Shown: one piece after another, positions 1-64,000 of the stretch | Numbering within the stretch: the first letter of the stretch is position 1 | Layout: every line of letters begins with the position of its first letter | Source of the DNA: a virus | Length of the DNA: 64,000 bases | Reading direction: 5' to 3' (one strand) | IMG/VR virus record: IMGVR_UViG_3300017757_000002 | Location: 1-64,000 of that record | Notes under the pieces: model-generated | What the model saw: the letters and a program-made list of their open reading frames with translations, nothing else | Told to the model about the DNA's origin: nothing | Databases searched by the model: none | Made by a program: the position numbers and the translations under genes

Positions 1-129
1 AGCGGTCTTCTCAGTCTCATACCACATAGATGTTAAACTATGTGCATGTACCCACTTAGGTCGATCTTTGTACTCTTCTGCAAGAAGAATCTTCTTCTGC
101 ATATCTACTCTCTCATCATATTGCGTCAT
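1..129 (-). CDS. N-terminal fragment of the gene after gp44 (gp62 position)
   Basis: A reading frame starts at the ATG ending at 129 and runs off the window after 43 residues. The ATG overlaps the gp44 stop in an ATGA junction, so the two are probably translationally coupled. The visible N-terminus (MTQYDERVDMQKKI...) is charged, with no motif I can name. In T4 the gene after 45-44 is 62, the small clamp-loader subunit, so position suggests gp62. The residues seen do not obviously match T4 gp62, so the identity is synteny only. Confidence 0.6.
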   Translation of the reverse strand, partial: MTQYDERVDMQKKILLAEEYKDRPKWVHAHSLTSMWYETEKTA

Positions 130-1067
130 TTGAATTTACACTCCGACATTATTTCAGTTAAACATGCAACGAAATTAATTTCAGAATCCATAGCAAAAGC
201 AGACTTATACTGGTAATCAGCGATAAACAAAACTGCAGCTGGAATGGATTGAGGTTCCAATCGTTGTTCCAATGAATTGAAAAGTTTTCGATAGAGGGTA
301 TTGAAATCATTATCTGAATTCTTACCAACCCACTTTCTCATGCCTCCCCAATTCTTATCAGCCAACATATCAATAAGAGGTGTGAGTTTCTCTTCATTAA
401 GAGTCGATAGTAATCCACTATCGATTTCTCCTGAGACTCCATACCTTTGAACCTCATTAATACATCTTCTGAAATCAGGGAAGAACTTGATTACAAGTTC
501 AACTAAAACCTTTTGATCGAATTTGATATTTTCTGTAGTACATATCTCCATGAGTCTTGCAAGAAACACTGAAGCAAGTCTTTGTTTCTCATCAGGGGTC
601 AGGACGAAATCGATCACCGTTGTTCTTGAATGTAATGGTGGTATGATTCTATTCTTGTAATTACAAGTGAATATGAATCTACAGTTACTTGAGAACTCCT
701 CGATGAAGTTTCTCAAAGCTGGTTGAACTGAATCTGCAGAAATATAATCTGCCTCGTCCAGTATCACAACCTTGGGTGCATCCGATAATGATACCGTGGA
801 TGCAAAGTTTTTAATCTTCGTTCTAAGAGTGTCTATAAGTCTCCCTTCATCGGAACCATTGATTACGATAAAGTCTGCACCTAACTCATTACAGAGTGCT
901 TTAGCCACCGTTGTTTTACCAACACCAGCAGAACCACATAACATAAGGTTAGGAATCTCACCTTGTTTGACGAAGTCTTGAAATGTTTGTTTTAGGGACG
1001 CAGGAAGTATCGTATCCTCAATTGTTTGAGGTCGATACTTTTCTACGAATAGATATTCTTGATTCAT
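126..1067 (-). CDS. 44: Sliding clamp loader large subunit, gp44-like AAA+ ATPase
   Basis: AAA+ ATPase of the clamp-loader family, expected to load the gp45 clamp at primer-template junctions. The 313-residue protein matches the usual gp44 size. It has a Walker A (GSAGVGKTT, about residues 45-53), a Walker B with the DEAD-type box (VVILDEADYI, about 100-109), and a sensor 1/arginine-finger region (FTCNYKNRIIPPLHSR, about 133-148) typical of RFC-like loaders. It follows gp45 in the same direction and overlaps the next gene by 4 nt. A GGAGGGG stretch lies about 11 nt before the ATG. Confidence 0.95.
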   Translation of the reverse strand: MNQEYLFVEKYRPQTIEDTILPASLKQTFQDFVKQGEIPNLMLCGSAGVGKTTVAKALCNELGADFIVINGSDEGRLIDTLRTKIKNFASTVSLSDAPKVVILDEADYISADSVQPALRNFIEEFSSNCRFIFTCNYKNRIIPPLHSRTTVIDFVLTPDEKQRLASVFLARLMEICTTENIKFDQKVLVELVIKFFPDFRRCINEVQRYGVSGEIDSGLLSTLNEEKLTPLIDMLADKNWGGMRKWVGKNSDNDFNTLYRKLFNSLEQRLEPQSIPAAVLFIADYQYKSAFAMDSEINFVACLTEIMSECKFK

Positions 1068-1181
1068 GGATGTTAAAACCCCTCCGAATTAACAGTGCTA
1101 TCCACCCTTGAAGATTGATGAGATTGGATAACTCCCGTATGCATTGCAGAGACTGGCACAATACTTACACTAATATATAGG

Positions 1182-1847
1182 TTAAGCATTGTAATTACTG
1201 TCAGGCTCCAATGCAATAAAATATTCTAAATCGACATCTGTATTCACAAAGTGAGAGATACCTTTAGAAGACACAGCAACTCTATAGTTACCATCGAGAA
1301 CTTTAAGATTCTCAATCTTGAAGTTCATAGTGAATGTAGAACCATTCCCTTCACCCACGATTCTTGAGAATGTGTTTGAAGTTGGATTCTTCTTATCAGT
1401 CACTTCTAGTTTGATAGTATTACCATCTGATGATAGAATAAGATCATTAACACCTAGAACACTTGCAGCTTTCTGTAATTCAGAAAGAAGTGTAGAACTG
1501 ATTTCAATGTTGATTTCTGCATCAGGCATTGTAATCATTTTATCAGGTGCAGTAACCATACCTTCACTTGCATAGAAATATGCAAGACTTGAGTTATCAT
1601 CTGCAACGGTTAAACTTGCATCACCGAATGTAAACTCAGGGTCAGACAACAAAGATGTTGCACCTAAGAACTCAGGCAAGTTGTATATACTAAAATCTTG
1701 AGGGAACGATTCATCTATCGTTGCCACTGCAAGAATATTTTTCATATTGGAAATGGTTTCCACCTTGTTTCCAGTTTTCACTCGGATTCCCGAGTTAATT
1801 GTTGAGAAATTTTTTAAGATATTTCTCGTATCATTACTTATTTTCAT
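1182..1847 (-). CDS. 45: DNA polymerase sliding clamp, gp45-like
   Basis: Trimeric processivity clamp; in T4 it is also the mobile activator of late transcription with gp55 and gp33. At about 221 residues it is close to T4 gp45 (228). The N-terminus (MKISNDTRNILKNFSTINSG) and the C-terminal YFIALEPDSNYNA closely resemble T4 gp45. The in-frame codon before the ATG is GTG; I prefer the ATG at 1847, which has GGAGG 9 nt upstream and matches the family N-terminus. It overlaps the upstream small gene by 14 nt. About 115 nt without a gene separates it from gp44. Confidence 0.93.
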   Translation of the reverse strand: MKISNDTRNILKNFSTINSGIRVKTGNKVETISNMKNILAVATIDESFPQDFSIYNLPEFLGATSLLSDPEFTFGDASLTVADDNSSLAYFYASEGMVTAPDKMITMPDAEINIEISSTLLSELQKAASVLGVNDLILSSDGNTIKLEVTDKKNPTSNTFSRIVGEGNGSTFTMNFKIENLKVLDGNYRVAVSSKGISHFVNTDVDLEYFIALEPDSNYNA

Positions 1848-2139
1848 CACTTTCAGCCTCCATTATGTGTGTGTCGTGATTATATAATGCAAGGAATCCA
1901 TAATGAATGACTTTAAATAAGTCTGCTCTATTGTAACCATCCTTCTTACCATACCTTTGGGCATACTTAAGAATGTTTCCAATACAGAATCCCTCTCCGT
2001 GACCACCATCCATGATAAACTCAGTTGCCTGAAACTTATCTTTTGAATAGTGTTGTTCATATGTCTTATCAACATACTTACTGAATTGTTTTATCAATTC
2101 ATGTTCGTTATACTTGTAATTTATAGACATTAAATCCAT
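1834..2139 (-). CDS. DUF3310-like small protein
   Basis: This 101-residue protein carries the pattern of the DUF3310 family of phage proteins: a Gly/His-rich turn (DGGHGEGFCIGNILKYAQRY, about residues 44-63), then a helix ending ADLFKVIHYGFLAL. The family is widespread in phages and sometimes annotated as nucleotide-kinase-related, but its biochemical role is not settled, so I assign none. It lies 6 nt after the preceding gene and overlaps gp45, so it is part of the replication transcript. A second in-frame ATG lies at 2130. Confidence 0.7.
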   Translation of the reverse strand: MDLMSINYKYNEHELIKQFSKYVDKTYEQHYSKDKFQATEFIMDGGHGEGFCIGNILKYAQRYGKKDGYNRADLFKVIHYGFLALYNHDTHIMEAESDENK

Positions 2140-2145
2140 TATACT

Positions 2146-2697
2146 CTATGCCCCCTCTTCTTGCAATAGGGTTTTTGCTTCATATTCCAAATAACCTTCG
2201 GGAACTTCAAATGGATAGTGAAATGGTGTTTCTAAATGTGTATCATTCCATCCAACATTCTTATGGTATAACCTGATACCACATCTATTGTATCTTTCAT
2301 TGATAGGACAAAGAACCTGAGAAGAATCCTTACCAGTCCATTTCTTTAGTTCATTATTTTCATATGAAGTTACAGCACATACCTGTGATGCAATCAAATA
2401 AATCTTTCTGAATTCTTCGAAGTCTTGAAACCTATCCCAGTTATCACAAATGAAATATGCTGTAGTTTGTGGTGCAAGTACATGATCGAATGTTGGTTTA
2501 AAATTCTTATCATTCATCTTCATGTCCTGTGCAGCTTTACTTTCCCATCCAGTTCTAAGACCTGATACACCTTCATAAAATATTCTAGTCATATCTCTCT
2601 TATAGATAGATAAATCCCAAAGACCAGCGTTCATGCAACCAGCCAAACCATTATAGGTTACCTTACACTTAGATTCTTTCTTCTCAGTTAATCTCAT
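2146..2697 (-). CDS. Conserved-looking protein of unknown function
   Basis: I do not recognise this 183-residue protein. It is soluble-looking, rich in aromatic residues and contains six cysteines spread through its length (KCKVTYNGLAGC near the start, FICDN, SQVCAV, VLCPINERYNRCG later). No signal peptide or membrane segment is visible. I place the start at 2697 because GAGG lies 6 nt upstream; the frame extends further up but into the preceding gene. It overlaps the ParB-like gene by 14 nt and is probably co-translated with it. Confidence 0.75.
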   Translation of the reverse strand: MRLTEKKESKCKVTYNGLAGCMNAGLWDLSIYKRDMTRIFYEGVSGLRTGWESKAAQDMKMNDKNFKPTFDHVLAPQTTAYFICDNWDRFQDFEEFRKIYLIASQVCAVTSYENNELKKWTGKDSSQVLCPINERYNRCGIRLYHKNVGWNDTHLETPFHYPFEVPEGYLEYEAKTLLQEEGA

Positions 2698-3643
2698 TGA
2701 ACACCTCATCTTCGGGAAGTTGCTTAGTGAAAATAAAATTAACACTTCCTAATTTCTTTCTTGCTTGTCCAGTGATTAACTTCTTTGCATTCTCGATCAT
2801 ATCATCATAGAAATCTAAACAAGTTTTCCTGAGTTCAGGAATTGACTCAGAGTTTGCACCAGTAAATGTAGTGATAACTGTATAGTTAACACCAGTTGAA
2901 ATACCATCAGTCAAATCTCTCATAAGTCTTGCCCATCTATCTGACCTTTTTAAATCCTTTGCACCAGTCAATTTCTTTAAAATGTAAGAAGGGTCTTCGA
3001 CAATATCGATTCCATACTCTTCATAATACTCAGAAATGATTTTCTCATCAGTCATAATTTCAATCGGTACAAAATCAACTCCAGCTGTAATCAATATCTC
3101 TTCAGCAAGTTTTGACCTACTTGGATAATTCATAGGGAGTTGTGGATAATTTCTCTTAATGTAATTACTAACTGCATTCTTAGTTTTAGCTACTTTGTCT
3201 CCTCTCTTAACAATTTGTGCATGTGCAAAAATGAAATCTTCAGGCGTCTGCATAGTCTTGAAGGTGTTTCTCATATTCTCATCATTTGCATATGTGTTTC
3301 TTGCATCATCATCATCGAATTCACAAACTGCAACCCACATGTATTCTTCACCTTCAGCGTCATGTGCATCGAACCTGTGCTTTCCAGCGATAAGATTACC
3401 ATCCTGATCTATCACTGGTGGTTCAAAGTGTTGAGGTAAGTATGTTCCATCCTGAATCATTCTCCTGATTCCATCCCTACCAGCGGTTGTAACACCACTG
3501 ATTCTACCCCAGTTCTGATTGGTTGCATTGATATCAACTAATCTGACATAGTCATATCTGAGAACTCTCATGCCAGGCACAACCTGAACGGGGAACTGTG
3601 ATTGTTCCCCTTTCAATAGATTGACTGGTTTCTTAGTAGTCAT
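2684..3643 (-). CDS. ParB/sulfiredoxin-like domain protein
   Basis: About 319 residues. The N-terminal part has the ParB-like pattern: PPVIDQDGNLIAGKHRFDAH (about residues 76-95), in which GKHR takes the place of the family's G-x-H/R-R box, followed by V.VCEFDDDDAR. The rest is helical and unassigned. ParB-type folds bind nucleotide and sometimes nick DNA, but no partition system is present, so a role in DNA transactions is only inference. The start could be 3649 or 3643; the ATG at 3643 has GAGAG 8 nt upstream. It overlaps the AAA+ gene by 11 nt. Confidence 0.75.
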   Translation of the reverse strand: MTTKKPVNLLKGEQSQFPVQVVPGMRVLRYDYVRLVDINATNQNWGRISGVTTAGRDGIRRMIQDGTYLPQHFEPPVIDQDGNLIAGKHRFDAHDAEGEEYMWVAVCEFDDDDARNTYANDENMRNTFKTMQTPEDFIFAHAQIVKRGDKVAKTKNAVSNYIKRNYPQLPMNYPSRSKLAEEILITAGVDFVPIEIMTDEKIISEYYEEYGIDIVEDPSYILKKLTGAKDLKRSDRWARLMRDLTDGISTGVNYTVITTFTGANSESIPELRKTCLDFYDDMIENAKKLITGQARKKLGSVNFIFTKQLPEDEVFNEIN

Positions 3644-4886
3644 TCTCATCACTCTCAAAGTTAACCTCTTCCGTGAATGTCTCAGAAGACTCTTCCAAGT
3701 GGACACCATCGTCCACTTTGGTGTAGAGATCAAGGATTGAATTCCTAGTCTCTTCATCGAATCTTGAAATGCACATTTCAATAGACTTCATTTTGTCTTT
3801 GAACATTCTGAAAGCATTCACAATGTGAACCAACCTTCTAGTAGTCACGACATCATCAATCCCACCTTCGTAGAAAGTCTTCCTGATTATGTCAGCCCAG
3901 TCAACAAGTTTCTCACAGAAATCATCATCAACTTCACCAGTCAATCCCATTTCTTTTTTAAGAATCGATCTCTCAGTTTTCACTGGAGGATATTCTTGTT
4001 GCATCGTAATTGCAAACCTTTCAAGCATTGCTTCGTTCATGATCTGAGTCCCGATGAACTTACCATCCTCAGAACCTTGACCTTTAGTGTTTGCAGTAGC
4101 AAGGATAGTGAAACCTTCTTTAGGACTCACCCACTCACCAGTTTTCTTGATTAGGTAACCTTTACCTTCAAGAACTGATTGTAAACACATCAATTTGTTA
4201 GAACCCAAGTCAACTTCATCAAGAAGAAGGACAGCTCCTTTCCTCATTGCTTTGACCACTGGGCCTTCTCTGAAAACAATGTTACCATTGACTAGAGTAT
4301 GACCACCCATCAAATCATCTTCATCAGTTTCGATAGTGATATTAACCCTGTAGAGTTCCCTCTTCAATTGGGCACAAGTTTGTTCGATCATCAAAGTCTT
4401 ACCATTTCCTGAAAGACCAGTTACGAAAACTGGGAAGAAAATCTTAGATTTGATGATGTTCTTGACATCCTTGAAATGACCAAACGGCACATAGTTTGAC
4501 ATCTTCTCAGGAATGATTTTGATATCACCATCGAGAAGATTAACAGACTCAGTTGCAGCTGCAACTGGCATGTTAGAAGGGACTGCTTTTGCAGCCACTG
4601 GAGTCACAACCACTGGAGTCTCACCACCGTGAGAATAACCACCGTTGTATCCATTAACAACCTGTTCAAGGTTGAAGAGAACCCCACCCTCGGGATTAGG
4701 TTCTTTAAATGGAAACCTTGAGGATTTAATCCAATATGGAAGATATCCATCAAGTGCTTCTTTGATCTCTGCCCTAGTAAAGGCAGTCTGATTAGGATAC
4801 GATTTTATGAGGGTATCCAGTACCTCACTTTTATCGGGTGTAATGGTAAAATCCTTACCATTTACCGAAATAGTTTTATCAGTCAT
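3633..4886 (-). CDS. cobS: MoxR/CobS-type AAA+ ATPase
   Basis: AAA+ ATPase of the MoxR/CobS group. From the ATG at 4886 the protein has 417 residues, with Walker A GLSGNGKT (about 156-163), Walker B AVLLLDEVDLG (about 215-225), sensor 1 ILATANTKGQG (about 247-257) and an arginine-rich C-terminal lid with VVTTRRLVHI. CobS-like genes are well known in T4-like cyanophages. The large VWA protein two genes upstream is the natural partner, as in MoxR-VWA and CobS-CobT pairs. The ATG at 4886 has AGGAG 7 nt upstream. An in-frame ATGATG at 4919 sits 6 nt after a -10 box and could start a leaderless 428-residue form. Confidence 0.9.
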   Translation of the reverse strand: MTDKTISVNGKDFTITPDKSEVLDTLIKSYPNQTAFTRAEIKEALDGYLPYWIKSSRFPFKEPNPEGGVLFNLEQVVNGYNGGYSHGGETPVVVTPVAAKAVPSNMPVAAATESVNLLDGDIKIIPEKMSNYVPFGHFKDVKNIIKSKIFFPVFVTGLSGNGKTLMIEQTCAQLKRELYRVNITIETDEDDLMGGHTLVNGNIVFREGPVVKAMRKGAVLLLDEVDLGSNKLMCLQSVLEGKGYLIKKTGEWVSPKEGFTILATANTKGQGSEDGKFIGTQIMNEAMLERFAITMQQEYPPVKTERSILKKEMGLTGEVDDDFCEKLVDWADIIRKTFYEGGIDDVVTTRRLVHIVNAFRMFKDKMKSIEMCISRFDEETRNSILDLYTKVDDGVHLEESSETFTEEVNFESDENDY

Positions 4887-4925
4887 AGTCTCTCCTGTAT
4901 TAACTTTATTTCTCATCATGTAGCT

Positions 4926-4955
4926 ATTATCTCAAAAAGCCAGGGGCATTGTCAA
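4926..4955 (-). promoter_or_regulatory. Sigma70-type promoter PA (upstream of the AAA+ gene)
   Basis: The -35 TTGACA (4955-4950) and -10 GATAAT (4931-4926) are separated by 18 nt. The spacer shares ATGCC and GCTTTTTGA with two other promoters at 7862 and 8153. Six nucleotides after the -10 comes an in-frame ATG (4919) of the AAA+ frame, so the predicted +1 falls on that ATG. Confidence 0.85.
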
Positions 4956-4960
4956 GGCCA

Positions 4961-5230
4961 TTATTTAACTGGTTCAAGTAATCTCCCCATTTTGTTTAAG
5001 CATTTAATCTCACCTTTTGCATTCTTTTGAGTGAGATATTTCTCACCATTATTAACCCATGCTCTGAATGCAAAACATTCAACCTTCTTTTCCTTACAGT
5101 GATCGTATCGTTCACAACTATGAAAAGTGCAAGGTGCAGGGCCAACATCATTAATTGCATCAGCGAATTTACTGTAGTCTGCTGTTGGTATTCTTTCATA
5201 ATATGCTGGGTCTACCTTAAGATGTGGCAT
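4961..5230 (-). CDS. Small Cys-rich protein, possibly metal binding
   Basis: This 89-residue protein has a compact cysteine cluster, CTFHSCERYDHCKEKKVEC (residues 34-52), with spacing C-x4-C-x5-C-x6-C followed by FAFRAWVNNG. The spacing would suit a zinc site or an iron-sulfur site; neither can be proved from sequence. It lies between the VWA and AAA+ genes and overlaps the previous small gene by 14 nt, so it is part of that module. It ends just before promoter PA, which restarts transcription for the AAA+ gene. Confidence 0.8.
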   Translation of the reverse strand: MPHLKVDPAYYERIPTADYSKFADAINDVGPAPCTFHSCERYDHCKEKKVECFAFRAWVNNGEKYLTQKNAKGEIKCLNKMGRLLEPVK

Positions 5231-5438
5231 TGTATGTCTCCGACCATTTCATAAACACTAATCGTGCTTGATTTTTACTTAACCCAAAATTGTTTTCCAA
5301 CCATCTTGGAGCTCCAAACATATTGATCTTCCCTGAACTTCGTAAGTTCTCTAGGACTTCAAAATATTCCTCGACATTAAATGTGGTGCCGTCCACTTCT
5401 ATTTTTTCTACCATTGTAATGGCATCCATTTCATTCAT
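5217..5438 (-). CDS. Small hypothetical protein in the VWA-AAA module
   Basis: A 73-residue protein of unknown function. The second half (NNFGLSKNQARLVFMKWSETY) looks like a short helical, helix-turn-helix-like segment, but this is weak. The start is well supported: AAAGGAG lies 8 nt upstream and the ATG overlaps the VWA stop as TAATG, indicating coupled translation. Its place between the VWA protein and its probable ATPase partner suggests an accessory role in the same complex. Confidence 0.75.
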   Translation of the reverse strand: MNEMDAITMVEKIEVDGTTFNVEEYFEVLENLRSSGKINMFGAPRWLENNFGLSKNQARLVFMKWSETYNATS

Positions 5439-7855
5439 TACGCTATCTCCTTTATGAATTCGTTAGTTAAGAATCTAGAAGTTGATTTGTTCTTCTGATT
5501 CTTTTTGAATCTTGACATGATTGTGGCTTTCTTTGCACCGACCAATTCATCGTCCAAAGTATCTTCACCAGCTGTCCCGATGTTTGTCGCTGCAGTCAAG
5601 AACAATTTGTTGTACCCGACAGTTTCGAGAACCAAACCGTTGTTTCTTGCTTGTTTCCACATTTCATTTTGCATTATGTGGTCATAGTTGTGAGTTGATT
5701 CATGACCGATACAAGATAGTAAGTCAGTCATATCACCTTTTCTACCACAAACAAAGTATCCAGTAACCGTAACTCCAGTAGTATCAGAAACCCATTGAAG
5801 TAAGTTCTGAGTCATTCTGAAATTTTCTCTGTATCTGTTAGTTGATTCTTCAAACTTGTAGACTCTTTTGTTTATTGGGTCGATGATATCTCTTTCCTTC
5901 GTAGCTCTGTAACCGTATTCATCATCACCCATTTGATCTTGCTGTTCTTTTCTCTCAGCATCATCCATTTGAAGGATGTTTGCAGAATGAGAATAACCAT
6001 CAGTGATTACAGTCAAGATTGATTTCTCGACATTGTAAGCTTTGTTGAACTTAGGAAGTAATCCTCTCATGGCAACGATAGTTGCATCAAGTGGTGTACC
6101 ACCTAATCTGTATTTGTGTTCAGGGAATAAGACTTGGTCAACATCAATCCAATGTCCTTGGTCAGGGTCGTAGTAATCAACACCTTCGAACCAGTCATTG
6201 TGAGCTTCAAGTTTCTTATGGAAGTGTCTACCACCACCGTATCTGATATTGTCAACAAAGTAGTGGTTCCAAAGTGTGCAGACATACTGCATCATTTCTT
6301 TGTACTCTTTTGCATTCTGTTCGTTAGAGAAAATCTCAACCAAGAATCCTTCTCTGTTTCTCCAGTAGTTATCATCAGAATCAACTTCTCTTTTCTTCGA
6401 TATGTTATCTGAGAACAAGTAGACTCTGTGAGGAATCGAAACTTTTCTGCAGAACATTGTAAGAATCATTGCTTGTTCTAGAAGGTCTTGAACTTCGTTG
6501 TTGATCGAACCACTCCAATCGATCATGATGTTAACACCGTGGTTCTTCCCATCAGGAAGATAAGTAACTCTTTTGAAAACATCATCAACAATCTGATACT
6601 TTGCAAGTCTGTTCATATCCAACTTACCAGTCTTACCACTGAATGCATGTTTCGATGAAAGAGCAGTTTGTCTCATTTCAAATTCTTTTGCCATGTGATT
6701 GACGATTGCTTTGTTTTTACTTTCGATCTTCTTGAAAGTGTGAACACCCATCTTCTGAGTTTTTGCAATCTTCTCACTGTAGTATTTTACTGCAAACGAT
6801 TCAGGGTTTGAGTAATACTCTCTCCAATCATCAAGAACCAATTTGTAGTCGTAAAGAGTGTCAGAACAATACTTGTCGAAATCTTTGATTGAAAGATCAC
6901 ACTGAGTTCTAATCATGTTAGTCTCAGAAACAAATTGCTCTTCGTTGTTATGTGCATTGTGTTCAGTGATTGATTCCCTTGCACCATCTTCATCATCGAA
7001 ATCTTCGGGTTTTACATCTTCACTAGAACCAGTACCACCAACTTTTTTCTTAGCTTCTTCTGACTCTTCTTCTGACTCTTCCTCTTCACCATCCTCAGAT
7101 TCTTGGTCACCACCTTTTGATTCATCATCTTCTAACTCAGGAAGATTATCACCCTCAGTTTCTTCTGATTCCTGAGACTCATCATCCCAAGACTCGCCGT
7201 CCTGAGATTCTTCATCATCTTCATCACCCTCTTCTTCATCACCGATGTCAAACATTTGAGGAATCAATTTTTCATCTTCCTCAGTTCTTGTCTCGTTTTC
7301 TTTTGACCACTCATATATTGCTGTGGCACATTCTTCAACCTCATCCCAAGATGCACACTTCATTGACCAATCAAGGAAGAATTGTTCTTCTTTAGAAAGT
7401 TTGATGTTGATTCTAGAACCACACTTAGTGATTAAGTTGATTTTGTCAATCAAAGAAAGTGTTGATAAATCTCTGTCTTTAACTCCAAAGAAATCCATTT
7501 CCATCAATTCATTATATGCAGTGAAGAAAGACCTTCTCAATCCAGCATACTTCTCTCTGATATTCTTCTCAATCCTGACATCTTCTACAACATTAAGATA
7601 TCCTTTAAGAGTTCTGTTTTTAGTCACTGCTGAGTGAACACCTTCATATGGAGTCCATAATGCATGACCAACTTCGTGACCCATGAATAGATCATAGAGT
7701 TCAGAAGAGATATCATCTTTGAAAATAGGGCAACAAAGTAACCTATTCTTAAGATCAAAGTATGCAGTAGGAGTTTTCCTATGCACAACTGTTAAGTTTT
7801 CCCCTGCCATCAATTTTGCAAGGTTGTCTTTTTGTGTTCTGATTTTTGATTCCAT
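5438..7855 (-). CDS. cobT: Large VWA-domain protein with HEVGH motif (CobT-like)
   Basis: An 805-residue protein of three parts. The N-terminal region holds HEVGH (residues 60-64) and, about 27 residues later, NVVEDVRIE (88-96), a layout like gluzincin metalloproteases. A long Asp/Glu/Ser-rich linker spans about 190-300. The C-terminal VWA domain has MIDAS DWSGS (about 444-448), GGTPLDAT (about 580) and ITDGYSHS (about 615). CobT-like proteins combine an acidic linker with VWA and work with a CobS AAA+ partner, here two genes downstream. The metalloprotease assignment is inference. No Shine-Dalgarno is visible; the ATG lies 6 nt after the -10 of promoter PB, so the mRNA is probably leaderless. 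Confidence 0.88.
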   Translation of the reverse strand: MESKIRTQKDNLAKLMAGENLTVVHRKTPTAYFDLKNRLLCCPIFKDDISSELYDLFMGHEVGHALWTPYEGVHSAVTKNRTLKGYLNVVEDVRIEKNIREKYAGLRRSFFTAYNELMEMDFFGVKDRDLSTLSLIDKINLITKCGSRINIKLSKEEQFFLDWSMKCASWDEVEECATAIYEWSKENETRTEEDEKLIPQMFDIGDEEEGDEDDEESQDGESWDDESQESEETEGDNLPELEDDESKGGDQESEDGEEEESEEESEEAKKKVGGTGSSEDVKPEDFDDEDGARESITEHNAHNNEEQFVSETNMIRTQCDLSIKDFDKYCSDTLYDYKLVLDDWREYYSNPESFAVKYYSEKIAKTQKMGVHTFKKIESKNKAIVNHMAKEFEMRQTALSSKHAFSGKTGKLDMNRLAKYQIVDDVFKRVTYLPDGKNHGVNIMIDWSGSINNEVQDLLEQAMILTMFCRKVSIPHRVYLFSDNISKKREVDSDDNYWRNREGFLVEIFSNEQNAKEYKEMMQYVCTLWNHYFVDNIRYGGGRHFHKKLEAHNDWFEGVDYYDPDQGHWIDVDQVLFPEHKYRLGGTPLDATIVAMRGLLPKFNKAYNVEKSILTVITDGYSHSANILQMDDAERKEQQDQMGDDEYGYRATKERDIIDPINKRVYKFEESTNRYRENFRMTQNLLQWVSDTTGVTVTGYFVCGRKGDMTDLLSCIGHESTHNYDHIMQNEMWKQARNNGLVLETVGYNKLFLTAATNIGTAGEDTLDDELVGAKKATIMSRFKKNQKNKSTSRFLTNEFIKEIA

Positions 7856-7861
7856 ATGTAT

Positions 7862-7891
7862 ATTATCTCAAAAAGCTGTAGGCATTGTCAA
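7862..7891 (-). promoter_or_regulatory. Sigma70-type promoter PB (upstream of the VWA gene)
   Basis: TTGACA (7891-7886), 18-nt spacer, GATAAT (7867-7862). The spacer is nearly the same as in PA and PC. Exactly 6 nt separate the -10 from the ATG at 7855, so the expected +1 is the A of the start codon. Confidence 0.87.
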
Positions 7892-7898
7892 GGCCTGA

Positions 7899-8123
7899 TT
7901 AGCCGTGTGGTGAAGGGACATCCATTGCATCATACCATAACTGGTCGATCAAAATTGTCCTTGCATAATCTATAATGTTTGCACCGTGTACACTGTCACC
8001 AGTGAATTTGCTTACTTTACTGACATTTTTGTCATTCAATGCTTTTACCACATCTATATCGTCAAGTAAAGAAACATGTTGTGCAATGTCATCTGCAATC
8101 ATATCATTTCCAAAGTGACTCAT
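7899..8123 (-). CDS. Small hypothetical protein
   Basis: A 74-residue acidic protein with no recognised domain and no membrane segment. It is the first gene after promoter PC. The predicted leader is about 23 nt and carries GGAGGA 4-5 nt before the ATG, so this start is firm. It is followed by promoter PB and then the VWA gene. Its place at the head of the unit is typical of a small early phage protein, but no function can be assigned. Confidence 0.75.
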   Translation of the reverse strand: MSHFGNDMIADDIAQHVSLLDDIDVVKALNDKNVSKVSKFTGDSVHGANIIDYARTILIDQLWYDAMDVPSPHG

Positions 8124-8152
8124 ATTTCCTCCATTTCTTTAGTTGATAGTAT

Positions 8153-8182
8153 ATTATATGAAAAAGCTTGAGGCATTGTCAA
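8153..8182 (-). promoter_or_regulatory. Sigma70-type promoter PC, perfect consensus
   Basis: TTGACA (8182-8177), 18 nt, TATAAT (8158-8153), both hexamers perfect. It lies between the tRNA-Arg gene and the 7899-8123 gene and reads into the latter. It shares the GCCTTGACAATGCC block and GCTTTTT spacer with PA and PB. Confidence 0.92.
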
Positions 8183-8194
8183 GGCTTGATTTGG

Positions 8195-8268
8195 CCTCCG
8201 TGAGAGGACTCGAACCTCTAACCTACGGCTTAGAAGGCCGTTGCTCTATCCAGTTGAGCTACACGGAG
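8195..8268 (-). tRNA. trnR-UCU: tRNA-Arg (anticodon UCU)
   Basis: A 74-nt cloverleaf can be folded by eye. The acceptor stem is CTCCGTG with CACGGAG and a G discriminator. The anticodon stem ACGGC/GCCGT encloses the loop CTTCTAA, giving anticodon TCT. The T arm is GGTTCGAGTCC and the D arm contains AGCTCAACTGGATAGAGC. The 3' CCA is not encoded (GCC follows). It reads AGA, a codon favoured in AT-rich genomes. It is the only tRNA in the window. Confidence 0.96.
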
Positions 8269-8277
8269 TAATAGGGA

Positions 8278-9045
8278 TTAAGAGATTTTAGATAATCTTT
8301 TATATTCTGCCCATCTTTCAGGGTCTTTAGATAGGTCTTCGGTATTATATAACCCACCTTGGACTTGATAGTCTAAGAATTGTCTGATAGTGATCTCGTT
8401 GTGTTCTAGATCATCAACGGGTCTTTCTGTCATAGCTTTATCGATGTCAGCTGTGAACCAACATGCAATGGTGTGTCTTGGAGCTCTTCGAACTTTGAAT
8501 ACTCCATGTCCATGATAGATACCTTGGAATAGAAATCCACTACCTACCTCGGGTTCGACTTGGTGTCCAAATGGATAATAATCTGTAGGTGGAAAATATG
8601 TTTCACCACCATTGTAATCATCATTTAAATATAGAATCACTGTCCATTCTCTAGATGGTGCCTTCTCACCTGTGGCAACCTTTGTTTCGATATTAGGGTC
8701 TTCTCGAACTTCATCATTAGATAGTGTATCCAAGTGTGGGTCTTGTACTCCACCAATATGCCATCGAGTCATAGTTGCCATTTCAGTATGGAAAACTTGT
8801 CCCGTTGCATTGTAGATTTCACCTATACAGTGATTTTGGACTTTTTGGAATAAGAGACGAATGTACTCATTCTTGATATGCATCTTTCTGATGCCCCAAT
8901 AATCTATTAGTGAACCGACTTTTTCTAAGTGTCTATGACTGTTGTGCCACTGAATCAGTGTCTGGCACTCTTCCTTCGTCAGAATCGGAATCACTTTGTG
9001 ATTGTAGACTTTGGAGTTGTCTAGCAATTTCCATTCTTTTTTCAT
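8278..9045 (-). CDS. 2OG-Fe(II) oxygenase, prolyl-4-hydroxylase-like
   Basis: A 255-residue 2-oxoglutarate/Fe(II) dioxygenase. The iron ligands are H104 and D106 (DPHLD) and the distal His in YHGHGVFKV (about 180), with the 2OG-binding Arg in RRAPRHTIACWF. GGETYF and FLFQG also fit the P4H-like fold. The substrate is unknown; such enzymes hydroxylate protein prolines or oxidise other targets and are frequent in marine T4-like phages. The N-terminal KVIPILTKEECQTLI matches the family start, so the 113-nt overlap with the deformylase gene is probably real. Confidence 0.9.
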   Translation of the reverse strand: MKKEWKLLDNSKVYNHKVIPILTKEECQTLIQWHNSHRHLEKVGSLIDYWGIRKMHIKNEYIRLLFQKVQNHCIGEIYNATGQVFHTEMATMTRWHIGGVQDPHLDTLSNDEVREDPNIETKVATGEKAPSREWTVILYLNDDYNGGETYFPPTDYYPFGHQVEPEVGSGFLFQGIYHGHGVFKVRRAPRHTIACWFTADIDKAMTERPVDDLEHNEITIRQFLDYQVQGGLYNTEDLSKDPERWAEYKRLSKIS

Positions 9046-9547
9046 AATCTATTCTCTTTCTCCTCTCTTTTGGTCTAGACTTGATAGCCCTTTCCAATTT
9101 TAACTTAGAGGCTCTTTGAAGGAATATAATTCCATTTAAATGATCTAGTTCGTGTTGAACACATCTAGAACCCATTCCTTCTAATTGTAGTGTATGTCTT
9201 TCTCCATCTGCATCTGAGTATTCTAATTCAATTGCAGAAGGTCTCTTTATCATTAAGTATATATCGGGAAAAGAAAGGCACCCTTCTTTCATTAATTCTG
9301 TTTCTTTGGATAACTTTGTAATCTCAGGATTAAAGAATGCTCTAGTACCACTATCTGCAGTTCTCATGACGAACACTCGATATTGTAAACCTAACTGGTT
9401 TGCAGATAGACCAAGACCACCAAATCGTTCCATGGCTTCTGCCATGTTCTTCTCGATCTCTTTTGGGTCTTCGGGTGGATTTTCAAAATCAAAATCCGTG
9501 GTTGGTTCTCTGAGAACCTTCATTGCTTCTTCAACTAATTGATACAT
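8933..9547 (-). CDS. def: Peptide deformylase
   Basis: Removes N-formyl groups from nascent proteins. All three motifs are present: GLGLSANQLG (44-53; Ser replaces the usual Ala), EGCLSFP (88-94) with the metal-binding Cys, and QHELDH (131-136) with the two metal His and catalytic Glu. The catalytic core ends near residue 180; the last 24 residues, Ser/Asp-rich, lie inside the overlap with the downstream oxygenase gene and may be non-essential. Phage deformylases are known in marine T4-like phages. The ATG overlaps the previous stop as TAATG. Confidence 0.95.
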   Translation of the reverse strand: MYQLVEEAMKVLREPTTDFDFENPPEDPKEIEKNMAEAMERFGGLGLSANQLGLQYRVFVMRTADSGTRAFFNPEITKLSKETELMKEGCLSFPDIYLMIKRPSAIELEYSDADGERHTLQLEGMGSRCVQHELDHLNGIIFLQRASKLKLERAIKSRPKERRKRIDYEKRMEIARQLQSLQSQSDSDSDEGRVPDTDSVAQQS

Positions 9548-11019
9548 TATAAACTTACTTCTGTTACTATCCCTCTAGTATTACTTATCTCCACATTAAA
9601 GAACGCCATCACTGCTTCAAACATTCTCTTACCCATATTGGCAATCTTCTTTAAAGCTTTCTTGATAGAGTCCATCACTTTCTTGATGACTTTTTGGAAT
9701 TTATTCCAAGTCTTCGAACCAAAATCTTTTGCCCAGTTACCAGCTTTCTTTAACTGACTTAAGAAGTTCTCATCTAGATAATCTTCTGTGAGTAAAGTCT
9801 CGTAACCTTCAATCGTTTTTAGTTCATTGATTAGTATAGTTGATACATTGTCTATACCAAAATGTTCTTTTAAACTCATTCTCATTGCAGAATAAGCGGG
9901 TGAATTACCACCACCTTTTTTGAATGCAACATAAGGTTTTACTGAACTTGCATACTTCTTAATAATAGGGTCACTGATAGATGTAATCGGTTCTACTACA
10001 ACTGCACCACTACCAACATCAAACTTTCCTAATAAGTTTGCAGCTGCTTTACCTTCACTGAATTTAACATTACCTGTTGATGCTTCTAATACAATGTTCT
10101 GACTAAACAATTCATTAACTTTTGTATTCGTGTTTATATAGTTCTCTAAAATTGCAGATAGTTCTTTATTGTCTGCATCTTTTTGTTGGAAGTCTAAGAT
10201 TGCTTCATCCTTCTCACCTTCTTTAGTTCTCTTATTCAATGAGGTAACAGTTTCCTTTGTGATAAGAGCATTCATTTTCTCATCCATTGCATCAGTTAAT
10301 CCTTTTGCAAAACCTTTATGCTCTCCCATCATACTTAATGCAGCTCTTACAGTTGCAATCGCTTCACCCTTTGCACCTGACATAAGTTGTGAACCACCTT
10401 CTTTCTTAAGAGAAATCTTTTCTGAAAACTTAATACCAGCAATATCTGTTTTAGGTGTGGTATTACTTGCACCACTATCCTTATATAAAGATGATATCTT
10501 ACTAGGGATTCCACCCTTACCTGTAGATACTAAATGATTCTCTTTTAGTTTCTTATTAAAATTCTTTGCAATTGATTTTGCAATATCTAAATGTAAAGGG
10601 AACGACTCTGCAGTTCTGATAATGTCTGAATCATTATCCTTACCATTGAGTATATTGTATTCAAAGATAATAAGTTCTTCCCACTGAGCTCCTGATGGAG
10701 TTCCACCACTCTCTTTTACATGATTGAAGAATGCAGATTTATATCCTAGTCCACCTTTAACATGAAAAACTTTCTTACCACTTTGTAAGTATTTTTCATT
10801 TGTACCATCTTCGGAACCAATGAAGATTGCCTTATTGGTAGGTTTGACTGCAACAAAGATATCACCATGTTTATGACCTTCTTTATCCATTTCTTTTATT
10901 CCACCCTTATATAAGAACTTATGCCCTATAACATAATCGGGTTTAAGAATAGAAGCTTCGACTAGAGGTTTCTTCTCTATGACGATCTTATTTTCTGCAA
11001 ATTGTGAAAAGCTTTTCAT
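9547..11019 (-). CDS. Nuclease-like protein with putative capsid-targeting sequence
   Basis: A 490-residue protein. The N-terminus MKSFSQFAENKIVIEKK resembles the capsid-targeting peptides of T4 internal head proteins (MKTYQEF-type) and is followed by LVE|A (residues 19-22), which fits the gp21 cleavage consensus LxE|A. The middle contains WEELI (113-117), PKTDI (189-193) and KISLKK (201-206) followed by GSQLMSGAKGE, in the order of a PD-(D/E)xK nuclease core, although the last acidic position is Ser. The final 80 residues form Lys-rich amphipathic helices. A packaged, possibly injected, DNA-binding protein is inferred. It is preceded by GATAAATA 5 nt before the ATG and no Shine-Dalgarno. Confidence 0.8.
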   Translation of the reverse strand: MKSFSQFAENKIVIEKKPLVEASILKPDYVIGHKFLYKGGIKEMDKEGHKHGDIFVAVKPTNKAIFIGSEDGTNEKYLQSGKKVFHVKGGLGYKSAFFNHVKESGGTPSGAQWEELIIFEYNILNGKDNDSDIIRTAESFPLHLDIAKSIAKNFNKKLKENHLVSTGKGGIPSKISSLYKDSGASNTTPKTDIAGIKFSEKISLKKEGGSQLMSGAKGEAIATVRAALSMMGEHKGFAKGLTDAMDEKMNALITKETVTSLNKRTKEGEKDEAILDFQQKDADNKELSAILENYINTNTKVNELFSQNIVLEASTGNVKFSEGKAAANLLGKFDVGSGAVVVEPITSISDPIIKKYASSVKPYVAFKKGGGNSPAYSAMRMSLKEHFGIDNVSTILINELKTIEGYETLLTEDYLDENFLSQLKKAGNWAKDFGSKTWNKFQKVIKKVMDSIKKALKKIANMGKRMFEAVMAFFNVEISNTRGIVTEVSL

Positions 11020-11024
11020 ACTAC

Positions 11025-11032
11025 TATTTATC
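11025..11032 (-). promoter_or_regulatory. Late promoter GATAAATA
   Basis: An octamer like the T4 late -10 (TATAAATA), 5 nt before the ATG at 11019, with GTAGT between. The predicted +1 is the start codon. It overlaps the end of the gp46 gene. Confidence 0.6.
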
Positions 11033-12747
11033 TATTCTGCGATACGAGAGAAGTTTTTATGTTTCTCAAACCTCACTACATGTTCGAATTTATCGTATAG
11101 TATATCACCTTTGTGAGATATAATGAATGCATTTGTCTTCTCTGTAAGTGTATTCAACATCTTCATGAATTCATCTGTACCTGATGCATCGAGGGAACTG
11201 TCGAATACTTCATCTAATACTAGAAGGTTTGTATTTACTGAGTTCTTCATTCTTGCAACAGCTCTCCAAGTGAATAGTAATGCAAGATCGATTCTCATCT
11301 TTTCACCTTGAGAGAAGTTCTCATATTTAAATACATCCCTGAATCTAGACTTGATTGTTTCATCGAAACTTTCATCCAGTTCGAACCCAACATAGAATTC
11401 TAATTGTGCAAGATACTTGTTAATTAGTTTATTCATGATAGGAACATACTGTTTGATAATCTTTTCTTTTACACCCTGATCTCTTAAGAGTAGAGTTGCA
11501 ATTTCTAGATAGTGACCATGGTCAGCAAGATGTTGTTTCTTCTTAGTTAAGATGTGCAAATCATCCTCTGCCTTTTCAACTTGTTCATGTGCATCAGTAT
11601 TACCTTCTTGCTCTTGTTCAAGTTCTTTGATCTCTTTCTGTAACTTACCGATATACTTTTGATTAGAAACGATCTCTGTTTGTGAAAGACCTATCTCTCT
11701 TTGTATCTCGTCTATTTCTGACTGGACTCCGTTGATTCTTTCAATCTCGGAATGTAGTTCTGTGACTTGTCCTTCGAGAGTTGACAACGCTTCCTTGATC
11801 TCTGTAACCTTCGAATTTTTTTCCTGAATGTGCTTCTGCTTGTGTTCATGGTCTAATCCTTGTTTGCATGTTGGACAATTGTCATTGTTCTCGTAGAACT
11901 CAATGTCTCCAATTGCTTTCTTTCGAGCTCTTTCGAGTTGAGTCTCCATGTCATTTGTTTGTTTAAGTCTAGTTTCCGTAGAATCTTTATCCGAGATAAG
12001 TCGTGTTTTCTCCACCACATTTTTCGTCTTTTCATCAACCTCTCCTAATAGTTTGTCTATGTTGGTTTGAGTTTGATTAATGGTAGTTTCAAATTTGTAT
12101 ATTTTTTCATCACGATTTTCACGAAGCGCATCAAGTTGACTGTTAAGACCATTAATCCGTTCTTCAAGAATTGCAATTTCATGTTGATTTTCTTTGATAT
12201 CTAATGCATGATTAGATTTTCGTTTCCTCAACAACTGCATCATAGTTGTAAATATTGTAATATCCAAAAGGTCTTCGACTAACTTTCTTCTGTCCTTTGC
12301 TCGAAGTTGCATGAACGGAGTAAAGTTTGCCGACCCTAGGATTGCCACCTGAGTAAAAGAACGAAAACTCATTTTGAGTATGTTCGATTCTAGATGGTCT
12401 TGATAATCCCTGACACTTGCATCTTGATTTAACAAAATGTCATTACACCAAATTTCAAATGTATTTGGTTTTGCCCCACGGATTAATTTGTAGTCTTTTC
12501 TCCCGATAGAAAAATCGAGTTCGACTAATAATTCTTTTTGATTGACTGAGTTGATTAGAAGGTCTTTCTTTAGGTTACGAAACCCACGACCATATAATGC
12601 ATAACATAATGCATCTAATAATGTTGATTTACCAGCACCGTTCTCTCCTAGTACAAGAGTAGTCTGATGGGAATTAAGTGGTATCTTTGTAAACTTGTTT
12701 CCCGATGATAGTAAATTCTTATATCTTACTTCTTTAAATATTATCAT
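11032..12747 (-). CDS. 46: Recombination nuclease subunit gp46 (Rad50/SbcC-like)
   Basis: SMC-like ATPase of the phage Mre11-Rad50 complex, needed for end resection and recombination-dependent replication. At 571 residues it is close to T4 gp46 (560). It has Walker A GENGAGKST (about 34-42), a coiled coil, a zinc hook CPTC (about 288-291), a second coiled coil, the ABC signature FSQGEK (about 478-483) and Walker B NLLVLDEVFDSSLD. It overlaps the upstream gp47 gene by 4 nt, and the two are probably co-translated. Confidence 0.96.
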   Translation of the reverse strand: MIIFKEVRYKNLLSSGNKFTKIPLNSHQTTLVLGENGAGKSTLLDALCYALYGRGFRNLKKDLLINSVNQKELLVELDFSIGRKDYKLIRGAKPNTFEIWCNDILLNQDASVRDYQDHLESNILKMSFRSFTQVAILGSANFTPFMQLRAKDRRKLVEDLLDITIFTTMMQLLRKRKSNHALDIKENQHEIAILEERINGLNSQLDALRENRDEKIYKFETTINQTQTNIDKLLGEVDEKTKNVVEKTRLISDKDSTETRLKQTNDMETQLERARKKAIGDIEFYENNDNCPTCKQGLDHEHKQKHIQEKNSKVTEIKEALSTLEGQVTELHSEIERINGVQSEIDEIQREIGLSQTEIVSNQKYIGKLQKEIKELEQEQEGNTDAHEQVEKAEDDLHILTKKKQHLADHGHYLEIATLLLRDQGVKEKIIKQYVPIMNKLINKYLAQLEFYVGFELDESFDETIKSRFRDVFKYENFSQGEKMRIDLALLFTWRAVARMKNSVNTNLLVLDEVFDSSLDASGTDEFMKMLNTLTEKTNAFIISHKGDILYDKFEHVVRFEKHKNFSRIAE

Positions 12748-13811
12748 AGATAAGTGTGTTCGTCTAATGCTTCATTATACAATGAAGTCATCAAATCGGT
12801 AAGAGGCTTTTTCTTACCCTGTATCTCCATACCTTCTACATACTTGTTTAATATAGTTAATGTGTCTTCAACATTCTCCACATCAGAATCATCCATCAAG
12901 TCCATATGTTTATGGTCATCTACTACTTGTAAATGTAATGGAGAAGCTGCATGTATCTTATCTAAGAATGAATCAAACCAATAAGGATTGTCTTTGTTAA
13001 CAACAATTACCTTTGTGAATGTTCCTGATACATTACTATAGTCTTTATTAACAATGGTTTCAAATGATTCTTTTGTATCATCATAGAATACCTTTTCAAA
13101 TATAGTAATTGGATTACGAACTGGAAGCATATCCCTTGTTGATGTATCAAACACATGGAAGTATTTGTTATCTCCATAGTCTGACCAAGTGAATTGCATT
13201 TGTGAACCAAGGTAATGAATGTTTGCAAATTTAGATTTCTGATGGAAGTGACCACTGTAAACCTTTTCGAATCGACTTACATATGAATGATCTAATCCAT
13301 GTTGACATGTCATGCCGGGCATCATTAATGCACCCTCAAATTCAAAATGACCCATACAAATAGGTGCATTACATGTGGTTAAAAACTCAACGGAATCTGC
13401 GTAGTTATCACTATTAATCCATGGACTCATTGCAATATTCAACCCATCATATTCTCTTACTTCGGGTTCTTGTATTATACTAATGTTGTCGGATTCAAAT
13501 AGTAATAGATCAGGTGCATTTACATCATTGGTATTCTTATAATAAGTATCATGATTACCAATAATCAAATCCATACTGATACCAGCTTCTAACATAGGTT
13601 TTATGAAGTGTTCTCTGTTTGCTTTGAGAGACGAGAAGTTGATATACTTCCTTCGATCAAAGTAATCTCCTAGATGAATGATATGACTGATATCGTTTTC
13701 AACTAGATACGGGAAAAATACTTCCTGATAAAATCGTCCTTGGTAATCAGACATAGCCTGCATATCACCTCGGACACCTGCGTGTGTGTCGTTAAGTATT
13801 GCTATCTTCAT
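12744..13811 (-). CDS. 47: Recombination nuclease subunit gp47 (Mre11/SbcD-like)
   Basis: Metallophosphoesterase subunit of the gp46-gp47 complex. The 355-residue protein carries the calcineurin-like motifs in order: NDTHAG (7-12), GDYFDRRKY (48-56), GNHDTYY (104-110), then CMGHFEFEG and YSGHFHQK for the final metal-binding His residues. T4 gp47 is 339 residues. It overlaps gp55 upstream and gp46 downstream by 4 nt each, in the compact T4-type arrangement. Confidence 0.96.
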   Translation of the reverse strand: MKIAILNDTHAGVRGDMQAMSDYQGRFYQEVFFPYLVENDISHIIHLGDYFDRRKYINFSSLKANREHFIKPMLEAGISMDLIIGNHDTYYKNTNDVNAPDLLLFESDNISIIQEPEVREYDGLNIAMSPWINSDNYADSVEFLTTCNAPICMGHFEFEGALMMPGMTCQHGLDHSYVSRFEKVYSGHFHQKSKFANIHYLGSQMQFTWSDYGDNKYFHVFDTSTRDMLPVRNPITIFEKVFYDDTKESFETIVNKDYSNVSGTFTKVIVVNKDNPYWFDSFLDKIHAASPLHLQVVDDHKHMDLMDDSDVENVEDTLTILNKYVEGMEIQGKKKPLTDLMTSLYNEALDEHTYL

Positions 13812-14368
13812 TTAGAGAATTTTTCTAGATTAGTTTCCTTTTTTACTTTCTTGGCTCTTTTAGATTTTCGTGGTTCGTACTCAACCCGATTCATATGTTC
13901 TTGCATCCACTCTACATTTGTGTTTGTAAGATTAGGGTCGTGTTCACCATCAATGGTTGTGTATGCATCCATAGTAACATTTGATTCCTCGATGGACTTC
14001 TGTTTAATGAAAACTTGTTTCTTCTCCTTCTGTATCCTTCGTAGGAATGCGTAGTAACAAATTTGTGTTACATATGCAAATGCATTATTTGATTTTTCTG
14101 TATTGAAGTTACCGATATATTGGATACAGTTTTCAATTGCATCACAAATCATTTCGTCTCGGTATGTGTAGTTGATAAAATTAGGACGAGTCGATAATCG
14201 AGTCGCAATCTTATAGATACATTCACCAATGTATTCTGTCATTCTTGGAGGTACTTCTCCGTTGGATTCTGCGAGTTTAGTTGCTTGGTTATACTCGGAG
14301 ACTGCTAGTGTGAACTCTTTGTTGTTAACATAGTGTTCTGCTTTTTTAGGGTCTTTTTTAGTAGTCAT
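13808..14368 (-). CDS. 55: Late sigma factor gp55
   Basis: A phage sigma factor that directs host RNA polymerase to TATAAATA late promoters together with gp33 and gp45. The 186-residue protein matches T4 gp55 in size (185) and in core residues: YVNNKEF near residue 13, then YTYRDEMICDAIENCI and NAFAYVTQICYYAFLRRI..EKKQV (about 96-120), corresponding to the region 2-like segment. No Shine-Dalgarno is visible; the ATG sits 6 nt after a TATAAT box, so the transcript may be leaderless. The many late-type octamers in this window are its expected targets. Confidence 0.93.
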   Translation of the reverse strand: MTTKKDPKKAEHYVNNKEFTLAVSEYNQATKLAESNGEVPPRMTEYIGECIYKIATRLSTRPNFINYTYRDEMICDAIENCIQYIGNFNTEKSNNAFAYVTQICYYAFLRRIQKEKKQVFIKQKSIEESNVTMDAYTTIDGEHDPNLTNTNVEWMQEHMNRVEYEPRKSKRAKKVKKETNLEKFSK

Positions 14369-14512
14369 GTGTCTATTATACTAGAAAATCTCTATATTGT
14401 AAGAGGCTTTTTAGTATTTATTTAATTTGAATTTTCTTCGAAAACCACCTTTACAAACTGGAAATCTATGATAAAATAATTATGTGCCTAAGGGGAATAT
14501 ACTAATAAGGGA
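14369..14512. other. Intergenic stretch before gp55
   Basis: This part of the 370-nt stretch between gp55 and the 56-aa gene carries the gp55 promoter (14375-14402) and no further frame that I can support. An AATAAATA-like octamer occurs on the minus strand near 14414-14422, but it is not placed against any start codon. Confidence 0.5.
14375..14402 (-). promoter_or_regulatory. Sigma70-type promoter upstream of gp55
   Basis: TATAAT (14380-14375) with TTACAA (14402-14397) 16 nt upstream. Six nt (AGACAC) separate the -10 from the gp55 ATG, the same spacing as at the VWA and AAA+ genes. The -35 is imperfect. Confidence 0.65.
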
Positions 14513-14626
14513 TTAAGATACTATTTCTGTTCTTCTTTCGACTGCACGACTCATCCTATCCATATCTCCAATCGAGATATAAAACATGCACAAACTTATC
14601 ATTCCACCTAGTATATAGTGTTTCAT
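14513..14626 (-). CDS. Tiny membrane peptide 2 (37 aa)
   Basis: A short frame encoding 37 residues, hydrophobic at the N-terminus (YILGGMISLCMFYISIG, residues 4-20) and charged at the C-terminus (DRMSRAVERRTEIV), as in a single-pass small membrane protein. Its ATG overlaps the stop of the preceding tiny frame as ATGA, suggesting coupled translation. No strong Shine-Dalgarno is seen. Coding status is inferred from hydrophobicity, coupling and tandem position; no homologue is recognised. Confidence 0.45.
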   Translation of the reverse strand: MKHYILGGMISLCMFYISIGDMDRMSRAVERRTEIVS

Positions 14627-14715
14627 GAGACGCCCCAAATCGATGCGAAGAAGATCAGGAGGAGTAAGACTACCTCCCCCTTCTCTTGAAGTTGATGTAA
14701 ATATTTTCGTGACAT
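14623..14715 (-). CDS. Tiny membrane peptide 1 (30 aa)
   Basis: A 30-residue frame with a charged N-terminus (MSRKYLHQLQEKGE) and a strongly hydrophobic C-terminal half (VVLLLLIFFASIWGV), a convincing transmembrane helix. It lies 23 nt after the stop of the 56-residue membrane protein and overlaps the next tiny frame as ATGA. There is no clear ribosome binding site, so expression may depend on coupling or internal entry. Confidence 0.45.
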   Translation of the reverse strand: MSRKYLHQLQEKGEVVLLLLIFFASIWGVS

Positions 14716-14738
14716 TTTTGTAAATGCCACAACGAGCC

Positions 14739-14909
14739 TCAATACCCCGCTGTTGCGAGTAACATTATTCCTATTGGTAACAATATTGGAAGAGTTAACA
14801 GTGTGATGAATTCTACACCATCGATTAGCTTTGATACAATCTCTGATCTTCTCAAGTTTTGAATTTCAGACACCATGCTCTTCGCAATTCTTAAAACTGC
14901 TGTGGTCAT
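14739..14909 (-). CDS. Small membrane protein (56 aa)
   Basis: A 56-residue protein with a basic amphipathic N-terminal half (LRIAKSMVSEIQNLRRSEIV) and one hydrophobic C-terminal helix (FITLLTLPILLPIGIMLLA, about residues 35-53). I start it at 14909, where AGGA lies 10 nt upstream, not at the farther ATG at 14942. It is the first of three consecutive tiny membrane frames. A role at the membrane is likely but unspecified. Confidence 0.6.
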   Translation of the reverse strand: MTTAVLRIAKSMVSEIQNLRRSEIVSKLIDGVEFITLLTLPILLPIGIMLLATAGY

Positions 14910-14942
14910 AGTGGGTTTTCCTAAAATTAAATTATAATACAC

Positions 14943-15040
14943 ATGAATAAAATGATATAACTCAAATTTATTCGATAGTATATATACATTCGCTAAACTT
15001 ATCGTAAAGCTTAATGAGATAAAGTGTAAATTATTTGTGA
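14943..15040. other. Short AT-rich intergenic stretch
   Basis: About 100 nt between the 56-aa gene and the 15041 gene. A TATAAT-like box lies just upstream of the 56-aa gene, without a convincing -35. I see no frame or structure worth naming. Confidence 0.4.
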
Positions 15041-15568
15041 CTAATGGATTTTCTTTTTGTCGGTGGGTGGGATTGCATGTTCGAAGTCTGCCATAGTTTC
15101 ATCTAACTCATCCCATTCTTCTTCTTCGAGTCTCTCTAACATCCTCTCTTCCCTTTCAGTGATCGGGCCACCAGTTGCAGACATGAGGTCATTAACTATT
15201 CTATCGAGGTATACTTTACGAATTTCTTTTCTATTACCTGTTAGAGGGATAGATTTATTTTCAACCATGTCGAACCATCTTGCAGAAGCTTCATCATAGA
15301 AAGGAACGAACTGTTCATTAAGACTACTTCTATGTGCAACCATATCATTTGGAATTTGGACTGTTGGGTCTGCAGACAATGGTGCATAAGGATAAAATGT
15401 TGCAAGGGTATGACTACCTTCGGGATTGATTGTCTCTAACCTACAGATCATAGGAAGAGTAATCACTATTCCATCATGGGTATCTCTTGTCATACCTACA
15501 ACCTCTGAACCACTTCTAAGTTTCAGAACTTCGTATTTTTGTGGGATAATATCCTTAGGGCTTGTCAT
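15041..15568 (-). CDS. Conserved hypothetical, possible Sm-like fold
   Basis: 175 residues. The N-terminal third (YEVLKLRSGSEVVGMTRDTH...VITLPMICRL) has the short beta-strand pattern of Sm/LSm-like domains, a weak resemblance. The C-terminus is highly acidic (EREERMLERLEEEEWDELDE) with a basic tail. No enzyme motif is seen. It overlaps UvsW by 14 nt. A TATAAATA octamer lies inside the UvsW end, about 43 nt before its ATG, so it may be made late as well as with UvsW. Confidence 0.75.
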   Translation of the reverse strand: MTSPKDIIPQKYEVLKLRSGSEVVGMTRDTHDGIVITLPMICRLETINPEGSHTLATFYPYAPLSADPTVQIPNDMVAHRSSLNEQFVPFYDEASARWFDMVENKSIPLTGNRKEIRKVYLDRIVNDLMSATGGPITEREERMLERLEEEEWDELDETMADFEHAIPPTDKKKIH

Positions 15569-16976
15569 TTAATTCGAATTGCTTAATTTCATATGAAAAT
15601 CTCTCTTCGTTGTATATATTTATACGATCTTTCAGGTGATTTAGAGTGTAGTTATCACATTGAAGATCATCAGCAATATCGAATAGTCTCATGGAATCTT
15701 TACCATCTACCTTACGAAGGCCTCTACCAATTGATTGTAGATTTCGTATTCTAGATTTAGATGGACTTGCAAAGACAATGTTATCGATTCTTTTTATGTT
15801 TACTCCAGTAGAGAATGTTCCGTATGATGCAAGAATAGTATCTTCTTTATTATTCTCTACAATCTCTCTAACTGATTCTCTATCTTCTGTATCTGTTCCA
15901 CCATACACATAATGTAGGTTACCACCCATATCTGTATTAGACATCATATCAAATAATACTGTACCGTGTTTTTCTACAAATTGAAACAACACCAGTGTAT
16001 TACCTTTCAAGCTTCTAACAAGATTAACAAGGAATAAGTTTCTTGCTTTGTTAGAAACAATGTAATCCATTTCCTCTTGGTAGGTCATTTTCTTTTGTTT
16101 TGTATGACGAAGTATGACACAATCGATATTTAAATTTGCAATTGTTCCTTCATCCATTAACTCTTTTGTGCTTATGACCTTTTTGACTGGGCCGAACATT
16201 CCTTCTAATTGCAATCTATGACATTCAGAACCATCTAGTGTTCCAGTGGTTCCAAAACGGATTGCAGTCTTTTTCATTTTTTCGAGGATTCCTTTGAGGA
16301 CATTTGCTTTGAAGAGGTGGGCTTCGTCTCCGAATACGACTTCGAATGATTGCATGACATCTTTAGGTGCTTTACTAAAACTCTGCCATGTTGATATCGT
16401 AATGTCAGAATCGAATACAGGCTGACCACCATATATTTTGCATATCTCTTTATCGTATCCATAGTCTTTAAAATCCTTTGCCATCTGTTCTACTAAGGAT
16501 GTAGTAGGAACAATGATGATCGTTTTTTTGTTATAGTATCGTGCAAGTAAATAAATGATTAATGATTTACCACTTGCAGTTGGTGAAAGTAAAAGTTGTC
16601 TACCATATTGGACTGCAGTTCTGAATGCATCCATTTGATAGTCTCTAGGTTCAAAAGGTAATCCTAGTTCTTGTATGAAGTTCTCATCAGGCTGTCTTTC
16701 TTTATCTCCTATGATATCGTTTATACCTACAATATCATATCCTCTTTCTCTACAGAACTCATCTACATATGGAAGTAATCCGATATAGATTTTATTTGTT
16801 TTGATTGAGAACAGACGAACCTTACCATCCCAGTATCTATTCTTAACTGAGGGCATGAACTTTGCATTTGGAACAGTGAACGAAAAGAAATCGAACAAGT
16901 CTCTAGAGAGACCATCGTCACATTTAACTTGCATGAAGACCTCATCGACCTTCTTGAGGGTTATTTCAGAGGCCAT
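15555..16976 (-). CDS. uvsW: UvsW-like DNA helicase
   Basis: Superfamily 2 helicase that unwinds R-loops and branched recombination intermediates, switching T4-type phages from origin- to recombination-dependent replication. The N-terminal DNA-binding region (DLFDFFSFTVPNAKF..NRYWDGKVRLF) matches T4 UvsW. Helicase motifs follow: I SPTASGKS (about 127-134), II DEAH (about 218), III GTTGTL (about 240), and VI QSIGRGLRK (about 420). I chose ATG 16976 because it gives the T4-like N-terminus; an ATG at 16988 adds four residues. It overlaps the oxygenase stop by 16 nt. Confidence 0.95.
   Translation of the reverse strand: MASEITLKKVDEVFMQVKCDDGLSRDLFDFFSFTVPNAKFMPSVKNRYWDGKVRLFSIKTNKIYIGLLPYVDEFCRERGYDIVGINDIIGDKERQPDENFIQELGLPFEPRDYQMDAFRTAVQYGRQLLLSPTASGKSLIIYLLARYYNKKTIIIVPTTSLVEQMAKDFKDYGYDKEICKIYGGQPVFDSDITISTWQSFSKAPKDVMQSFEVVFGDEAHLFKANVLKGILEKMKKTAIRFGTTGTLDGSECHRLQLEGMFGPVKKVISTKELMDEGTIANLNIDCVILRHTKQKKMTYQEEMDYIVSNKARNLFLVNLVRSLKGNTLVLFQFVEKHGTVLFDMMSNTDMGGNLHYVYGGTDTEDRESVREIVENNKEDTILASYGTFSTGVNIKRIDNIVFASPSKSRIRNLQSIGRGLRKVDGKDSMRLFDIADDLQCDNYTLNHLKDRINIYNEERFSYEIKQFELNDKP
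15617..15624 (-). promoter_or_regulatory. Late promoter TATAAATA inside UvsW
   Basis: A perfect T4-type late octamer on the minus strand within the 3' end of the UvsW gene, 48 nt upstream of the ATG at 15568. Confidence 0.5.
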
Positions 16977-17650
16977 CCTGTATTCCATACTACCAAGGAC
17001 TTCCTAGTTCCTCTCGTCACGGGTGTGACTTGGTGATGTAACCAAGAAGGAAATACAAGCATTGAACCTAACTCTTTACCACTCATAGGTGCAGAGCAAA
17101 TTAATTCATCTTGTCTGATAACTTGGCCACGACTTCTTAGATTGTCGAATACTTTAGTTTGTTCCATCCATTGAAAGTGTCCACCTTCGTATTCATCAGG
17201 ACATGATAATTGAATTGATGCAGATAGTTTTCTTATTTTACCCCATGCATATGGTTCAGAACCACAATCAGTATGCCATGTATAGAAATCTCCAGTAGGT
17301 CTATCCTCTTGAGCTTCATAAACTGTATACTGCCAGTTTTCCATTTGATCGACCTCGTAGTTCCATCCACTCATTTGATTAGCTTGAATTATACCATCAA
17401 ATATCTTTCGTTTTAAATCTTCTTTGAATTTAGGGTCATCATGATATATCCACTTGTTAGTAGATTGTCTAACACTATTATCTACATTACCTGATTTATT
17501 ATCTCTTGCTTTCTGAGAATCAGAATCTTTACCATCGAACCCAAGGGCCCCTTCCTGTATAGGAAGACTCCTTGCATATCCGTGAAGGTATTCTACCTCA
17601 GTAGGATTAAGAAATTCTGATAGAACACAACAGTAATTATTGTAGACCAT
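16961..17650 (-). CDS. 2OG-Fe(II) oxygenase, PiuC/PKHD-like
   Basis: 229-residue dioxygenase. The catalytic set is HTDCG (about residues 124-128, His and Asp ligands) and FPSWLHHQVTPVTRGTRKS (about 199-217, distal His and 2OG Arg). GHFQWM fits the jelly-roll strand between them. The substrate is unknown. It is placed between UvsY and UvsW, a common site for such genes in marine T4-like phages. The ATG overlaps the UvsY stop as TAATG. Confidence 0.9.
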   Translation of the reverse strand: MVYNNYCCVLSEFLNPTEVEYLHGYARSLPIQEGALGFDGKDSDSQKARDNKSGNVDNSVRQSTNKWIYHDDPKFKEDLKRKIFDGIIQANQMSGWNYEVDQMENWQYTVYEAQEDRPTGDFYTWHTDCGSEPYAWGKIRKLSASIQLSCPDEYEGGHFQWMEQTKVFDNLRSRGQVIRQDELICSAPMSGKELGSMLVFPSWLHHQVTPVTRGTRKSLVVWNTGWPLK

Positions 17651-18093
17651 TATGAACCCGCCATGAACTTACGCCAATCAATAGTATTCTTGATAGTTTG
17701 ATGTCTCCATGTAATGTTTTCCATACATCTTTTTAAGAAATCAATTGTTATCTGTGCATACTCAGTTTGTGCGTTTAACTTTTGTAAGTCTTGATCTGCA
17801 TTAAAGAATATTTGCATATCATTCTTCATGATCTTTAGACCATCAAACGGGTCATCATCCCATCCTAATTCTTTGATACGACCTTCATCCATCTTACCAT
17901 TAAACCACAACCATTTATCTTTCAATAGCATGGAGTATTTAAGTTGGATATTCTTATGCCTGATTACTGCATCAGTTAAGAGTTCGGAGTATTTTGCGTG
18001 GAGTTTAGGAACTTCTAATGATGACTTATCTAGTTCGATATCATCAATTTCACAATCCTTTTTCCACTCTTCTTTTAATTCATCGAGAGTCAT
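17650..18093 (-). CDS. uvsY: Recombination mediator UvsY
   Basis: Loads the UvsX recombinase on gp32-coated single-stranded DNA. The 147-residue protein matches T4 UvsY (137) in length and layout: N-terminal LDELKEEWKKDCEIDDIELD, a helical middle with LNAQTEYAQITIDFLKRCM, and C-terminal QTIKNTIDWRKFMAGS, corresponding to the T4 end IKHIQDMRAFEAGK. It neighbours UvsW and the tail-tube-like gene. A TATAAT and a CATAAATA-like octamer lie within 30 nt upstream. Confidence 0.88.
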   Translation of the reverse strand: MTLDELKEEWKKDCEIDDIELDKSSLEVPKLHAKYSELLTDAVIRHKNIQLKYSMLLKDKWLWFNGKMDEGRIKELGWDDDPFDGLKIMKNDMQIFFNADQDLQKLNAQTEYAQITIDFLKRCMENITWRHQTIKNTIDWRKFMAGS

Positions 18094-18111
18094 AATATAC
18101 CTATTATACCA

Positions 18112-18119
18112 TATTTATG
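18112..18119 (-). promoter_or_regulatory. Possible late promoter CATAAATA before UvsY
   Basis: A variant late octamer inside the palindrome ACCATAAATATGGT, 18 nt before the UvsY ATG. It overlaps a TATAAT-like box, so which element acts is unclear. Confidence 0.35.
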
Positions 18120-18124
18120 GTACT

Positions 18125-18667
18125 TTAGGAAGTGGATTTTATTTCGTAGTATGTGAACCTAAATTCTACAGTTGCAATTACGGGTTCACCGTCTGCCCCT
18201 GATTCCATCTCAATCCCACTTAGTGATATAGGGAATGCATCATGGAACCTAAAGAATTTATTAGGTATGTTTTTATTAGTGTTTGTAATTAGAGTTATGT
18301 CTGAGTATTGATTCATATCATTATCAATTGCAGATTGAGAACCAGTTGCAGTCTTGACTGACTGAACATAAGCTGCATATGCATTTGGGTCTGATACTGG
18401 AACAATAGAATCCATCCAATCAAATATCTCTTTAAAGTTTCCTAGGTCTTCATCTACTAAGAAACCGATACTGAGAGTATCAAAAGAAACCTTATCGCCT
18501 GGGAAGAATGCATCTAAACCGATTCCAGCAGGTGCAACCGTTTCAGTGAATTGTACGCCTGGGATATTTACAGTCTTTACAAAGAACTCTACAGTAGGTA
18601 CTTTGTCGATAAGAAGTCTAAAATTATTCTTACCTAAAAGAGACTTATTGATTATTGGGTCAGCCAT
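18125..18667 (-). CDS. Tail-tube-fold protein, paralogue of gp19
   Basis: 180 residues. It aligns by eye with the gp19 tube protein of the same phage (24657-25154): NNFRLLI..PTVEFFVKTVNIPG and PGDKVSFDTLSIGFLVDED near the N-terminus, then F-P-ISLSGIEM and a terminal VEFRFTYYEI strand. In T4 the tube initiator gp54 and cap gp48 share the tube fold, so this may be a tube initiator, cap or related baseplate component. It is much shorter than T4 gp54. It overlaps the upstream small gene by 8 nt. Confidence 0.8.
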   Translation of the reverse strand: MADPIINKSLLGKNNFRLLIDKVPTVEFFVKTVNIPGVQFTETVAPAGIGLDAFFPGDKVSFDTLSIGFLVDEDLGNFKEIFDWMDSIVPVSDPNAYAAYVQSVKTATGSQSAIDNDMNQYSDITLITNTNKNIPNKFFRFHDAFPISLSGIEMESGADGEPVIATVEFRFTYYEIKSTS

Positions 18668-18878
18668 TAACTTTAATTATCCTTTTGGATGTGGATTGAT
18701 CGTGGTAGTCACCGTCTCTATATTCTCTTGTTACACTCTTTTCACAAAGATAACCGTCTTGAATATAGGTAGTGGTAATCACCCTACTTAATACATCGTG
18801 TGTTTCAACACCACTTGGAAATGCAAGTCTCTCAAATGGGCCTTCACTGATTGTTATATTTTTATCAAATTCTTTCAT
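18660..18878 (-). CDS. Small hypothetical virion-region protein
   Basis: A 72-residue protein with alternating charged and beta-prone segments (GVETHDVLSRVITTTYIQDGYLCEKSVTREY). No domain is recognised. It lies between two virion-region genes and is preceded by AATAAATA 5 nt before the ATG with no Shine-Dalgarno, so it is probably a late gene read from a leaderless start. It overlaps the gp19-like gene by 8 nt. Confidence 0.75.
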   Translation of the reverse strand: MKEFDKNITISEGPFERLAFPSGVETHDVLSRVITTTYIQDGYLCEKSVTREYRDGDYHDQSTSKRIIKVNG

Positions 18879-18883
18879 ATTAC

Positions 18884-18891
18884 TATTTATT
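18884..18891 (-). promoter_or_regulatory. Late promoter AATAAATA
   Basis: AATAAATA, then GTAAT, then the ATG at 18878. The predicted +1 is the start codon. A TTCG hairpin (18897-18914) lies directly upstream, giving a stop-and-restart arrangement. Confidence 0.65.
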
Positions 18892-18896
18892 GAATT

Positions 18897-18914
18897 GGGA
18901 CACCGAAGTGTCCC
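18897..18914 (-). terminator. Hairpin with UUCG tetraloop
   Basis: On the minus strand GGGACAC-TTCG-GTGTCCC forms a 7-bp stem with the stable C(UUCG)G loop, just after the stop of the 18922-19140 gene. The U tract is weak, so it may be a terminator or an RNA 3'-end stabiliser. Confidence 0.65.
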
Positions 18915-18921
18915 AAAATGT

Positions 18922-19140
18922 TTACTTCTCGTTCACAAACTCATTCAACTGTCTTGCAGTAGCAATAACTTGCTCTGTAGACAGAAATTGGTCACCCAAA
19001 GGTTTCTTATCATTAGGGAATGAATCATTGTGTTGAATGACAGTATCATTAGCCCTGTAGATATTACCTTCCAGTAATCCTTGTGCTTGTGAGAGTAGAT
19101 CGGCTCGGATTTCGAACCCTGATTTTGGTTGTTGTGACAT
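18922..19140 (-). CDS. Small conserved-type protein next to gp23
   Basis: A 72-residue protein with an N-terminal KSGFEIRADLLSQAQGLLEG and C-terminal TEQVIATARQLNEFVNEK. Proteins of this look commonly follow the capsid gene in marine T4-like phages; the function is not known to me. The start has a strong AGGAGG 5 nt upstream. It lies between a terminator after gp23 and a UUCG hairpin, so it forms its own short late transcript. Confidence 0.8.
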   Translation of the reverse strand: MSQQPKSGFEIRADLLSQAQGLLEGNIYRANDTVIQHNDSFPNDKKPLGDQFLSTEQVIATARQLNEFVNEK

Positions 19141-19190
19141 ATTACCTCCTGTGTGTATGTGTGTTATGTCTTGTACTTTATTGTACCTTA

Positions 19191-19198
19191 TATTTAGG
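19191..19198 (-). promoter_or_regulatory. Possible late promoter CCTAAATA
   Basis: Variant late octamer immediately downstream of the gp23 terminator, with a leader of about 45 nt and an AGGAGG site before the ATG at 19140. The same octamer occurs before the 37538 start. Confidence 0.45.
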
Positions 19199-19200
19199 GC

Positions 19201-19232
19201 TAAAAAAAAGGTCTCCTAAGAGACCTTTTTAA
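19201..19232 (-). terminator. Rho-independent terminator after gp23
   Basis: On the minus strand: AAAAAGGTCTC, loop TTAG, GAGACC, then eight T residues. This is a canonical intrinsic terminator 17 nt past the gp23 stop, separating the head genes from the downstream unit. Confidence 0.92.
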
Positions 19233-19248
19233 TCGAAACGAAATTCGT

Positions 19249-20553
19249 TTACAGAATGTTGGACACTGCCATTTTTCTGTAGTAGAAGTTTGTTCCAGCA
19301 GATGCAAGACCATCAGAAGGTGTAGAACCTACGAATGGGTTAGATACCATTCCGTATCTAGTTTTGAATCCGATTTTTGGTTGGAAAGTATTCTCGCCAA
19401 CTGCTCTCACCATTTGAAGTGGAACATATGGGCAATAGAACATACCAGCGTCATAAGGGTTAGACCCTCTGTAACCGACAGTCATGTAATCAACACCAGC
19501 ATATGGGTCGATGTACACTTTAACTCTTCCGTTAAGAACACCAGCAAAAGTATTACCAGTATCATCAACATTGATGTCAGTGTTTAACGCAGGTGTGTAA
19601 TCCAATACACCAGCCATTGAAAGAGCAGATGCAACATCACTAGAACAAAGGATAAAGTTACCTTTACCTCTTCTTGTTTCTTGTGCTATTGTGTTTGCTT
19701 CTCTTTCGATTTGGAACAATAGACCTTTGAATTTCTCAACAGACCATCTACCGTTTGCATCAACATCTAAGTTGAATGTACCAGCACTAGCTGTGTCAGC
19801 TGCACCAGTTTTGGCTTGAAGGTTGACATTTCTGACAACTTCTCTGTTGATTTCAGCAAGAATCTCACTTGACAAAATATTTGCAAGTTCTGATTCTGCA
19901 TCAAGACCGTGGATTGCTTTGAGGTCTTGTGCTAATTCTAAAGTGTACTCTGCTTTGAGTGCTCTTGACTTTGCAGTAACAGTTGCTTTCTCAATTGTGA
20001 AAGACATCTGTGCAAAATGGTTACCCGCTGCATCACCTAGGCTTTCTGCAGATGCAGTTGCCATTCCAGCACCAGTAGTTGATGCATAAGAAGGTGAAGA
20101 AGTATCGAATGGGTCACCGATTGGGTCTGAACCCACTGGGCCTGCTGTAGGGTCTGCACTACCTGAGTAGTCTGATCTAGCTTCACCGAATAGTGCTTCA
20201 CTATTGTTGAGTCTAGTTTCAGTTGGGTAGTCATTGTATCTTGCTTTCATAGCAAAGATAAGACCTGTAGGGCCTGTCATTGGTTGAACACCGCAAATGT
20301 CGTATGCAACGAGATTTGGCATAGCTCGTCTCACTAATGAGATCAAAATTGGATCCCAGTTGGAGATTCCGCTACCAGTAGAGTTTAAAGGTGCAGCTTC
20401 CTCAAGAGCAGCTCTATCTTCGTTTAGTGCTTTCTCTTGGTTTTCGAGTATTACTGCAGTGACAGCTTTCTTGTAGTTGTCTTCGATCTTTGGTAGATCG
20501 GAGTGCTCTAGAATTGGCTCCCACTTCTCTTGTAAGTTTTCTGATAAAAACAT
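19249..20553 (-). CDS. 23: Major capsid protein gp23
   Basis: Main shell protein. The 434-residue protein matches the short gp23 of marine T4-like phages (T4: 521). Near the N-terminus ALEE|AAPLN (cut after residue 52) fits the gp21 protease consensus LxE|A, so a delta domain of about 52 residues would be removed on maturation. Later motifs include LVRRAMPNLVAYDICGVQPMTGPTG-type residues (about 70-93) and the C-terminal PKIGFKTRYGMVSNPF. It is the last gene of the 20-67-68-21-22-23 head cluster and is followed by a strong terminator. Confidence 0.97.
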   Translation of the reverse strand: MFLSENLQEKWEPILEHSDLPKIEDNYKKAVTAVILENQEKALNEDRAALEEAAPLNSTGSGISNWDPILISLVRRAMPNLVAYDICGVQPMTGPTGLIFAMKARYNDYPTETRLNNSEALFGEARSDYSGSADPTAGPVGSDPIGDPFDTSSPSYASTTGAGMATASAESLGDAAGNHFAQMSFTIEKATVTAKSRALKAEYTLELAQDLKAIHGLDAESELANILSSEILAEINREVVRNVNLQAKTGAADTASAGTFNLDVDANGRWSVEKFKGLLFQIEREANTIAQETRRGKGNFILCSSDVASALSMAGVLDYTPALNTDINVDDTGNTFAGVLNGRVKVYIDPYAGVDYMTVGYRGSNPYDAGMFYCPYVPLQMVRAVGENTFQPKIGFKTRYGMVSNPFVGSTPSDGLASAGTNFYYRKMAVSNIL

Positions 20554-20571
20554 GAGTTTATACCCCTTAAA

Positions 20572-21936
20572 TTAACCTAATGGTTTTAGTTTAGTTAATG
20601 CCTCTGAATATCTAGCGATTGAAGGGTCTAGAACTTTCTCTGCTTTTTCAACTTCGAAATCTCCGTTTCCTTCTTCACTGATTGTTTCTTCAGCAATGCT
20701 TTCACTATCTACACCGAAGTATGCTTCTTTGATTTCTGCAACTTTCTCTTCGAAATCTGCTTCGTCTGTGAAGTCTACACCGTTTGATAATGAAATCATT
20801 TTCTCTGTTTGTGATTCAGACAAGTCTTCACATGCCTTTGTCACAACATTTTGTCTTTTAAGACTGCCTAACTCTTCTGAAATTTCCATATTCTTGGATA
20901 CTTCTGAATCAAGTTTTGCTTCCATCTCATCAAGACGATTTGCGAGTTCGTCCATAACATCGTACTTGTCTTCGGGTACTTCAACATAATGTTCTACGAA
21001 CAATGTTTTAAGTCCTGAAATAAAGTTTTCAGTCATTTCTGATCTCAAACCCCTTTCTATTGCAAGTTCGTTTTCTTTCGTCCACTCTTCAGCACAATAT
21101 GTTAGATACTTGTCTACAGAAGAAGTTAATTCTTCCTTAACAGTTTCTACTTGGGATTTTAATTCTGTTTGATAATGTTCTTCAAGTTCTGCTTTTGCTT
21201 CTTCAACTTTTGAGTTGATTGCAGCCTTAAAGATAGTTCTTGCTTTCTCAGCATTTTCTTCTGATAAATCAAGTGATTCTGAGATTTTTGATAGGTCGTC
21301 ATCTATTTCAATCTCGACTAATGAAGATTCTACTGCAGCTGATTCTTTGACGGATTCTTCTTTCTCGTCTTCATCCTCGTCTTCCTCATCATCTTCTTCT
21401 TCATCCTCATAACCCATTTCTTTAACGAGTTTTGCGACTTCTTCTAAAGATAACGCCTTTAACGCTTCTACAATATTTCTAGCAACTTCTGCTTTAGTCA
21501 AGGATTCATCGACCTCGTCTTCTGACAATGAAGCGAACATTTTGTTCAACTCTTCTTTGTTCAGACCTTTCATACTGTCGACTGCAGCCTTGATAAGTTC
21601 CATTTTAGACGCACCTTTTTCAACGATAGCCTCTTCTGTGGAATCCTCATCTTCTTTAATTTTTTCTGCTTTGCTGTCACCTTTCTCTGCACCTTTATTA
21701 ACATCATCTGATACTGGTTTAGTACCGTCAGATGCTTTCTTTGCAGCTGCTACAGCCTTGTCAACAGGATTTTCTTCGGGTTTGACGACTTCAGCTTTTC
21801 CTGATTCTATTTTTTCCTCAGAGCTGGAACCTTGCTTGATAGCAGATTTGTCACCTTTTTCGGCACCTTTTGTAGGTTCTTCCACGATAGAAGAAACCTC
21901 AGAGGTGTTCTCTACTTGGTTTTCTAAATCTGACAT
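20572..21936 (-). CDS. 22: Prohead scaffold core protein gp22, enlarged
   Basis: Scaffold of the prohead core, expected to be degraded by gp21 during maturation. The C-terminal 250 residues resemble gp22: LDLSEENAEKARTIFKAAIN, a coiled coil, and SGLKTLFVEHYVEVPEDKYD. The protein is 454 residues against 269 in T4. The extra N-terminal part holds two KGAEKGD repeats, helical KxE-rich segments and a run of Asp/Glu (about 176-195). It sits between gp21 and gp23, as in T4. AGGAG lies 6-7 nt before the ATG and a TATAAATA octamer precedes it. Confidence 0.92.
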   Translation of the reverse strand: MSDLENQVENTSEVSSIVEEPTKGAEKGDKSAIKQGSSSEEKIESGKAEVVKPEENPVDKAVAAAKKASDGTKPVSDDVNKGAEKGDSKAEKIKEDEDSTEEAIVEKGASKMELIKAAVDSMKGLNKEELNKMFASLSEDEVDESLTKAEVARNIVEALKALSLEEVAKLVKEMGYEDEEEDDEEDEDEDEKEESVKESAAVESSLVEIEIDDDLSKISESLDLSEENAEKARTIFKAAINSKVEEAKAELEEHYQTELKSQVETVKEELTSSVDKYLTYCAEEWTKENELAIERGLRSEMTENFISGLKTLFVEHYVEVPEDKYDVMDELANRLDEMEAKLDSEVSKNMEISEELGSLKRQNVVTKACEDLSESQTEKMISLSNGVDFTDEADFEEKVAEIKEAYFGVDSESIAEETISEEGNGDFEVEKAEKVLDPSIARYSEALTKLKPLG

Positions 21937-21965
21937 AAATTTCTCCTGTTTAAAGATTACTTTTT

Positions 21966-21973
21966 TATTTATA
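21966..21973 (-). promoter_or_regulatory. Late promoter TATAAATA before gp22
   Basis: Perfect late octamer 29 nt before the gp22 ATG, in the gp21-gp22 gap, with an AGGAG site in the leader. It should drive the scaffold and capsid genes. Confidence 0.8.
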
Positions 21974-21975
21974 TG

Positions 21976-22629
21976 TTACAGGTTCCCAACGAACCTTTTC
22001 CATAGTTTCAATTTGGTTTCTTCAAGTTGATTTAGTCTAGCAGTCCTCATTTCCGACTGCATTTCCTCTATATCTCTTGCTTTCAAGATACCACTCTCAT
22101 ATACCCACTCTGTTCCTTCCATTATACCATTTACAAATGCTTCAGGAGCAGAAGGGTCGGCTACGATATCACCTGCTGTTGCAAGTTGAAAATCGTCTTT
22201 AACATACTGTGCGTTTCCTTTGGATTCTAGTGAACCTAGTCCCCTTGAAGAAACACCTAGCTTTGCACCATCATCAATCAAGTTTTTAACTATCTGTCCG
22301 TTTGGTGTTGATAAAATCTTTGCTCGTCCCACGAAATTGTTACCATCTTCTTCTAGTTTGGTAATCATGTGAGACACTTTGTCTAAATTAATCGTTGGCC
22401 CTTCGGGGTGTCCTAACTCACCGAATGCACGATCTTGTTCTACGAATTCTTTGTTATACCTTTTTACTTCTTTCTGTATAACTTCTTTTGGGTATATCCT
22501 ACCGTTACGATTTTTAATTTCGGATTGCATAAAGATACCTTCGATGAAGTAATCTTTCTTACCATCTTCTTTGCCCTCTACTATTACGGGGCTTACACTG
22601 TAGTCGTTAAATTCCGATATTAATTTCAT
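21976..22629 (-). CDS. 21: Prohead protease gp21
   Basis: Serine protease of the herpesvirus-assemblin-like fold that matures the prohead. The 217-residue protein matches T4 gp21 (212) closely: YFIEGIFMQSEIKNRNGRIY (27-46), FGELGHPEGP with catalytic His 74, and KLGVSSRGLGSL with the catalytic Ser near 127. The late GDIVADPSAPEAFV also matches. Predicted substrates in this window are gp23, the 99-residue core protein and the nuclease-like 9547-11019 protein. It overlaps the preceding core gene by 23 nt. Confidence 0.96.
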   Translation of the reverse strand: MKLISEFNDYSVSPVIVEGKEDGKKDYFIEGIFMQSEIKNRNGRIYPKEVIQKEVKRYNKEFVEQDRAFGELGHPEGPTINLDKVSHMITKLEEDGNNFVGRAKILSTPNGQIVKNLIDDGAKLGVSSRGLGSLESKGNAQYVKDDFQLATAGDIVADPSAPEAFVNGIMEGTEWVYESGILKARDIEEMQSEMRTARLNQLEETKLKLWKRFVGNL

Positions 22630-22906
22630 TTACTAATTCCTCTATTGATATACCTTCTTCGGACATGTCTTTTAACATTTTTTTCACTGACTGCATACCA
22701 ATTTTTAGGGACTCCTCATCTGAAAAAGTTTCTTGTATATCTTGTCCGTTTAGAAATACAGTTATACCTTCTTCACATTCGGTGTATATTATATTTATAG
22801 TTTCTTCACCGAATATTAGCTTTTCCCTTTTGATGACCTCATGACCTTCGGGACAATTAAACTTTGCCTCGTGAAGTTCCTGAGCTACATCGGAGAATGT
22901 TTTCAC
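22607..22906 (-). CDS. Prohead core protein, gp68-like position
   Basis: A 99-residue protein starting with GTG at 22906, which overlaps the preceding stop as GTGA. The N-terminus MKTFSDVAQELHEAKFN resembles the capsid-targeting peptides of T4 internal proteins, and LHE|A (11-14) fits the gp21 cut site. The C-terminus is acidic and helical. Its position between gp20 and gp21 is where T4 encodes gp67 and gp68, so it is probably a core component. A TATAAATA octamer at 22792-22799 lies inside it. Confidence 0.75.
   Translation of the reverse strand: MKTFSDVAQELHEAKFNCPEGHEVIKREKLIFGEETINIIYTECEEGITVFLNGQDIQETFSDEESLKIGMQSVKKMLKDMSEEGISIEELVNEINIGI
22792..22799 (-). promoter_or_regulatory. Possible internal late promoter before gp21
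   Basis: A perfect TATAAATA on the minus strand inside the core-protein gene, about 160 nt upstream of the gp21 start. It could give extra protease expression; being inside a coding region, it may be chance. Confidence 0.35.
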
Positions 22907-23076
22907 TTCTCTACTTCACCTTCTGAGTTATCACCCATCCAGTTCACTGACTTTTCAACTCTTTTCATATCAACTGTTTCTGCAGCTTTGTTCTTGATAC
23001 CATCAAATACACTTTGTTTGGCCTGTTCAAGTTTACCTGCTTCTATTTCGTCAACAATCTTTCTTGCATCACTCAT
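22903..23076 (-). CDS. Small prohead core protein, gp67-like position
   Basis: A 57-residue protein (MSDARKIVDEIEAGKLEQAK...) that is helical and highly charged, as are small core proteins. It fills the gap between gp20 and the 99-residue core gene. Its ATG lies 2 nt after the gp20 stop and its own TGA overlaps the next GTG start, so the cluster is tightly coupled. T4 encodes gp67 (80 residues) at this place. Assignment is by position and composition. Confidence 0.75.
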   Translation of the reverse strand: MSDARKIVDEIEAGKLEQAKQSVFDGIKNKAAETVDMKRVEKSVNWMGDNSEGEVEK

Positions 23077-23078
23077 GG

Positions 23079-24614
23079 TTAAAATCCTCCAAATCCATCA
23101 TCTTCTTCTCCACCTTCCTCATCAGCACCCTCATCTTTTATCTGAGCATCGATGATTTTGATGTCCTCTTCTGTTTGTCTTAGTACATACTTTCTAATGT
23201 ATTCGTTAGAATAGTATTTACCAACATAATCAGAAATAGTTCCAAGGGTATCTAATCTCTCCCTTAGAATCTCTGCATCCTTCAACTCTGTAAAGTGGTT
23301 GTCAGTTGCAAATTCATACTGAATGAAGTCTTTAACCTTGTCAAATTCTTCTCCAGTTACGATCTCCTTAAGAACTAAATGAGTCTTAAGAATATCTGTA
23401 AAAACTCTTCCAAACTTCTTTTGAAGTCTGTTTGTGAACTTATTAAATTTAAGTTCGTCTCTTGAGATTTCTGATGCACGACCCATGTTAAATCCATTGT
23501 CTGCTTCTAATCTCGTTGCAGGCACATTTAGTGACTGATATAACTTCTTCTTGAAGTATTCTATATCGTCTATGTCTGCAAGGTTTTGACCGCCTGGAAG
23601 TGTAGTTATCTCTGTTCCTCTACCACCTTCTCTTCTAGGTAACCAAAAGTCTTCTAACATCGACATGTGTTTACGATCATCCTTGATCTCACCTGTCTCT
23701 GCGTTATACACTAATTTATTTCTATATTTGTGCATAACATCGGCAAGGTATTGTTCTGCCTTTGCCTTTGGAAGGTTACCTACATCAATGTAGAATATCC
23801 TTCTTTCAGGAGCTCTTGAAATCCTATAGATAACAAGGGCATCCTCCATCATTGCTAACTGATTTGCAGTCTTCAATGCTTTGTGAAGATATCCGATTAC
23901 AACATTTCTACTGTAATCTAATAGTCCACTGGTAGTGTATGTAACTGCCTCAGGGGCAATTCTTACAACATTACCATCTGTTGATGAAGACTTATCGAAT
24001 CCTTTATCATTAAACATGTAAAATTCTTCGATCTTTGAAACCCTTTCGACTTTAGTCTTAGGGTCTTTTTCCTTCTCAACATTCCTGACCTTCTTAATTT
24101 TAAGTGGGTCAACATTTCTTAAGTCGACAACACCTAACTTAGGTCTTTTGCTGTCTACGACCTTATGGAAGTAAATTCTTCCATCAACATACCACTTTCT
24201 GAATATTTCATGAGAGTTCTGATTGAACTTCATTAAGGATAAGATGTGACCAAACTCGTCTTGCATCTTGTTCTTGATGCCGTCAGAGAGTTTAACATCT
24301 CTGAGATCGAGTGCTACAATCCTATCTGTAATATCAGATGTGATACACTCATTGACAATATCTTCTATTGCCGAATCACATTCAGGTACTAATGATGTCT
24401 CACGGTATCTACGAATGAGTTCTGCCTCATTCTTAATACCACCTTCCATATCAACATAGGCACCGTATGCGCCTCCTGATATGTACCCAGCCTGTTGTTG
24501 TATGACTGGAGTGCCATCATCGTCAACTGGAGGTACAAATGACTTTGCATTCTTTACCTCCGTTGCCCTTAACTCGTCTTTCTTACGAGTAATTTCGAAC
24601 CCGAATAATTCCAT
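23079..24614 (-). CDS. 20: Portal vertex protein gp20
   Basis: Dodecameric portal that nucleates head assembly and later carries the DNA. The 511-residue protein matches T4 gp20 (524). Recognisable segments are [20 protein letters not shown] (54-73), [42 protein letters not shown]-type residues (about 264-288) and [20 protein letters not shown]. The final residues are acidic and Gly-rich. No near Shine-Dalgarno is seen; TAAATA lies 5 nt before the ATG, so a leaderless late mRNA is likely. Confidence 0.97.
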   Translation of the reverse strand: [511 protein letters not shown]

Positions 24615-24619
24615 AATAT

Positions 24620-24627
24620 TATTTAGA
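24620..24627 (-). promoter_or_regulatory. Late promoter TCTAAATA before gp20
   Basis: Variant late octamer, then ATATT, then the gp20 ATG at 24614. The hairpin 24627-24642 abuts it upstream. The predicted +1 is the start codon. Confidence 0.6.
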
Positions 24628-24642
24628 CCTCCGCGAGGAGGT
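24627..24642 (-). terminator. Hairpin between gp19 and gp20
   Basis: ACCTCC-TCGC-GGAGGT on the minus strand forms a 6-bp stem, 15 nt after the gp19 stop and directly abutting the gp20 late promoter. There is no U tract, so termination is uncertain; it may mark an mRNA 3' end. Confidence 0.5.
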
Positions 24643-24656
24643 AGTTTTCACTATTA

Positions 24657-25154
24657 TTACTTGACTCTTTCCCAGTGAGAATATGTGAAATCAACAGTGT
24701 ATTCCTCCAATGCATCTACAGTTTCGTAACTTAATTCGATCTGAGCAATGTTTTTCGGGAACATGTTGAAGAATTCATATCTCGCAAGGACTGCGTCGTC
24801 TTTTCCTAACTGTTCTACAAAAGCCCTAGACAATAGGTAGTCATTAGATGCCATACCTACACCTGAGTCTAGTTCTTGTATATCTTGTTGCCATGCCTCT
24901 AAGCCTGACCTTGCAGAAAACTCAGCATCATTGATTATGGTCACTGACCAATCTTCAAATGTTCTGTCTCCAGCAAGTTTAAGATTGTGTCCTCTAAAAG
25001 GAACGATAATCTCACCTAGGGTAGCAGCAGGTATTGCAGCAGCCTTACATAGGAACTCAATCCTATTTCCACTTCTAGGAATGAAGACTCTGAAACGGTT
25101 AGGTCTTGGGCCACCACCAATCAGTTGTGCTTTAAATTCGTCTATTGTTGCCAT
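24657..25154 (-). CDS. 19: Tail tube protein gp19
   Basis: Inner tail tube subunit. The 165-residue protein is the same size as T4 gp19 (163) and carries the tube-fold strands: PNRFRVFIPRSGNRIEFLCK (18-37), AAIPAATLGEIIVPFRGHNL and the terminal VDFTYSHWERVK. It follows the sheath gene, 10 nt away, and precedes the portal, the T4 order 18-19-20. A divergent paralogue lies at 18125-18667. Confidence 0.95.
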   Translation of the reverse strand: MATIDEFKAQLIGGGPRPNRFRVFIPRSGNRIEFLCKAAAIPAATLGEIIVPFRGHNLKLAGDRTFEDWSVTIINDAEFSARSGLEAWQQDIQELDSGVGMASNDYLLSRAFVEQLGKDDAVLARYEFFNMFPKNIAQIELSYETVDALEEYTVDFTYSHWERVK

Positions 25155-25164
25155 GTCTTACTCC

Positions 25165-27138
25165 TTAAACTGCTCCGTAGATTTCTTCAAACTCAACCCC
25201 TGACCTTGCAGCCACGAAGTTTAGTGTGATAAAGTTAATACTTCTAGCAGGTTTCACAAAGATAGAACATACAAATTCGTTTCTATCTATAACTGTATCA
25301 GTGTTGTTAGTTTCATCACATAATACTGTGAAGTCTGTTAGACCCCTTCTGTTCTTAACATCTCTTAAGAAAGGTTCTACGGCAGCTCTAAACTGTGCTC
25401 TTGTGAATGCATCGTTGAATTCGAAGAGTTGTGATTTAGCTGCAACCGCAATTGCTTTCTCTAAGACAATGAACAACCTTCTGACATTGATTCTATCGAA
25501 TGCAGATGGTGTACTTAATGCAGTTTTATCTCCGAAAAGAACTGTTCCTTGGCCTGGGAATGTAACTATTGGATTAATTCTTGCTTGATACAAGTCATCT
25601 CTCGATGATTGCGATGGGTTAAATGCAAGTTTTGTTATTCCTAGATACTGACCTCTAGAGAATCCCGCTGGTGAATACCAAGGGTCTCGTAATAGGTCTG
25701 CTCTTGCCATGATACCTGATGTATGTCCGTTGCCTGGCACCCAACAGTATCTATCGTTATATCTGTCATATTGGTATACCCAACCTGAATCTAATACTGC
25801 ATAAGAACTTGAAGTAACTGATGCATAATCTGCTACTACATTTGAACTTTGAGTTGATTCAGAAGCGACATTAACGACTGATGCTCTTCGAGGTGAAGCA
25901 ATTACCATACAGTCTTTACGGTTTTCTGCGATTTGAATTAATTGATTAACAATCGTATTGTGATCTGTTAATAGGTCTCCGTTTGAAGTTCTAGTAGAAC
26001 CTGTAATTAGGAAACTAACATCCATAGTTTCTGCATCACCGAAATTATCTACATATCCAGCATATTTAATTGCTGGTGTAGGTAATGCACCGTCAGCTCC
26101 ATCTGCTAGAGATGATGCGATTGGTGCAGAAGGTCTACCGAATGCAGTAGAACCTGATAATGCATGTGTATGAGTGCTATTTACAGCTGGGTGAGTTGAT
26201 GTACTGTGACCAGTCCACCAAATCCAATCTGATTGATTATTGATTTTAGTCTTGTAGTAGTTAGAAGCACCTTCTGAATTCTTTGAATCAGATGCACATG
26301 AAACAAACCCGTAAGTTTCTAGAACTTCGTGTTGTTTACCTGTGATAACTCCGTCTTCGTCTATAACTACGACATGAATCTCGTCTGCACTACCTGAAGC
26401 TGCTGTTGCAGATGCAGATGTGCCTGGAGCTTTATCAAATTGATTATAAAACTCCCAATATCTGTGAACTTGAGTTGCGTTGTCAACTGCGTTGACTAAT
26501 CCAGTTCCAGCTGGTTGGTTTAGGGCTTCTACGGTTATTGTTCCTGTTGCGGTTGCTGTCACTCTATATTCTTGAGTGTCAGTTCCAAACCTGACGATAT
26601 CTCTAACATTGAAACCTGTTTCTGCTGTAACACTAATAACTGTCTGACCAGCTGCTTCTGCAGCGTCTAGAGTAGTTATATTGTCATTGTAATATGCATC
26701 GGAAGATGCACATACTGAAACTTTCAATGAGTTTCCAATTACGCCTGGATATTTTGCAGTCCATGCCCCAACGGTTCCCGCTGCACCACCATCTTCAAAA
26801 CCTGTTTGATATGCATCAAGGTTTTTGATGGAAGCATCGGAGTCTCCTCCTGCGTTTGCGTTATAGGCAGTTGCACTTGCAACACGAACAACTTTTAATG
26901 ATGAACCATATCTTAAGAAAGCCTCTGCTGAATAGAAATCCTCTGCACCTGCGTCTGTGTCTGCTGGTGTAAAGAAATGGTCTACCAAACCTTTGCTATC
27001 TGAAACTGATACTACTTCATCAACAGGGCCCCATCTAAATGAACCCGCGAATCCTCCAATAGTAGAAGATACTGCAGGCACAACATTTGTCAAGTCAACT
27101 TCTTTGACTTGTACGCCTGGTGATACTTGAAATGCCAT
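25165..27138 (-). CDS. 18: Contractile tail sheath protein gp18
   Basis: Contractile sheath subunit of 657 residues, nearly T4 size (659). The N-terminus MAFQVSPGVQVKEVDLTNVV and GGFAGSFRWGPVDEVV are typical. The conserved C-terminal sheath domain includes RADLLRDPWYSPAGFSRGQ, FDRINVRRLFIVLEKAI, FEFNDAFTRAQFRAAVEPFL and CDETNNTDTVIDRNEFVC. The ATG has AGGAG upstream and a TATAAATA late octamer in the gap to gp17. Confidence 0.97.
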   Translation of the reverse strand: MAFQVSPGVQVKEVDLTNVVPAVSSTIGGFAGSFRWGPVDEVVSVSDSKGLVDHFFTPADTDAGAEDFYSAEAFLRYGSSLKVVRVASATAYNANAGGDSDASIKNLDAYQTGFEDGGAAGTVGAWTAKYPGVIGNSLKVSVCASSDAYYNDNITTLDAAEAAGQTVISVTAETGFNVRDIVRFGTDTQEYRVTATATGTITVEALNQPAGTGLVNAVDNATQVHRYWEFYNQFDKAPGTSASATAASGSADEIHVVVIDEDGVITGKQHEVLETYGFVSCASDSKNSEGASNYYKTKINNQSDWIWWTGHSTSTHPAVNSTHTHALSGSTAFGRPSAPIASSLADGADGALPTPAIKYAGYVDNFGDAETMDVSFLITGSTRTSNGDLLTDHNTIVNQLIQIAENRKDCMVIASPRRASVVNVASESTQSSNVVADYASVTSSSYAVLDSGWVYQYDRYNDRYCWVPGNGHTSGIMARADLLRDPWYSPAGFSRGQYLGITKLAFNPSQSSRDDLYQARINPIVTFPGQGTVLFGDKTALSTPSAFDRINVRRLFIVLEKAIAVAAKSQLFEFNDAFTRAQFRAAVEPFLRDVKNRRGLTDFTVLCDETNNTDTVIDRNEFVCSIFVKPARSINFITLNFVAARSGVEFEEIYGAV

Positions 27139-27176
27139 ATTTTTCTCCTGTTAATGTAAAAAGTTGTTTACTGTTT

Positions 27177-27184
27177 TATTTATA
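27177..27184 (-). promoter_or_regulatory. Late promoter TATAAATA before gp18
   Basis: Perfect late octamer 38 nt before the gp18 ATG, in the gap between gp17 and gp18. The leader contains AGGAG. Confidence 0.82.
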
Positions 27185-27204
27185 ACTTTATAGTTTCTAA
27201 AGAA

Positions 27205-28809
27205 CTACAATTTCATCTCATTACCCATGTCTTTACTATACCAACGGTCTCCTTCGTCATCGACAAAGGTGGTTTCCTCGGGTTTAACATCTCCGAAGAC
27301 CCCAGCTGGTAAGACATCGTCTTCTATCATCTTTTGTTGTTCGGCATATAACAAGTCTTTAACCTGTCTGTCCGTAAGGTGATAGAAATATTCAGTAGTG
27401 ATGAACCAACTGAATAACACTAGATTCATAACCATATCGTCATGATATCCTCTGTCAGCTTGAAAGGAATTTCCTTTTGTGACAAAGGTCATCAATTCTG
27501 TTATAGTAGCACGATCTACAACTTTTAATCTATTTTCCTCTAATAATTCTTTGAGTGTGGAGCAACCAATTCTTTTAATTTTTTTGTTAACTGTGACACC
27601 GATATCTTCTGCTTTCAATTGTCCTTGGACAAACACATTTGGATATTCAATATCATAGTGTAACTGAGTTGCTACCATTCCACCCTCAGCATTGTTTTCA
27701 ATTATAACTAATGCATCATTATAATTTCGTACATACTTATTTATAATATCAGGAAACAGCATGGGACTTATCATACTATCCCTATATGTTGCAACCTGTT
27801 CAAAAGGACTTGTAGATACATCGATGACGGTAAATGTGGAGAAGTCCATACCTCTCCCTTTTGCAACATCAACCGTACAGACATACTCATGTCCTTCTAT
27901 TGGTCTTTTATATATGTTTACGCTATCCCTGTTCCATTCAGGGTCATATGCCATCATACCTAACAAGGTATCTGAGTTGATTAGGGTGTTTCCTGTTCCT
28001 AAGAATGAGTTACCATACTCTTGTTCAAACTGTGCCTCTGAGGTGTTTGCAATGGTCTCTTTCTTCCATTCTTCATCACGGCCCGGCACATCGTACCAGT
28101 TTATGATAAAGTGTTTATATTCTGATTGTTCGTGTACTGCAGACTCGTATATTCTATGAAACATATTACCTACACCGTTTGCAGTAGATGTAATGATAAC
28201 CTTCGAGTCTTTACCTGATGTGATAACGGGATATGTTGCAGTATAGAATGTATCTGCATCATCAACGAATGCAAACTCATCGAGGTATAGTAAGTTAATT
28301 GACATACCACGAATCGAACTTGAAGATGTTGCAGCTGCAACCACCTTCGAATCGTTTGCAAATTCTATCGAACCCTTGTTTAGAATCTTAACGCCTGGCT
28401 GTAAAAAGAAGGGTACAGACTCTAACATGGTTACGAGTCTCGCGATCATTTCCCTTGCAATTGCACCTTTGTTTGCAAGTACCGCGACTGTTACTTCGGG
28501 ATGAAACAATAGGAACCATAATAGATATGCACATGATGTGATTGATTTACCTGACTGTCTTGATGCAAGAACTACATTAAATCTATTTGAGTTATAATGT
28601 TCTATAAGTTTATCTTGATACCCACGCAGTTTAAATGGAACCATACCTTCATCTAGAGATATGATCTGAGTATATTGTTCAATAAAATGACAAGGGTCTT
28701 TAGAACACTTTAAGTATTCTTCTAACTCTTCTTTGGTATACTGGGTCTCGACACCTGCTCTCTTGATGAGGGTGTTTCCTAAGTATCCTTCATTTACTGG
28801 TTTAACCAA
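27205..28809 (-). CDS. 17: Terminase large subunit gp17
   Basis: DNA packaging motor: ATPase plus nuclease. It has Walker A SRQSGKS (about 83-89), Walker B LLYLDEFAF (about 178), coupling TSTANG (about 213), and nuclease acidic residues in CTVDVAKGRGMD, VIIENNAEGG and YHDDMVMN. No ATG fits. The frame opens at a TTG (28851), but the TTG at 28809 has GAGAGG 8 nt upstream, overlaps the previous stop by only 8 nt and gives MVKPVNEGYLGN, close to the usual N-terminus, so I prefer it (534 residues). The upstream neighbour is a methyltransferase, then gp16. Confidence 0.95.
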   Translation of the reverse strand: MVKPVNEGYLGNTLIKRAGVETQYTKEELEEYLKCSKDPCHFIEQYTQIISLDEGMVPFKLRGYQDKLIEHYNSNRFNVVLASRQSGKSITSCAYLLWFLLFHPEVTVAVLANKGAIAREMIARLVTMLESVPFFLQPGVKILNKGSIEFANDSKVVAAATSSSSIRGMSINLLYLDEFAFVDDADTFYTATYPVITSGKDSKVIITSTANGVGNMFHRIYESAVHEQSEYKHFIINWYDVPGRDEEWKKETIANTSEAQFEQEYGNSFLGTGNTLINSDTLLGMMAYDPEWNRDSVNIYKRPIEGHEYVCTVDVAKGRGMDFSTFTVIDVSTSPFEQVATYRDSMISPMLFPDIINKYVRNYNDALVIIENNAEGGMVATQLHYDIEYPNVFVQGQLKAEDIGVTVNKKIKRIGCSTLKELLEENRLKVVDRATITELMTFVTKGNSFQADRGYHDDMVMNLVLFSWFITTEYFYHLTDRQVKDLLYAEQQKMIEDDVLPAGVFGDVKPEETTFVDDEGDRWYSKDMGNEMKL

Positions 28810-29404
28810 GTCGTAACCTCTCTTTAAAGGCCCTGTCGTGAGTTCTAACAAAGTCTACCATTCCATCCATAGGTTCACCTTCTAACGGCACTAGAGAGGA
28901 CTCTACGACCCCTTTAGGTGTGTCCCGTAGGTTCTTAGGTCTTGGGAATATTTGATAATCATGATGTAAACCTACCAGTTCTGCCTTATCCATCATAGGT
29001 TTTAACATTGATTGATCTAGATTATGCAGATAGATATCTGCTACTGGCCAATCATGCATTTTAAAAAAGTTGTTGTGTATAATATTCCAGTGAGGGTACA
29101 TACCTTGAGAGTATACAGCTGCTTGTGTATTAGATTCTATTCCAATACATTCTTTTGCACCATGGTATTCTGCAAGGTGAAGTAATACTCCTAGACCACT
29201 TCCTAGGTCACAAACTACTTTGTCTTTAACCTTATCTTTAATTATAGTTTCATATGCATTATAGGTATGGATATCATCAACATCCGTCCAATAATGTTCA
29301 TTGTGTCGGGTGATCTGTGCTAACGAGATCATCCACAACGGGTCATCCGTTGTTAAATCGTTTGGTATCGGGGCAAATTTTGGGTTTTCAATCGTCTCGA
29401 ACAT
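28802..29404 (-). CDS. SAM-dependent methyltransferase-like protein
   Basis: A 200-residue Rossmann-type protein. Motif I is VVCDLGSGLGVLLHLA (63-78) and motif II ends CIGIESN (86-92), the acidic residue expected to bind the SAM ribose. No NPPY-type DNA methylase motif is seen; the later HNLDQSM is only loosely in the motif IV place. The substrate is therefore unknown. It lies between the terminase subunits and overlaps both neighbours (17 nt and 8 nt), so it is made with the packaging machinery. Confidence 0.85.
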   Translation of the reverse strand: MFETIENPKFAPIPNDLTTDDPLWMISLAQITRHNEHYWTDVDDIHTYNAYETIIKDKVKDKVVCDLGSGLGVLLHLAEYHGAKECIGIESNTQAAVYSQGMYPHWNIIHNNFFKMHDWPVADIYLHNLDQSMLKPMMDKAELVGLHHDYQIFPRPKNLRDTPKGVVESSLVPLEGEPMDGMVDFVRTHDRAFKERLRLG

Positions 29405-29801
29405 CTTTCTTAGACTCCTTCTTTAAGAACTTTTGCAACTCACTTGTTGAACCTACATAAAGGTGATTGTGTTGCGTTCTTACGGAACTATCTTCTTTCT
29501 CTAGGTCTTTTAATTTTTTCTGTATATCTATTAACTTCTCTGCAGTCTCAGATACAGTCTTTATAAGTTGTCCAGCAACTTCATATGCCCTAGGGTGTTC
29601 TGTCTCTTTGGATAGTTCTAGTATGCCGTCTATTGCATCCTGACCGCGTTCTACGAGGTCATAGAGGTTCTCACGGGCATACTTGTAGTCTGTTTCAATA
29701 TTCTTCTCCCTTGTCGGAAGTTTGACTAACTTGGTTTCTTGTTTGATATCAGAACCGATATCAAGAAGATTATCTAATTTTTCGTCTATTTCTTTTGCCA
29801 T
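29388..29801 (-). CDS. 16: Terminase small subunit gp16
   Basis: Regulates gp17 and recognises DNA for packaging. The 137-residue protein has the T4 gp16 layout: a charged N-terminus, DYKYARENLYDLVERGQDAI (38-57), a central coiled coil (AGQLIKTVSETAEKLIDIQK), and the C-terminal LYVGSTSELQKFL that parallels T4 VFMGSPTELMDEI. T4 gp16 is 164 residues. It follows gp15 by 2 nt and overlaps the methyltransferase gene. Confidence 0.88.
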   Translation of the reverse strand: MAKEIDEKLDNLLDIGSDIKQETKLVKLPTREKNIETDYKYARENLYDLVERGQDAIDGILELSKETEHPRAYEVAGQLIKTVSETAEKLIDIQKKLKDLEKEDSSVRTQHNHLYVGSTSELQKFLKKESKKDVRDD

Positions 29802-29803
29802 AA

Positions 29804-30853
29804 TTAACTATCACCAGCCGTATCCTCACTATATGTAGAGGGAGCTCCGTCATCATAAAAAGTCACCGTTTCAGCAACCACAAATGTATCACTTGGGTCA
29901 ACTGAACCAACAAACTTAAGTGTAGTACCAGCATCGATAGTAATATTACCACTCAATACTATTGATAGTTTATCACTTGCAACACTACTAACTGTAGGAT
30001 TGGTTGATAAATTTGTACCAAACACTTCATCGTTTGCACTTATCTTACTATTTATTGCACTTGGAAAGGACACTGTTGAACTGTTCGATACTGCATTAGC
30101 AACTTCACCGAATGCTGGTTCGTAGTGTTTCACTTCTTTGACCAGTCCTGAGTTTTGTATCTCAGTTGAAGTAAATCCAGCTTGAACATTATCATTAATG
30201 TAATCTCTTTCGATAACATTCTTAATAACCTCACCTGTATAAACTGGGCCGAAGAAGTATGTCTTCATAGTAAATTCTAGTGTATATTCGATAACTCGTC
30301 TTTCTTCGAATGCACCTTCATACATATCTTCCATATTGGTAGATGTTAATATGACTGGTACATCTCTTACTTCACTCATTGCATCTACCATTTTCATTGC
30401 AACGGTATACTCAGGTTGGAAGTAAGGAAGTATTTGTTCTAAAATCTGTATACCATCTATAACATTCTTTGCAAGTATTGACATTGAAAAGTTAATGTTA
30501 TATGGAGCTGGTTGATACTGGAATCCTCTCTTTCCTGTATCTGCAGTTTCTACTGTTGTCTTAGTAGTTCTGATTAATTTGTTTTGTTGTCTTGTAGGGT
30601 CGTATTCTAATCCAGTCATTTCAAATGCAATACGAGGTAAAGAGATCGAGGTAACACTACCATCCCTTGCCTTTGCATCGTCTTGTAACCTTAAGAGAAA
30701 CTTTTGTTTAGGCCCATAACTTATGGGTACTTTTTGTGATGTGAGTACAGTCCCATCAGCTTTAGTTTTCTTGATGTCAATATTATTGAACAATGTACCA
30801 AAGACTGATATTGATCTCTTGATTGTTTCGTTATAGAAATAAGTTCCGAACAT
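29804..30853 (-). CDS. 15: Tail sheath terminator/stabiliser gp15
   Basis: Caps the contractile tail and joins it to the neck. The N-terminus (MFGTYFYNETIKRSISVFGT, LFNNIDIKK) and the central ILEQILPYFQPEYTVAMKM closely match T4 gp15. The protein is 349 residues against 272 in T4; the extra part is a Ser/Thr-rich beta-prone C-terminus (about 255-349) not present in T4. The ATG overlaps the acyl carrier protein stop as TAATG. Confidence 0.92.
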   Translation of the reverse strand: MFGTYFYNETIKRSISVFGTLFNNIDIKKTKADGTVLTSQKVPISYGPKQKFLLRLQDDAKARDGSVTSISLPRIAFEMTGLEYDPTRQQNKLIRTTKTTVETADTGKRGFQYQPAPYNINFSMSILAKNVIDGIQILEQILPYFQPEYTVAMKMVDAMSEVRDVPVILTSTNMEDMYEGAFEERRVIEYTLEFTMKTYFFGPVYTGEVIKNVIERDYINDNVQAGFTSTEIQNSGLVKEVKHYEPAFGEVANAVSNSSTVSFPSAINSKISANDEVFGTNLSTNPTVSSVASDKLSIVLSGNITIDAGTTLKFVGSVDPSDTFVVAETVTFYDDGAPSTYSEDTAGDS

Positions 30854-31068
30854 TATGAGTTGTCCTCAATATACTGTTTCAAGTCTGCAACTGTATGTAA
30901 TGTTTCTGCATCATCATCAGGAACTTCTATATCAAATTCTTTTTCAATCTCCATGACCAATTCAACAATATTTAATGAGTCTGCACCTAAATCTTTTACA
31001 AAATTAGATTCATCTTTTACTGCGTCTTGGTCACAACCAATCGTTTCTGCTATTATTTTTTCTATCAT
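30853..31068 (-). CDS. acpP: Acyl carrier protein
   Basis: A 71-residue protein with the full ACP signature: LGADSLNIVELVMEIEKEF, with Ser 31 as the 4'-phosphopantetheine attachment site, then acidic helix III (EVPDDDAETLHTVADL). Host ACP carries acyl groups in fatty acid and lipid A synthesis. I start it at 31068, just after the gp14 stop, rather than at 31098, because the protein then has the typical ACP length. It sits between neck genes gp14 and gp15 with TAATG coupling to gp15. Its job in a virion module is unknown. Confidence 0.93.
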   Translation of the reverse strand: MIEKIIAETIGCDQDAVKDESNFVKDLGADSLNIVELVMEIEKEFDIEVPDDDAETLHTVADLKQYIEDNS

Positions 31069-31069
31069 T

Positions 31070-31927
31070 TTATGGTTCACCGAATGGATTAACTTCACTA
31101 AAGTCTAGATATGAACTATCCTTATCTTCAAATTCTTTATTCTGAGCAGAAGCTAGATTATGGAATGATTGAACATCCACGATACTTCCAATAGCTCTTG
31201 CAGTTGTAGATGATGCACCTGTTAGTGTATCTCCAACTTGTAGTGTCTTAGTGTTATCCTTAATTGTAAGTTTGTTTGCATTTGGTTGCCATAGTACAAC
31301 CTCTCCAACTGTATGTGTAACTGAATCAATTACAGTAGTTAAATTCTCTCCATGAGTATAGTTTCCAGTACCAGTCATGGTCAATTCGATTGTGTAAGCT
31401 TGATCTGCTTCTACCAAGTCTGCACTTGTACCAGTATCGAAATCTTCTCCTGAGTATTCGAACAATGAACATCTCATCTTGAATACAAACATCTTTCCTA
31501 ACTGGAAGAATGGGTCTTGGTCTTCTACGAATCTGATTTCAAATAATGAACCTGTAAGTGGGAAGTAAATTAAATCCCCTTCGTTAGGTCTTAGTGATAC
31601 TGCAAGGTTAGAATCTAGGGAAATGAATCTCTCCCATGTTCTTAAAGATATAATGAATGTTGCTTCCTCTTGTATCTGTACACCGAACTTAGAAACAAGG
31701 TCTCCGTCTCCTTCGAACCCTTCTGTATTTTCGAGATACATTTCAACCGAATAGGCGTCACCGAATGTGGATTGTACATCCTCAGTAAATATAGTATCCT
31801 CTTCTACAATCGTTCTAGGTAGATATAAGAGATCGTGTCCGTAGAATCGTAATGATTCAACGACTAAGTCCTCATAGAGGTGCTGTTCTGTTTTTACAGC
31901 ATGATTAAAGTAAACATTCGTAGGCAT
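31070..31927 (-). CDS. 14: Neck protein gp14
   Basis: Head completion/neck protein joining portal and tail. The 285-residue protein matches T4 gp14 (256) in VYFNHAVKTEQHLYEDLVVESLRF-type N-terminal residues, then FGVQIQEEATFIIS, EGDLIYFPLTGSLFEIRFVE and DPFFQLGKMFVFKM, followed by FEYSGEDF. The last 80 residues are a beta-prone tail longer than in T4. It follows gp13 with a 4-nt gap. Confidence 0.92.
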   Translation of the reverse strand: MPTNVYFNHAVKTEQHLYEDLVVESLRFYGHDLLYLPRTIVEEDTIFTEDVQSTFGDAYSVEMYLENTEGFEGDGDLVSKFGVQIQEEATFIISLRTWERFISLDSNLAVSLRPNEGDLIYFPLTGSLFEIRFVEDQDPFFQLGKMFVFKMRCSLFEYSGEDFDTGTSADLVEADQAYTIELTMTGTGNYTHGENLTTVIDSVTHTVGEVVLWQPNANKLTIKDNTKTLQVGDTLTGASSTTARAIGSIVDVQSFHNLASAQNKEFEDKDSSYLDFSEVNPFGEP

Positions 31928-31931
31928 TCAA

Positions 31932-32747
31932 TTACCCCATTATATCCATGACGGGAAGTTCGTAGTTTAACCTACTCTCTTCTTCCAGCTTTGTTATCTC
32001 CTCTTGTGCTTGTGCTTTCATTTCTGATGCATTCATAGTCACACCGCCTGGCAATGCAATTCCCTCAAACTTCGATAAATTCTCTGACCACTGGTGTTTC
32101 ACTAATGCAGTTGTATATCTTTTTAACCACATGTCGTTGTATATATCTGTGAAATCAGTTGGGTCTATTTTTCTATGACATTCTATTATGATAAATTCAC
32201 CAGCGTTCAGTGATTCCATATCTCCATCGAGGTATAGTCTGTTCATATGTTGTTTGTATCTAACTGGAACTTGACCAACTAAAATATTATCCATCATTGT
32301 GATGTGTTGTTGTACCATTTCGTAGTACAGAATATTTGTAGCTGAAAGATCGTATAGATCGTTTAATCTTAATTGATATCTAAGATCAAACATGTTCATG
32401 TTATGTTTATCGGTGAACGGGAAAATTCTATTGACTGCCAATACAAACTCAGGTAAAACGATATAATTCTTTTGTTGTTTTACTTGTTGATCTGTATAGT
32501 CATGAGTACCAGCTGCAGACTCAGTAAAGGTCTCATCTGTTCTCATAGTTGCAATGTTATCAGAAGTTAACTGGTGTTTTAAGTAAACACGCATAGAACC
32601 GTCATAATGATACTCTTGGAAGTATTGCAATGCCTCATCAATTCTATCATCGAACTGGTCATCGTCTACATTAATTTCTAAGACTGGAGCTCCCAGTCTT
32701 CTTTTAACATATTCTTTTAATGATGCTTTTGAGTTTGGTTTTGCCAT
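31932..32747 (-). CDS. 13: Neck protein gp13
   Basis: Neck protein that works with gp14. The N-terminal KEYVKRRLGAPVLEINVDDD and FDDRIDEALQYFQEYHYDGS match T4 gp13 strongly. It has 271 residues against 309 in T4. A TATAAATA octamer and an AAAGGA site lie upstream, so it starts the 13-14-acp-15-16-17 late unit. Confidence 0.93.
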   Translation of the reverse strand: MAKPNSKASLKEYVKRRLGAPVLEINVDDDQFDDRIDEALQYFQEYHYDGSMRVYLKHQLTSDNIATMRTDETFTESAAGTHDYTDQQVKQQKNYIVLPEFVLAVNRIFPFTDKHNMNMFDLRYQLRLNDLYDLSATNILYYEMVQQHITMMDNILVGQVPVRYKQHMNRLYLDGDMESLNAGEFIIIECHRKIDPTDFTDIYNDMWLKRYTTALVKHQWSENLSKFEGIALPGGVTMNASEMKAQAQEEITKLEEESRLNYELPVMDIMG

Positions 32748-32775
32748 AATAGTAGTATTTCCTTTCGTATACTAC

Positions 32776-32783
32776 TATTTATA
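32776..32783 (-). promoter_or_regulatory. Late promoter TATAAATA before gp13
   Basis: Perfect late octamer 28 nt before the gp13 ATG. The leader includes AAAGGA and a repeated AGTAGTAT-like element. Confidence 0.8.
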
Positions 32784-32789
32784 CCTTTT

Positions 32790-33050
32790 TTATTCTTGGA
32801 AGAAAGTTTTCTGCTGAAGTCTATCAAGTTTCTCATCTATCTTCTGAATAGAAGTCATAATCCTATTGAAGTCTGCCTCAATCTGTTCTCTTGTGGCATA
32901 GTCTTTTGCGATCTCTTCCCTAGTTTTATTGACGAGAATATCTAGTCTTTTTTGTTCAGATAGGACTGTACGAATCAAAAATCCTAGTGGGACTATGATT
33001 ACAGTCATCACTAGATTCCAAATGATGTAAGGTGATATCGTTATTTCCAT
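32790..33050 (-). CDS. Small membrane protein with coiled coil
   Basis: 86 residues: an N-terminal transmembrane helix (IIWNLVMTVIIVPLGFLIRTVL, roughly residues 9-30) and a long charged coiled coil (about 31-82). This one-helix plus coiled-coil layout resembles some holins and spanin-type proteins, but no lipobox or lysis partner is seen, so no lysis role is claimed. CATAAATA lies 5 nt before the ATG and there is no Shine-Dalgarno, so late, leaderless expression is likely. Confidence 0.8.
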   Translation of the reverse strand: MEITISPYIIWNLVMTVIIVPLGFLIRTVLSEQKRLDILVNKTREEIAKDYATREQIEADFNRIMTSIQKIDEKLDRLQQKTFFQE

Positions 33051-33055
33051 ACGAT

Positions 33056-33063
33056 TATTTATG
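33056..33063 (-). promoter_or_regulatory. Late promoter CATAAATA
   Basis: CATAAATA, ATCGT, then the ATG at 33050. The predicted +1 is the start codon. Confidence 0.6.
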
Positions 33064-33067
33064 GAAA

Positions 33068-33748
33068 TTATCTCTTTACTTCGCCTTCTTCTATATCGAA
33101 TTTGTTCCAGTTTTCATCTATAGGGATTGCTGTCTCTTGAGGTGACCCACCTAACCTCTCATTATTCATATTAAATGCAACACTGTATCTATCATTACCT
33201 GATGCATTGGGTTCAACCATATGTAGTAGACCACTAGGGAAACAAAGAAGTGTTCCTGAGATAGGTCTTATACAATGATTCTCCCTAAACCTAGATGATG
33301 CTGGGAAGTCACTTAATACTTTAGGGTCTGTATTGATTGCAACGAAATCTCCTTCGTCACCTTCTGCATTAATGTATAATGCACCACTCCACCAACATCC
33401 ATTGTGACCGTGTGGTTTATTCCATGCACCTCTATCATTTATATTTGCCCAACAATTACCCATTCTAACTTGGAATTTTGATGTACACACTCCACTAAAA
33501 GGAAGTATCTCTTGGTTGAATTTCTCTTTAATGACTCTCATCATTTTTACCCATGCAGGCCTAGATTCACAACCATCATTCGATTGCCAACCAGTATATG
33601 CATTAGAAATCTGTCTTCCCACTGGGTCTTTCATTCTCATTGCATCCATATCTGCTTTTAATTCATCCAAATATGTTTGAGTAACTAACCCTTCTTCCAA
33701 CAAGTTATACTCGAAAAGTAATGTTGGAAATAATAATCTAACTGACAT
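33068..33748 (-). CDS. 2OG-Fe(II) oxygenase-like protein
   Basis: 226 residues. A double-stranded beta-helix dioxygenase is indicated by KPHGHNGCWWSGALYIN (about 111-127) and CFPSGLLHMVEPN..NDRYSVAFNMN (about 168-194), giving the distal His and Arg. The usual second ligand Asp is replaced in this class by H-x-H/N, so catalytic iron binding is less certain. It is the first of three genes (33068-35381) of similar kind, ending about 18 nt before the coiled-coil membrane gene. Confidence 0.82.
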   Translation of the reverse strand: MSVRLLFPTLLFEYNLLEEGLVTQTYLDELKADMDAMRMKDPVGRQISNAYTGWQSNDGCESRPAWVKMMRVIKEKFNQEILPFSGVCTSKFQVRMGNCWANINDRGAWNKPHGHNGCWWSGALYINAEGDEGDFVAINTDPKVLSDFPASSRFRENHCIRPISGTLLCFPSGLLHMVEPNASGNDRYSVAFNMNNERLGGSPQETAIPIDENWNKFDIEEGEVKR

Positions 33749-33751
33749 AAT

Positions 33752-34678
33752 CTAATCTCTATCTATTTTCTTTGACTCCGAACCGTCCCAATTTAAATCT
33801 GTCAACTCTCGTTGTTTATCATTAAAGTCCATTTCCAGCTGTTCTTCTGATCTGTGCATTGGACATTCAGGTGGTGGGTTTACTTCTTCGGGTTTATCAA
33901 AGTATTTACTCTTTGGTTTCCAAATTTTAGCATTCCTATAACCACCGATGTTGATCTTCTCATTGGGTGTTCCATCTGCATCTACCAATTCCAAACTCCT
34001 TTGCCATTTTTGCATTGACTTCTCATGTGTTCCATGATTCTTATGCCAATCTGAGTGTTCTTGAAAAAAATATGTTGATGTCCATTCTTCCCTCTTAAAT
34101 GGGAACACTTGTACCAGTGGAGTACCAGCTGGTATAACAAATGAATGGTTTACTTTAGGATAGAATATGATCTGTGCATTGTCCAAATTAACATTGAACT
34201 CATCAGTATCAATCACTCCTTGCCAACATGCAAAGTATTTATTCTGAAACAGGAAAGGGTCTAAAAATAAAACAGAATAGCCCGGCGGGGTTTTCATATT
34301 CCAGTAAGATGATATTTTAAATGCATCTTTAACTGGGCCATCTTCTCCCATATACTCTATAGAATCTTGCATTTGAGCAGACGGGTGTGATCTAGAATGT
34401 ACTGGAATTTCTTCATCCGTAGTGAATCTTTCTCCACTAGGCCAGTTCCAATCTAATCCATTTCTAATTGGGATATCAACACTTGAAACAATATAATATC
34501 CCATTGTTAACCAGTCTTGCATTGAAGGACAAGACCTTATTGTTTGTGCAACACGACCACGATGGTCTACACGAATCTTTTGTTTCTTCCACCATTCAGG
34601 TTGCATAGATTTAGCTGCAACTGGTCTGAACATTTCAAACGATGGTTTATTATATGTTCTAAACTCAATTGTAGGCAT
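33752..34678 (-). CDS. Conserved-type protein of unknown function, DUF6065-like
   Basis: 308 residues. Visible features are SMQPEWWKKQK near the N-terminus, an aromatic-rich middle (FKISSYWNMKTPPGYSVLFL, DPFLFQNKYFACWQGVIDTD), and FVIPAGTPLVQVFPFKREEW (about 178-197), which reads like a cupin or beta-sandwich fold. DUF6065 is a possible family name from memory only. It overlaps the upstream oxygenase gene by 14 nt and lies between two dioxygenases, so a linked pathway is likely. Confidence 0.75.
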   Translation of the reverse strand: MPTIEFRTYNKPSFEMFRPVAAKSMQPEWWKKQKIRVDHRGRVAQTIRSCPSMQDWLTMGYYIVSSVDIPIRNGLDWNWPSGERFTTDEEIPVHSRSHPSAQMQDSIEYMGEDGPVKDAFKISSYWNMKTPPGYSVLFLDPFLFQNKYFACWQGVIDTDEFNVNLDNAQIIFYPKVNHSFVIPAGTPLVQVFPFKREEWTSTYFFQEHSDWHKNHGTHEKSMQKWQRSLELVDADGTPNEKINIGGYRNAKIWKPKSKYFDKPEEVNPPPECPMHRSEEQLEMDFNDKQRELTDLNWDGSESKKIDRD

Positions 34679-35381
34679 ATCTATCTTCCTTATTTAATAA
34701 CTCGATCTCGTCTCCTCTAACGACAATTGATCTTCTATCTATATATCGTGCATCTTCTGATGGAGCTTCTGCACCATGTTGTATTCTTCCATCAAACATT
34801 AAGAGACGATTTGGTTTGAAATCAACGGAACCTATTTCGACATCATCCATTTGTTCTAAGATTCCACCTTCTCTATTTTCACTATAGAATCTTAACTTAC
34901 CACCCCAGTGTGGATTCCAAAATCTATTTGTATAATAAAGAAAGGAAAGATTCCATTCATCATCTTTCTGACAATCTGCATGACATGTTCCATGTTGACC
35001 ATGGGTTTGAGAGTTTGCACCAGCATATTGAAACCTTACCCATGCAAAACCAAAGTCTGTTTCTAGTTTTCTATTAAACCATCTAATTAAATAATTAGAA
35101 TGTCCTGATGCACCATTTAGATATCCATCATTTTGGTTTTCACCTACTATAAAAGAACATCCCCATAAAGAATGATTAGGAAGTCCTCCTCGATTTGGGC
35201 CATGATATTCGACTTGATTAGTCTTTTGCCATGAACACATATCTAAATGTTTATTCATGGCTTTATGAAGTGAAGACTCTAGATAATCATCTATAACATA
35301 GACTGTATTACCCAAAGGCATGTCTTCGATGTAAAAAGGGGACTCAATGTGTTCGACATTGATCGAGTCGAATGAGGGCAT
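34665..35381 (-). CDS. 2OG-Fe(II) oxygenase
   Basis: 238 residues. Iron ligands are HGTCHADCQ (about 130-138; H-x-D) and the distal His in MFDGRIQHGAEAPSEDARYIDRRS-type residues (about 194-216), with Arg for 2OG. LSFLYYTNRFWNPHWGGKL is the central strand pair. The substrate is unknown. It overlaps the DUF6065-like gene by 14 nt. Confidence 0.85.
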   Translation of the reverse strand: MPSFDSINVEHIESPFYIEDMPLGNTVYVIDDYLESSLHKAMNKHLDMCSWQKTNQVEYHGPNRGGLPNHSLWGCSFIVGENQNDGYLNGASGHSNYLIRWFNRKLETDFGFAWVRFQYAGANSQTHGQHGTCHADCQKDDEWNLSFLYYTNRFWNPHWGGKLRFYSENREGGILEQMDDVEIGSVDFKPNRLLMFDGRIQHGAEAPSEDARYIDRRSIVVRGDEIELLNKEDRYAYN

Positions 35382-35382
35382 G

Positions 35383-35952
35383 TTAACCTACTACAGACTG
35401 ATCTCTACCAGTACCAATAGACGGAGGTGGTATTTGCATTATGTATTCATCTAAAGGTTTAAGTGTGTCTTCTCTAGTGATTTGAATCTCTCTGAATACA
35501 CCCTCTGCAACATTTGCTACTGCATCTGAATATTCTAATGCTCTTCTAGCATTTGATCGATATGGATGTGCAGAACCTTCTCTTGCAGCCATCAATACTT
35601 CGATCATATCATCGAATCCATATTTCTCACATTGATGCATAACATTGTTTCTAACAACTTCTGCAATTCTCCCAACATACTGTTGGTTTAGACTGACACC
35701 ACTAGGGGGTTCAGCATTTTCAATATATGCCTCGATGGCATCTTTATCGGTTTCAGTTAAGGGTTGCTTTTCCTGTTCGTCCATTTCTTTGCCGTCTTCA
35801 AATTTTTCAATTTTAAATTCGACATCATCGTATACAAGAACATCAAAGTCAAAACCTAAAGCAGGTCTATCGACATTTTCATGTCTCCATTCAAGTCCAT
35901 TAGGTTTTCTTATAAAAAGATTACCCCATTGATCGTATATTAAACAATTCAT
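35383..35952 (-). CDS. Hypothetical, tail-fibre-accessory-like
   Basis: From the ATG at 35952 (GGAGAT 3-4 nt upstream) the protein has 189 residues; the open frame continues upstream into the glycosyltransferase gene, which argues against a longer form. The N-terminus (CLIYDQWGNLFIRKPNGLEW) is beta-prone. The C-terminus has HPYRSNARRALEYSDAVANV, a pattern seen in small proteins near phage tail fibres. No enzyme motif is seen. Confidence 0.7.
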   Translation of the reverse strand: MNCLIYDQWGNLFIRKPNGLEWRHENVDRPALGFDFDVLVYDDVEFKIEKFEDGKEMDEQEKQPLTETDKDAIEAYIENAEPPSGVSLNQQYVGRIAEVVRNNVMHQCEKYGFDDMIEVLMAAREGSAHPYRSNARRALEYSDAVANVAEGVFREIQITREDTLKPLDEYIMQIPPPSIGTGRDQSVVG

Positions 35953-35972
35953 AATATCTCCATTATAACATA

Positions 35973-37538
35973 TTAGTTGCTTTTTGGCAACTTGTTTTTC
36001 ATCTGTTTGTACAGTTCTAACATATTTATGGTGGAGTAATCCATGTCTTTTATCCATGGGCCTCCTCTTGTATAATGAACTGCATGGTGAGTCTTTAATA
36101 ACTCACTATCATATCCTTCTGTTGCAATCTTATGGCCTGGGATTTCACTTATCTGATCTGTCCATTCAAACTGATGTAAGTATTGTCCACTTGCAGTATT
36201 CACAACTTCGGGTGTTAATTTTTTACAATCCTCATGACCATTGTTAAAGATCATCATACTTGACCAAAGTTTTTTAGGATATGATACATTCTTCTCACCA
36301 TCCATTTTGGTTTCATCATGGTGATCGAATTGATACTGAACACAAGCAATTGCATGTTCAGGGTCTAAGAAATAGAATAAGGATGTAGGTGACCATTGCC
36401 ATATGTAATCATCATCTATAAAGAAACTGAATCCTTCATAGTTTTCTAGATATGGAATGAGGAATCTACTGTAAGTAAACTCAGTAGATTGATTTGCATA
36501 AGGTCTAGTATACTCTGAAATTGCATTAATGTCAAGTTTCTTGACTTCTATCTTATAGTCATTAAAGAATTCATGTGATACACCACCACTCTTACATTTC
36601 TCTATCGAATGATGAATAGAAGCTTCTGCAACATCGTATACCTCACTATGTGATGAATCGTATCCAAGATATATGTTAACTGGTTTTTTCTTCGTTAACT
36701 TAGATACTTTTTTATTGAAATCAAAAACTTCATCTCTAAAATCAAGTCCAGCTGTAGATGATAGTGACCATTCTATTTTACCATCAACGAATATTGCAGA
36801 TAGATTACCTTTGTTATTACCTAACTCACCCCACATATCCATCATCTCTTCGAATGTAAAAGGTTCTACTTCATCAAATACATTTTCAAAATCAGTAACT
36901 AAAACATATAGGTCATTGTCATCAAGGGTCTCCATTACTCTACATCTGATCGAGCCTGGATGAATAGTCAATCCAAATTCTGAGGCACTTGTACTTTTAT
37001 GTGTATGTCCTTGGATAGGATGTCTCAATCCTTCTTTCTGAATGTTGTTTACTAACCAGTGTGCTTTTGCAGCGTGATAATAACATGAATTGAGAGCATT
37101 CTCTTCTAGGTCATTTAATTTATTACAATCAGGGTGGTCACTAACTGTAGATAACCATTGATACTCATCATCCTGATTCATGAAGTCCATTGAACCTCCA
37201 CCGATAGGATGGTCAGGTCTTATTTTTTCTGTCCAACCATCTTGAACATATCTAAGATACTGTACAGAATTGTGATGTAACTGTCCAAATGTATGTAATG
37301 TTTTATCATTTATCCTTTCTTTTATATGTTCCCAATGAACCTTTTTTATAGGTGGTTGAGACTCAAAGGCATACTTCATCACTTGCCAACAATCAACACT
37401 TTTTTCACTCTCAGGTCTTGCAAAATCATATGAACCTGCTAATCGTATTGCTTCTTGACGATATCCTTGGGTAACAATACCCTGAGTATTAAAGGTGATT
37501 TTGCGTGCTTGTTCAAGGTTTTCTATGGTCTCTAACAT
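35973..37538 (-). CDS. Two-domain glycosyltransferase-like protein (GT8-like C-terminus)
   Basis: 521 residues. The C-terminal half looks like a GT-A glycosyltransferase of the GT8 type: KPVNIYLGYDSSHSEVYDVA (about 284-303), TEFTYSRFLIPYL (about 351-363) and FFIDDDYIWQWSP (about 369-381) with the DxD-type metal motif. The N-terminal half is separate, with RHPIQGHTHKS and LTIHPGSIRCRV (about 170-205), a ParB-like look that I cannot confirm. It may modify fibres, LPS or DNA. CCTAAATA lies 5 nt before the ATG. Confidence 0.78.
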   Translation of the reverse strand: MLETIENLEQARKITFNTQGIVTQGYRQEAIRLAGSYDFARPESEKSVDCWQVMKYAFESQPPIKKVHWEHIKERINDKTLHTFGQLHHNSVQYLRYVQDGWTEKIRPDHPIGGGSMDFMNQDDEYQWLSTVSDHPDCNKLNDLEENALNSCYYHAAKAHWLVNNIQKEGLRHPIQGHTHKSTSASEFGLTIHPGSIRCRVMETLDDNDLYVLVTDFENVFDEVEPFTFEEMMDMWGELGNNKGNLSAIFVDGKIEWSLSSTAGLDFRDEVFDFNKKVSKLTKKKPVNIYLGYDSSHSEVYDVAEASIHHSIEKCKSGGVSHEFFNDYKIEVKKLDINAISEYTRPYANQSTEFTYSRFLIPYLENYEGFSFFIDDDYIWQWSPTSLFYFLDPEHAIACVQYQFDHHDETKMDGEKNVSYPKKLWSSMMIFNNGHEDCKKLTPEVVNTASGQYLHQFEWTDQISEIPGHKIATEGYDSELLKTHHAVHYTRGGPWIKDMDYSTINMLELYKQMKNKLPKSN

Positions 37539-37543
37539 AGAAA

Positions 37544-37551
37544 TATTTAGG
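37544..37551 (-). promoter_or_regulatory. Late promoter CCTAAATA
   Basis: CCTAAATA, TTTCT, then the ATG at 37538; the predicted +1 is the start codon and no Shine-Dalgarno is seen. Confidence 0.55.
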
Positions 37552-37559
37552 TGTTTAAA

Positions 37560-38252
37560 TTAAGAGGAAATTGGAGTCGCAGGCCACTGTTGTGTAACCA
37601 CACCATCCCATCTTGGTTCAGGAGTTTGTCCCTGTCTTGCATATGTAAACGGAGACCTATGGTCATAGTTGTTCTGAGTATTTGCAATAACCTGATAAGT
37701 AAATGGACTTCTATGGTCATAAGACTGCTGTGTTTCACCTTGTCTTGCATATGTGAATGGAGACTGGTGAATGTATGTCTGAGGTACTCGACCCTGAGTC
37801 ATGTATGTAAACGGACTCTGTGTATCTCTAATATTTGGTTCCTGTGCAGCTGCAATATACGGTGATTGTCTGTCCTTAATCGCAGGTTGTTGTCCAGCTC
37901 TAATATTAGGTTCTTGTCCTACTGCAGTATATGGATACGGTTGTTGAGCAGATGCAATATACGGATAAGGTTGTTGTGCATTTGCTGGATAGGTAAATGG
38001 ACTCTGAGCATTTGCTGGGTAAGTAAATGGATTCTGAGCATTATGCGTAAACGGTGACTGATAAGCAGCTGGATAAGTAAACGGATTCTGTGCATTATGA
38101 GTGAACGGATTCTGATAGTTTGCTGGGTATGTGAACGGGTTCTGTGCGTTATAAGTGAACGGATTCTGATAATTCGCAGGATATGTAAATGGATTCTGCG
38201 CGTTATAAGTAAACGGTTGTTGGGCACTAGCTGGATACGGTTGTTGAGCCAT
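37560..38252 (-). CDS. Pro/Phe/Thr/Tyr repeat protein A
   Basis: A 230-residue protein made almost wholly of short repeats. The first half alternates a 10-residue unit (QNPFTYPANY) and an 8-residue unit (QNPFTYNA), so the true period is 18 residues or 54 nt. Later units degenerate (QQPYPYIASA, QEPNIRAG, RSPFTYARQG). There is no signal peptide or membrane segment. With its position among fibre genes, a fibrous virion adhesin or linker is inferred. The ATG of the gene below overlaps its upstream neighbour as TAATG. Confidence 0.8.
   Translation of the reverse strand: MAQQPYPASAQQPFTYNAQNPFTYPANYQNPFTYNAQNPFTYPANYQNPFTHNAQNPFTYPAAYQSPFTHNAQNPFTYPANAQSPFTYPANAQQPYPYIASAQQPYPYTAVGQEPNIRAGQQPAIKDRQSPYIAAAQEPNIRDTQSPFTYMTQGRVPQTYIHQSPFTYARQGETQQSYDHRSPFTYQVIANTQNNYDHRSPFTYARQGQTPEPRWDGVVTQQWPATPISS
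37560..38252 (-). repeat. 54-nt (18-aa) tandem repeat tract, protein A
   Basis: Within the coding region, 54-nt units recur in imperfect tandem, most regular between about 37980 and 38230 (for example GTAAACGGATTCTG-like words on the plus strand). The same vocabulary occurs at 38750-39380 and 45360-46610, so homologous recombination among the three tracts is possible. Confidence 0.75.
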
Positions 38253-39538
38253 TACTTCTTCTCTCCGTTATGAACTAGAACACCATTAACAAAATAGTTT
38301 TCATTACCTTCTACCAAGACAATGTTGTAGGTAGTTTGTAGTTCTTCTTGTTTAGTTATACTTTCAACGATCACTCCATGTTCTCCGAAATAGAATAGTT
38401 CGTCACCCACTTCAAATTCACCCTCTGCACATTCAAAGTCTGCAATTCCAGCTTCAACTTCTACTTTCCATGCATCTTCGTTAATGTATCTCCAACCTCT
38501 TGCTGTAGATACTGGGTGACCACCTGATATTTCAATGTGGTTACCATTTGAAAGTTTAACATTATATAGTTGTATATCTTCTCTTGGTTCCATCATTGCA
38601 CCAACTTCTCTAGATTCTAGTAAGTTAGTTTCAAAGTTAAATGATAATACAAAGTCTCCAGCTTGAACTTCACTGATAGGCATAAGTCTATTATCACCCA
38701 TAAGAATAAGCATATCGGAACTGAAGCAACCACCACCACCGCCTGGTATAAACACTGGTGTTCTTGCTTGATAAGTGAACGGGTTTCTTGCACTTGCAAT
38801 GAACGGTTGTCTTGTTGGTGCTTGATAAGTCGCAGGTTGTCTCGCAGATGCAATGAACGGTTGTCTCGCAGGTGCTTGATATGTTGCTGGTTGTCTTGCA
38901 TTTGCAATAAATGGTTGTCTTGCTGGTGCTTGATATGTATTCGGTTGTCTTGCATTTGCAATAAAAGGTTGTCGAGCAGGAGCCTGATATGTAAAAGGTT
39001 GTCTTGCTGGTGCCTGATATGTAAATGGTGTTCTACCAGTTCTATTATATGTGAAAGGTGATTGACCTTGTCGTGCATATGTGAACGGTGACCTATGATC
39101 GTATGTAAACGGTGATCTTATTGAATATGTATTAGGTTGTCTACTATCGTATGTAAACGGTGACCTATGTTGATAGGTATTCGGTTGTCTTCCCTGTGCC
39201 TGATAAGTATAAGAAATCTGTCTTGATCTTTGGTTAGGTTCCTGACCATTTGCTTGATAAGGATAAGGAACAATGGTTTGTCTTATATTTGGTTCTTGAG
39301 CATTTGCAATGTAAGGATATGAAACAATAGTTTGTCTAATGTTTGGTTCCTGTCCAGTTGCAATGTAAGGGTAAGGAATTTGCGTTGCTTCTTGTCCTGA
39401 TGCATCATTCCATCCATCGGGAGTCTTGATATAAATCTGATCTACTGCTTTCCAAGTTGTACTGCCTGTTTTTACCCAAGCACCTTGAGTTGCATTCCAA
39501 CCCGAAGGGGTTTTAACCTTTTGGTTACCTGACGCCAT
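38252..39538 (-). CDS. Repeat protein B with C-terminal Hint (intein-like) domain
   Basis: 428 residues in three parts. Residues 8-50 hold two VKTPSGWN-type modules. Residues about 55-262 are PFTY-type repeats (RQPFTYQAPA/RQPFIANA, 10+8 residues). After a GGGGG linker, residues 271-424 form a Hint domain: CFSSDMLILMGDNRLMPISE with the first Cys, VQAGDFVLSF, SGGHPVSTARGW and a C-terminal YFVNGVLVHN, followed by GEKK. No Cys/Ser/Thr follows the terminal HN, so full splicing is unlikely; self-cleavage at Cys271 or Asn424 is inferred. Confidence 0.88.
   Translation of the reverse strand: MASGNQKVKTPSGWNATQGAWVKTGSTTWKAVDQIYIKTPDGWNDASGQEATQIPYPYIATGQEPNIRQTIVSYPYIANAQEPNIRQTIVPYPYQANGQEPNQRSRQISYTYQAQGRQPNTYQHRSPFTYDSRQPNTYSIRSPFTYDHRSPFTYARQGQSPFTYNRTGRTPFTYQAPARQPFTYQAPARQPFIANARQPNTYQAPARQPFIANARQPATYQAPARQPFIASARQPATYQAPTRQPFIASARNPFTYQARTPVFIPGGGGGCFSSDMLILMGDNRLMPISEVQAGDFVLSFNFETNLLESREVGAMMEPREDIQLYNVKLSNGNHIEISGGHPVSTARGWRYINEDAWKVEVEAGIADFECAEGEFEVGDELFYFGEHGVIVESITKQEELQTTYNIVLVEGNENYFVNGVLVHNGEKK
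38750..39380 (-). repeat. Repeat tract in protein B
   Basis: Coding repeats of 10+8 residues built on RQPFTYQAPA and RQPFIANA/RQPATYQAPA, and further RSPFTYDS/YDHRSPFTYARQG units. They share words with proteins A and C. Confidence 0.7.
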
Positions 39539-39558
39539 TTAATTCCTCACTGACTCAA

Positions 39559-41394
39559 TTAAGAGTATAAAATCCATAAATCACCAACCGCTCCATCACC
39601 ACCTGTAGGTGCCGATGTCGATTGATATACATTCCTTGCTGTACCACCACTGTTTGATGCGTTTGTTATAGTCAATGCACCAGTGTTAACTGCACTTGGT
39701 GTGATTGTCAAGTTACCTGTTGAAGCACCTGTAAAGGAACCTGTACCAAATGTTACTGCATCTGCACTCTCGTCCCAACCAATGAATACATTGTCTGAAC
39801 TTCCTCTTTCGATAACAAAACCAGCGTCATTTGCTGGTGAACCTGATGTTCCATTTCCTAGTTCTATCAATGCATCTGCAATTACAGAGTTTGTTGATGA
39901 TACTGTAGTAGTTGTTCCGTTAACTGTTAAGTCACCTGAAAGTGTTAAGTTTGCAAATTGAACATTACTTGATGTTGCAACTGCTTGACCGATACTTACT
40001 TCACCTGAACTAATTCCAATACCAGTTCCAGCAGTTATATGAGTTCTTACTTCTGATGCACTTGGGCCTGTATATGTGATAACACCTGTAGAGTTATTGT
40101 ATGCAAGTGAACCATCTCCACCTGAATCGGTTACTGATATAGCACCTCTTGCATCTGAGTCTGCATATGCAGCCGAACCAGCAAGTGTTAATGTACCCGC
40201 TGCATCATCATAAGTTGATGTGATATTTGAACCACCAACTATTAATGCATTAACTCTATCATCAATTCTTTCGTTTGTTAGATATAAGTTTGTTGAACCT
40301 TCTGTTAATGCATCGGTGTCTGCAAGAACTGTTCCACCTAATGAAGTAGAACTTCCAGCAATTGTGATTGCTGAATTTGCAAGTTTTGCGTTTGCAATTG
40401 AACCTGCTAACATTGCATTTGTAACACCACCAGCTTTGACTCGTAGTGAATCTGAACTTGTTTCTATTGAACTGTCATCTACATTTACTGCAAATGCACC
40501 ACTTGATGCACTTAGTCCGTCTCCAGCTTGCATCGTTGCAAGGTCTGCGATTGCTTCTTTCTTAGATGAACCATCTCCAGCATCGATAATTGCAATACTA
40601 TCTGTCGCAGGGTCTACCACTGCAGCTGTTAGTTCACTTAAATCTAATGCAAGTGATACCGCTCCAGTTGCACCACCACCTGAGAGACCGTCTCCAGCAG
40701 TAACACCTGTAATGTCACCAGCATATCCTAATGTGACTGTCTGTCCCATACCACTATGAGCAGAACAGTATGTGTATAATGTGTCGTTACTTTCTTGGTC
40801 AAATGCAACTTCTGTGTATGCACCCGCCGAGCCTGGTGTTCCGACTTTGTTGTATATTAGATAACCATCAGATATTTCTGCACCACTGTTGTGGGTTCCA
40901 TCTGAGGTTTCTGAAAATCTTAATGGATGGTTTGCGTTTGAACTGTCTGATTGATCGAACCTATAAACTATGTTAGGCATCAATCTAACTGCAACACCAC
41001 CTGATGTATTTCCATCCATTGCATATTTGTTACCACTATCACTGACTACTGTTACAGCGACTTTATGGTAAAATGGTGCAGTTGAGTTTGTTAATTCTTG
41101 TTCTACATTTAATGTGACTGTACCTGATGTACCACCACCACTTAAGTTTGTACCAGCAACAACTCCTTCGATGTCTCCTGTTTCTGCATCTCTTGTTACT
41201 GTTAATGTACCTGCTGAATCGTCATATGCTAATGAGATTCCCGAACCTGCGGTCATTAGAGTATTTACTTGATCGTCAATTGCTTCTTTAGCTGCAGTTC
41301 CGAAAGCTGCATTTGTTAAGTCACCTGAACTATCGATTACCTCAGTAGTACCTACCGTTAAACCGTTCTTGATTTTAAAATTCTGTGCAGCCAC
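39559..41394 (-). CDS. Tail fibre protein with cupredoxin-like domain
   Basis: 611 residues, starting at GTG 41394 (the GTG overlaps the preceding TAG). The N-terminus NFKIKNGLTVGTTEVIDSSG is a fibre module shared with 41394-41627. Residues about 110-222 form a cupredoxin-like domain with NHPLRFS (H156), YCSAHSGMG (C210, H213, M216), the full type 1 copper ligand set with amicyanin-like C-x2-H-x2-M spacing. The rest is Gly/Ser/Thr-rich beta repeats (ANLTLSGDLTVNGTTTTVSS) ending APTGGDGAVGDLWILYS. Copper binding is inference. Confidence 0.85.
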   Translation of the reverse strand: MAAQNFKIKNGLTVGTTEVIDSSGDLTNAAFGTAAKEAIDDQVNTLMTAGSGISLAYDDSAGTLTVTRDAETGDIEGVVAGTNLSGGGTSGTVTLNVEQELTNSTAPFYHKVAVTVVSDSGNKYAMDGNTSGGVAVRLMPNIVYRFDQSDSSNANHPLRFSETSDGTHNSGAEISDGYLIYNKVGTPGSAGAYTEVAFDQESNDTLYTYCSAHSGMGQTVTLGYAGDITGVTAGDGLSGGGATGAVSLALDLSELTAAVVDPATDSIAIIDAGDGSSKKEAIADLATMQAGDGLSASSGAFAVNVDDSSIETSSDSLRVKAGGVTNAMLAGSIANAKLANSAITIAGSSTSLGGTVLADTDALTEGSTNLYLTNERIDDRVNALIVGGSNITSTYDDAAGTLTLAGSAAYADSDARGAISVTDSGGDGSLAYNNSTGVITYTGPSASEVRTHITAGTGIGISSGEVSIGQAVATSSNVQFANLTLSGDLTVNGTTTTVSSTNSVIADALIELGNGTSGSPANDAGFVIERGSSDNVFIGWDESADAVTFGTGSFTGASTGNLTITPSAVNTGALTITNASNSGGTARNVYQSTSAPTGGDGAVGDLWILYS

Positions 41395-41627
41395 TAGAAT
41401 GTTCCTCCATCTATTGTAGCATTATTAATTGTCTTTGCCGAGCCGGAATCTGCTAGATGGTTATTCACACGGGTTGTAGTAAAAAATGTATTAGACGAAC
41501 CTTCTGTTATATCGTCTGAATCGACTGCCGTAAGAGCAGATGCTACAACTTTCCCACTTGAATTTATCACCTCACTAGAACCACTGTTAATTCCATACTC
41601 TACTCTGAAATTTTTTGTATCTGCCAT
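41394..41627 (-). CDS. Short fibre-module protein ending DGGTF
   Basis: A 77-residue protein homologous to the fibre N-terminal module (NFRVEYGINSGSSEVINSSG), then TEGSSNTFFTTTRVNNHL. It ends TIDGGTF, a terminus shared with the 43029-44495 and 44646-44864 proteins. The stop overlaps the next GTG start. The ATG has GGAGAA upstream. Confidence 0.8.
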   Translation of the reverse strand: MADTKNFRVEYGINSGSSEVINSSGKVVASALTAVDSDDITEGSSNTFFTTTRVNNHLADSGSAKTINNATIDGGTF

Positions 41628-41670
41628 GTTTCTCCGTGTCCTAAATTGAATTGTTTAGAATGTATAAGTT

Positions 41671-41678
41671 TATTTATG
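41671..41678 (-). promoter_or_regulatory. Possible late promoter CATAAATA
   Basis: Variant late octamer about 44 nt before the ATG at 41627, downstream of the UUCG hairpin. The leader contains GGAGAA. Confidence 0.5.
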
Positions 41679-41709
41679 AGATCGAGGGCCGTACCCGAAT
41701 GATAAAATA

Positions 41710-41736
41710 AAAGAAAATGGGGCCGAAGCCCCATTT
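41710..41736 (-). terminator. Terminator with UUCG loop
   Basis: Minus strand AAATGGGGC-TTCG-GCCCCATTT, followed by TCTTTTATTTT. It is a strong intrinsic terminator 20 nt after the 41756-42166 gene. Confidence 0.9.
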
Positions 41737-41755
41737 AATTTGGTTTGAAGTTCTC

Positions 41756-42166
41756 TTACGCTTCTACCAGTGTACGGTCATACTTGATTGTAGTCGTAGT
41801 AGCCGAAGCTGGTGTACACCTAAGTCTAACATTGTCACCATTGATGTCTGCATCAAATGATGCAAGTGTCGCATCTTGCAATACTCCATATTGAGTTAAT
41901 GATACTGTGGTTCCGTCATGAATCAACATAATTTCCGTTGAATGGAAATCTGTTCCTTTAGACATTGCAACGATGTATCTTGCAGCCCTAAAGCTTGCAT
42001 GAGCAAAGGTATCAAGATTGAAAACATCGGTAGAGGATTTGCTTGTAGCATCCCTCTTTTTATGTTTATCTTGAGTTGCTTTACTTGTTTTGATTACATC
42101 ATCCGTAGAATCATATTCAATATGACGAATGAGTTCTGCAAGTTTGAATGATTTACTTATAGCCAT
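41756..42166 (-). CDS. Small virion structural protein
   Basis: 136 residues. The C-terminal 75 residues (ARYIVAMSKGTDFHSTEIML, IHDGTTVSLTQYGVL, NGDNVRLRCTPASATTTT) align by eye with the end of the upstream 42178-43002 protein, showing an ancient duplication. The N-terminal third is charged. It lies between two fibre genes and is followed by a strong terminator. Confidence 0.8.
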   Translation of the reverse strand: MAISKSFKLAELIRHIEYDSTDDVIKTSKATQDKHKKRDATSKSSTDVFNLDTFAHASFRAARYIVAMSKGTDFHSTEIMLIHDGTTVSLTQYGVLQDATLASFDADINGDNVRLRCTPASATTTTIKYDRTLVEA

Positions 42167-42177
42167 TACTCATCCTC

Positions 42178-43002
42178 CTATGAATGTCTAATTTGGAATG
42201 TATCTATCGTTGTATTTGTATTGGCTGGTGTTACGAGAAGTCTCATATTACCTGAGTCAATATCACTATCTAAAGTGAACAACGAACTGTTCGAAAACAC
42301 ATCACCGTATTGAACGAAATATGAATTTGAACCATTGTTGATTAATAAAACCTCTGCAGCGTGAGTGCCTGCAGAAGCATGAGTTGCACATATCACATAC
42401 TTGATTGCTTTATTTGCAATCCCGTTAGATGAAAGCACTTGATCAGCCGTTGTAGCAGTTAATGCCGATGCCGTGTAGTATCCTTGTACCAAGTCTGCAC
42501 TTGTATATGCAAGAACTTGTACGACATCACCACTTATCGCATTTGCAGCCAAAGTGATAGTTGTGGAGTTAGTGGTTGTATAGTCTGTTCCACCATCAAT
42601 CAGTTTTACACCATTTAGATAAACTTGCTCTGAACCTGCTGTGTAGGATAAAGAGTTTGAGTCATCATCATTACCAGTAATAGCAGTTGTATTACCTGAT
42701 ATTGTGTATGTAAAACTTGATAGTCCTGTACCACCAACGGTTGAGAACGATAAAGTTCCCGAACCATTTGTGATTAGGGCTTGATTTGCTGAACCATCAC
42801 TTGTAGGAAATGTGATTGCATCATTGATTGTTAGAGAAGCTGGGACTGAACCGACTTCCACAATTGCAGCCGACCCATCATTTTTCTCCGTGTAAACACG
42901 ACCATGATAGGTATTAATTGCAATCTCGCCTAGGGCAAGATCACTGACTACGGGAAGATCGTTCTGAGTCGAACTTCGTTTGAATTTAATCTCTGTTGCC
43001 AT
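42178..43002 (-). CDS. Tail fibre/structural protein
   Basis: 274 residues. The N-terminal TEIKFKRSSTQNDLPVVSDL, ALGEIAINTYHGRVYTEKND is the tail-fibre attachment-type module common in phage fibres. A middle Thr/Ser/Gly-rich region follows, with the structural domain shared with 41756-42166 at the end (KYVICATHASAGTHAAEVLL). The ATG has AGGAGG upstream. Confidence 0.82.
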   Translation of the reverse strand: MATEIKFKRSSTQNDLPVVSDLALGEIAINTYHGRVYTEKNDGSAAIVEVGSVPASLTINDAITFPTSDGSANQALITNGSGTLSFSTVGGTGLSSFTYTISGNTTAITGNDDDSNSLSYTAGSEQVYLNGVKLIDGGTDYTTTNSTTITLAANAISGDVVQVLAYTSADLVQGYYTASALTATTADQVLSSNGIANKAIKYVICATHASAGTHAAEVLLINNGSNSYFVQYGDVFSNSSLFTLDSDIDSGNMRLLVTPANTNTTIDTFQIRHS

Positions 43003-43028
43003 CGGTATCTCCTCCTAAAGATGATTAA

Positions 43029-44495
43029 TTAAAATGTACCACCATCTATAGCAGTGATTGTGACTGCACCACTTGAAACTGTGAAGTTTGCAGAAGCAAA
43101 ACTTGCAATACCCTTATTAGAGTCAGTTGCATCTTCTCCAGCTATTGTGATACTTCCATCCGCATTAGTCACATCGATACCTTCACCAGCAGTTAGGGTT
43201 CCAGCTGCAAAGTCACCGTTAGTACCGTGACCAATTAACACCTGACCTGCTGTTGGAGCAGACCCGTCTACTGAGGTTATAGACCCTGAAAGAGCAAGAC
43301 CAGTTGCTTCTAATCCACCGAACACAGCACTTAATGCTGTTCCTGAGAATGTTGAAGAACTATCTGTTGCAGCTCCTACAGCAATGAATTTACCAGTTGA
43401 ATCATCGAAACCGAAGAAACCAACTTTGGCACCTGAACTGTTGTATTTAAATTTAATACCACGGTCTAGGTTATCATCTGAACTGTCATCACCGATTTCA
43501 AATACTGGGTCAGCAATAGAAACAGTAGTAGAGTTAACTGTAGTAGTTGTACCACTTACTGTTAAGTTACCAGCAATAGTCACATTATCGGGTAAACCGA
43601 CTGTGATTGTATTACCTGAACCTGCTGTCTCAATTTCGTTAGTAGTACCAACGATTGAAAGGGTTTCTGAGTCTAAATCGATTGACAATGCACCACCTGT
43701 GTCACCTTGGAAATCAAGGTCTTGGGCAGTTACCTGTGTATCGACATAATCTTTAATTGCAGCTGAAGTTGCGATTGTTGTATCGTTGTCGTTAGACCCA
43801 ATACCTTCTGACTCTATTACTAGAGTTGCAGCTGCAATCGAACCAATAACAACTGCACTTGCAGCTAGTTGGTCTGCACCAACCGCGTCATCTGCAATCA
43901 TTGCTTGTTCTACTGCGTCATTTGCAATAGTTAATGCACCGTTAGATGCGAGAGTTGCGTCTCCTGAGATACTAACATTATCAAATGAATCCGAACCGTC
44001 ATGGACAAGAACTTGTCCTGAACTTGGGCCAGAAATATTTGTATCTGTTGCACCAGCAAGAGTCGATGTTGTTGAAGTAAATGATAGGGTTCCACTTCCG
44101 TCTGTTGCTAAAACTTGGTTTGCACTTCCATCTGAGCCTGGCATTGTCCATGTTACATTTGAAGTCACCGCGTTTGGTGCTTTCAAAGCTACATAGTTTG
44201 AACCATTATCAGTGTCTTCCATAAGTTGTAATGAACCACCTGTAGAAGACCCGTTACCGATTTTAAAATCGGCAGGAGTTGCACTCGAACCAGCAAGTAT
44301 ATCAGTATAATACTTACCACCGATTGCGTGAATCAGGGCAGTAGAGTTATCTGAATCTACTGACTCGATATAAAGTTTTGCACCAGCACCCGAATTAGAC
44401 CTATCCTGTACATATGCCAATTCCCCTTCTGCAAGATTACTAACAGATGGAGCCGACAGTCCTGTACTTCGTTTAATCTGAATTACTGTTGACAT
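43029..44495 (-). CDS. Tail fibre protein ending DGGTF
   Basis: 488 residues, low-complexity beta-prone fibre. The N-terminal [28 protein letters not shown] is the fibre attachment module also seen in 42178-43002. [21 protein letters not shown] segment is shared with the 39559 fibre. It ends ITAIDGGTF. The leader has AGGAGG partly inside a palindrome, and a TATAAATA octamer lies 140 nt upstream. Confidence 0.85.
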
Positions 44496-44645
44496 TTTGT
44501 ATTCCTCCTAGGAATATTATATTTGTTTAATTAAAAGCTTTTATTCTCTTCACTGTCCGAGAAAGATACATCATTAATCAGTCCACTCACTATGTGGGTC
44601 GTGACTCACTGAATGTCACCTTGATTGGTATAAGTATTTATACGA
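44496..44645 (-). promoter_or_regulatory. Long leader with TATAAATA and a palindromic ribosome site
   Basis: TATAAATA (44642-44635) would start a leader of about 134 nt for the 43029-44495 fibre gene. Near the gene, ATTCC-TAGGA-GGAAT could fold and cover the AGGAGG site, a possible translational control. No frame of note is seen here. Confidence 0.5.
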
Positions 44646-44864
44646 TTAGAATGTTCCGCCGTCTAAAACATTGGTGGTTTCCCACTTGTCTGTAGAAGCG
44701 TTGTATTGAAGAACCCCGTTGTCTGTTTCTGATGCGTTTACATCTGAGAGTTCATTGATTGACTTTGCAGAAATATCAGCTTGCACTGTAGTAGAGTTAC
44801 CAATTGCAACCTGTTTTGCTCTGATTGAATTTCCTTGTAGAACTCTTGCCTTAATGTTTGCCAT
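44646..44864 (-). CDS. Short fibre-module protein ending DGGTF
   Basis: 72 residues: ANIKARVLQGNSIRAKQVAI, AKSINELSDVNA, then DKWETTNVLDGGTF. The SINELSDV element also occurs in other fibres (SINALSDV in 46667-47887). Likely a small fibre or connector module. The gap to the gene above is 2 nt. Confidence 0.78.
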   Translation of the reverse strand: MANIKARVLQGNSIRAKQVAIGNSTTVQADISAKSINELSDVNASETDNGVLQYNASTDKWETTNVLDGGTF

Positions 44865-44866
44865 GA

Positions 44867-45202
44867 TTACCTCGTTACGCCTGGTGTAAGTATTGCTTGT
44901 CCTTCAACAACTCGGGTTGTTTCTGATGACGAAGTCTTTGTGATATTTAGGTCATATACATATCTACCACTTTCTAAACCTGTAGTTTGAGTATCGTTTA
45001 GTGATAAAGTTACTTGTCCTTGACTTGCATTAATAGTTGTAGCAAATGTTGCACTGATTGAAGAAGAACCGTATGTTTTTCTCATTTGTGCAGCTGCAGT
45101 GTATCCATTAAGGTCTAAAACCTCACCAGCTGTATCTGTACAGTCTACAGTGATTGCATAGTCTGTTCCTTGATCGATGTATAAATTTGCTATGATTGCC
45201 AT
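44867..45202 (-). CDS. Small structural protein, BppU-N-like
   Basis: 111 residues, beta-rich. It starts NLYIDQGTDYAITVDCTDTA and contains DTQTTGLESGRYVYDLNI and a final VVEGQAILTPGVTR. This pattern resembles the N-terminal domain of phage receptor-binding baseplate proteins (BppU-type), a weak match. It is preceded by GATAAATA 5 nt before the ATG, with no Shine-Dalgarno. Confidence 0.78.
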   Translation of the reverse strand: MAIIANLYIDQGTDYAITVDCTDTAGEVLDLNGYTAAAQMRKTYGSSSISATFATTINASQGQVTLSLNDTQTTGLESGRYVYDLNITKTSSSETTRVVEGQAILTPGVTR

Positions 45203-45207
45203 ATTAC

Positions 45208-45215
45208 TATTTATC
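45208..45215 (-). promoter_or_regulatory. Late promoter GATAAATA
   Basis: GATAAATA, GTAAT, then the ATG at 45202. The predicted +1 is the start codon. Confidence 0.65.
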
Positions 45216-46665
45216 CTTTTAAGAACTGTGCATTAGGCACTGCATCATGTATTTTTTCTGCAGTTCCACTATCATTCACATGAACAGTCTGTGCTTTTTT
45301 AACTGTACCACCATCGTTTACAAAGACACCTTTAACTTTTGCAAGAGGCCCGATGGGTCTTGTAGTTGAATAATTCACCTGATATGTGAAAGGTGATCTA
45401 TGATCGTAAGTGTAAGTATAACCTTCCTGATATGTACTAGGTGATCTTGCATCTGCAATATAAGGTTGTTGTGCATTCACTGGATGTGGATAAGTGAATG
45501 GACTTTGTTTATCCCTAATTGTAGGTTGTTGTGCATCTGCAGTATAAGGATATGCTTGTTGTATATTACTAGGTTGTCTATAATCGTAAGTGAAAGGATT
45601 CCTTGCATTCCTCTCATTACTCTCCTGTGCATTTGCAATATAAGGATATGGTTGTTGTATATCTCTAATATTGGGTTGTTGTGCATTCACATCTGTCCTA
45701 GGATATGTAAACGGTGATCTATGATCGTAAGCAACCTGTCTAATATGTTGATAGATAGATGGTTGTTGTAAGGGTTGTCTATAAGGTTGTCTTGCATTAC
45801 CAACATTAGACAATGAAATACTAGGTTGTCTATATGGACTTCGTGATGAAACAGGCTGTCTTGCTGGTTGATTGGTTACTGGCTGCCTGTAAGGAAAAGG
45901 TTCACCAATCTGTTGGTTCCATACAGTAGCATGGGTTTGACCTGTAACTGTAAATGGACTCTGTGAACTTACTGGTTGTTGTTTACTGGTCTGCACATTA
46001 GATGCATTTGCTTGAAACGCATATGTTTGTGGTGTTATATACGGCCCTTGAACTTGAGTAGATTGAGGTTGTCTAAAATTCAACCATGAATTCAACTCAG
46101 GTTCATAGTTGGAAAAGGGTTGTTGGTTAGAACCTATGTACGGCCCTTGAACACCAACTTGTCTATTACCAATATGAGGTTCTTGTATAGGAGTTCGAGC
46201 ATCAACTGTATATGATGTTTGTCTATTTACATTTACATCATTGTAAGACTGTTGTTTAATAGTCGGTTGTTGTTTATTCGCTTGGAACTGATATGTACTA
46301 GGTGACTGATGTTGATATGTAAATGGCGATTGACCTTGTCTATTATATGTAAACGGACTTTGTACCTGATATATGGCTGGTTGTTGTCCATCTCTAATTG
46401 TTGGATGTTGATATGTAAATGGAGATCGACCTTGTCTAATATATGTAAACGGAGATCGATGATCGTAAATTACAGGTTGTCTAGCATTTTTCTGATCTTG
46501 ATATGTAAAAGGTTGTCTGTTCTGATAAGTGAACGGACTCTGAGCATTTGCTGGATATGTTCCATCAATGTTCCTGATAACTGGTTGTTGAGCGTTTGCT
46601 GGTACTTGACCCTGATAGGGTTGTTGAAAAGTCGACCCTGTGTTTATATAAATTTCGTCAGCCAT
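45211..46665 (-). CDS. Pro/Phe/Thr/Tyr repeat protein C
   Basis: 484 residues. Most of the protein is the same repeat vocabulary as proteins A and B (QSPFTYNRQG, YDHRSPFTY, QQPYPYIANA, RQPYRQP). The C-terminal 50 residues are different: VKGVFVNDGGTVKKAQTVHV, NDSGTAEKIHD, a pair of the modules seen at the N-terminus of protein B in related form. It lies next to fibre genes, about 2 nt after the 46667-47887 gene. Function unknown; a fibrous virion part is inferred. Confidence 0.8.
   Translation of the reverse strand: MADEIYINTGSTFQQPYQGQVPANAQQPVIRNIDGTYPANAQSPFTYQNRQPFTYQDQKNARQPVIYDHRSPFTYIRQGRSPFTYQHPTIRDGQQPAIYQVQSPFTYNRQGQSPFTYQHQSPSTYQFQANKQQPTIKQQSYNDVNVNRQTSYTVDARTPIQEPHIGNRQVGVQGPYIGSNQQPFSNYEPELNSWLNFRQPQSTQVQGPYITPQTYAFQANASNVQTSKQQPVSSQSPFTVTGQTHATVWNQQIGEPFPYRQPVTNQPARQPVSSRSPYRQPSISLSNVGNARQPYRQPLQQPSIYQHIRQVAYDHRSPFTYPRTDVNAQQPNIRDIQQPYPYIANAQESNERNARNPFTYDYRQPSNIQQAYPYTADAQQPTIRDKQSPFTYPHPVNAQQPYIADARSPSTYQEGYTYTYDHRSPFTYQVNYSTTRPIGPLAKVKGVFVNDGGTVKKAQTVHVNDSGTAEKIHDAVPNAQFLKG
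45360..46610 (-). repeat. Repeat tract in protein C
   Basis: Imperfect coding repeats of about 8-10 residues with the words RSPFTY, QSPFTY, RQPxx and QQPxI. The tract is less regular than in protein A but clearly of the same family. Confidence 0.7.
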
Positions 46666-46666
46666 A

Positions 46667-47887
46667 TCATACTACAAACCATAGGTGTCCAGTTGCAGTA
46701 GAACCGACACCACTAGGTGCAGAAGATACGATCTCATAATCTAGTTCAACTGAATCACTATTGATTTCTATCCCGTTGGAAGTGTTAACAGCAAATACCC
46801 CTGATGATGCGTTGTATGCAAGACCATCTCCACCTGAGACGGCATTTCTTGCATTAGTATCACTGTATTGAGAAGCTGCAGAAAAAGACATTGTATTCGC
46901 AGCATCATCGTAAGTAACAGTAATATTACTGTGAGTTCCAGCTGCGATCATTGCAGCCACAGTATCCTGTGCATCTTCGTTTGTATAAGTTGCAGCTGCA
47001 TTTTGGTTTTCAAATTTACTACTTGATGTATTGTATACAAGTACCTGACCATTTGCTGGAGAGTCTAATGCAACATCACTCAATGCATTTATACTATGAG
47101 CACTAATAGAATTTGTTGTTCCTGAACTTCCTGATACATCACCTGTGACATTTCCTGTGACATCACCTGTTAAATTTCCTACTAATGCAGTAGAAGTTAT
47201 TGAACTAAATCCTGTTCCAACTCCACCAGTAAATTGTGCAGTACCATCAGATACAATTGGGAATTGTACTTTCTTTCCAGCTACTCCTGAGATTAAATCA
47301 TCTTCTGCAAAAGTTTTACCTGCCAGTTGTAAAGTATATCCTGACTCTAAGACTGTTGTTCTTGAGGTACTATCACCATTAAGAATAACACCATTGGAGT
47401 TAATATTGTAAATTGTGTTTTGAGCAGTTTCTGTAAACTGACCACCACCAGCACCACCGACACCACTTTGTGTACCAACTACTGAACCTGTAAAGGTGTA
47501 GATTGTAATAATGTCACCAGCAGATGCACCTGAGTTTAAAGTAATTGCACCATACTCACCATTACTTAATGACCCAAGGTTAAAATCGTTACCTTCTATA
47601 AGTAGAGCAGAATTTTTAAATACTTGGTATCTACCTGTTCTAATCCTTACAGTCTTACTGTCACTTTCGTGTGATGAGTTAAAAGTTGTCTGAGAACCAG
47701 TTGCAGTAAAAGTAAACGAGTCGAAATAGAAAGTCTTTGCTTCTAATTCGTTAATTGCATCGACTATATTTCCTTGATTTGAAATATTACCACTAAGGCC
47801 TGATAGTGTCCCTACATCCGCTGCAAGTCCATTATAATTACTTCTAAACTCTTCTAAAGTTTGATTTCTGTTTACTGTTCTAGCCAT
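46667..47887 (-). CDS. Tail fibre protein
   Basis: 406 residues. The N-terminal ARTVNRNQTLEEFRSNYNGL, AADVGTLSGLSG and NIVDAINELEAKTFYF, form a fibre base module; the rest is Gly/Ser/Thr/Asn-rich (GNLTGDVTGNVTGDVSGSSG), with SINALSDVAL and TYTNEDAQDTVAAMIAAGTH, and it ends GVGSTATGHLWFVV. It overlaps the upstream small gene by 8 nt. Role: host contact or fibre shaft, by composition and context. Confidence 0.87.
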   Translation of the reverse strand: MARTVNRNQTLEEFRSNYNGLAADVGTLSGLSGNISNQGNIVDAINELEAKTFYFDSFTFTATGSQTTFNSSHESDSKTVRIRTGRYQVFKNSALLIEGNDFNLGSLSNGEYGAITLNSGASAGDIITIYTFTGSVVGTQSGVGGAGGGQFTETAQNTIYNINSNGVILNGDSTSRTTVLESGYTLQLAGKTFAEDDLISGVAGKKVQFPIVSDGTAQFTGGVGTGFSSITSTALVGNLTGDVTGNVTGDVSGSSGTTNSISAHSINALSDVALDSPANGQVLVYNTSSSKFENQNAAATYTNEDAQDTVAAMIAAGTHSNITVTYDDAANTMSFSAASQYSDTNARNAVSGGDGLAYNASSGVFAVNTSNGIEINSDSVELDYEIVSSAPSGVGSTATGHLWFVV

Positions 47888-48083
47888 TGTTATTAATTAA
47901 TTCCTTTAATAGTCCTTTGATCTCTGTTACTTCTTGTCTTAAACTATTTATCTCATCTCTCTGAGTTCTTAACATTTGTCTTCGCCTCATAGTGAGTCTA
48001 TATTGTTCAACATCCGTATTAATAATTGCATGAGACTCTTCGTCTCTTATCAAATGTGTATGTCCTTCTACCTTAATACCCAT
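47880..48083 (-). CDS. Small coiled-coil virion protein
   Basis: From the ATG at 48083, which overlaps the previous stop as TAATG, this is 67 residues: GIKVEGHTHLIRDEESHAII, NTDVEQYRLTMRRR, then a coiled coil (EINSLRQEVTEIKGLLKELI). A small protein of this shape commonly accompanies marine T4-like baseplate genes. An ATG farther upstream (48131) would extend it into the preceding gene and is not preferred. Confidence 0.78.
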   Translation of the reverse strand: MGIKVEGHTHLIRDEESHAIINTDVEQYRLTMRRRQMLRTQRDEINSLRQEVTEIKGLLKELINNNG

Positions 48084-51000
48084 TATGCTAATGCCATACA
48101 TCTCAATGCAGATACCGCTGGTACTACACATGTATTGTTACCTTGTCCTACGATCTTAACAACGAATGCAGTGAATTCAGGTAAGTCTTCTGCAGTATAT
48201 TCATACTCTTTGAAGTTTCTCTGATCTACTTCGATTGATTTATCAGGAGCTCCTGTTGTATTAAAGTATTCAAAACCGATATCATCTAAAGGTGTACTCT
48301 CGTCTGCTTTAATAATCTTAAACATATATTTAAGATCAGTGTTTGGTGGTCTAAAGTTATCTGCAATAACTTTCAGACTTGTAGCAGGTGTTTTAAGGTT
48401 TACCTTTCTTGTTACATAGACAAATGCATTGTTATCACCTTCGGGTTCCGTAGAGGCCGAATATGTGACTCCTGTAGGCACATCTGAACTACTATTGATG
48501 TTATTGACTCTGTTTGCAACTGCAATACATCCTATTGTACCCACATCGATAACTGGTGAAACAGTTGTACTTGTTGTGTACATTTGTAGTAGTAGTCTGA
48601 ATGATCTAACACTTGACATTTCGTTTGTTTCATTTAACGGTGAAGCAACTATGCCTGGATTATCTAAGAATGAATTATCATTCATAGTGATAAAGTTATT
48701 CTGAGATCGTCTTACATATGAAGTATCACCTGTTGCAATGTGTCCCTCGGGAGCTTTCATTGCAGTTGATTCTGTACTACAAAGAATTCTTGCACCACCT
48801 CTTTGGATGTTTGGAATCATTGTATGTAGTGTGTCGTAGTAGTAGTTTCTATCTGCTTCTACATTATCAGCACCACCGATAGTTGATTCTAATGCAGTGT
48901 ATCCTGATTTTAATTTGTTTGTTCCGATGTAACTTGATAGATCGACTGCAACATTATATGAGTCAATACCAATATCTGATACTGCACTATAACTTACAAA
49001 CGATGCACCACCAATTGCATCTACTGGAAGACCTCCTAGAGTTTCTCCCACTGTTTTAACATTAACTGTTAAGTCATGAGTTGAAGTAAAGTTATCAAAA
49101 GTAACATCGTCTCCAGCTGCATGTCCTTGGCCTGGGTCTACGATTCTAACATCGGATACCGCTCCACTTGCAATGGTGATATCTACTTTTAGACCTGTTC
49201 CACTACCAGTTGTTGAATTCTGAGTTTGGTTACTGTATGTTCCGTCACTTGGTGAACCAGCAAGAGTTGGTGTATCAGTTTCTAATACTGAACCTATTCT
49301 ATCACCCTTCACTCCTTTTATTTTACTGTTAGAACTTGTATCGTACAATCCATGTAAGTAACTTGAAACTTTAACTGTATTACTTGATGCAGTTGTTTGT
49401 ATTGGATTCTTTGCAAGTTTAGATACTGGAAGGTCTTCGTTTTCGAAATACAGTCCAGCTGCTACAGAGTTATTAAATTCTGCGATCTTCATATTAAATT
49501 TAAGATCGTCTGTTTGTTCTGCAGTCCATGTTGATGCGTTCTGAGACATGAACAATGAACCAGCATATGGTTGTCCTGAAATTGTTTCACCTGTAATTAA
49601 ATCAGGTTCACCCATTCTTGATATGAAACATTCGTAATCGTTTGAGTTTGAATAAACTACGAAACAGAATTCTTCATTATCATTTACGAATACTGGTGAA
49701 TCAAAAGTAAATGTTGTCGCTGCAGAACCATCTTCTGATAGATTAACTGCATCAGGGTTTAGTGTTTTAACTGAGAAAGGTAAAACTGTTTGGCCTGGAT
49801 ATCCATTTACCATGTTTCTGATCTCTACTGAGACAGGCATGTGAGTTGATTTTGCTTGGAAGAACAAATCAATAGATGTTAACATCATACCACCACTTGC
49901 TTCACATAAGAATGATTGTGCAAGTGGGTCACCCCATCCAAATTCACCTTCAATATTTAAATCTAATCTCATGTTTCTAAAATCAGCTGTGCCTGGCACA
50001 AAGAAATTAGGAACTTCAATTGGAAGATCGGGTACTGGGAAGTCTATAACTACCGTTGGTGGGAATGTAGTAGAAATAATTGGGAATACTGGAGGGACAA
50101 TTGGCCCTGTATTTCCTGTATTTGTATCAGGTACATCGATTGTTATTTCATCTACTGGTTCCTGAGTATCCTGTGGTATATCAGGTGCCTGAGTATCGAC
50201 ATTTGCAATATTTCTTCTCTCACCTGATCTAGATGTTTGTCTAGTTGCTGATTGTCTATCTGTAATTACTATACCATTTCTTGTAGATGTAATCTCAGTT
50301 TGTGAACTCTGTAATAATCCTTGAGCTTGATAGATACCAACTCCACGACTCGGTGGGTTAGATAGATTATAGAAAGATGAAGTTACAACTAAATCTCTTC
50401 TACCTGTTGGGAATCTTTGTGTATCACTATTAGGTAGTTCATAGAATCCTCTTAGTCTTCCGTTACCATCTGTTTTAAGTCCTGATGTTACTGTAGTTCC
50501 ACCATCTTGAGAATAAGCTGTACTATGTGGTCTTACAAACTGATCTACTCTTATTCCATCAAAGAAGAAGAAGTGGTTAGTGCCTGGCTTTAAGTTTGTT
50601 GCATCGATCTCAACTGTTCTTGCTCTCATGAACGGTATGATTGATACTGATACTATTCTATCGTTTCTTGTTTCTGTAAAATCTTCTACTACAGAAGTTG
50701 TTACACCTGTTCTAGTTTGAATCTCAGGTGTCTCTGTAATATCTCTTGTAATTTCTGTTCCTGCTTGCCATGTACCACCTTGTAATGGGTCACCATTCCA
50801 TGAACCACTTGAAGTTGATTCAACCTCTGTGGATACAGTAGAAGGTGTTCCTGACCAAGTTGTTTGCCATGAGTTCCATACAGTACCCATAGAGTTTCCT
50901 ACTCCAGCAACAACTGCATCAAAGTTTCCTTCTCTGTTTATTCTGACATCAGGTAATCTATCTGAGTCATTCCAAATATCATTCTCAGGAGTTAATTTAA

Positions 51001-54000
51001 CATTACCAATAAATGCAAAGACATGATATGGGTTAACATTGATATGTCTTGATGATTTATCTTGATTAACATATGATACATTTTGATAAGGTAATGTAAT
51101 TAGATCACCAGTCTTTTGGTAATTAGATGATGCACTTGTATTCAATGCAATGTCAAAGAACTGAGTAAATGATTGAGGTCTTAACATACCCATTTGAGTA
51201 TCAATTGCACATTTATAATCGGGATGGTTTACATCACCAATCTTATGGCCTCTAAAGTTATCTACTAAGAATCCTGACTTGAATCTATCAAATCCATCTG
51301 CATCTAAAACCTGTTGTGTTTGTGTATCTTTTTCTAATAATGAAAGAGATGTAATTCTTTCTAAGTTTGTAACCCTATTATTAATCTTACCGATATCTTT
51401 CATCGTATATCTACGATGGTCAAAACTTCTTACTCTAACATCACTAATCCTTTTAGTAAATGCTGGAACAAACAGTTCAAACAACTCGATTGCTTGATCG
51501 ATAGCTTTTGGTTTTGTTGGTGTGATGGATGGGTTACCTTGAGATATATCAAATCTTCCATCACTTCTCAAGAATACTTTATCGATTCTTGAAGTATAGA
51601 ATTCAATATCACCTGTTGTTGATAATGTAGGAACTGGGGTGTCTATTGCACCAGCACCTGTTCCTGAATATACTCTTGAAGTATAATCGAATGGGTCACC
51701 ACTCAAACCACTTGAAATGTTTGCTGGACTTGTTGGGTCTGGCTGTGTAGTTGAGAAGTTTGTATCAGTATATAATTGTGCAACACTTGGTCTAAAGTCA
51801 AGTGAGTCTGATAATTCGAATTGACCATCAGGTTCTAATCCACCTAGGTCTACTTTGTTTGGTGAATAGACTGGAATATCTCCATAGTCTACTCCGTTAT
51901 ATGAGTTTACATCATAGAATTGTCCACCACTTGATGTGAAGTAATCGAACACTATGAGTATTGAATTGTTTGGTGTAGGTGCGCCTGGTTTTAATGTGAT
52001 CTTACCATGGTCATAGAATCCATCTCTTTGACCATTGTCAAAGAAGTATCTATCAGTAATGTTATCACTACCCGCTGTTAATGTTCCTACTGTTGCAGTT
52101 GCATTTGTGGTTTGTCCTACTACACTCTCTCCGTCTGAGAAAGTAAACTGGTTCATGTAGTAGAAGTATGTTGCAGCTCCAGCGTTGTATTTAATGATTC
52201 TTGCTTTTGCACCTGATGTTTGTCCGATAATAACTTCTTCTGATTCGGGTAATCCTGATGCAATTGATAATATTGCACTAGGTGGAAGAGGTGTTGAACC
52301 ACCAATCCCTTCAAAGATACCTCTGATTGCAAAAGTATCTGAAACCCCTAGAGATATTTCTTTGTTATTATAACATGTTCCGTATTTCGATGCACCCGCT
52401 ACATATGCAGTGTCAACGATTGAACATCTTGATCTTCTTAGTGTCTTATTACTTTTTACTGGTGCAGATAATGTAACTGCATATGATACTATAAAGTCAA
52501 CACCATCTGAAACTCCTGATACTGGGAATGTATATCTCTCAGTTGTTGCAGTAGGTGAACTTTTAACTGCACTGACTCCTGTTGGGTCAAACTCTTTACC
52601 GAGTACATCACCACCAGCTGAGTTACCATTCAAATCAAGTATTGAAATTTGGAAATTGTCTCTTGATAATTGTAAGAATGCTTCGTTATTGTCTGTATCT
52701 AATACAATGTTTCCACCACTTGAACGAATTACTTTTTGTTTCTTAACTGAACATTCATCGGGTGTATGTGTCTTAACATAGTCTCTTGGCCATGCAAAGA
52801 TAGCTGCAGATTGATCTTGATCGTAAATCTTAACTCTTCTTCGAGTACAGTTTGCATTTGCCATGGTTCCAACACTTCCAGTTGCAACTGTTTGACATGC
52901 AATATTACTTGCAATGGTATTAATGACTTGTTCGTCACCATCACCGTCAATGATGATATCACCTTCTTTAAGTTCTGAGGTGAATCTTGTTCCGAAACCA
53001 GTTACAGCACCTGTTGCAGCGATGGATACTGACCCTGTTAATACGAAATCGTCATCTTCTATAATGTCTGCTGTAAAGTCAGCATGAGTTGCATCTGATC
53101 TTTCTTGACCAATACCTCTTGCTCTGTCGATGTTGTATGATCTAACTTCGTTTGCGATACCTCTGTAGTTTTCTCCTACAATTGTACATGCAAAGTCCCC
53201 ATCACCTTCTGAGGTGACTGCATCACCGTGTACAAATATACCTACTACATCATGAACATATAATGCATTTGAGGCATTATCGTATGCAACGATACCTGTT
53301 GCACCTGATGTTCCACCAGTTACTTTATCTCCAGCAACAGCTGTACCTGTATGTGAACTGTATCCAATCTTCGTAAACATCTTGGTATCGAATAGATATA
53401 GATTTACTCCGTCTTCTGCATCTCCTGATACATCGTGTGCATCTACATATCTAATTCTTGTAAAACCAATATGATCGGTTGAACCTAGATTACCACCTGT
53501 TAATTTGGCAGCGAATAATTGACATACTCCAAATGGGTCAAGACCTTGTACTCCTGACTCGTTTCCAAATGAAGGGAATCCGAAAAGGTTTTCTGCTTTA
53601 ACATAGTTACCTAATCTTGTTGGTGTTTTTGCACCTGTAATTGATGTTGTTGTTCTTGCTTTTGCAAATGGAAGGTTTGTTGTTCCAAGTTTATCTATCT
53701 CATACCCTTTTACATATGCCTTGCCCGGCGATATCTGCATGACGAATTTGGATTCGTCACCACCATTTGCTTTAGGATAGAAACCTCTGTTTGTTGAATC
53801 GTCTAAGTGTTCTCTTAAACTATGTGTAAATTGTTGAACTACGAAATCACCACTTGTATCGAATGTTCTTCTTGCAAGTGTGTTTTCTATTTCTGAATAA
53901 ATTGGTCTATCATTTTTAATTTCAATTAGACCTTGATTAACTCTGAGTAACTCGATAAAGTTTGCTTCATCTGTTGCTGTTAATGTAATCTTATCGAAAG

Positions 54001-54787
54001 TTAATGTGAATTTAAATCTATCAGCACCAGCTGCGTTTTCGTTTGAAGTTCCCTGTGCATTATCATATAATGTACCGTCTTCTGCAGTTGATATAATTTC
54101 TTCTTTAACTATTAAACCAATTCTGTAAGAAGGTTTAGAACTATATTTTTCTAAGATTAAGTCTTGAGCTGCAACCTTACAAAAATATCCTCTGATGTAT
54201 ACGACACCTTCTGAAATATTTGCATAAGAGGAACGACCAATAGGATTTTCTGATGCATCTTCTACAGTAAAGTCATTATTACTTGTAGTATCTTCTGATA
54301 CAACACCTGATGAGTTAAAACTACATAATACTAGAGTTTCTCCAGCTGTAAATGCAAACGACTGGCTTGAATCTGTTCCTTGTCTTTCGAATCTAACAAA
54401 GAGAGTAAGTTTATCTGTTGAAGTTTCTGCAGTTGAAGTTACAACCTTTGCAACAACACCTGATGTTTGTCCTACAATATGTTTACCGTGATACAAAGCT
54501 CTGTATGCTTCTACAGATGCATCACCACTTTCGTTAGGATTAGTCGACTTAACTTTGACATAGTAAACATCAAAGTCTGCATCAGACTGAGCACCTGTTA
54601 CAATTGAACCTTCTTCAAAGAAATGGTCACCAAGTCTTTCTACTTGATTTTGTAAGATAGACTGTGTTTGAGTTAACTCTCTTGCTTGAAGTGGTCTCCC
54701 AGCACGATAAAGAACTTTTTGAAAGTTCTTATCTTCCGAGTAGTCATCGTAATAAGGTGATATATTTAAATCAGTTTTCTCTGCCAT
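48083..54787 (-). CDS. Very large baseplate/tail protein, DUF4815-like
   Basis: 2234 residues. The N-terminus NISPYYDDYSEDKNFQKVLY, RAGRPLQARELTQTQSILQN, QVERLGDHFFEEGSIVTGA is the DUF4815 pattern of phage tail proteins. The remainder is beta-rich with many short repeats and a proline-rich stretch near the middle (about 1540-1590: PIVPPVFPIISTTFPPTVVI). It lies at the position of T4 gp9/gp10-type baseplate genes. It may be the host-contacting baseplate protein. The C-terminus ends VSALRCMALA. Confidence 0.86.
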   Translation of the reverse strand: MAEKTDLNISPYYDDYSEDKNFQKVLYRAGRPLQARELTQTQSILQNQVERLGDHFFEEGSIVTGAQSDADFDVYYVKVKSTNPNESGDASVEAYRALYHGKHIVGQTSGVVAKVVTSTAETSTDKLTLFVRFERQGTDSSQSFAFTAGETLVLCSFNSSGVVSEDTTSNNDFTVEDASENPIGRSSYANISEGVVYIRGYFCKVAAQDLILEKYSSKPSYRIGLIVKEEIISTAEDGTLYDNAQGTSNENAAGADRFKFTLTFDKITLTATDEANFIELLRVNQGLIEIKNDRPIYSEIENTLARRTFDTSGDFVVQQFTHSLREHLDDSTNRGFYPKANGGDESKFVMQISPGKAYVKGYEIDKLGTTNLPFAKARTTTSITGAKTPTRLGNYVKAENLFGFPSFGNESGVQGLDPFGVCQLFAAKLTGGNLGSTDHIGFTRIRYVDAHDVSGDAEDGVNLYLFDTKMFTKIGYSSHTGTAVAGDKVTGGTSGATGIVAYDNASNALYVHDVVGIFVHGDAVTSEGDGDFACTIVGENYRGIANEVRSYNIDRARGIGQERSDATHADFTADIIEDDDFVLTGSVSIAATGAVTGFGTRFTSELKEGDIIIDGDGDEQVINTIASNIACQTVATGSVGTMANANCTRRRVKIYDQDQSAAIFAWPRDYVKTHTPDECSVKKQKVIRSSGGNIVLDTDNNEAFLQLSRDNFQISILDLNGNSAGGDVLGKEFDPTGVSAVKSSPTATTERYTFPVSGVSDGVDFIVSYAVTLSAPVKSNKTLRRSRCSIVDTAYVAGASKYGTCYNNKEISLGVSDTFAIRGIFEGIGGSTPLPPSAILSIASGLPESEEVIIGQTSGAKARIIKYNAGAATYFYYMNQFTFSDGESVVGQTTNATATVGTLTAGSDNITDRYFFDNGQRDGFYDHGKITLKPGAPTPNNSILIVFDYFTSSGGQFYDVNSYNGVDYGDIPVYSPNKVDLGGLEPDGQFELSDSLDFRPSVAQLYTDTNFSTTQPDPTSPANISSGLSGDPFDYTSRVYSGTGAGAIDTPVPTLSTTGDIEFYTSRIDKVFLRSDGRFDISQGNPSITPTKPKAIDQAIELFELFVPAFTKRISDVRVRSFDHRRYTMKDIGKINNRVTNLERITSLSLLEKDTQTQQVLDADGFDRFKSGFLVDNFRGHKIGDVNHPDYKCAIDTQMGMLRPQSFTQFFDIALNTSASSNYQKTGDLITLPYQNVSYVNQDKSSRHINVNPYHVFAFIGNVKLTPENDIWNDSDRLPDVRINREGNFDAVVAGVGNSMGTVWNSWQTTWSGTPSTVSTEVESTSSGSWNGDPLQGGTWQAGTEITRDITETPEIQTRTGVTTSVVEDFTETRNDRIVSVSIIPFMRARTVEIDATNLKPGTNHFFFFDGIRVDQFVRPHSTAYSQDGGTTVTSGLKTDGNGRLRGFYELPNSDTQRFPTGRRDLVVTSSFYNLSNPPSRGVGIYQAQGLLQSSQTEITSTRNGIVITDRQSATRQTSRSGERRNIANVDTQAPDIPQDTQEPVDEITIDVPDTNTGNTGPIVPPVFPIISTTFPPTVVIDFPVPDLPIEVPNFFVPGTADFRNMRLDLNIEGEFGWGDPLAQSFLCEASGGMMLTSIDLFFQAKSTHMPVSVEIRNMVNGYPGQTVLPFSVKTLNPDAVNLSEDGSAATTFTFDSPVFVNDNEEFCFVVYSNSNDYECFISRMGEPDLITGETISGQPYAGSLFMSQNASTWTAEQTDDLKFNMKIAEFNNSVAAGLYFENEDLPVSKLAKNPIQTTASSNTVKVSSYLHGLYDTSSNSKIKGVKGDRIGSVLETDTPTLAGSPSDGTYSNQTQNSTTGSGTGLKVDITIASGAVSDVRIVDPGQGHAAGDDVTFDNFTSTHDLTVNVKTVGETLGGLPVDAIGGASFVSYSAVSDIGIDSYNVAVDLSSYIGTNKLKSGYTALESTIGGADNVEADRNYYYDTLHTMIPNIQRGGARILCSTESTAMKAPEGHIATGDTSYVRRSQNNFITMNDNSFLDNPGIVASPLNETNEMSSVRSFRLLLQMYTTSTTVSPVIDVGTIGCIAVANRVNNINSSSDVPTGVTYSASTEPEGDNNAFVYVTRKVNLKTPATSLKVIADNFRPPNTDLKYMFKIIKADESTPLDDIGFEYFNTTGAPDKSIEVDQRNFKEYEYTAEDLPEFTAFVVKIVGQGNNTCVVPAVSALRCMALA

Positions 54788-54821
54788 AGTTTACTCTTCT
54801 GTTAATTAAAGATGTAATCAA

Positions 54822-56255
54822 TTACATCTGAATGATCAGCTTGATATCTTCAATCTGATCTGCAGCCCTAGTGACTGCTCCCCTGTTTTCAACATACATG
54901 ATGTTACCACTGTACTTGACAATCTCAGGGAAAGATGCGTCCACACTTGAAACAGTTCCAATAGAGGTCGAACCTTTATAAACTGTATCAGAACCCGCAA
55001 AGTTTGCATATCCACCAGCATTATTTGCTTGAGGGATATGAGATACCACATTACCACTTATAGAAACAATTCTAGATACTGCAACACCAGCTCCGTCTGC
55101 ATTTGCATCCATAATAGTATCATCAACTGACAATCCTGACACGGATGATAAAGTCATCTTATGGTAAGCTGCATAGTTAGTACCTGTTGCAACTGTAGTA
55201 CCTGATGAGAATGGGTCTTGAATTAGACCAATTCTTCTAAAGTCATTGTCTGTTGGGAAATCACCTGAACCTTCTGCAAACTCAAGTCTTGAGTTTACCA
55301 ACACAAAGTTTCCACCTAGTTCTTCAACTGGGTTTGCACCGTGTCCGTATTGTGGAGAGATGATTGGTGTTACTACTGCACTCGTTGACGGAGTACCGAT
55401 TCCTGAGATACTATCTACTGCAATACTTGCTCTTTTGTATCCTGAACCATTTGTTGTAACTGTTACATGAGAAACGGCACCTGATGCATTGACATGAACT
55501 GTACATACACCACTTGAACCATCTCCATTAATTGCAACTGAGGTGTAGTTACCTTGAGTGTAACCAGCTCCAGCTGTGGAGACTTTAACATGGAGAATTC
55601 CACCATCTATAGCATTGTTCTCAACATCCCATTGTGATGTACCATCGTCTGAGGTTCCACCAAGTTCTGTTTGAGCACCAATAGTTTTGACGGGGATGAA
55701 ATCTGTAGTAACAAATTTAATTGTATCGGCAGCTGATACAGTATACATGTACTTCCAAAGATATCCTCTTCCAGTTCCAGCACCAGTATCACTGGTTTCA
55801 ACTAATGCAGTTGCACTGGTTCCTGATGGTTTAACAGTTGATGCAACAACTGAACCGTTGTCTGCTCTTCCTGTTCTTAAACACTTATAAACATGGTAGT
55901 CATCAGTTATGACATAAAAGTTTGAGTCATAAATGTTAGTGGCACTTGATGCTGATGAAGTATTACTTGCACTGATAGTGTGGTCAAACTCATCGTAATT
56001 AGTACCTGATGTCCAGTTTTTTCTTGAAATTGAATGAGTGACATCAGCAGAAGAAACTTTCTTCATTGCTACCATGTCTGAATATGCATCCATTTCTTCA
56101 CCAACTGAATTTGCTGGTGTTGGGGGTGATGTGTCATCTGTCCAAGGGTATGATCTACCTATGAACATATAAGTTGAAGAAGCTGCTTCTCCAAAATCTT
56201 CTATGAATTGTTTCGCACTATGTGTTCGAAACTTTTCGGTTATAATTGCTGCCAT
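54822..56255 (-). CDS. 8: Baseplate wedge protein gp8
   Basis: 477 residues against 334 in T4. The N-terminus AAIITEKFRTHSAKQFIEDF, then YMFIGRSYPWTDD, matches T4 gp8, and so does the C-terminus KYSGNIMYVENRGAVTRAAD, QIEDIKLIIQM. The internal GRGYLWKYMYTVSAADTIKF also matches. A beta-rich insertion lies between. Two TATAAATA octamers lie upstream of the ATG. It follows the gp7-like gene. Confidence 0.93.
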   Translation of the reverse strand: MAAIITEKFRTHSAKQFIEDFGEAASSTYMFIGRSYPWTDDTSPPTPANSVGEEMDAYSDMVAMKKVSSADVTHSISRKNWTSGTNYDEFDHTISASNTSSASSATNIYDSNFYVITDDYHVYKCLRTGRADNGSVVASTVKPSGTSATALVETSDTGAGTGRGYLWKYMYTVSAADTIKFVTTDFIPVKTIGAQTELGGTSDDGTSQWDVENNAIDGGILHVKVSTAGAGYTQGNYTSVAINGDGSSGVCTVHVNASGAVSHVTVTTNGSGYKRASIAVDSISGIGTPSTSAVVTPIISPQYGHGANPVEELGGNFVLVNSRLEFAEGSGDFPTDNDFRRIGLIQDPFSSGTTVATGTNYAAYHKMTLSSVSGLSVDDTIMDANADGAGVAVSRIVSISGNVVSHIPQANNAGGYANFAGSDTVYKGSTSIGTVSSVDASFPEIVKYSGNIMYVENRGAVTRAADQIEDIKLIIQM

Positions 56256-56283
56256 TTTTCTAAATCTCCGTTATACTATAGAT

Positions 56284-56302
56284 TATTTATATACTATTTA
56301 TA
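56284..56302 (-). promoter_or_regulatory. Two tandem late promoters TATAAATA before gp8
   Basis: Two perfect late octamers, at 56302-56295 and 56291-56284, start 11 nt apart. The upstream one overlaps the gp7-like stop region. The nearer one is 29 nt before the gp8 ATG. Confidence 0.8.
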
Positions 56303-59300
56303 AAGAACTCAATGTTGAATTCGTAATATTTGAGGATTTTATAACTGCGTTCCAAGTTATATTAGTCCTCTTGTTAAATTTCTCATCAAAGTCCTTAATT
56401 CTAAAGTTAGGTAGGAACGCATCCATATCTTCAAAACTTAATGTTCTATTTTTTGATGACTCTAATAATAAAGAACCGTGTCCGTCTTCTAACACCATTC
56501 TATCTTCATCACTATCATTTGCAATACTCTCGTCTAATAAGTAATATGCAATATCATAAGTGTTTTGGTTTACTATTTTATTTAGGTCACCAATCTTATT
56601 TCCAAATGGAACATATGAGCTTAAAGTATTACCCTGAGTTCTCTCGTCTACAATGCTTCCACCATCCTCAAGTGTTAGTCTATCACCATCCTCTGCAAGA
56701 ATCTGAAAGTTTGCATTGTTTTGTACTCTCTCAGTACCAAGGTATTCGGTATTCTGTGCAACATATGAACCATCCTCTAAAGAAAGAGTATCTCCATCCT
56801 CTGTTACAAACCTTGCACCCATACCACTACCAGTGTCATTATAAATCCATGAATTTTCATATATTGGTTCATACTCTTCTCTCAAGAAATGTGTTTCATT
56901 ATCGATAATGATCTTGAATCCATCTTCGAAAACGATTGCTTCTTCATCAAAAGGATGATATGACGGTATAACAATACCTGAGTCCGCTTGTCTGTATAAT
57001 TCAGCTCTTCTTTCGTATGGACTATGAGATGGGTTGTTTACATTATCTATACTTAATGAGGTTGCTCTATTATCACCACTTGTTACATTGATTGCACCAC
57101 CCATAAGTGTATGGTTATCACAATAGTAATATAATGTTGTTGGTGTCGAACCTGTAACTGTAATTACTGTACATTGGTTTAGATAAGATACACCTGTTGA
57201 ATATTCTGTTCCACTTGCATGGGAACCATTATTTGTTGTTGAAAACTTAAATGGATGTGAAGCACTATGACCAAAGTAATATGTATGACCAGTTTGTAAT
57301 TGTAATGTCTTTTGTCTTACACCGTTTATTACATAAACATTTCTGACCCCATTGTTTTCTACTGATACATCGTGACTGATATGTCTTGAATGTATTTCAT
57401 TTCTCATAGGTGTATTGACTTTTGCTTCTGCCTTACTCTTTATTAGAATAAGGTTAACATGACCTTGTTGATGTTCTAAGTTTGCACTATAACCCGTCAA
57501 GTCTGTAGGCATGTAAGTCATTAGAGGTTCGATCACACTTGGGTCATCATAGTGTGGATATATCAATACCTCTTTTAGATATTCTGTAATTGCATTGACA
57601 TCAGGTGATGATTCTAATAGTACATGTGAACCATCTTCTAGAACCATATTTGATTCGTCATCTCTAACATCGAGAGACAAGTAATTGGCTCTTGTTGCAT
57701 TCTCTAAATCGATATGATGTGTTGGTACACCCTTAATAACGATTGTAGGTACAAAGGTAAATCTGTTTAATGCACTACCATCTTGGGCAGTTTCGACACC
57801 CATTGCATTTCTAGGTAATGTTAATTCACCTGTAAGTGGGTCTTCTACTAATACTTCATCGAATGGGTTTACAGTTTCTTTAACTGCAACCTCACCAAAG
57901 AAGATATGACCTGATGGGTGAACTAAGTCCTTGACAATTGCTCTATATTTGTTTATACTCTCACCAACTTTAATAATGTAAGAGTGTGTCTGATAGAATA
58001 AACCATCATGAATATTAGATGCAGATTCATCTAGTGTTGAATTATTTGTAACTAACTGTCTTTGAATAATTCCTTCTGCACCAAGCTGTCCTCTTGCTTG
58101 GAAAGGATTGAAACTTAAACATTTAAATGTATCGTTGTTATTAAACCCGACTACTTCGTTGTCAAGGAAATGACCATCTAAATCTGTAAAGGTTAATACA
58201 TGTTGGTTTGCATTATAAGATACAACTTTACCTGTTGCCCCTGTTATTTTTCCTGTAACTATTAGGTTACCTGTAAGAGAAGCCGATGGAGAAGTTATCA
58301 ACATCTTATAATGTGATGTTGAATCCATTACTTGATTCTCTCTAAAGTTATATCCTTGTTCTTGAATGTTAAGTGAACCTACTCCTCCGATCTCTGTTGA
58401 GAATGGAATAAGTTTTGCACCAGTACCACTTGATACTTTGATTTGTTTTGCAGTCTTAGCTGTACCTGATGTACCACCAGTTATTAATTCTCCTGCTGAA
58501 GTGAATTGTCCTGTATCAGTGTGTAGTCTCTTAACTACTAATCTATCTTTATCTGTTTCTATTCTTACGACTGTTGCAGTTGCATTTGATGTACCACCTG
58601 TTACAACCTCGTTAACTTGATATCCTGATAAGTCTGCTGGGTCTAAGTAAATGTAACCGCCTGGGAAACATTGAGGTAGTGTTGTATAACCTGTGCCTGT
58701 CGATGTAACCGTAACACTTCTAATATGTGATTCGGTTGTATGGAGTTGTATCTTATCTCCATCTTCTAATATGATGTTATTAAAATCTGTGTATATTTCT
58801 ATAACTGCACCAGCAGATTGTCCACTGGTAAATGTAACTCGATCATTTTTAAATGTATAATCTGTATAAGGTGTTTTCTCAACACCATCAACGAAAACCG
58901 TTACTGAATTATCGTTGAATAAAATAAGTTGACCATTATCGTCTGTACCGTTGAATAGAGTTTGTCCTGCTGTTGCAGTAATTTGAAATTGACCCCATTC
59001 AGTTCTGTTCTCTGCAATTACAACATCTTCGATTGCACCGATAACAGCTTCAGCAGCGTTACCATCTGCATTAGAGTTATCAAAGACAATGATATCTCCA
59101 CCGTTGTAACCTGTTCCTCCAGCTTCAATGTATACCTTCTCGACACCACCTCTTCGTAATCCATCGATTACACCTTTTGCTTTTACTACATCTCTTCCTG
59201 CTTTACCGTCTGTAAAAATAAGTGGGTCATTAAGTGAATACATCGAACCGAAACTTTGATGTTCATTTAATATACCTCCAGCAAGAGAGTCATTAAAGTA

Positions 59301-60587
59301 ACCTACATTCTCGGCAGTGGCTGATGCATTTGCAACTAAGGTTGCAGTTACATCATCTGTAATTGTTGCAATTTCAGAAGTATATGTTGTGGTTGATACT
59401 TTATACTTAATCGTATCACCAACTTTTAGTTCAGATAAGAACTTAGAACTTGCACCTATTAAAGACTTAGTTCCATTTGCAGTTGTAATATTACCTGATA
59501 GTTGTGGACTCTCTAATAGTAGAGTATCACCATCTTCTTGGGCAACATAAATAGATGAACGAGTATTATCAAGACCTGATAGAATACCCTTTGCACGACC
59601 AGTAACCTTTGTTACTCCGTCTCTATCTACAAATGTACATGGATACTCATCCTCAAAAGTACCAAAGTGATTATCTGTAACCTCTACTGAATACTCTGCT
59701 CTCTCGGTATTAATGATATATACATTTTCTACTATAGATTCGGCTAGAATTGTAATACCATCTGCACCATACTGAACAACCTTATCTGTTGCACTTGGTA
59801 TAGTGTTAAGATCATCCATAACGACAGCAATCCTTCTTTGATGATTGTGTCCTGATTCTGAAATCTGAATTGTTTCGTCTATGAGATATCTAATCTCTGC
59901 GTCTTGACCATATAATAGTCTAAGTAAGAATTCTACTGATTCTTTTGTGCCTTTCTTTTGATAAAGGTCACTAATGTTCTTGATCGTTAATCTTGCATCT
60001 TTTGTGTCATCCAAGTCTAACGAGGGTATGAAATCTTTTTGGAAGTAGTCTAGAAACTCTTCCGTTGTATTATCAATATCAGAATAATCTAATAGTTGAT
60101 TACTTGCAAGGACTGTATTTTGTTTGAAGGATTTAACTTTTGCTTCGTTATTACCTTGCCTTGTTTCTACGGTCTCTCCCTTATCGAAACCTGTTCCATG
60201 AATAGTCTCAGTATAAAAAGTAGTTCCGTTGATTATATTAATCTTTGCAACGGTCTTTGTTTTCTTACCGACAATATAATCACCAACTTTAAACGGGTCA
60301 ACCGTTAAGTTTTGTGTATCATATTTCTCATTCAGTAACTTAGAGGTTTCTGCATCGGGTGATGCACCGCTAGTAGCAGTTTCAGCTAGAATGTTTCCTT
60401 GTCCGTCTTCTAATTGAAACGGGTCAGAATCCCCTAGAGACTCAAGTGTTAAAACTTCAGCCTCTAGGAATTCATAATATGCTTTTAGAAATTGCTCAAA
60501 TACTGGTGCTTCGTCCTGAACAAAATCAGGAAGAAGTGATGATATCCTATCTGATATCCTGTCAACATTAAGAGCATTCTTAGACAT
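56298..60587 (-). CDS. 7: Large baseplate wedge protein, gp7-like, with cupredoxin-like domain
   Basis: 1429 residues at the gp7 position (T4 gp7: 1032), between gp6 and gp8. The N-terminus ISDRISSLLPDFVQDEAPVF, EQFLKAYYEFLE and DYFQKDFIPSLDLDDTKDAR, then VEFLLRLLYGQDAEIRYLID are typical of marine T4-like baseplate proteins. Several LEDGDxLxLE repeats occur near the C-terminus. Near residues 1110-1160 are HPFKFSTTNNGSH and LYYYCDNHTLMGG, giving a second amicyanin-type copper ligand set. The gp7 name rests on synteny; copper binding is inference. Confidence 0.85.
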   Translation of the reverse strand: MSKNALNVDRISDRISSLLPDFVQDEAPVFEQFLKAYYEFLEAEVLTLESLGDSDPFQLEDGQGNILAETATSGASPDAETSKLLNEKYDTQNLTVDPFKVGDYIVGKKTKTVAKINIINGTTFYTETIHGTGFDKGETVETRQGNNEAKVKSFKQNTVLASNQLLDYSDIDNTTEEFLDYFQKDFIPSLDLDDTKDARLTIKNISDLYQKKGTKESVEFLLRLLYGQDAEIRYLIDETIQISESGHNHQRRIAVVMDDLNTIPSATDKVVQYGADGITILAESIVENVYIINTERAEYSVEVTDNHFGTFEDEYPCTFVDRDGVTKVTGRAKGILSGLDNTRSSIYVAQEDGDTLLLESPQLSGNITTANGTKSLIGASSKFLSELKVGDTIKYKVSTTTYTSEIATITDDVTATLVANASATAENVGYFNDSLAGGILNEHQSFGSMYSLNDPLIFTDGKAGRDVVKAKGVIDGLRRGGVEKVYIEAGGTGYNGGDIIVFDNSNADGNAAEAVIGAIEDVVIAENRTEWGQFQITATAGQTLFNGTDDNGQLILFNDNSVTVFVDGVEKTPYTDYTFKNDRVTFTSGQSAGAVIEIYTDFNNIILEDGDKIQLHTTESHIRSVTVTSTGTGYTTLPQCFPGGYIYLDPADLSGYQVNEVVTGGTSNATATVVRIETDKDRLVVKRLHTDTGQFTSAGELITGGTSGTAKTAKQIKVSSGTGAKLIPFSTEIGGVGSLNIQEQGYNFRENQVMDSTSHYKMLITSPSASLTGNLIVTGKITGATGKVVSYNANQHVLTFTDLDGHFLDNEVVGFNNNDTFKCLSFNPFQARGQLGAEGIIQRQLVTNNSTLDESASNIHDGLFYQTHSYIIKVGESINKYRAIVKDLVHPSGHIFFGEVAVKETVNPFDEVLVEDPLTGELTLPRNAMGVETAQDGSALNRFTFVPTIVIKGVPTHHIDLENATRANYLSLDVRDDESNMVLEDGSHVLLESSPDVNAITEYLKEVLIYPHYDDPSVIEPLMTYMPTDLTGYSANLEHQQGHVNLILIKSKAEAKVNTPMRNEIHSRHISHDVSVENNGVRNVYVINGVRQKTLQLQTGHTYYFGHSASHPFKFSTTNNGSHASGTEYSTGVSYLNQCTVITVTGSTPTTLYYYCDNHTLMGGAINVTSGDNRATSLSIDNVNNPSHSPYERRAELYRQADSGIVIPSYHPFDEEAIVFEDGFKIIIDNETHFLREEYEPIYENSWIYNDTGSGMGARFVTEDGDTLSLEDGSYVAQNTEYLGTERVQNNANFQILAEDGDRLTLEDGGSIVDERTQGNTLSSYVPFGNKIGDLNKIVNQNTYDIAYYLLDESIANDSDEDRMVLEDGHGSLLLESSKNRTLSFEDMDAFLPNFRIKDFDEKFNKRTNITWNAVIKSSNITNSTLSSL

Positions 60588-60593
60588 ATATTA

Positions 60594-61061
60594 TTAGGCT
60601 ATTGTACCACCAATATTTGAAATCACATTCCAACCACCATTTGCGTTACCTAACCAAATCAAGATGCAGCTATCGCCTTTATCTGTGAAAGTGATTGTGG
60701 TTCCGTTGTTGAGAGTTGATGGTGTTATTACAACATCATAACTTCCAGCTGGGTCTGTTGCGATCACAACTATTTTTAGTTCTCCGACATCACTTGAGTC
60801 AGATAGTGTTAGAGCCATGTTTGCACTGATTGAATCAGCATCAACTACTACAACACCACCGTCATTGATTGAACCTGAAGCACTAACTGCATTCAAGTCA
60901 TTAATCGCCAAATGAGTTGGGATGTTTTCAAAAAGACTCGAAATTGCAAGTCTTTTGTTTACTGGAGTTCCACTGGGGTCATCTACAACATGTAATATGT
61001 CTGTACCTGAAACCTCGGAACCATTCATTACCGTCAACGCGGTTATTTTTTTATCTGCCAT
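60594..61061 (-). CDS. Small virion structural protein
   Basis: 155 residues: [20 protein letters not shown] and a beta-rich remainder with [13 protein letters not shown] at the end. Short proteins with this N-terminal module (ALT...G..IL..VDDP) occur near T4-like baseplate genes and may attach to fibres. The start has AGGAGG upstream. It is 6 nt before the gp7-like gene. Confidence 0.8.
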
Positions 61062-61131
61062 TCTATTTTCCTCCTATAATCCAATTGAATGGGAAACTAC
61101 TCGGGGGACTCCCGACCACTTTATTCATTTA

Positions 61132-63006
61132 TTAATATGAACTGGTTGAGGTTGTTTCGAACCCTATACCAGCACTTGATTCACCACTTGCGATGGTGTC
61201 TACTTGTCCAGTGACACTAATGTCATCACTAGAGATATCAATTAAGTTACCTCTTTCTGCAACGACATCATTTCCCGAAGGAATCACTGTAAAGTCAATC
61301 GATGTATCAGTATTAACCGTTGAGGTTAAAATGAAGGCATTGATTGTTACTAATCCAGTGGCATAGTTAACTATACCAGCTGCATTGTCCTTGTAGACCC
61401 GAGTTGCTCCTGATAGATAATACCTTCGAACATTACCAGCACCGTCATCGTCAAAGTAATAGGTATTAACAGAGTCACCTCCGATCTTAAATCCTGTTGT
61501 TGTGATAATCCCACCACTCATAGCATTGTGTCCTGAATGAGGATTGTATAGTGGGTTACCCATAGAAACTGTATATCCTTTTGGAGTAGTAGATACAGTT
61601 CCTTTTAATTTCTTTTTAAGTCTTATGTTTGTTGTATTAGATAAGATTGATGTATCAGATGCATCAATTGTCTTTAATAGATTTGAATGTCTAAAGATTG
61701 CATCGAATCCATTCAGTTCATCAGTATCAAACTGATTGATTGTTCCTTTAACCAATGTTGCCAACTCTCCCGCTGTCAATGTTGTTAGATTTGGATTGTA
61801 TTTGAATGTAGTAGAAATTAGAATCTTGATTATGTCTGCATCTACTATCTCAGGTCTAACTGTTAACATATTTAGTTTGTTTAGATTAGTCTTAACTAAT
61901 GACTTTTCTGTATCAGAAAGATAATCTGCATTGTTTGGTTTCAATGCAATGAATACTTTACCATATGCAGGCGGGTCGTTATCTTCACCACCCCATACTG
62001 CAACTGCATCTGCATTCGGATAGTATTCTTGTACTTTTGCTTTGTAGTCGTTTAGTGTTACGAGTCTGTTCTGTGATGTATAGAACTTTGTTGCTTTGAA
62101 CTTGATCGACTCTATCGATTCTTTCTCTGCACCACCAGTTGCTTTTTGTGAAACAACGATTGATGAGTCTGAATAACCATTAATTGCAGTTGTCTGTTGG
62201 AATCTATTGGCTCCATCTGCATGAATATCTTCAACGATGATATAATCAACTGTAATAATATCACCATCTAATAGTTTAGTACCTAATGTACCGTCACCAA
62301 AATATATCTCAATGAATCCTTCTTCGTTTTCTTGAGTATAGTATACCTTCGATGTTGTTGTGATATTAGAAATATCTGTAGATAAAGAATAGGTAGAAGA
62401 TGTTCCACCTGAGTTAACAGTAACAGTCATTCTTAATTTATCTACTCTTGAATTTGATAATACAAACTTTGAGTTTGCAATTTGTGAATCAAACACATAC
62501 TGATCTTGAGCAAAAGTTCCTTGCACTAATTCAATATCGTTATATGTGAATGTTGTGTTGTCGATACTTGGTGTATAAGTTTCTGAGGTTACAAATTCGT
62601 AGTTAGTACCTTCATAGGTAGTTGTAAAGATTGTACCTCTCGGCATAATCATTGAAGTTAGTTCAGGGATTATACCATCTGCACCTTTAACATTTCTTAA
62701 TTGCATAGTTGCAGTTGCAGTAGAAGCTTTCTCTGATGAAGGAACAAATCCTAAATCCTTTGCACGACTTACAACATTCTTTCTGATCTGTGCAGAATCT
62801 AAAAACAACTCAGAAGCTGCAATGTTAGTGTTTACTGCACCAACATGTGATGCATATGCAAGAAGGTCTATCAATATTGATAAGGTTGCACCTTCAAAGT
62901 TATAATCTTTAAATATAGTTTGACCTTTCAGATAATTTTTAAGGTTATCTGATATGTTATCAAAATCTAAATCAGTGACATTTATTTGTGAACTTTTTAC
63001 TGCCAT
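61132..63006 (-). CDS. 6: Baseplate wedge protein gp6
   Basis: 624 residues, T4 gp6 size (660). Baseplate J-like: ILIDLLAYASHVGAVNTNIA, ASELFLDSAQIRKNVVSRAK, DLGFVPSS near the N-terminus and EIYFGDGTLGTKLLDGDIIT centrally. It forms the wedge ring that opens on contraction. It overlaps gp25 by 1 nt (TAATG-type). A weak GC hairpin (61095-61110) lies after the stop. Confidence 0.94.
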   Translation of the reverse strand: MAVKSSQINVTDLDFDNISDNLKNYLKGQTIFKDYNFEGATLSILIDLLAYASHVGAVNTNIAASELFLDSAQIRKNVVSRAKDLGFVPSSEKASTATATMQLRNVKGADGIIPELTSMIMPRGTIFTTTYEGTNYEFVTSETYTPSIDNTTFTYNDIELVQGTFAQDQYVFDSQIANSKFVLSNSRVDKLRMTVTVNSGGTSSTYSLSTDISNITTTSKVYYTQENEEGFIEIYFGDGTLGTKLLDGDIITVDYIIVEDIHADGANRFQQTTAINGYSDSSIVVSQKATGGAEKESIESIKFKATKFYTSQNRLVTLNDYKAKVQEYYPNADAVAVWGGEDNDPPAYGKVFIALKPNNADYLSDTEKSLVKTNLNKLNMLTVRPEIVDADIIKILISTTFKYNPNLTTLTAGELATLVKGTINQFDTDELNGFDAIFRHSNLLKTIDASDTSILSNTTNIRLKKKLKGTVSTTPKGYTVSMGNPLYNPHSGHNAMSGGIITTTGFKIGGDSVNTYYFDDDGAGNVRRYYLSGATRVYKDNAAGIVNYATGLVTINAFILTSTVNTDTSIDFTVIPSGNDVVAERGNLIDISSDDISVTGQVDTIASGESSAGIGFETTSTSSY

Positions 63007-63422
63007 TATCGTGTCCTATTAACTGTTAATTGAAGCTCTTGGTTTGTTAAACCATTCTTAATGTTATAGAAAATGATTACATCCAAACTATTGTCTCTTG
63101 TATCAAATTTACATCTTACATTTTCAACTCTAGGTTCAAAATTTTCTATTGCTTCTGCTATATGTTTCTTTGCCCGTCTAACCTTTCTGTCAGTATCTAA
63201 TTCGAACAATAGACCTCTGATATTTCCACCTAAACTGGGTTTAAAAGGTCTCTCGTAGTAATTGGTCATTACTATATTTCTTACTGCTCTTCGAACTGCA
63301 TCTGAGTCCGATTTAGTTGCAACATCTCCTGTAATAGGATGTGCAGTGAACAATAAATCCAAATCCTTATATGCATTTGGAGTTGCAACATTCTTTGACT
63401 TGGGTTTTACATAATCGACCAT
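63006..63422 (-). CDS. 25: Baseplate wedge protein gp25
   Basis: 138 residues, T4 gp25 (132) size; the wedge-sheath initiator of contractile tails. It has the conserved YYERPFKPSLGGNIRGLLFE and the EPRV motif (IENFEPRVENV). TATAAATA lies 5 nt before the ATG, with no Shine-Dalgarno: the clearest leaderless late start in the window. It is followed by gp6 with TAATG. Confidence 0.94.
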   Translation of the reverse strand: MVDYVKPKSKNVATPNAYKDLDLLFTAHPITGDVATKSDSDAVRRAVRNIVMTNYYERPFKPSLGGNIRGLLFELDTDRKVRRAKKHIAEAIENFEPRVENVRCKFDTRDNSLDVIIFYNIKNGLTNQELQLTVNRTR

Positions 63423-63427
63423 AATAC

Positions 63428-63435
63428 TATTTATA
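63428..63435 (-). promoter_or_regulatory. Late promoter TATAAATA before gp25
   Basis: Perfect TATAAATA, GTATT, then the ATG at 63422. It matches the T4 consensus best; the predicted +1 is the start codon. Confidence 0.85.
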
Positions 63436-63439
63436 CATC

Positions 63440-64000
63440 CTAGTCAGGCTTCTTAGTCTTACCCGCCGAAGAACCTGAAGCAATTGTATGAGTATGAGAT
63501 GAAAGTTTAGGTTTGTTACCTTTCTTAGTTTGTATCTCACCCTCTGCAACAATACCTTTGTCATTTGTTTGTTCTCCAGTCACATGAAGTGTTCCATCAA
63601 TCGTTGTATTTGATATAATTTCTGTTGTGTTATTACCAGTGATTGTAATCTTACCTTCTGATAATACATCTGTTGTTCCTTTGAGGATATCTGCTTTTAG
63701 ATTTCCTTCTGTAATCTCTGATGTAACATTTCCTTTCAACACTTTTAGATCGACATTACCTGTATCGATTGTAATATTTACATTACCGTGTCCTACTTGT
63801 AAGTCTGCATTTCCAGCGATATAAACTTTATCATCTTTCAGGATTGCAGTATAGTTGTTGTTTACTATTCTAGTAACTTCGGAACCATCTGCATGAATCT
63901 CATGGAATGTTCCTGATCTATGATGAATGTTAATTCTTTCTTTCTTCGGTGTGTCATCTATTTCTAATACATGACCTGACTCAGATTGAGTTACTTTATT
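63440..64000 (-). CDS. 5: Baseplate spike gp5, C-terminal fragment
   Basis: The frame is open to the window edge (186 codons here), so the gene is cut at its 5' end. The visible sequence has SGHVLEIDDTPKKERINIHH, RSGTFHEIHADGSEVTRIVN, the entry to the gp5/VgrG spike, then short beta-helix repeats (NADLQVGHGNVNITIDTGNV, DLKVLKGNVTSEIT) and a terminal SSHTHTIASGSSAGKTKKPD. No lysozyme domain is visible in this part. It precedes gp25 in the T4-type baseplate order. Confidence 0.9.
   Translation of the reverse strand, partial: NKVTQSESGHVLEIDDTPKKERINIHHRSGTFHEIHADGSEVTRIVNNNYTAILKDDKVYIAGNADLQVGHGNVNITIDTGNVDLKVLKGNVTSEITEGNLKADILKGTTDVLSEGKITITGNNTTEIISNTTIDGTLHVTGEQTNDKGIVAEGEIQTKKGNKPKLSSHTHTIASGSSAGKTKKPD

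Follow-up and report, generated by a model that had tools for sequence, protein, structure and literature searches.

Promoter spacing points to leaderless mRNAs in both transcription classes of a marine T4-like phage clade

Three minus-strand genes in the viral DNA analysed here (the window, 64 kb out of a 69,839-base metagenomic virus record) raise the question of whether a promoter may be placed so that transcription begins on the start codon itself, since the genes for an AAA+ protein (ATG at 4919), a VWA protein (7855) and gp55 (14368) each carry a -10 box followed by 6 nt (N6) and then ATG. A sigma70 -10 box ends at -7, and the 6 nt that remain would place +1 on the A of the ATG, as a first-pass annotation had proposed for all three genes; the motif is present at each, and the Shine-Dalgarno (SD) sequence is, as reported there, missing before the ATGs at 4919, 7855 and 14368. 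Leaderless mRNAs are already known, for example that of phage lambda cI. The promoters match the sigma70 hexamers at 11/12 positions for AAA+, 11/12 for VWA and 10/12 for gp55, with spacing within 16-18 nt, and the genes in the region are arranged head to tail on a single strand, in an order (AAA+, VWA, gp46/47-like, gp55) similar to that of phage Mosig. The nearest named relatives of gp55 belong to the marine T4-like phages Melnitz and Mosig and to Synechococcus phages, with 52-61% identity.

The layout is most readily examined at gp55 and VWA, for which the following features have been identified:

14398..14403, minus strand: gp55 -35-like box CTTACA (alternative reading TTACAA with N16)
14375..14380, minus strand: gp55 -10 box TATAAT
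14369..14374, minus strand: gp55 discriminator AGACAC, 6 nt; predicted +1 at 14368, the A of the ATG
13808..14368, minus strand: gp55 late sigma factor gene, 186 aa, PHROG 234, predicted leaderless
7886..7891, minus strand: VWA -35 box TTGACA, kept in homologues
7862..7867, minus strand: VWA -10 box GATAAT, with an N18 spacer holding a conserved T5 tract
7856..7861, minus strand: VWA discriminator ATACAT, 6 nt; predicted +1 at 7855, where the ATG begins
5438..7855, minus strand: VWA (CobT-like) gene, 805 aa, PHROG 459 (peptidase), ATG at 7855 predicted leaderless

On the minus strand the gp55 upstream reads CTTACA-N17-TATAAT-AGACAC-ATG (14368), ahead of a protein that matches the late sigma factor family PHROG 234 with E 1e-57, and the VWA upstream reads TTGACA-N18-GATAAT-ATACAT-ATG (7855). 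Each ATG is preceded by an in-frame stop 12 nt upstream; the gp55 ATG is the sole start codon before the conserved YVNNKE, and VWA has no alternative start codon before its conserved N-terminus QKDNLAKL. Both window genes are characterised by an AUG start, no SD and no other usable in-frame start upstream.

Conservation of the spacing was assessed in 71 distinct gp55 upstreams (from 80 relatives gathered), taking the best-scoring promoter within 90 nt upstream and ignoring the position of the ATG, and in 60 distinct VWA upstreams, with promoters likewise picked blind to the ATG. A gap of exactly 6 occurs in 35/71 gp55 upstreams, nearly all from the window's clade, with gaps of mostly 20-35 in the cyanophage-like group, and in 41/60 VWA upstreams, with a gap of 28 in 11 that form a leadered subclade. 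Once upstreams at least 70% alike had been removed (leaving 38 gp55 and 24 VWA representatives), a gap of 6 was retained in 20/38 for gp55, where other gaps typically held 1-3 and the next highest 9, and in 15/24 for VWA, against typically 1-3 per other gap and a second peak of 12 at gap 28 from the leadered subclade. The gap stays constant among gp55 homologues whose spacers and discriminators differ widely, and it is constant in VWA together with TTGACA and spacer length, while the -10 core drifts (GATAAT, TAGCAT, TACCAT, TATACT). In both families an in-frame stop 9-15 nt upstream dictates the start in most cases, a minority of homologues carrying an upstream GTG, TTG or ATG. A pyrimidine, the usual -1 base when transcription starts on A, precedes the ATG in 18/20 gp55 and 14/15 VWA representatives; a 4-base SD-like match occurs in 2/20 and 2/15, respectively. 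The N6-ATG layout is real for these two of the three noted genes, in terms of their sequence. Some upstreams in the gp55 region (14369-14440 and homologues L003-L053) also feature an inverted repeat, CCCC...GGGG, that covers the -35, for example in L032.

The AAA+ gene presents a different arrangement, set out in the features below:

4950..4955, minus strand: AAA+ -35 box TTGACA
4926..4931, minus strand: AAA+ -10 box GATAAT
4917..4919, minus strand: AAA+ ATG at predicted +1, a 5'-terminal upstream AUG and not the conserved start
4892..4896, minus strand: AAA+ SD AGGAG; a GGAGA-type SD is kept in homologues
3633..4886, minus strand: AAA+ gene, CobS-like, PHROG 249, conserved start ATG at 4886

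Its upstream reads TTGACA-N18-GATAAT-AGCTAC-ATG (4919) on the minus strand, and the second ATG, at 4886, does carry AGGAG, as had been noted. Homologues share the promoter, but in them a leader of 24-49 nt, containing a GGAGA-type SD, separates it from the conserved start, with the first ATG in frames 0, 1 and 2 relative to the main start in 11, 8 and 9 cases. Leaderless translation from 4919, which would add an 11-residue N-terminal extension, agrees with the N6 spacing and in-frame ATG seen in the window and its close relative L084, but is rendered improbable by the homologues, in which the SD-preceded 4886 ATG is retained but the +1 ATG shifts in frame. The AAA+ mRNA is most likely leadered, judging from these comparisons, and opens on an AUG that is not conserved; the first-pass proposal of +1 on the start codon, together with a start at 4919, is not supported here, while its sigma70-based prediction is supported for gp55 and VWA. 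E. coli mRNAs are known that combine an SD leader with a 5'-terminal AUG (PMC4965119), and the predicted AAA+ transcript resembles them in its first AUG and its downstream SD-led start; it is unlike them in that the frame of the first AUG varies among homologues and that translation of this AUG is hypothetical. The homologue leaders commonly open with a GATGAGAAA-like stretch, (G)ATGAGAAA (window 4892-4925), whose frame is not kept. The VWA (7862-7891) and AAA+ (4926-4955) promoters share GGCCTTGACAATGCC...GCTTTTTGAGATAAT, the N18 spacer and the T5 tract, all retained in homologues. A leadered contrast within the same region is provided by a 74-aa gene (7899-8123), with 29 nt from promoter to ATG and an SD inside:

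8153..8182, minus strand: consensus promoter TTGACA-N18-TATAAT of the 74-aa gene

A tRNA-Arg (tct) gene at 8192-8268 is located just upstream of this promoter, whose match to the consensus is the strongest in the region.

A parallel arrangement has been identified in the late class. ATAAATA followed by 5 nt (N5) and ATG precedes five genes in the window, and a variant box precedes the portal gene:

11017..11031, minus strand: late box ATAAATA-N5-ATG before a 490-aa gene (9547-11019)
18876..18890, minus strand: late box ATAAATA-N5-ATG before a 72-aa gene (18660-18878)
24612..24626, minus strand: late-like box CTAAATA-N5-ATG before the portal gene (23079-24614); ATAAATA-N5 in the orthologues of G001, G005 and G006
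33048..33062, minus strand: late box ATAAATA-N5-ATG before an 86-aa gene (32790-33050)
45200..45214, minus strand: late box ATAAATA-N5-ATG before a 111-aa tail-fibre-assembly-like gene; kept in 5 records
63420..63434, minus strand: late box ATAAATA-N5-ATG before a baseplate wedge gene; kept in 4 records

The phage has a TATAAATA-like box and encodes gp55, the two marks of T4-type late promoters. As the T4 late box occupies -13 to -6 (PMC1524935), the 5 nt that remain would again place +1 on the ATG. Both the box and its distance to +1 are identical to those of T4, where in the parts sampled the ATG lies 12-35 nt downstream; here, unlike T4, a subset of ATGs is predicted at +1. In the 69.8-kb record, 5 ATGs occur at N5 of a late box against 0.24 per offset (p 5.8e-6). 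Counts of the late N5 pattern over whole records, against a reversed control, were 5-13 vs 0-2 in the window's clade, 8/0 in Mosig, 9/1 in HTVC008M, 4/0 in Melnitz, 2/0 in T4 and 1/1 in Syn9; P-SSM2 (3/3), P-SSM4 (2/2) and S-PM2 (2/1) lay at most 1 above the control. Since N6 is kept in diverged gp55 and VWA homologues and the late class has a parallel N5, selection on the spacing, as suggested in the first-pass annotation, is supported.

Genome-scale counts extend the observation beyond single families. Among ATG-ORFs of at least 50 aa in the 69.8-kb record, 3 lie at N6 of promoters scoring at least 9, against 0.22 per offset (p 1.4e-3). Of these, the one at 7504 is false, and the gp55 promoter scores 8.9, just under the cut of 9, so that the window by itself gives no more than a hint of the early class. 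The 7504 motif (TTGAGA-N18-TATAAT-N6-ATG) was rejected as it falls within the coding part of VWA, where relatives retain it because of the protein, and it calls for caution with motif counts, the early N6 counts including some such in-gene copies. A loose early pattern, used to cluster gene families, produced numerous false hits within genes and was left out of the counts. In six pooled genomes (G000, G001, G004, G005, G006 and Mosig), 37 ATG-ORFs lie at N6 after early-type sites, against ~3.4 per other offset, and 44 at N5 after NATAAATA, against ~2.6; other codons gave no peak at N6/N5 in this set (GTG 1/0, TTG 0/0, CTG no peak). Per-record Poisson values range from 1.4e-3 to 3.1e-8 (early) and from 1.4e-4 to 2.3e-13 (late), the six records being related and not independent, which makes the pooled p-values too strong. 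An SD precedes 2/39 N6 and 4/55 N5 starts (6/94 pooled), compared with 347/783 other starts, which were SD-favoured when picked. Further N6 genes in these records include, as we take them to be from their N-termini, those for DNA polymerase gp43, primase gp61, a DNA methyltransferase and HAD-type phosphatases, and an annotated late-promoter accessory protein of Mosig is likewise at N6. Neither peak was seen in T4 (two 50-kb parts), Syn9 (50 kb) or one SAR11 genome (400 kb). A stricter early N6 pattern yields only 1-4 per named phage (Mosig 4 vs 1 in the control), and the early class is therefore clearest in the uncultured clade.

We consider it probable, at about 0.8, that a marine T4-like phage clade makes leaderless mRNAs in both transcription classes. 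Host RNA polymerase with a sigma70-type factor would begin the transcripts of gp55, VWA and certain further early genes on the first base of the start codon, the phage gp55 holoenzyme would achieve the same outcome for a subset of late genes from a box 5 nt before the ATG, and the resulting messages would be translated via recognition of the 5'-terminal AUG and not through SD pairing; AAA+ would be the exception, with a short SD-bearing leader that opens on an AUG not kept in homologues. What the sequences show is the spacing, its conservation, AUG exclusivity, the weak or absent SD and the absence of the layout from the comparison genomes; where transcription begins, that translation is leaderless and what advantage this might bring are inferred.

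A shift of 1-3 nt in the predicted start would create a tiny leader, and the choice of start by RNA polymerase is in general flexible by a base or two, so that real promoters starting a few bases upstream might give leaders of 1-5 nt and nearly rather than strictly leaderless messages; gaps of 7 in some gp55 and VWA homologues and of 9 in one gp55 subclade agree with this, but the sharpness of the peak at 6, the pyrimidine before the A and the restriction of the peak to ATG make it unlikely. Functional gp55 and VWA might instead come mainly from longer transcripts, by readthrough between head-to-tail genes on the same strand or from a late promoter ~45-50 nt upstream of gp55, with the close promoter secondary. 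ATAAATA does end 45-55 nt before the ATG in 19/39 gp55 N6 homologues, and may possibly represent a second, gp55-dependent and leadered late promoter; longer leaders would, however, have no SD near the ATG, and ATAAATA is absent upstream of VWA in all of the 41/41 N6 homologues, so longer transcripts as the main source appear quite unlikely. Chance coincidence in AT-rich DNA draws on the early class of the window alone, with its p of 1.4e-3 and one false member, but is practically negligible against the homologue spacing, the six-genome peaks and the codon specificity.

The layout might also be a host habit copied by the phage, leaderless genes being common in some bacterial groups (PMC3160421); the SAR11 genome, which may not be that of the host, argues against it, with 0/213 early-type sites at N6 and 1/460 late-like sites at N5 in 400 kb, and we regard this origin as unlikely. 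A takeover of translation, in which infection would shift ribosomes toward leaderless mRNAs, for example via a phage bS21, is likewise unlikely. This ribosomal protein is encoded by Mosig (9932-10141), G002 and G004-G006, and in G006 (C1:68680-68829) its gene is itself at N6; it was not found in G000 (a partial record), G001 or others, several of which are fragments, and since G000 and several other relatives show the layout without it, bS21 is a candidate cause only.

Leaderless transcription in both classes would place the clade alongside several known systems. The predicted genes are like lambda cI in that the promoter puts +1 on the AUG, that AUG alone is used and that no SD is needed, and unlike it in that a single gene is concerned there, compared with several genes and two promoter classes in one lytic phage group here, as predicted from sequence. 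The pelagimyophages Mosig EXVC030M and HTVC008M are cultured marine T4-like phages of Pelagibacter that share the late N5 peak, which is strong in both; Mosig also has VWA at N6, but its gp55 is leadered (gap 14), and across the 50 kb of HTVC008M that were scanned no N6 peak of the early class is seen. Leaderless mRNAs in general are the subject of PMC3160421 and of reference 27 of PMC5312081. A literature search covering few subscription papers and preprints found no description of leaderless mRNAs in T4-like marine phages, nor of their use by two sigma factors.

Late-promoter prediction has failed in pelagimyophages (PMC7029224), and the layout may help to explain this reported difficulty. 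It also indicates where gene starts and promoters are to be sought, and cultured relatives make the idea testable. If 5' ends confirm the prediction, a widespread marine phage group would use leaderless mRNAs for key regulators, including the late sigma factor, as well as for some of the late genes, and its two sigma factors would reach one result through different spacings.

Follow-up and report, generated by a model that had tools for sequence, protein, structure and literature searches.

What does an intein-like (Hint) domain do at the end of a repeat protein encoded in the tail-fibre/baseplate gene cluster of a phage, where only four residues follow it? The question is raised by a gene in the 64,000-nt window analysed here, which is part of an IMG/VR record of 69,839 bases. 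The terminase of the record is nearest to that of phage C48C1 (listed under Kyanoviridae, 55% identity) and then to those of cyanophages (~45%), thus pointing to a T4-like phage as the source; the virus may be termed marine on the basis of its kinship to marine phages, not of sample data. Other minus-strand genes of the window include an acyl-carrier-protein-like gene at 30853-31098 (PP-binding, E 1e-16) amid neck and tail genes, genes for a peptide deformylase (8933-9547) and a CbbQ/MoxR-type AAA ATPase (3633-4919), and four 2OG-Fe(II) oxygenase genes (33068-33748, 34665-35381, 8278-9045 and 16961-17650), two of which belong to a conserved cluster, directly downstream of genes for Pro-rich repeat proteins, and might hydroxylate prolines of the repeats.

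Architecture of the repeat protein and fold of its Hint domain

The gene extends over 38252..39538 on the minus strand, stop codon included, as an ATG-started open reading frame of 428 residues with syntenic orthologues in IMG/VR; no comparable reading frame is present on the plus strand of this interval. All parts described below lie on the minus strand. Residues 1-45 (39404..39538; QKVKTPSGWN...) form a conserved N-terminal module, kept in 79 open reading frames at the locus and weakly predicted to contain small β-strands. Residues 53-262 (38753..39382) comprise short repeats of ~8-10 residues rich in Pro, Gln and Tyr (30, 30 and 20, respectively, in 210 residues), which are predicted to be disordered (pLDDT under 50). 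The first-pass annotation had described the product as a repeat adhesin; the repeats are evident, but nothing was found that supports an adhesin. The same repeat vocabulary (QSPFTY, QPYPY, YPANAQ) occurs in three minus-strand products of the window (37560-38252, 38252-39538 and 45211-46665), and a Hint domain is present only in that at 38252-39538. The repeats run into a Gly-rich junction, FIPGGGGG (residues 263-270; 38729..38752), which places Gly at position -1 and has poly-Gly counterparts before Cys1 in relatives. The Hint domain spans residues 271-424 (38267..38728) from Cys1 to Asn, and the C-extein consists of GEKK only (residues 425-428; 38255..38266).

The location of the Hint domain at residues 271-424, proposed from the first reading of the DNA, is borne out by profile, sequence and fold comparisons. 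Pfam searches with the 428-residue protein matched Intein_splicing (E 1.8e-8; 34.7 bits, just below the cut-off of 35.8), Hint (1.5e-4) and Vint (9e-4), and NCBIfam intein models matched at 4e-6 to 2e-5. A PDB sequence search returned a Tetrahymena BIL domain and DnaB inteins. The AlphaFold2 model of the domain, built on an alignment of 40 sequences, displays a confident Hint fold (pLDDT 89.9, pTM 0.86), whereas the remainder of the whole-protein model is of low confidence, with the repeats predicted to be disordered. Structural comparison with VIA-align identified BIL2 of Tetrahymena thermophila BUBL1 (6y75, 6tmm) as the closest fold (Z 22.0, 2.0 Å over 148 residues, 24% identity), followed by the Ssp/Npu DnaB and gp41-1 inteins (Z ~19.5-20; ~19.7 for the DnaB mini-inteins), the C. 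thermocellum BIL domain 2lwy (18.4) and Hedgehog (17.0).

Conservation of the catalytic residues

The candidate catalytic residues comprise Cys271 (Cys1, the block A nucleophile; codon 38726..38728), His341 of the block B motif SGGHP (38516..38518) and His423-Asn424, with which block G ends in VLVHN (38267..38272). These residues had been pointed out at the outset as a Cys1, a His in an HPVS block and a terminal VHN, together with the absence of a +1 nucleophile; each assignment holds, and the +1 residue is Gly425. Across 40 phage relatives that have diverged to 22-53% identity with the window domain, the invariant columns are exactly Cys1, the block B His-Pro and the terminal His-Asn. By contrast, the +1 residue varies in the window's family among G, M, F, I, L, R, Y, A and K and is never C, S or T, exemplified by L, M, F and F in L100, L028, L117 and L120. 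A control was provided by the internal helicase and terminase inteins returned by a first scan of viral contigs with a single Hint sequence, which have Cys at +1 in 19/19 final block G motifs. The helicase inteins of L005-L019 (e.g. L005:4597-6834, plus strand), with Cys at +1, are apparently split by a long stretch of low complexity inserted between blocks B and F.

Values of dN/dS range from 0.12 to 0.38 across 13 Hint pairs. By this sequence measure the domain is under purifying selection, which argues that it works, and the conservation of the catalytic residues argues that activity is kept, irrespective of which product is selected. It is thus highly improbable that the domain is a catalytically inert relic, retained to cap the disordered repeats with a folded unit, since both the low dN/dS and the restriction of invariance to the catalytic residues in 40 relatives speak against a dead module.

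Relationship to known Hint domains

From its sequence and modelled structure, the domain fits the type-A bacterial-intein-like (BIL) class (reportedly the subject of Amitai et al. 2003 and Dassa et al. 2004), namely a mini-intein that lacks both a homing endonuclease and a +1 nucleophile. With type-A BIL domains, including that of C. thermocellum (2lwy, a fold match only), it has in common the Hint fold with Cys1 and block B His, the C-terminal His-Asn followed by a residue other than C, S or T, and a position in the variable region of a non-conserved protein, here one with disordered variable repeats and a Gly-rich tail. It differs in residing in a tail protein of a lytic-type phage, in the poly-Gly tract near the C-terminus and in the existence of Hint-less alleles at the same site, type-A BIL domains having been described from bacterial (and ciliate) proteins. 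Similarity to BUBL1 BIL2, the best structural match, extends to Cys1 and the terminal Asn. BUBL loci fuse BIL domains to Gly-ended ubiquitin-like modules, whereas the host protein in the window is an unrelated repeat protein that has no ubiquitin-like fold. Type-A BIL domains, which end in His-Asn and lack a +1 nucleophile, mainly undergo cleavage and, to a lesser extent, splice through a thioester, Asn cyclisation and aminolysis (PMC4031507). BIL domains are located in variable regions of non-conserved bacterial proteins (PMC7765530) and give chiefly cleaved products, and one mutation can make them efficient splicers (PMC7664689).

Other classes agree less well. Class 1 mini-inteins (Ssp/Npu DnaB, gp41-1) share the fold, Cys1, a TxxH-type block B, His-Asn and the occurrence of intein-less alleles, whose empty sites are nearly precise in a sister family and looser in the window's own. 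Assignment to class 1 was rejected because the +1 residue is Gly425 instead of Cys, Ser or Thr and the site is the Gly-rich tail of a repeat protein, not a conserved site in the active centre of a conserved enzyme; an endonuclease is also lacking. Type-B BIL domains lack block G, which is present here and ends in VLVHN. The first-pass annotation had proposed a BIL-like or Hedgehog-type domain. The fold and the His-Asn uphold the former, while the Hedgehog Hog domain (1at0) shares the Hint fold (Z 17.0), Cys1 thioester chemistry and the location in the C-terminal part of the protein but not the block G His-Asn, and the window protein ends four residues after Asn424, leaving no room for a sterol-recognition region. 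A pretoxin HINT (PT-HINT) domain was likewise discarded, since only GEKK follows the domain, with no toxin module, and PF07591 scored 14.3 bits against a cut-off of 27.7. Proteins of uncultured Caudovirales annotated in BFVD as 'Hint domain containing' (A0A6J5M6E1; A0A6J5QMR4, named collagen repeat) share the fold and in some cases repeat- or fibre-type names. They were found only as automatic annotations, and no description of poly-Gly sites or empty alleles was found in the literature searched. Nor did the open-access literature searched yield an account of phage tail proteins with a Hint domain lodged in a poly-Gly tract; the phage inteins in the literature examined reside in terminase, ribonucleotide reductase and dCTP deaminase.

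Presence and absence of the domain at one locus

At least 80 loci related to the gene were collected from IMG/VR, L071 and L099 being excluded as incomplete sequences, and synteny extends over ~15 kb where tested. Some of these loci encode the Hint domain, others end in a Gly-rich tail and some further ones in other C-terminal extensions. The domain is present at the same locus in 22 of 59 distinct related backbones, and a tree of the downstream neighbour gene for these 59 implies six changes of presence, at least five of them forced by starred branches. The window protein has the layout RTPVFIPGGGGG-Hint-GEKK, whereas the Hint-less L064, with structural neighbours 82-94% identical to those of the window, ends in RLPIQLPSGGGNPQIK, L033 in RTPVQIPSGGGPGHQQK and L040 in QPPGGEKE, so that Hint-less relatives terminate in HQQK, QIK and GGEKE. 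These tails match only loosely, being Gly-rich and ended by Lys or Arg, and the cleanest empty-site pairs come from other protein families. As judged from these alignments, the domain behaves as an insertion in a Gly-rich, Lys/Arg-ended tail.

The patchy distribution bears on whether the domain could be a functional ligase, in which a nucleophile of a partner (a lysine, another fibre or the host surface) would attack the Gly270 thioester and attach the repeat region covalently, by analogy with cholesterol on Hedgehog or with the proposal for ciliate BUBL proteins. Such a role would accord with the nearest fold being a BUBL BIL domain, with Gly-Gly ends that resemble ubiquitin-like tails and with the selection that maintains the domain. 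Nevertheless, we regard it as very unlikely: among relatives that share their neighbours, presence at the one site has changed at least five times, which suits a dispensable element, the block G His and Asn are invariant yet unneeded for N-terminal ligation alone, and neither a partner domain nor a region resembling a sterol-binding one follows the Hint domain.

Related domains in glycine tracts of other phage tail proteins

The search in other phages recommended in the first-pass annotation located the domain in several unrelated tail proteins, encoded on metagenomic contigs. The initial remark that it is unexpected in a T4-like fibre cluster is therefore partly wrong, given these proteins and its presence in 22 of 59 backbones at the locus itself. 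The shared architecture consists of a poly-Gly tract, a domain running from CysPhe to HisAsn and a short, mostly basic tail. In a hub-like tail protein (phrog_2048) the Hint allele reads ...GYGYGGGGGGGGGG/CFVADT...VLVHN/KRDNGRDNRAVLRR (slashes mark the domain boundaries) and the Hint-less L185 ...GYGYGGGGGGGGGGGGGDRGGGGGRRAVLRR; a second group of this family repeats the pattern. A gpI-like tail-assembly protein (phrog_32) presents a nearly precise empty site: the DNA of L359, with the domain, and L360, without it, is 96.6% identical on the side that ends immediately before the Cys1 codon and 96.0% identical on the far side, counted from the fourth base past the Asn codon. Between these points L359 has a 453-bp Cys1-Asn segment plus AAA (Lys at +1) where L360 has GGCGGCGGT, a difference of one additional Lys codon and three fewer Gly codons outside the element. 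In gpJ-like proteins of up to ~2,070 residues, so labelled from position and sequence, the element splits GGGGGGG/.../GGGGGKSGGGGG near the N-terminus, and one Hint-less relative, L492, reads IIQGAKGGKGGGQEP. Taking out the Cys1-Asn segment restores a Gly-rich tract in all four groups (two hub-like, gpI-like and gpJ-like). A poly-Gly pattern scan selects for glycine, so the matches listed give no measure of enrichment; both hub-like groups and the gpI-like cases came from a search that was not selected for glycine.

Variants of this arrangement were also recorded. Tandem Hint domains occur at the C-terminus of phage proteins L134, L137, L138 (214-2958, plus strand), L142, L148 and L150, often ending HisAsn-Lys-stop. 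Tail-fibre-like proteins of L248, L261, L263, L270, L292 and L299 contain poly-Gly-CysPhe Hint starts with a degenerate block G (ending KNVNILNA) and are perhaps capable of N-terminal cleavage only. In L257, where the domain begins at residue 28, RGAGGGGG precedes it and recurs a few residues after it (TGSGEGRLTTVIRGAGGGGGKGGGG), resembling a duplication that flanks an insertion site.

All relatives with the poly-Gly Hint architecture derive from metagenomic contigs. Isolate phages, searched with the Hint domain, with the whole protein and with the Hint domains of two relatives, yielded only helicase, polymerase and terminase inteins or weak matches, and no tail-protein Hint; a search for near-matching DNA found none, and no relative was found in bacterial and archaeal genomes. 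The location of the module in glycine runs of unrelated tail proteins, together with its absence from close relatives, suggests that the finished protein no longer contains it, the module having cut itself out. The first-pass annotation had proposed release of the repeat region, its attachment to a partner or exposure of a new C-terminus at assembly as possible roles. As far as can be read from the sequences, the presence/absence pattern favours self-removal, by which the Gly-rich C-terminus would be restored to its Hint-less form, over a device dedicated to attachment.

Movement of the domain between backbones

In the neighbour-gene tree the window groups with the Hint-less L030-L033, L064 and L069; the closest backbones to it that do bear the domain are L116 (the L021 contig), L119 (the L028 contig) and L100. 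The Hint tree, in contrast, groups the window with L072 and L353 (support 99/98), and the L072 backbone lies elsewhere in the backbone tree. Constraining the window Hint to group with those of L021, L028 and L100 was rejected (AU p 0.008; the group was picked on the basis of the backbone tree, with a first Hint tree already known). The domain thus groups with those of distant backbones, not of its own kin, and has moved by horizontal exchange. In a tree of all phage Hint domains, 28 of 29 rows of the T4-like repeat family fall into one clade, so the pattern is best accounted for by a single entry into the gene family, followed by loss and exchange. As the deep forks of the cross-family tree are poorly resolved, the conflict is claimed within the family only and not as jumps between protein families.

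This conflict, along with the nearly precise empty sites and in-frame C-exteins of the hub-like and gpI-like proteins, could be taken to indicate efficient splicing, such that mobile poly-Gly inteins ligate their exteins almost quantitatively despite lacking a +1 nucleophile and leave the host protein the same with or without the element. The gpJ-like proteins, in which a C-extein of up to ~1,900 residues follows just 20-30 N-terminal residues, point the same way. Splicing of this efficiency appears rather unlikely, however, because the type-A BIL domains studied give mainly cleaved products (PMC4031507; PMC7664689), every site seen is a tail, leader or linker, in which the protein could tolerate losing its C-extein, and the 96%-identical L359/L360 pair is too recent to reveal selection on the tail.

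A probable self-excising domain in a glycine-rich tail

The reading preferred here, to which we assign a probability of roughly 65% on sequence and model evidence, is that a type-A BIL domain occupies the Gly-rich tail of a fast-evolving, disordered tail-cluster protein and excises itself via a Cys271 thioester and Asn424 cyclisation. After translation, Cys271 would attack the carbonyl of Gly270, an N-S acyl shift generating a thioester, and Asn424 would cyclise, cutting the bond to Gly425. The thioester would then either be hydrolysed, which would release the repeat protein with GGGGG at its end, or be attacked by the amino group freed on GEKK, a splicing event giving the end GGGGGGEKK. With either resolution the mature protein would resemble the C-terminus of Hint-less orthologues. 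The occurrence of these reactions is inferred, as is the balance between cleavage and splicing. An element that splices poorly would survive only at sites where the C-extein can be lost without harm, which may explain its location in poly-Gly tails and linkers, and the runs of GGN codons might aid recombination between alleles.

It is tentatively suggested, at less than even odds, that these domains form a class of their own: mobile inteins that carry no endonuclease and are adapted to the poly-Gly tracts of phage tail proteins. Such elements would pass from allele to allele, perhaps through recombination at GGN runs, would accept any residue at +1 and would leave either through splicing that needs no nucleophile or through cleavage that does no harm. 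Most known phage inteins reside in conserved enzymes of DNA metabolism and packaging, where failed splicing would be lethal. For intein relatives that lack the residue for canonical splicing, a poly-Gly tail, leader or linker in a structural protein would keep the cost of failure low, a testable answer to how BIL domains without a +1 nucleophile persist. These domains may also yield new tools for splicing or for making C-terminal thioesters, with Gly at the junctions. The lengths of such tail proteins in the virion may differ from those of their open reading frames. If such a class exists, marine-phage tail tips, baseplate hubs, gpI- and gpJ-like proteins and T4-like repeat proteins would all pass through a self-excising precursor.
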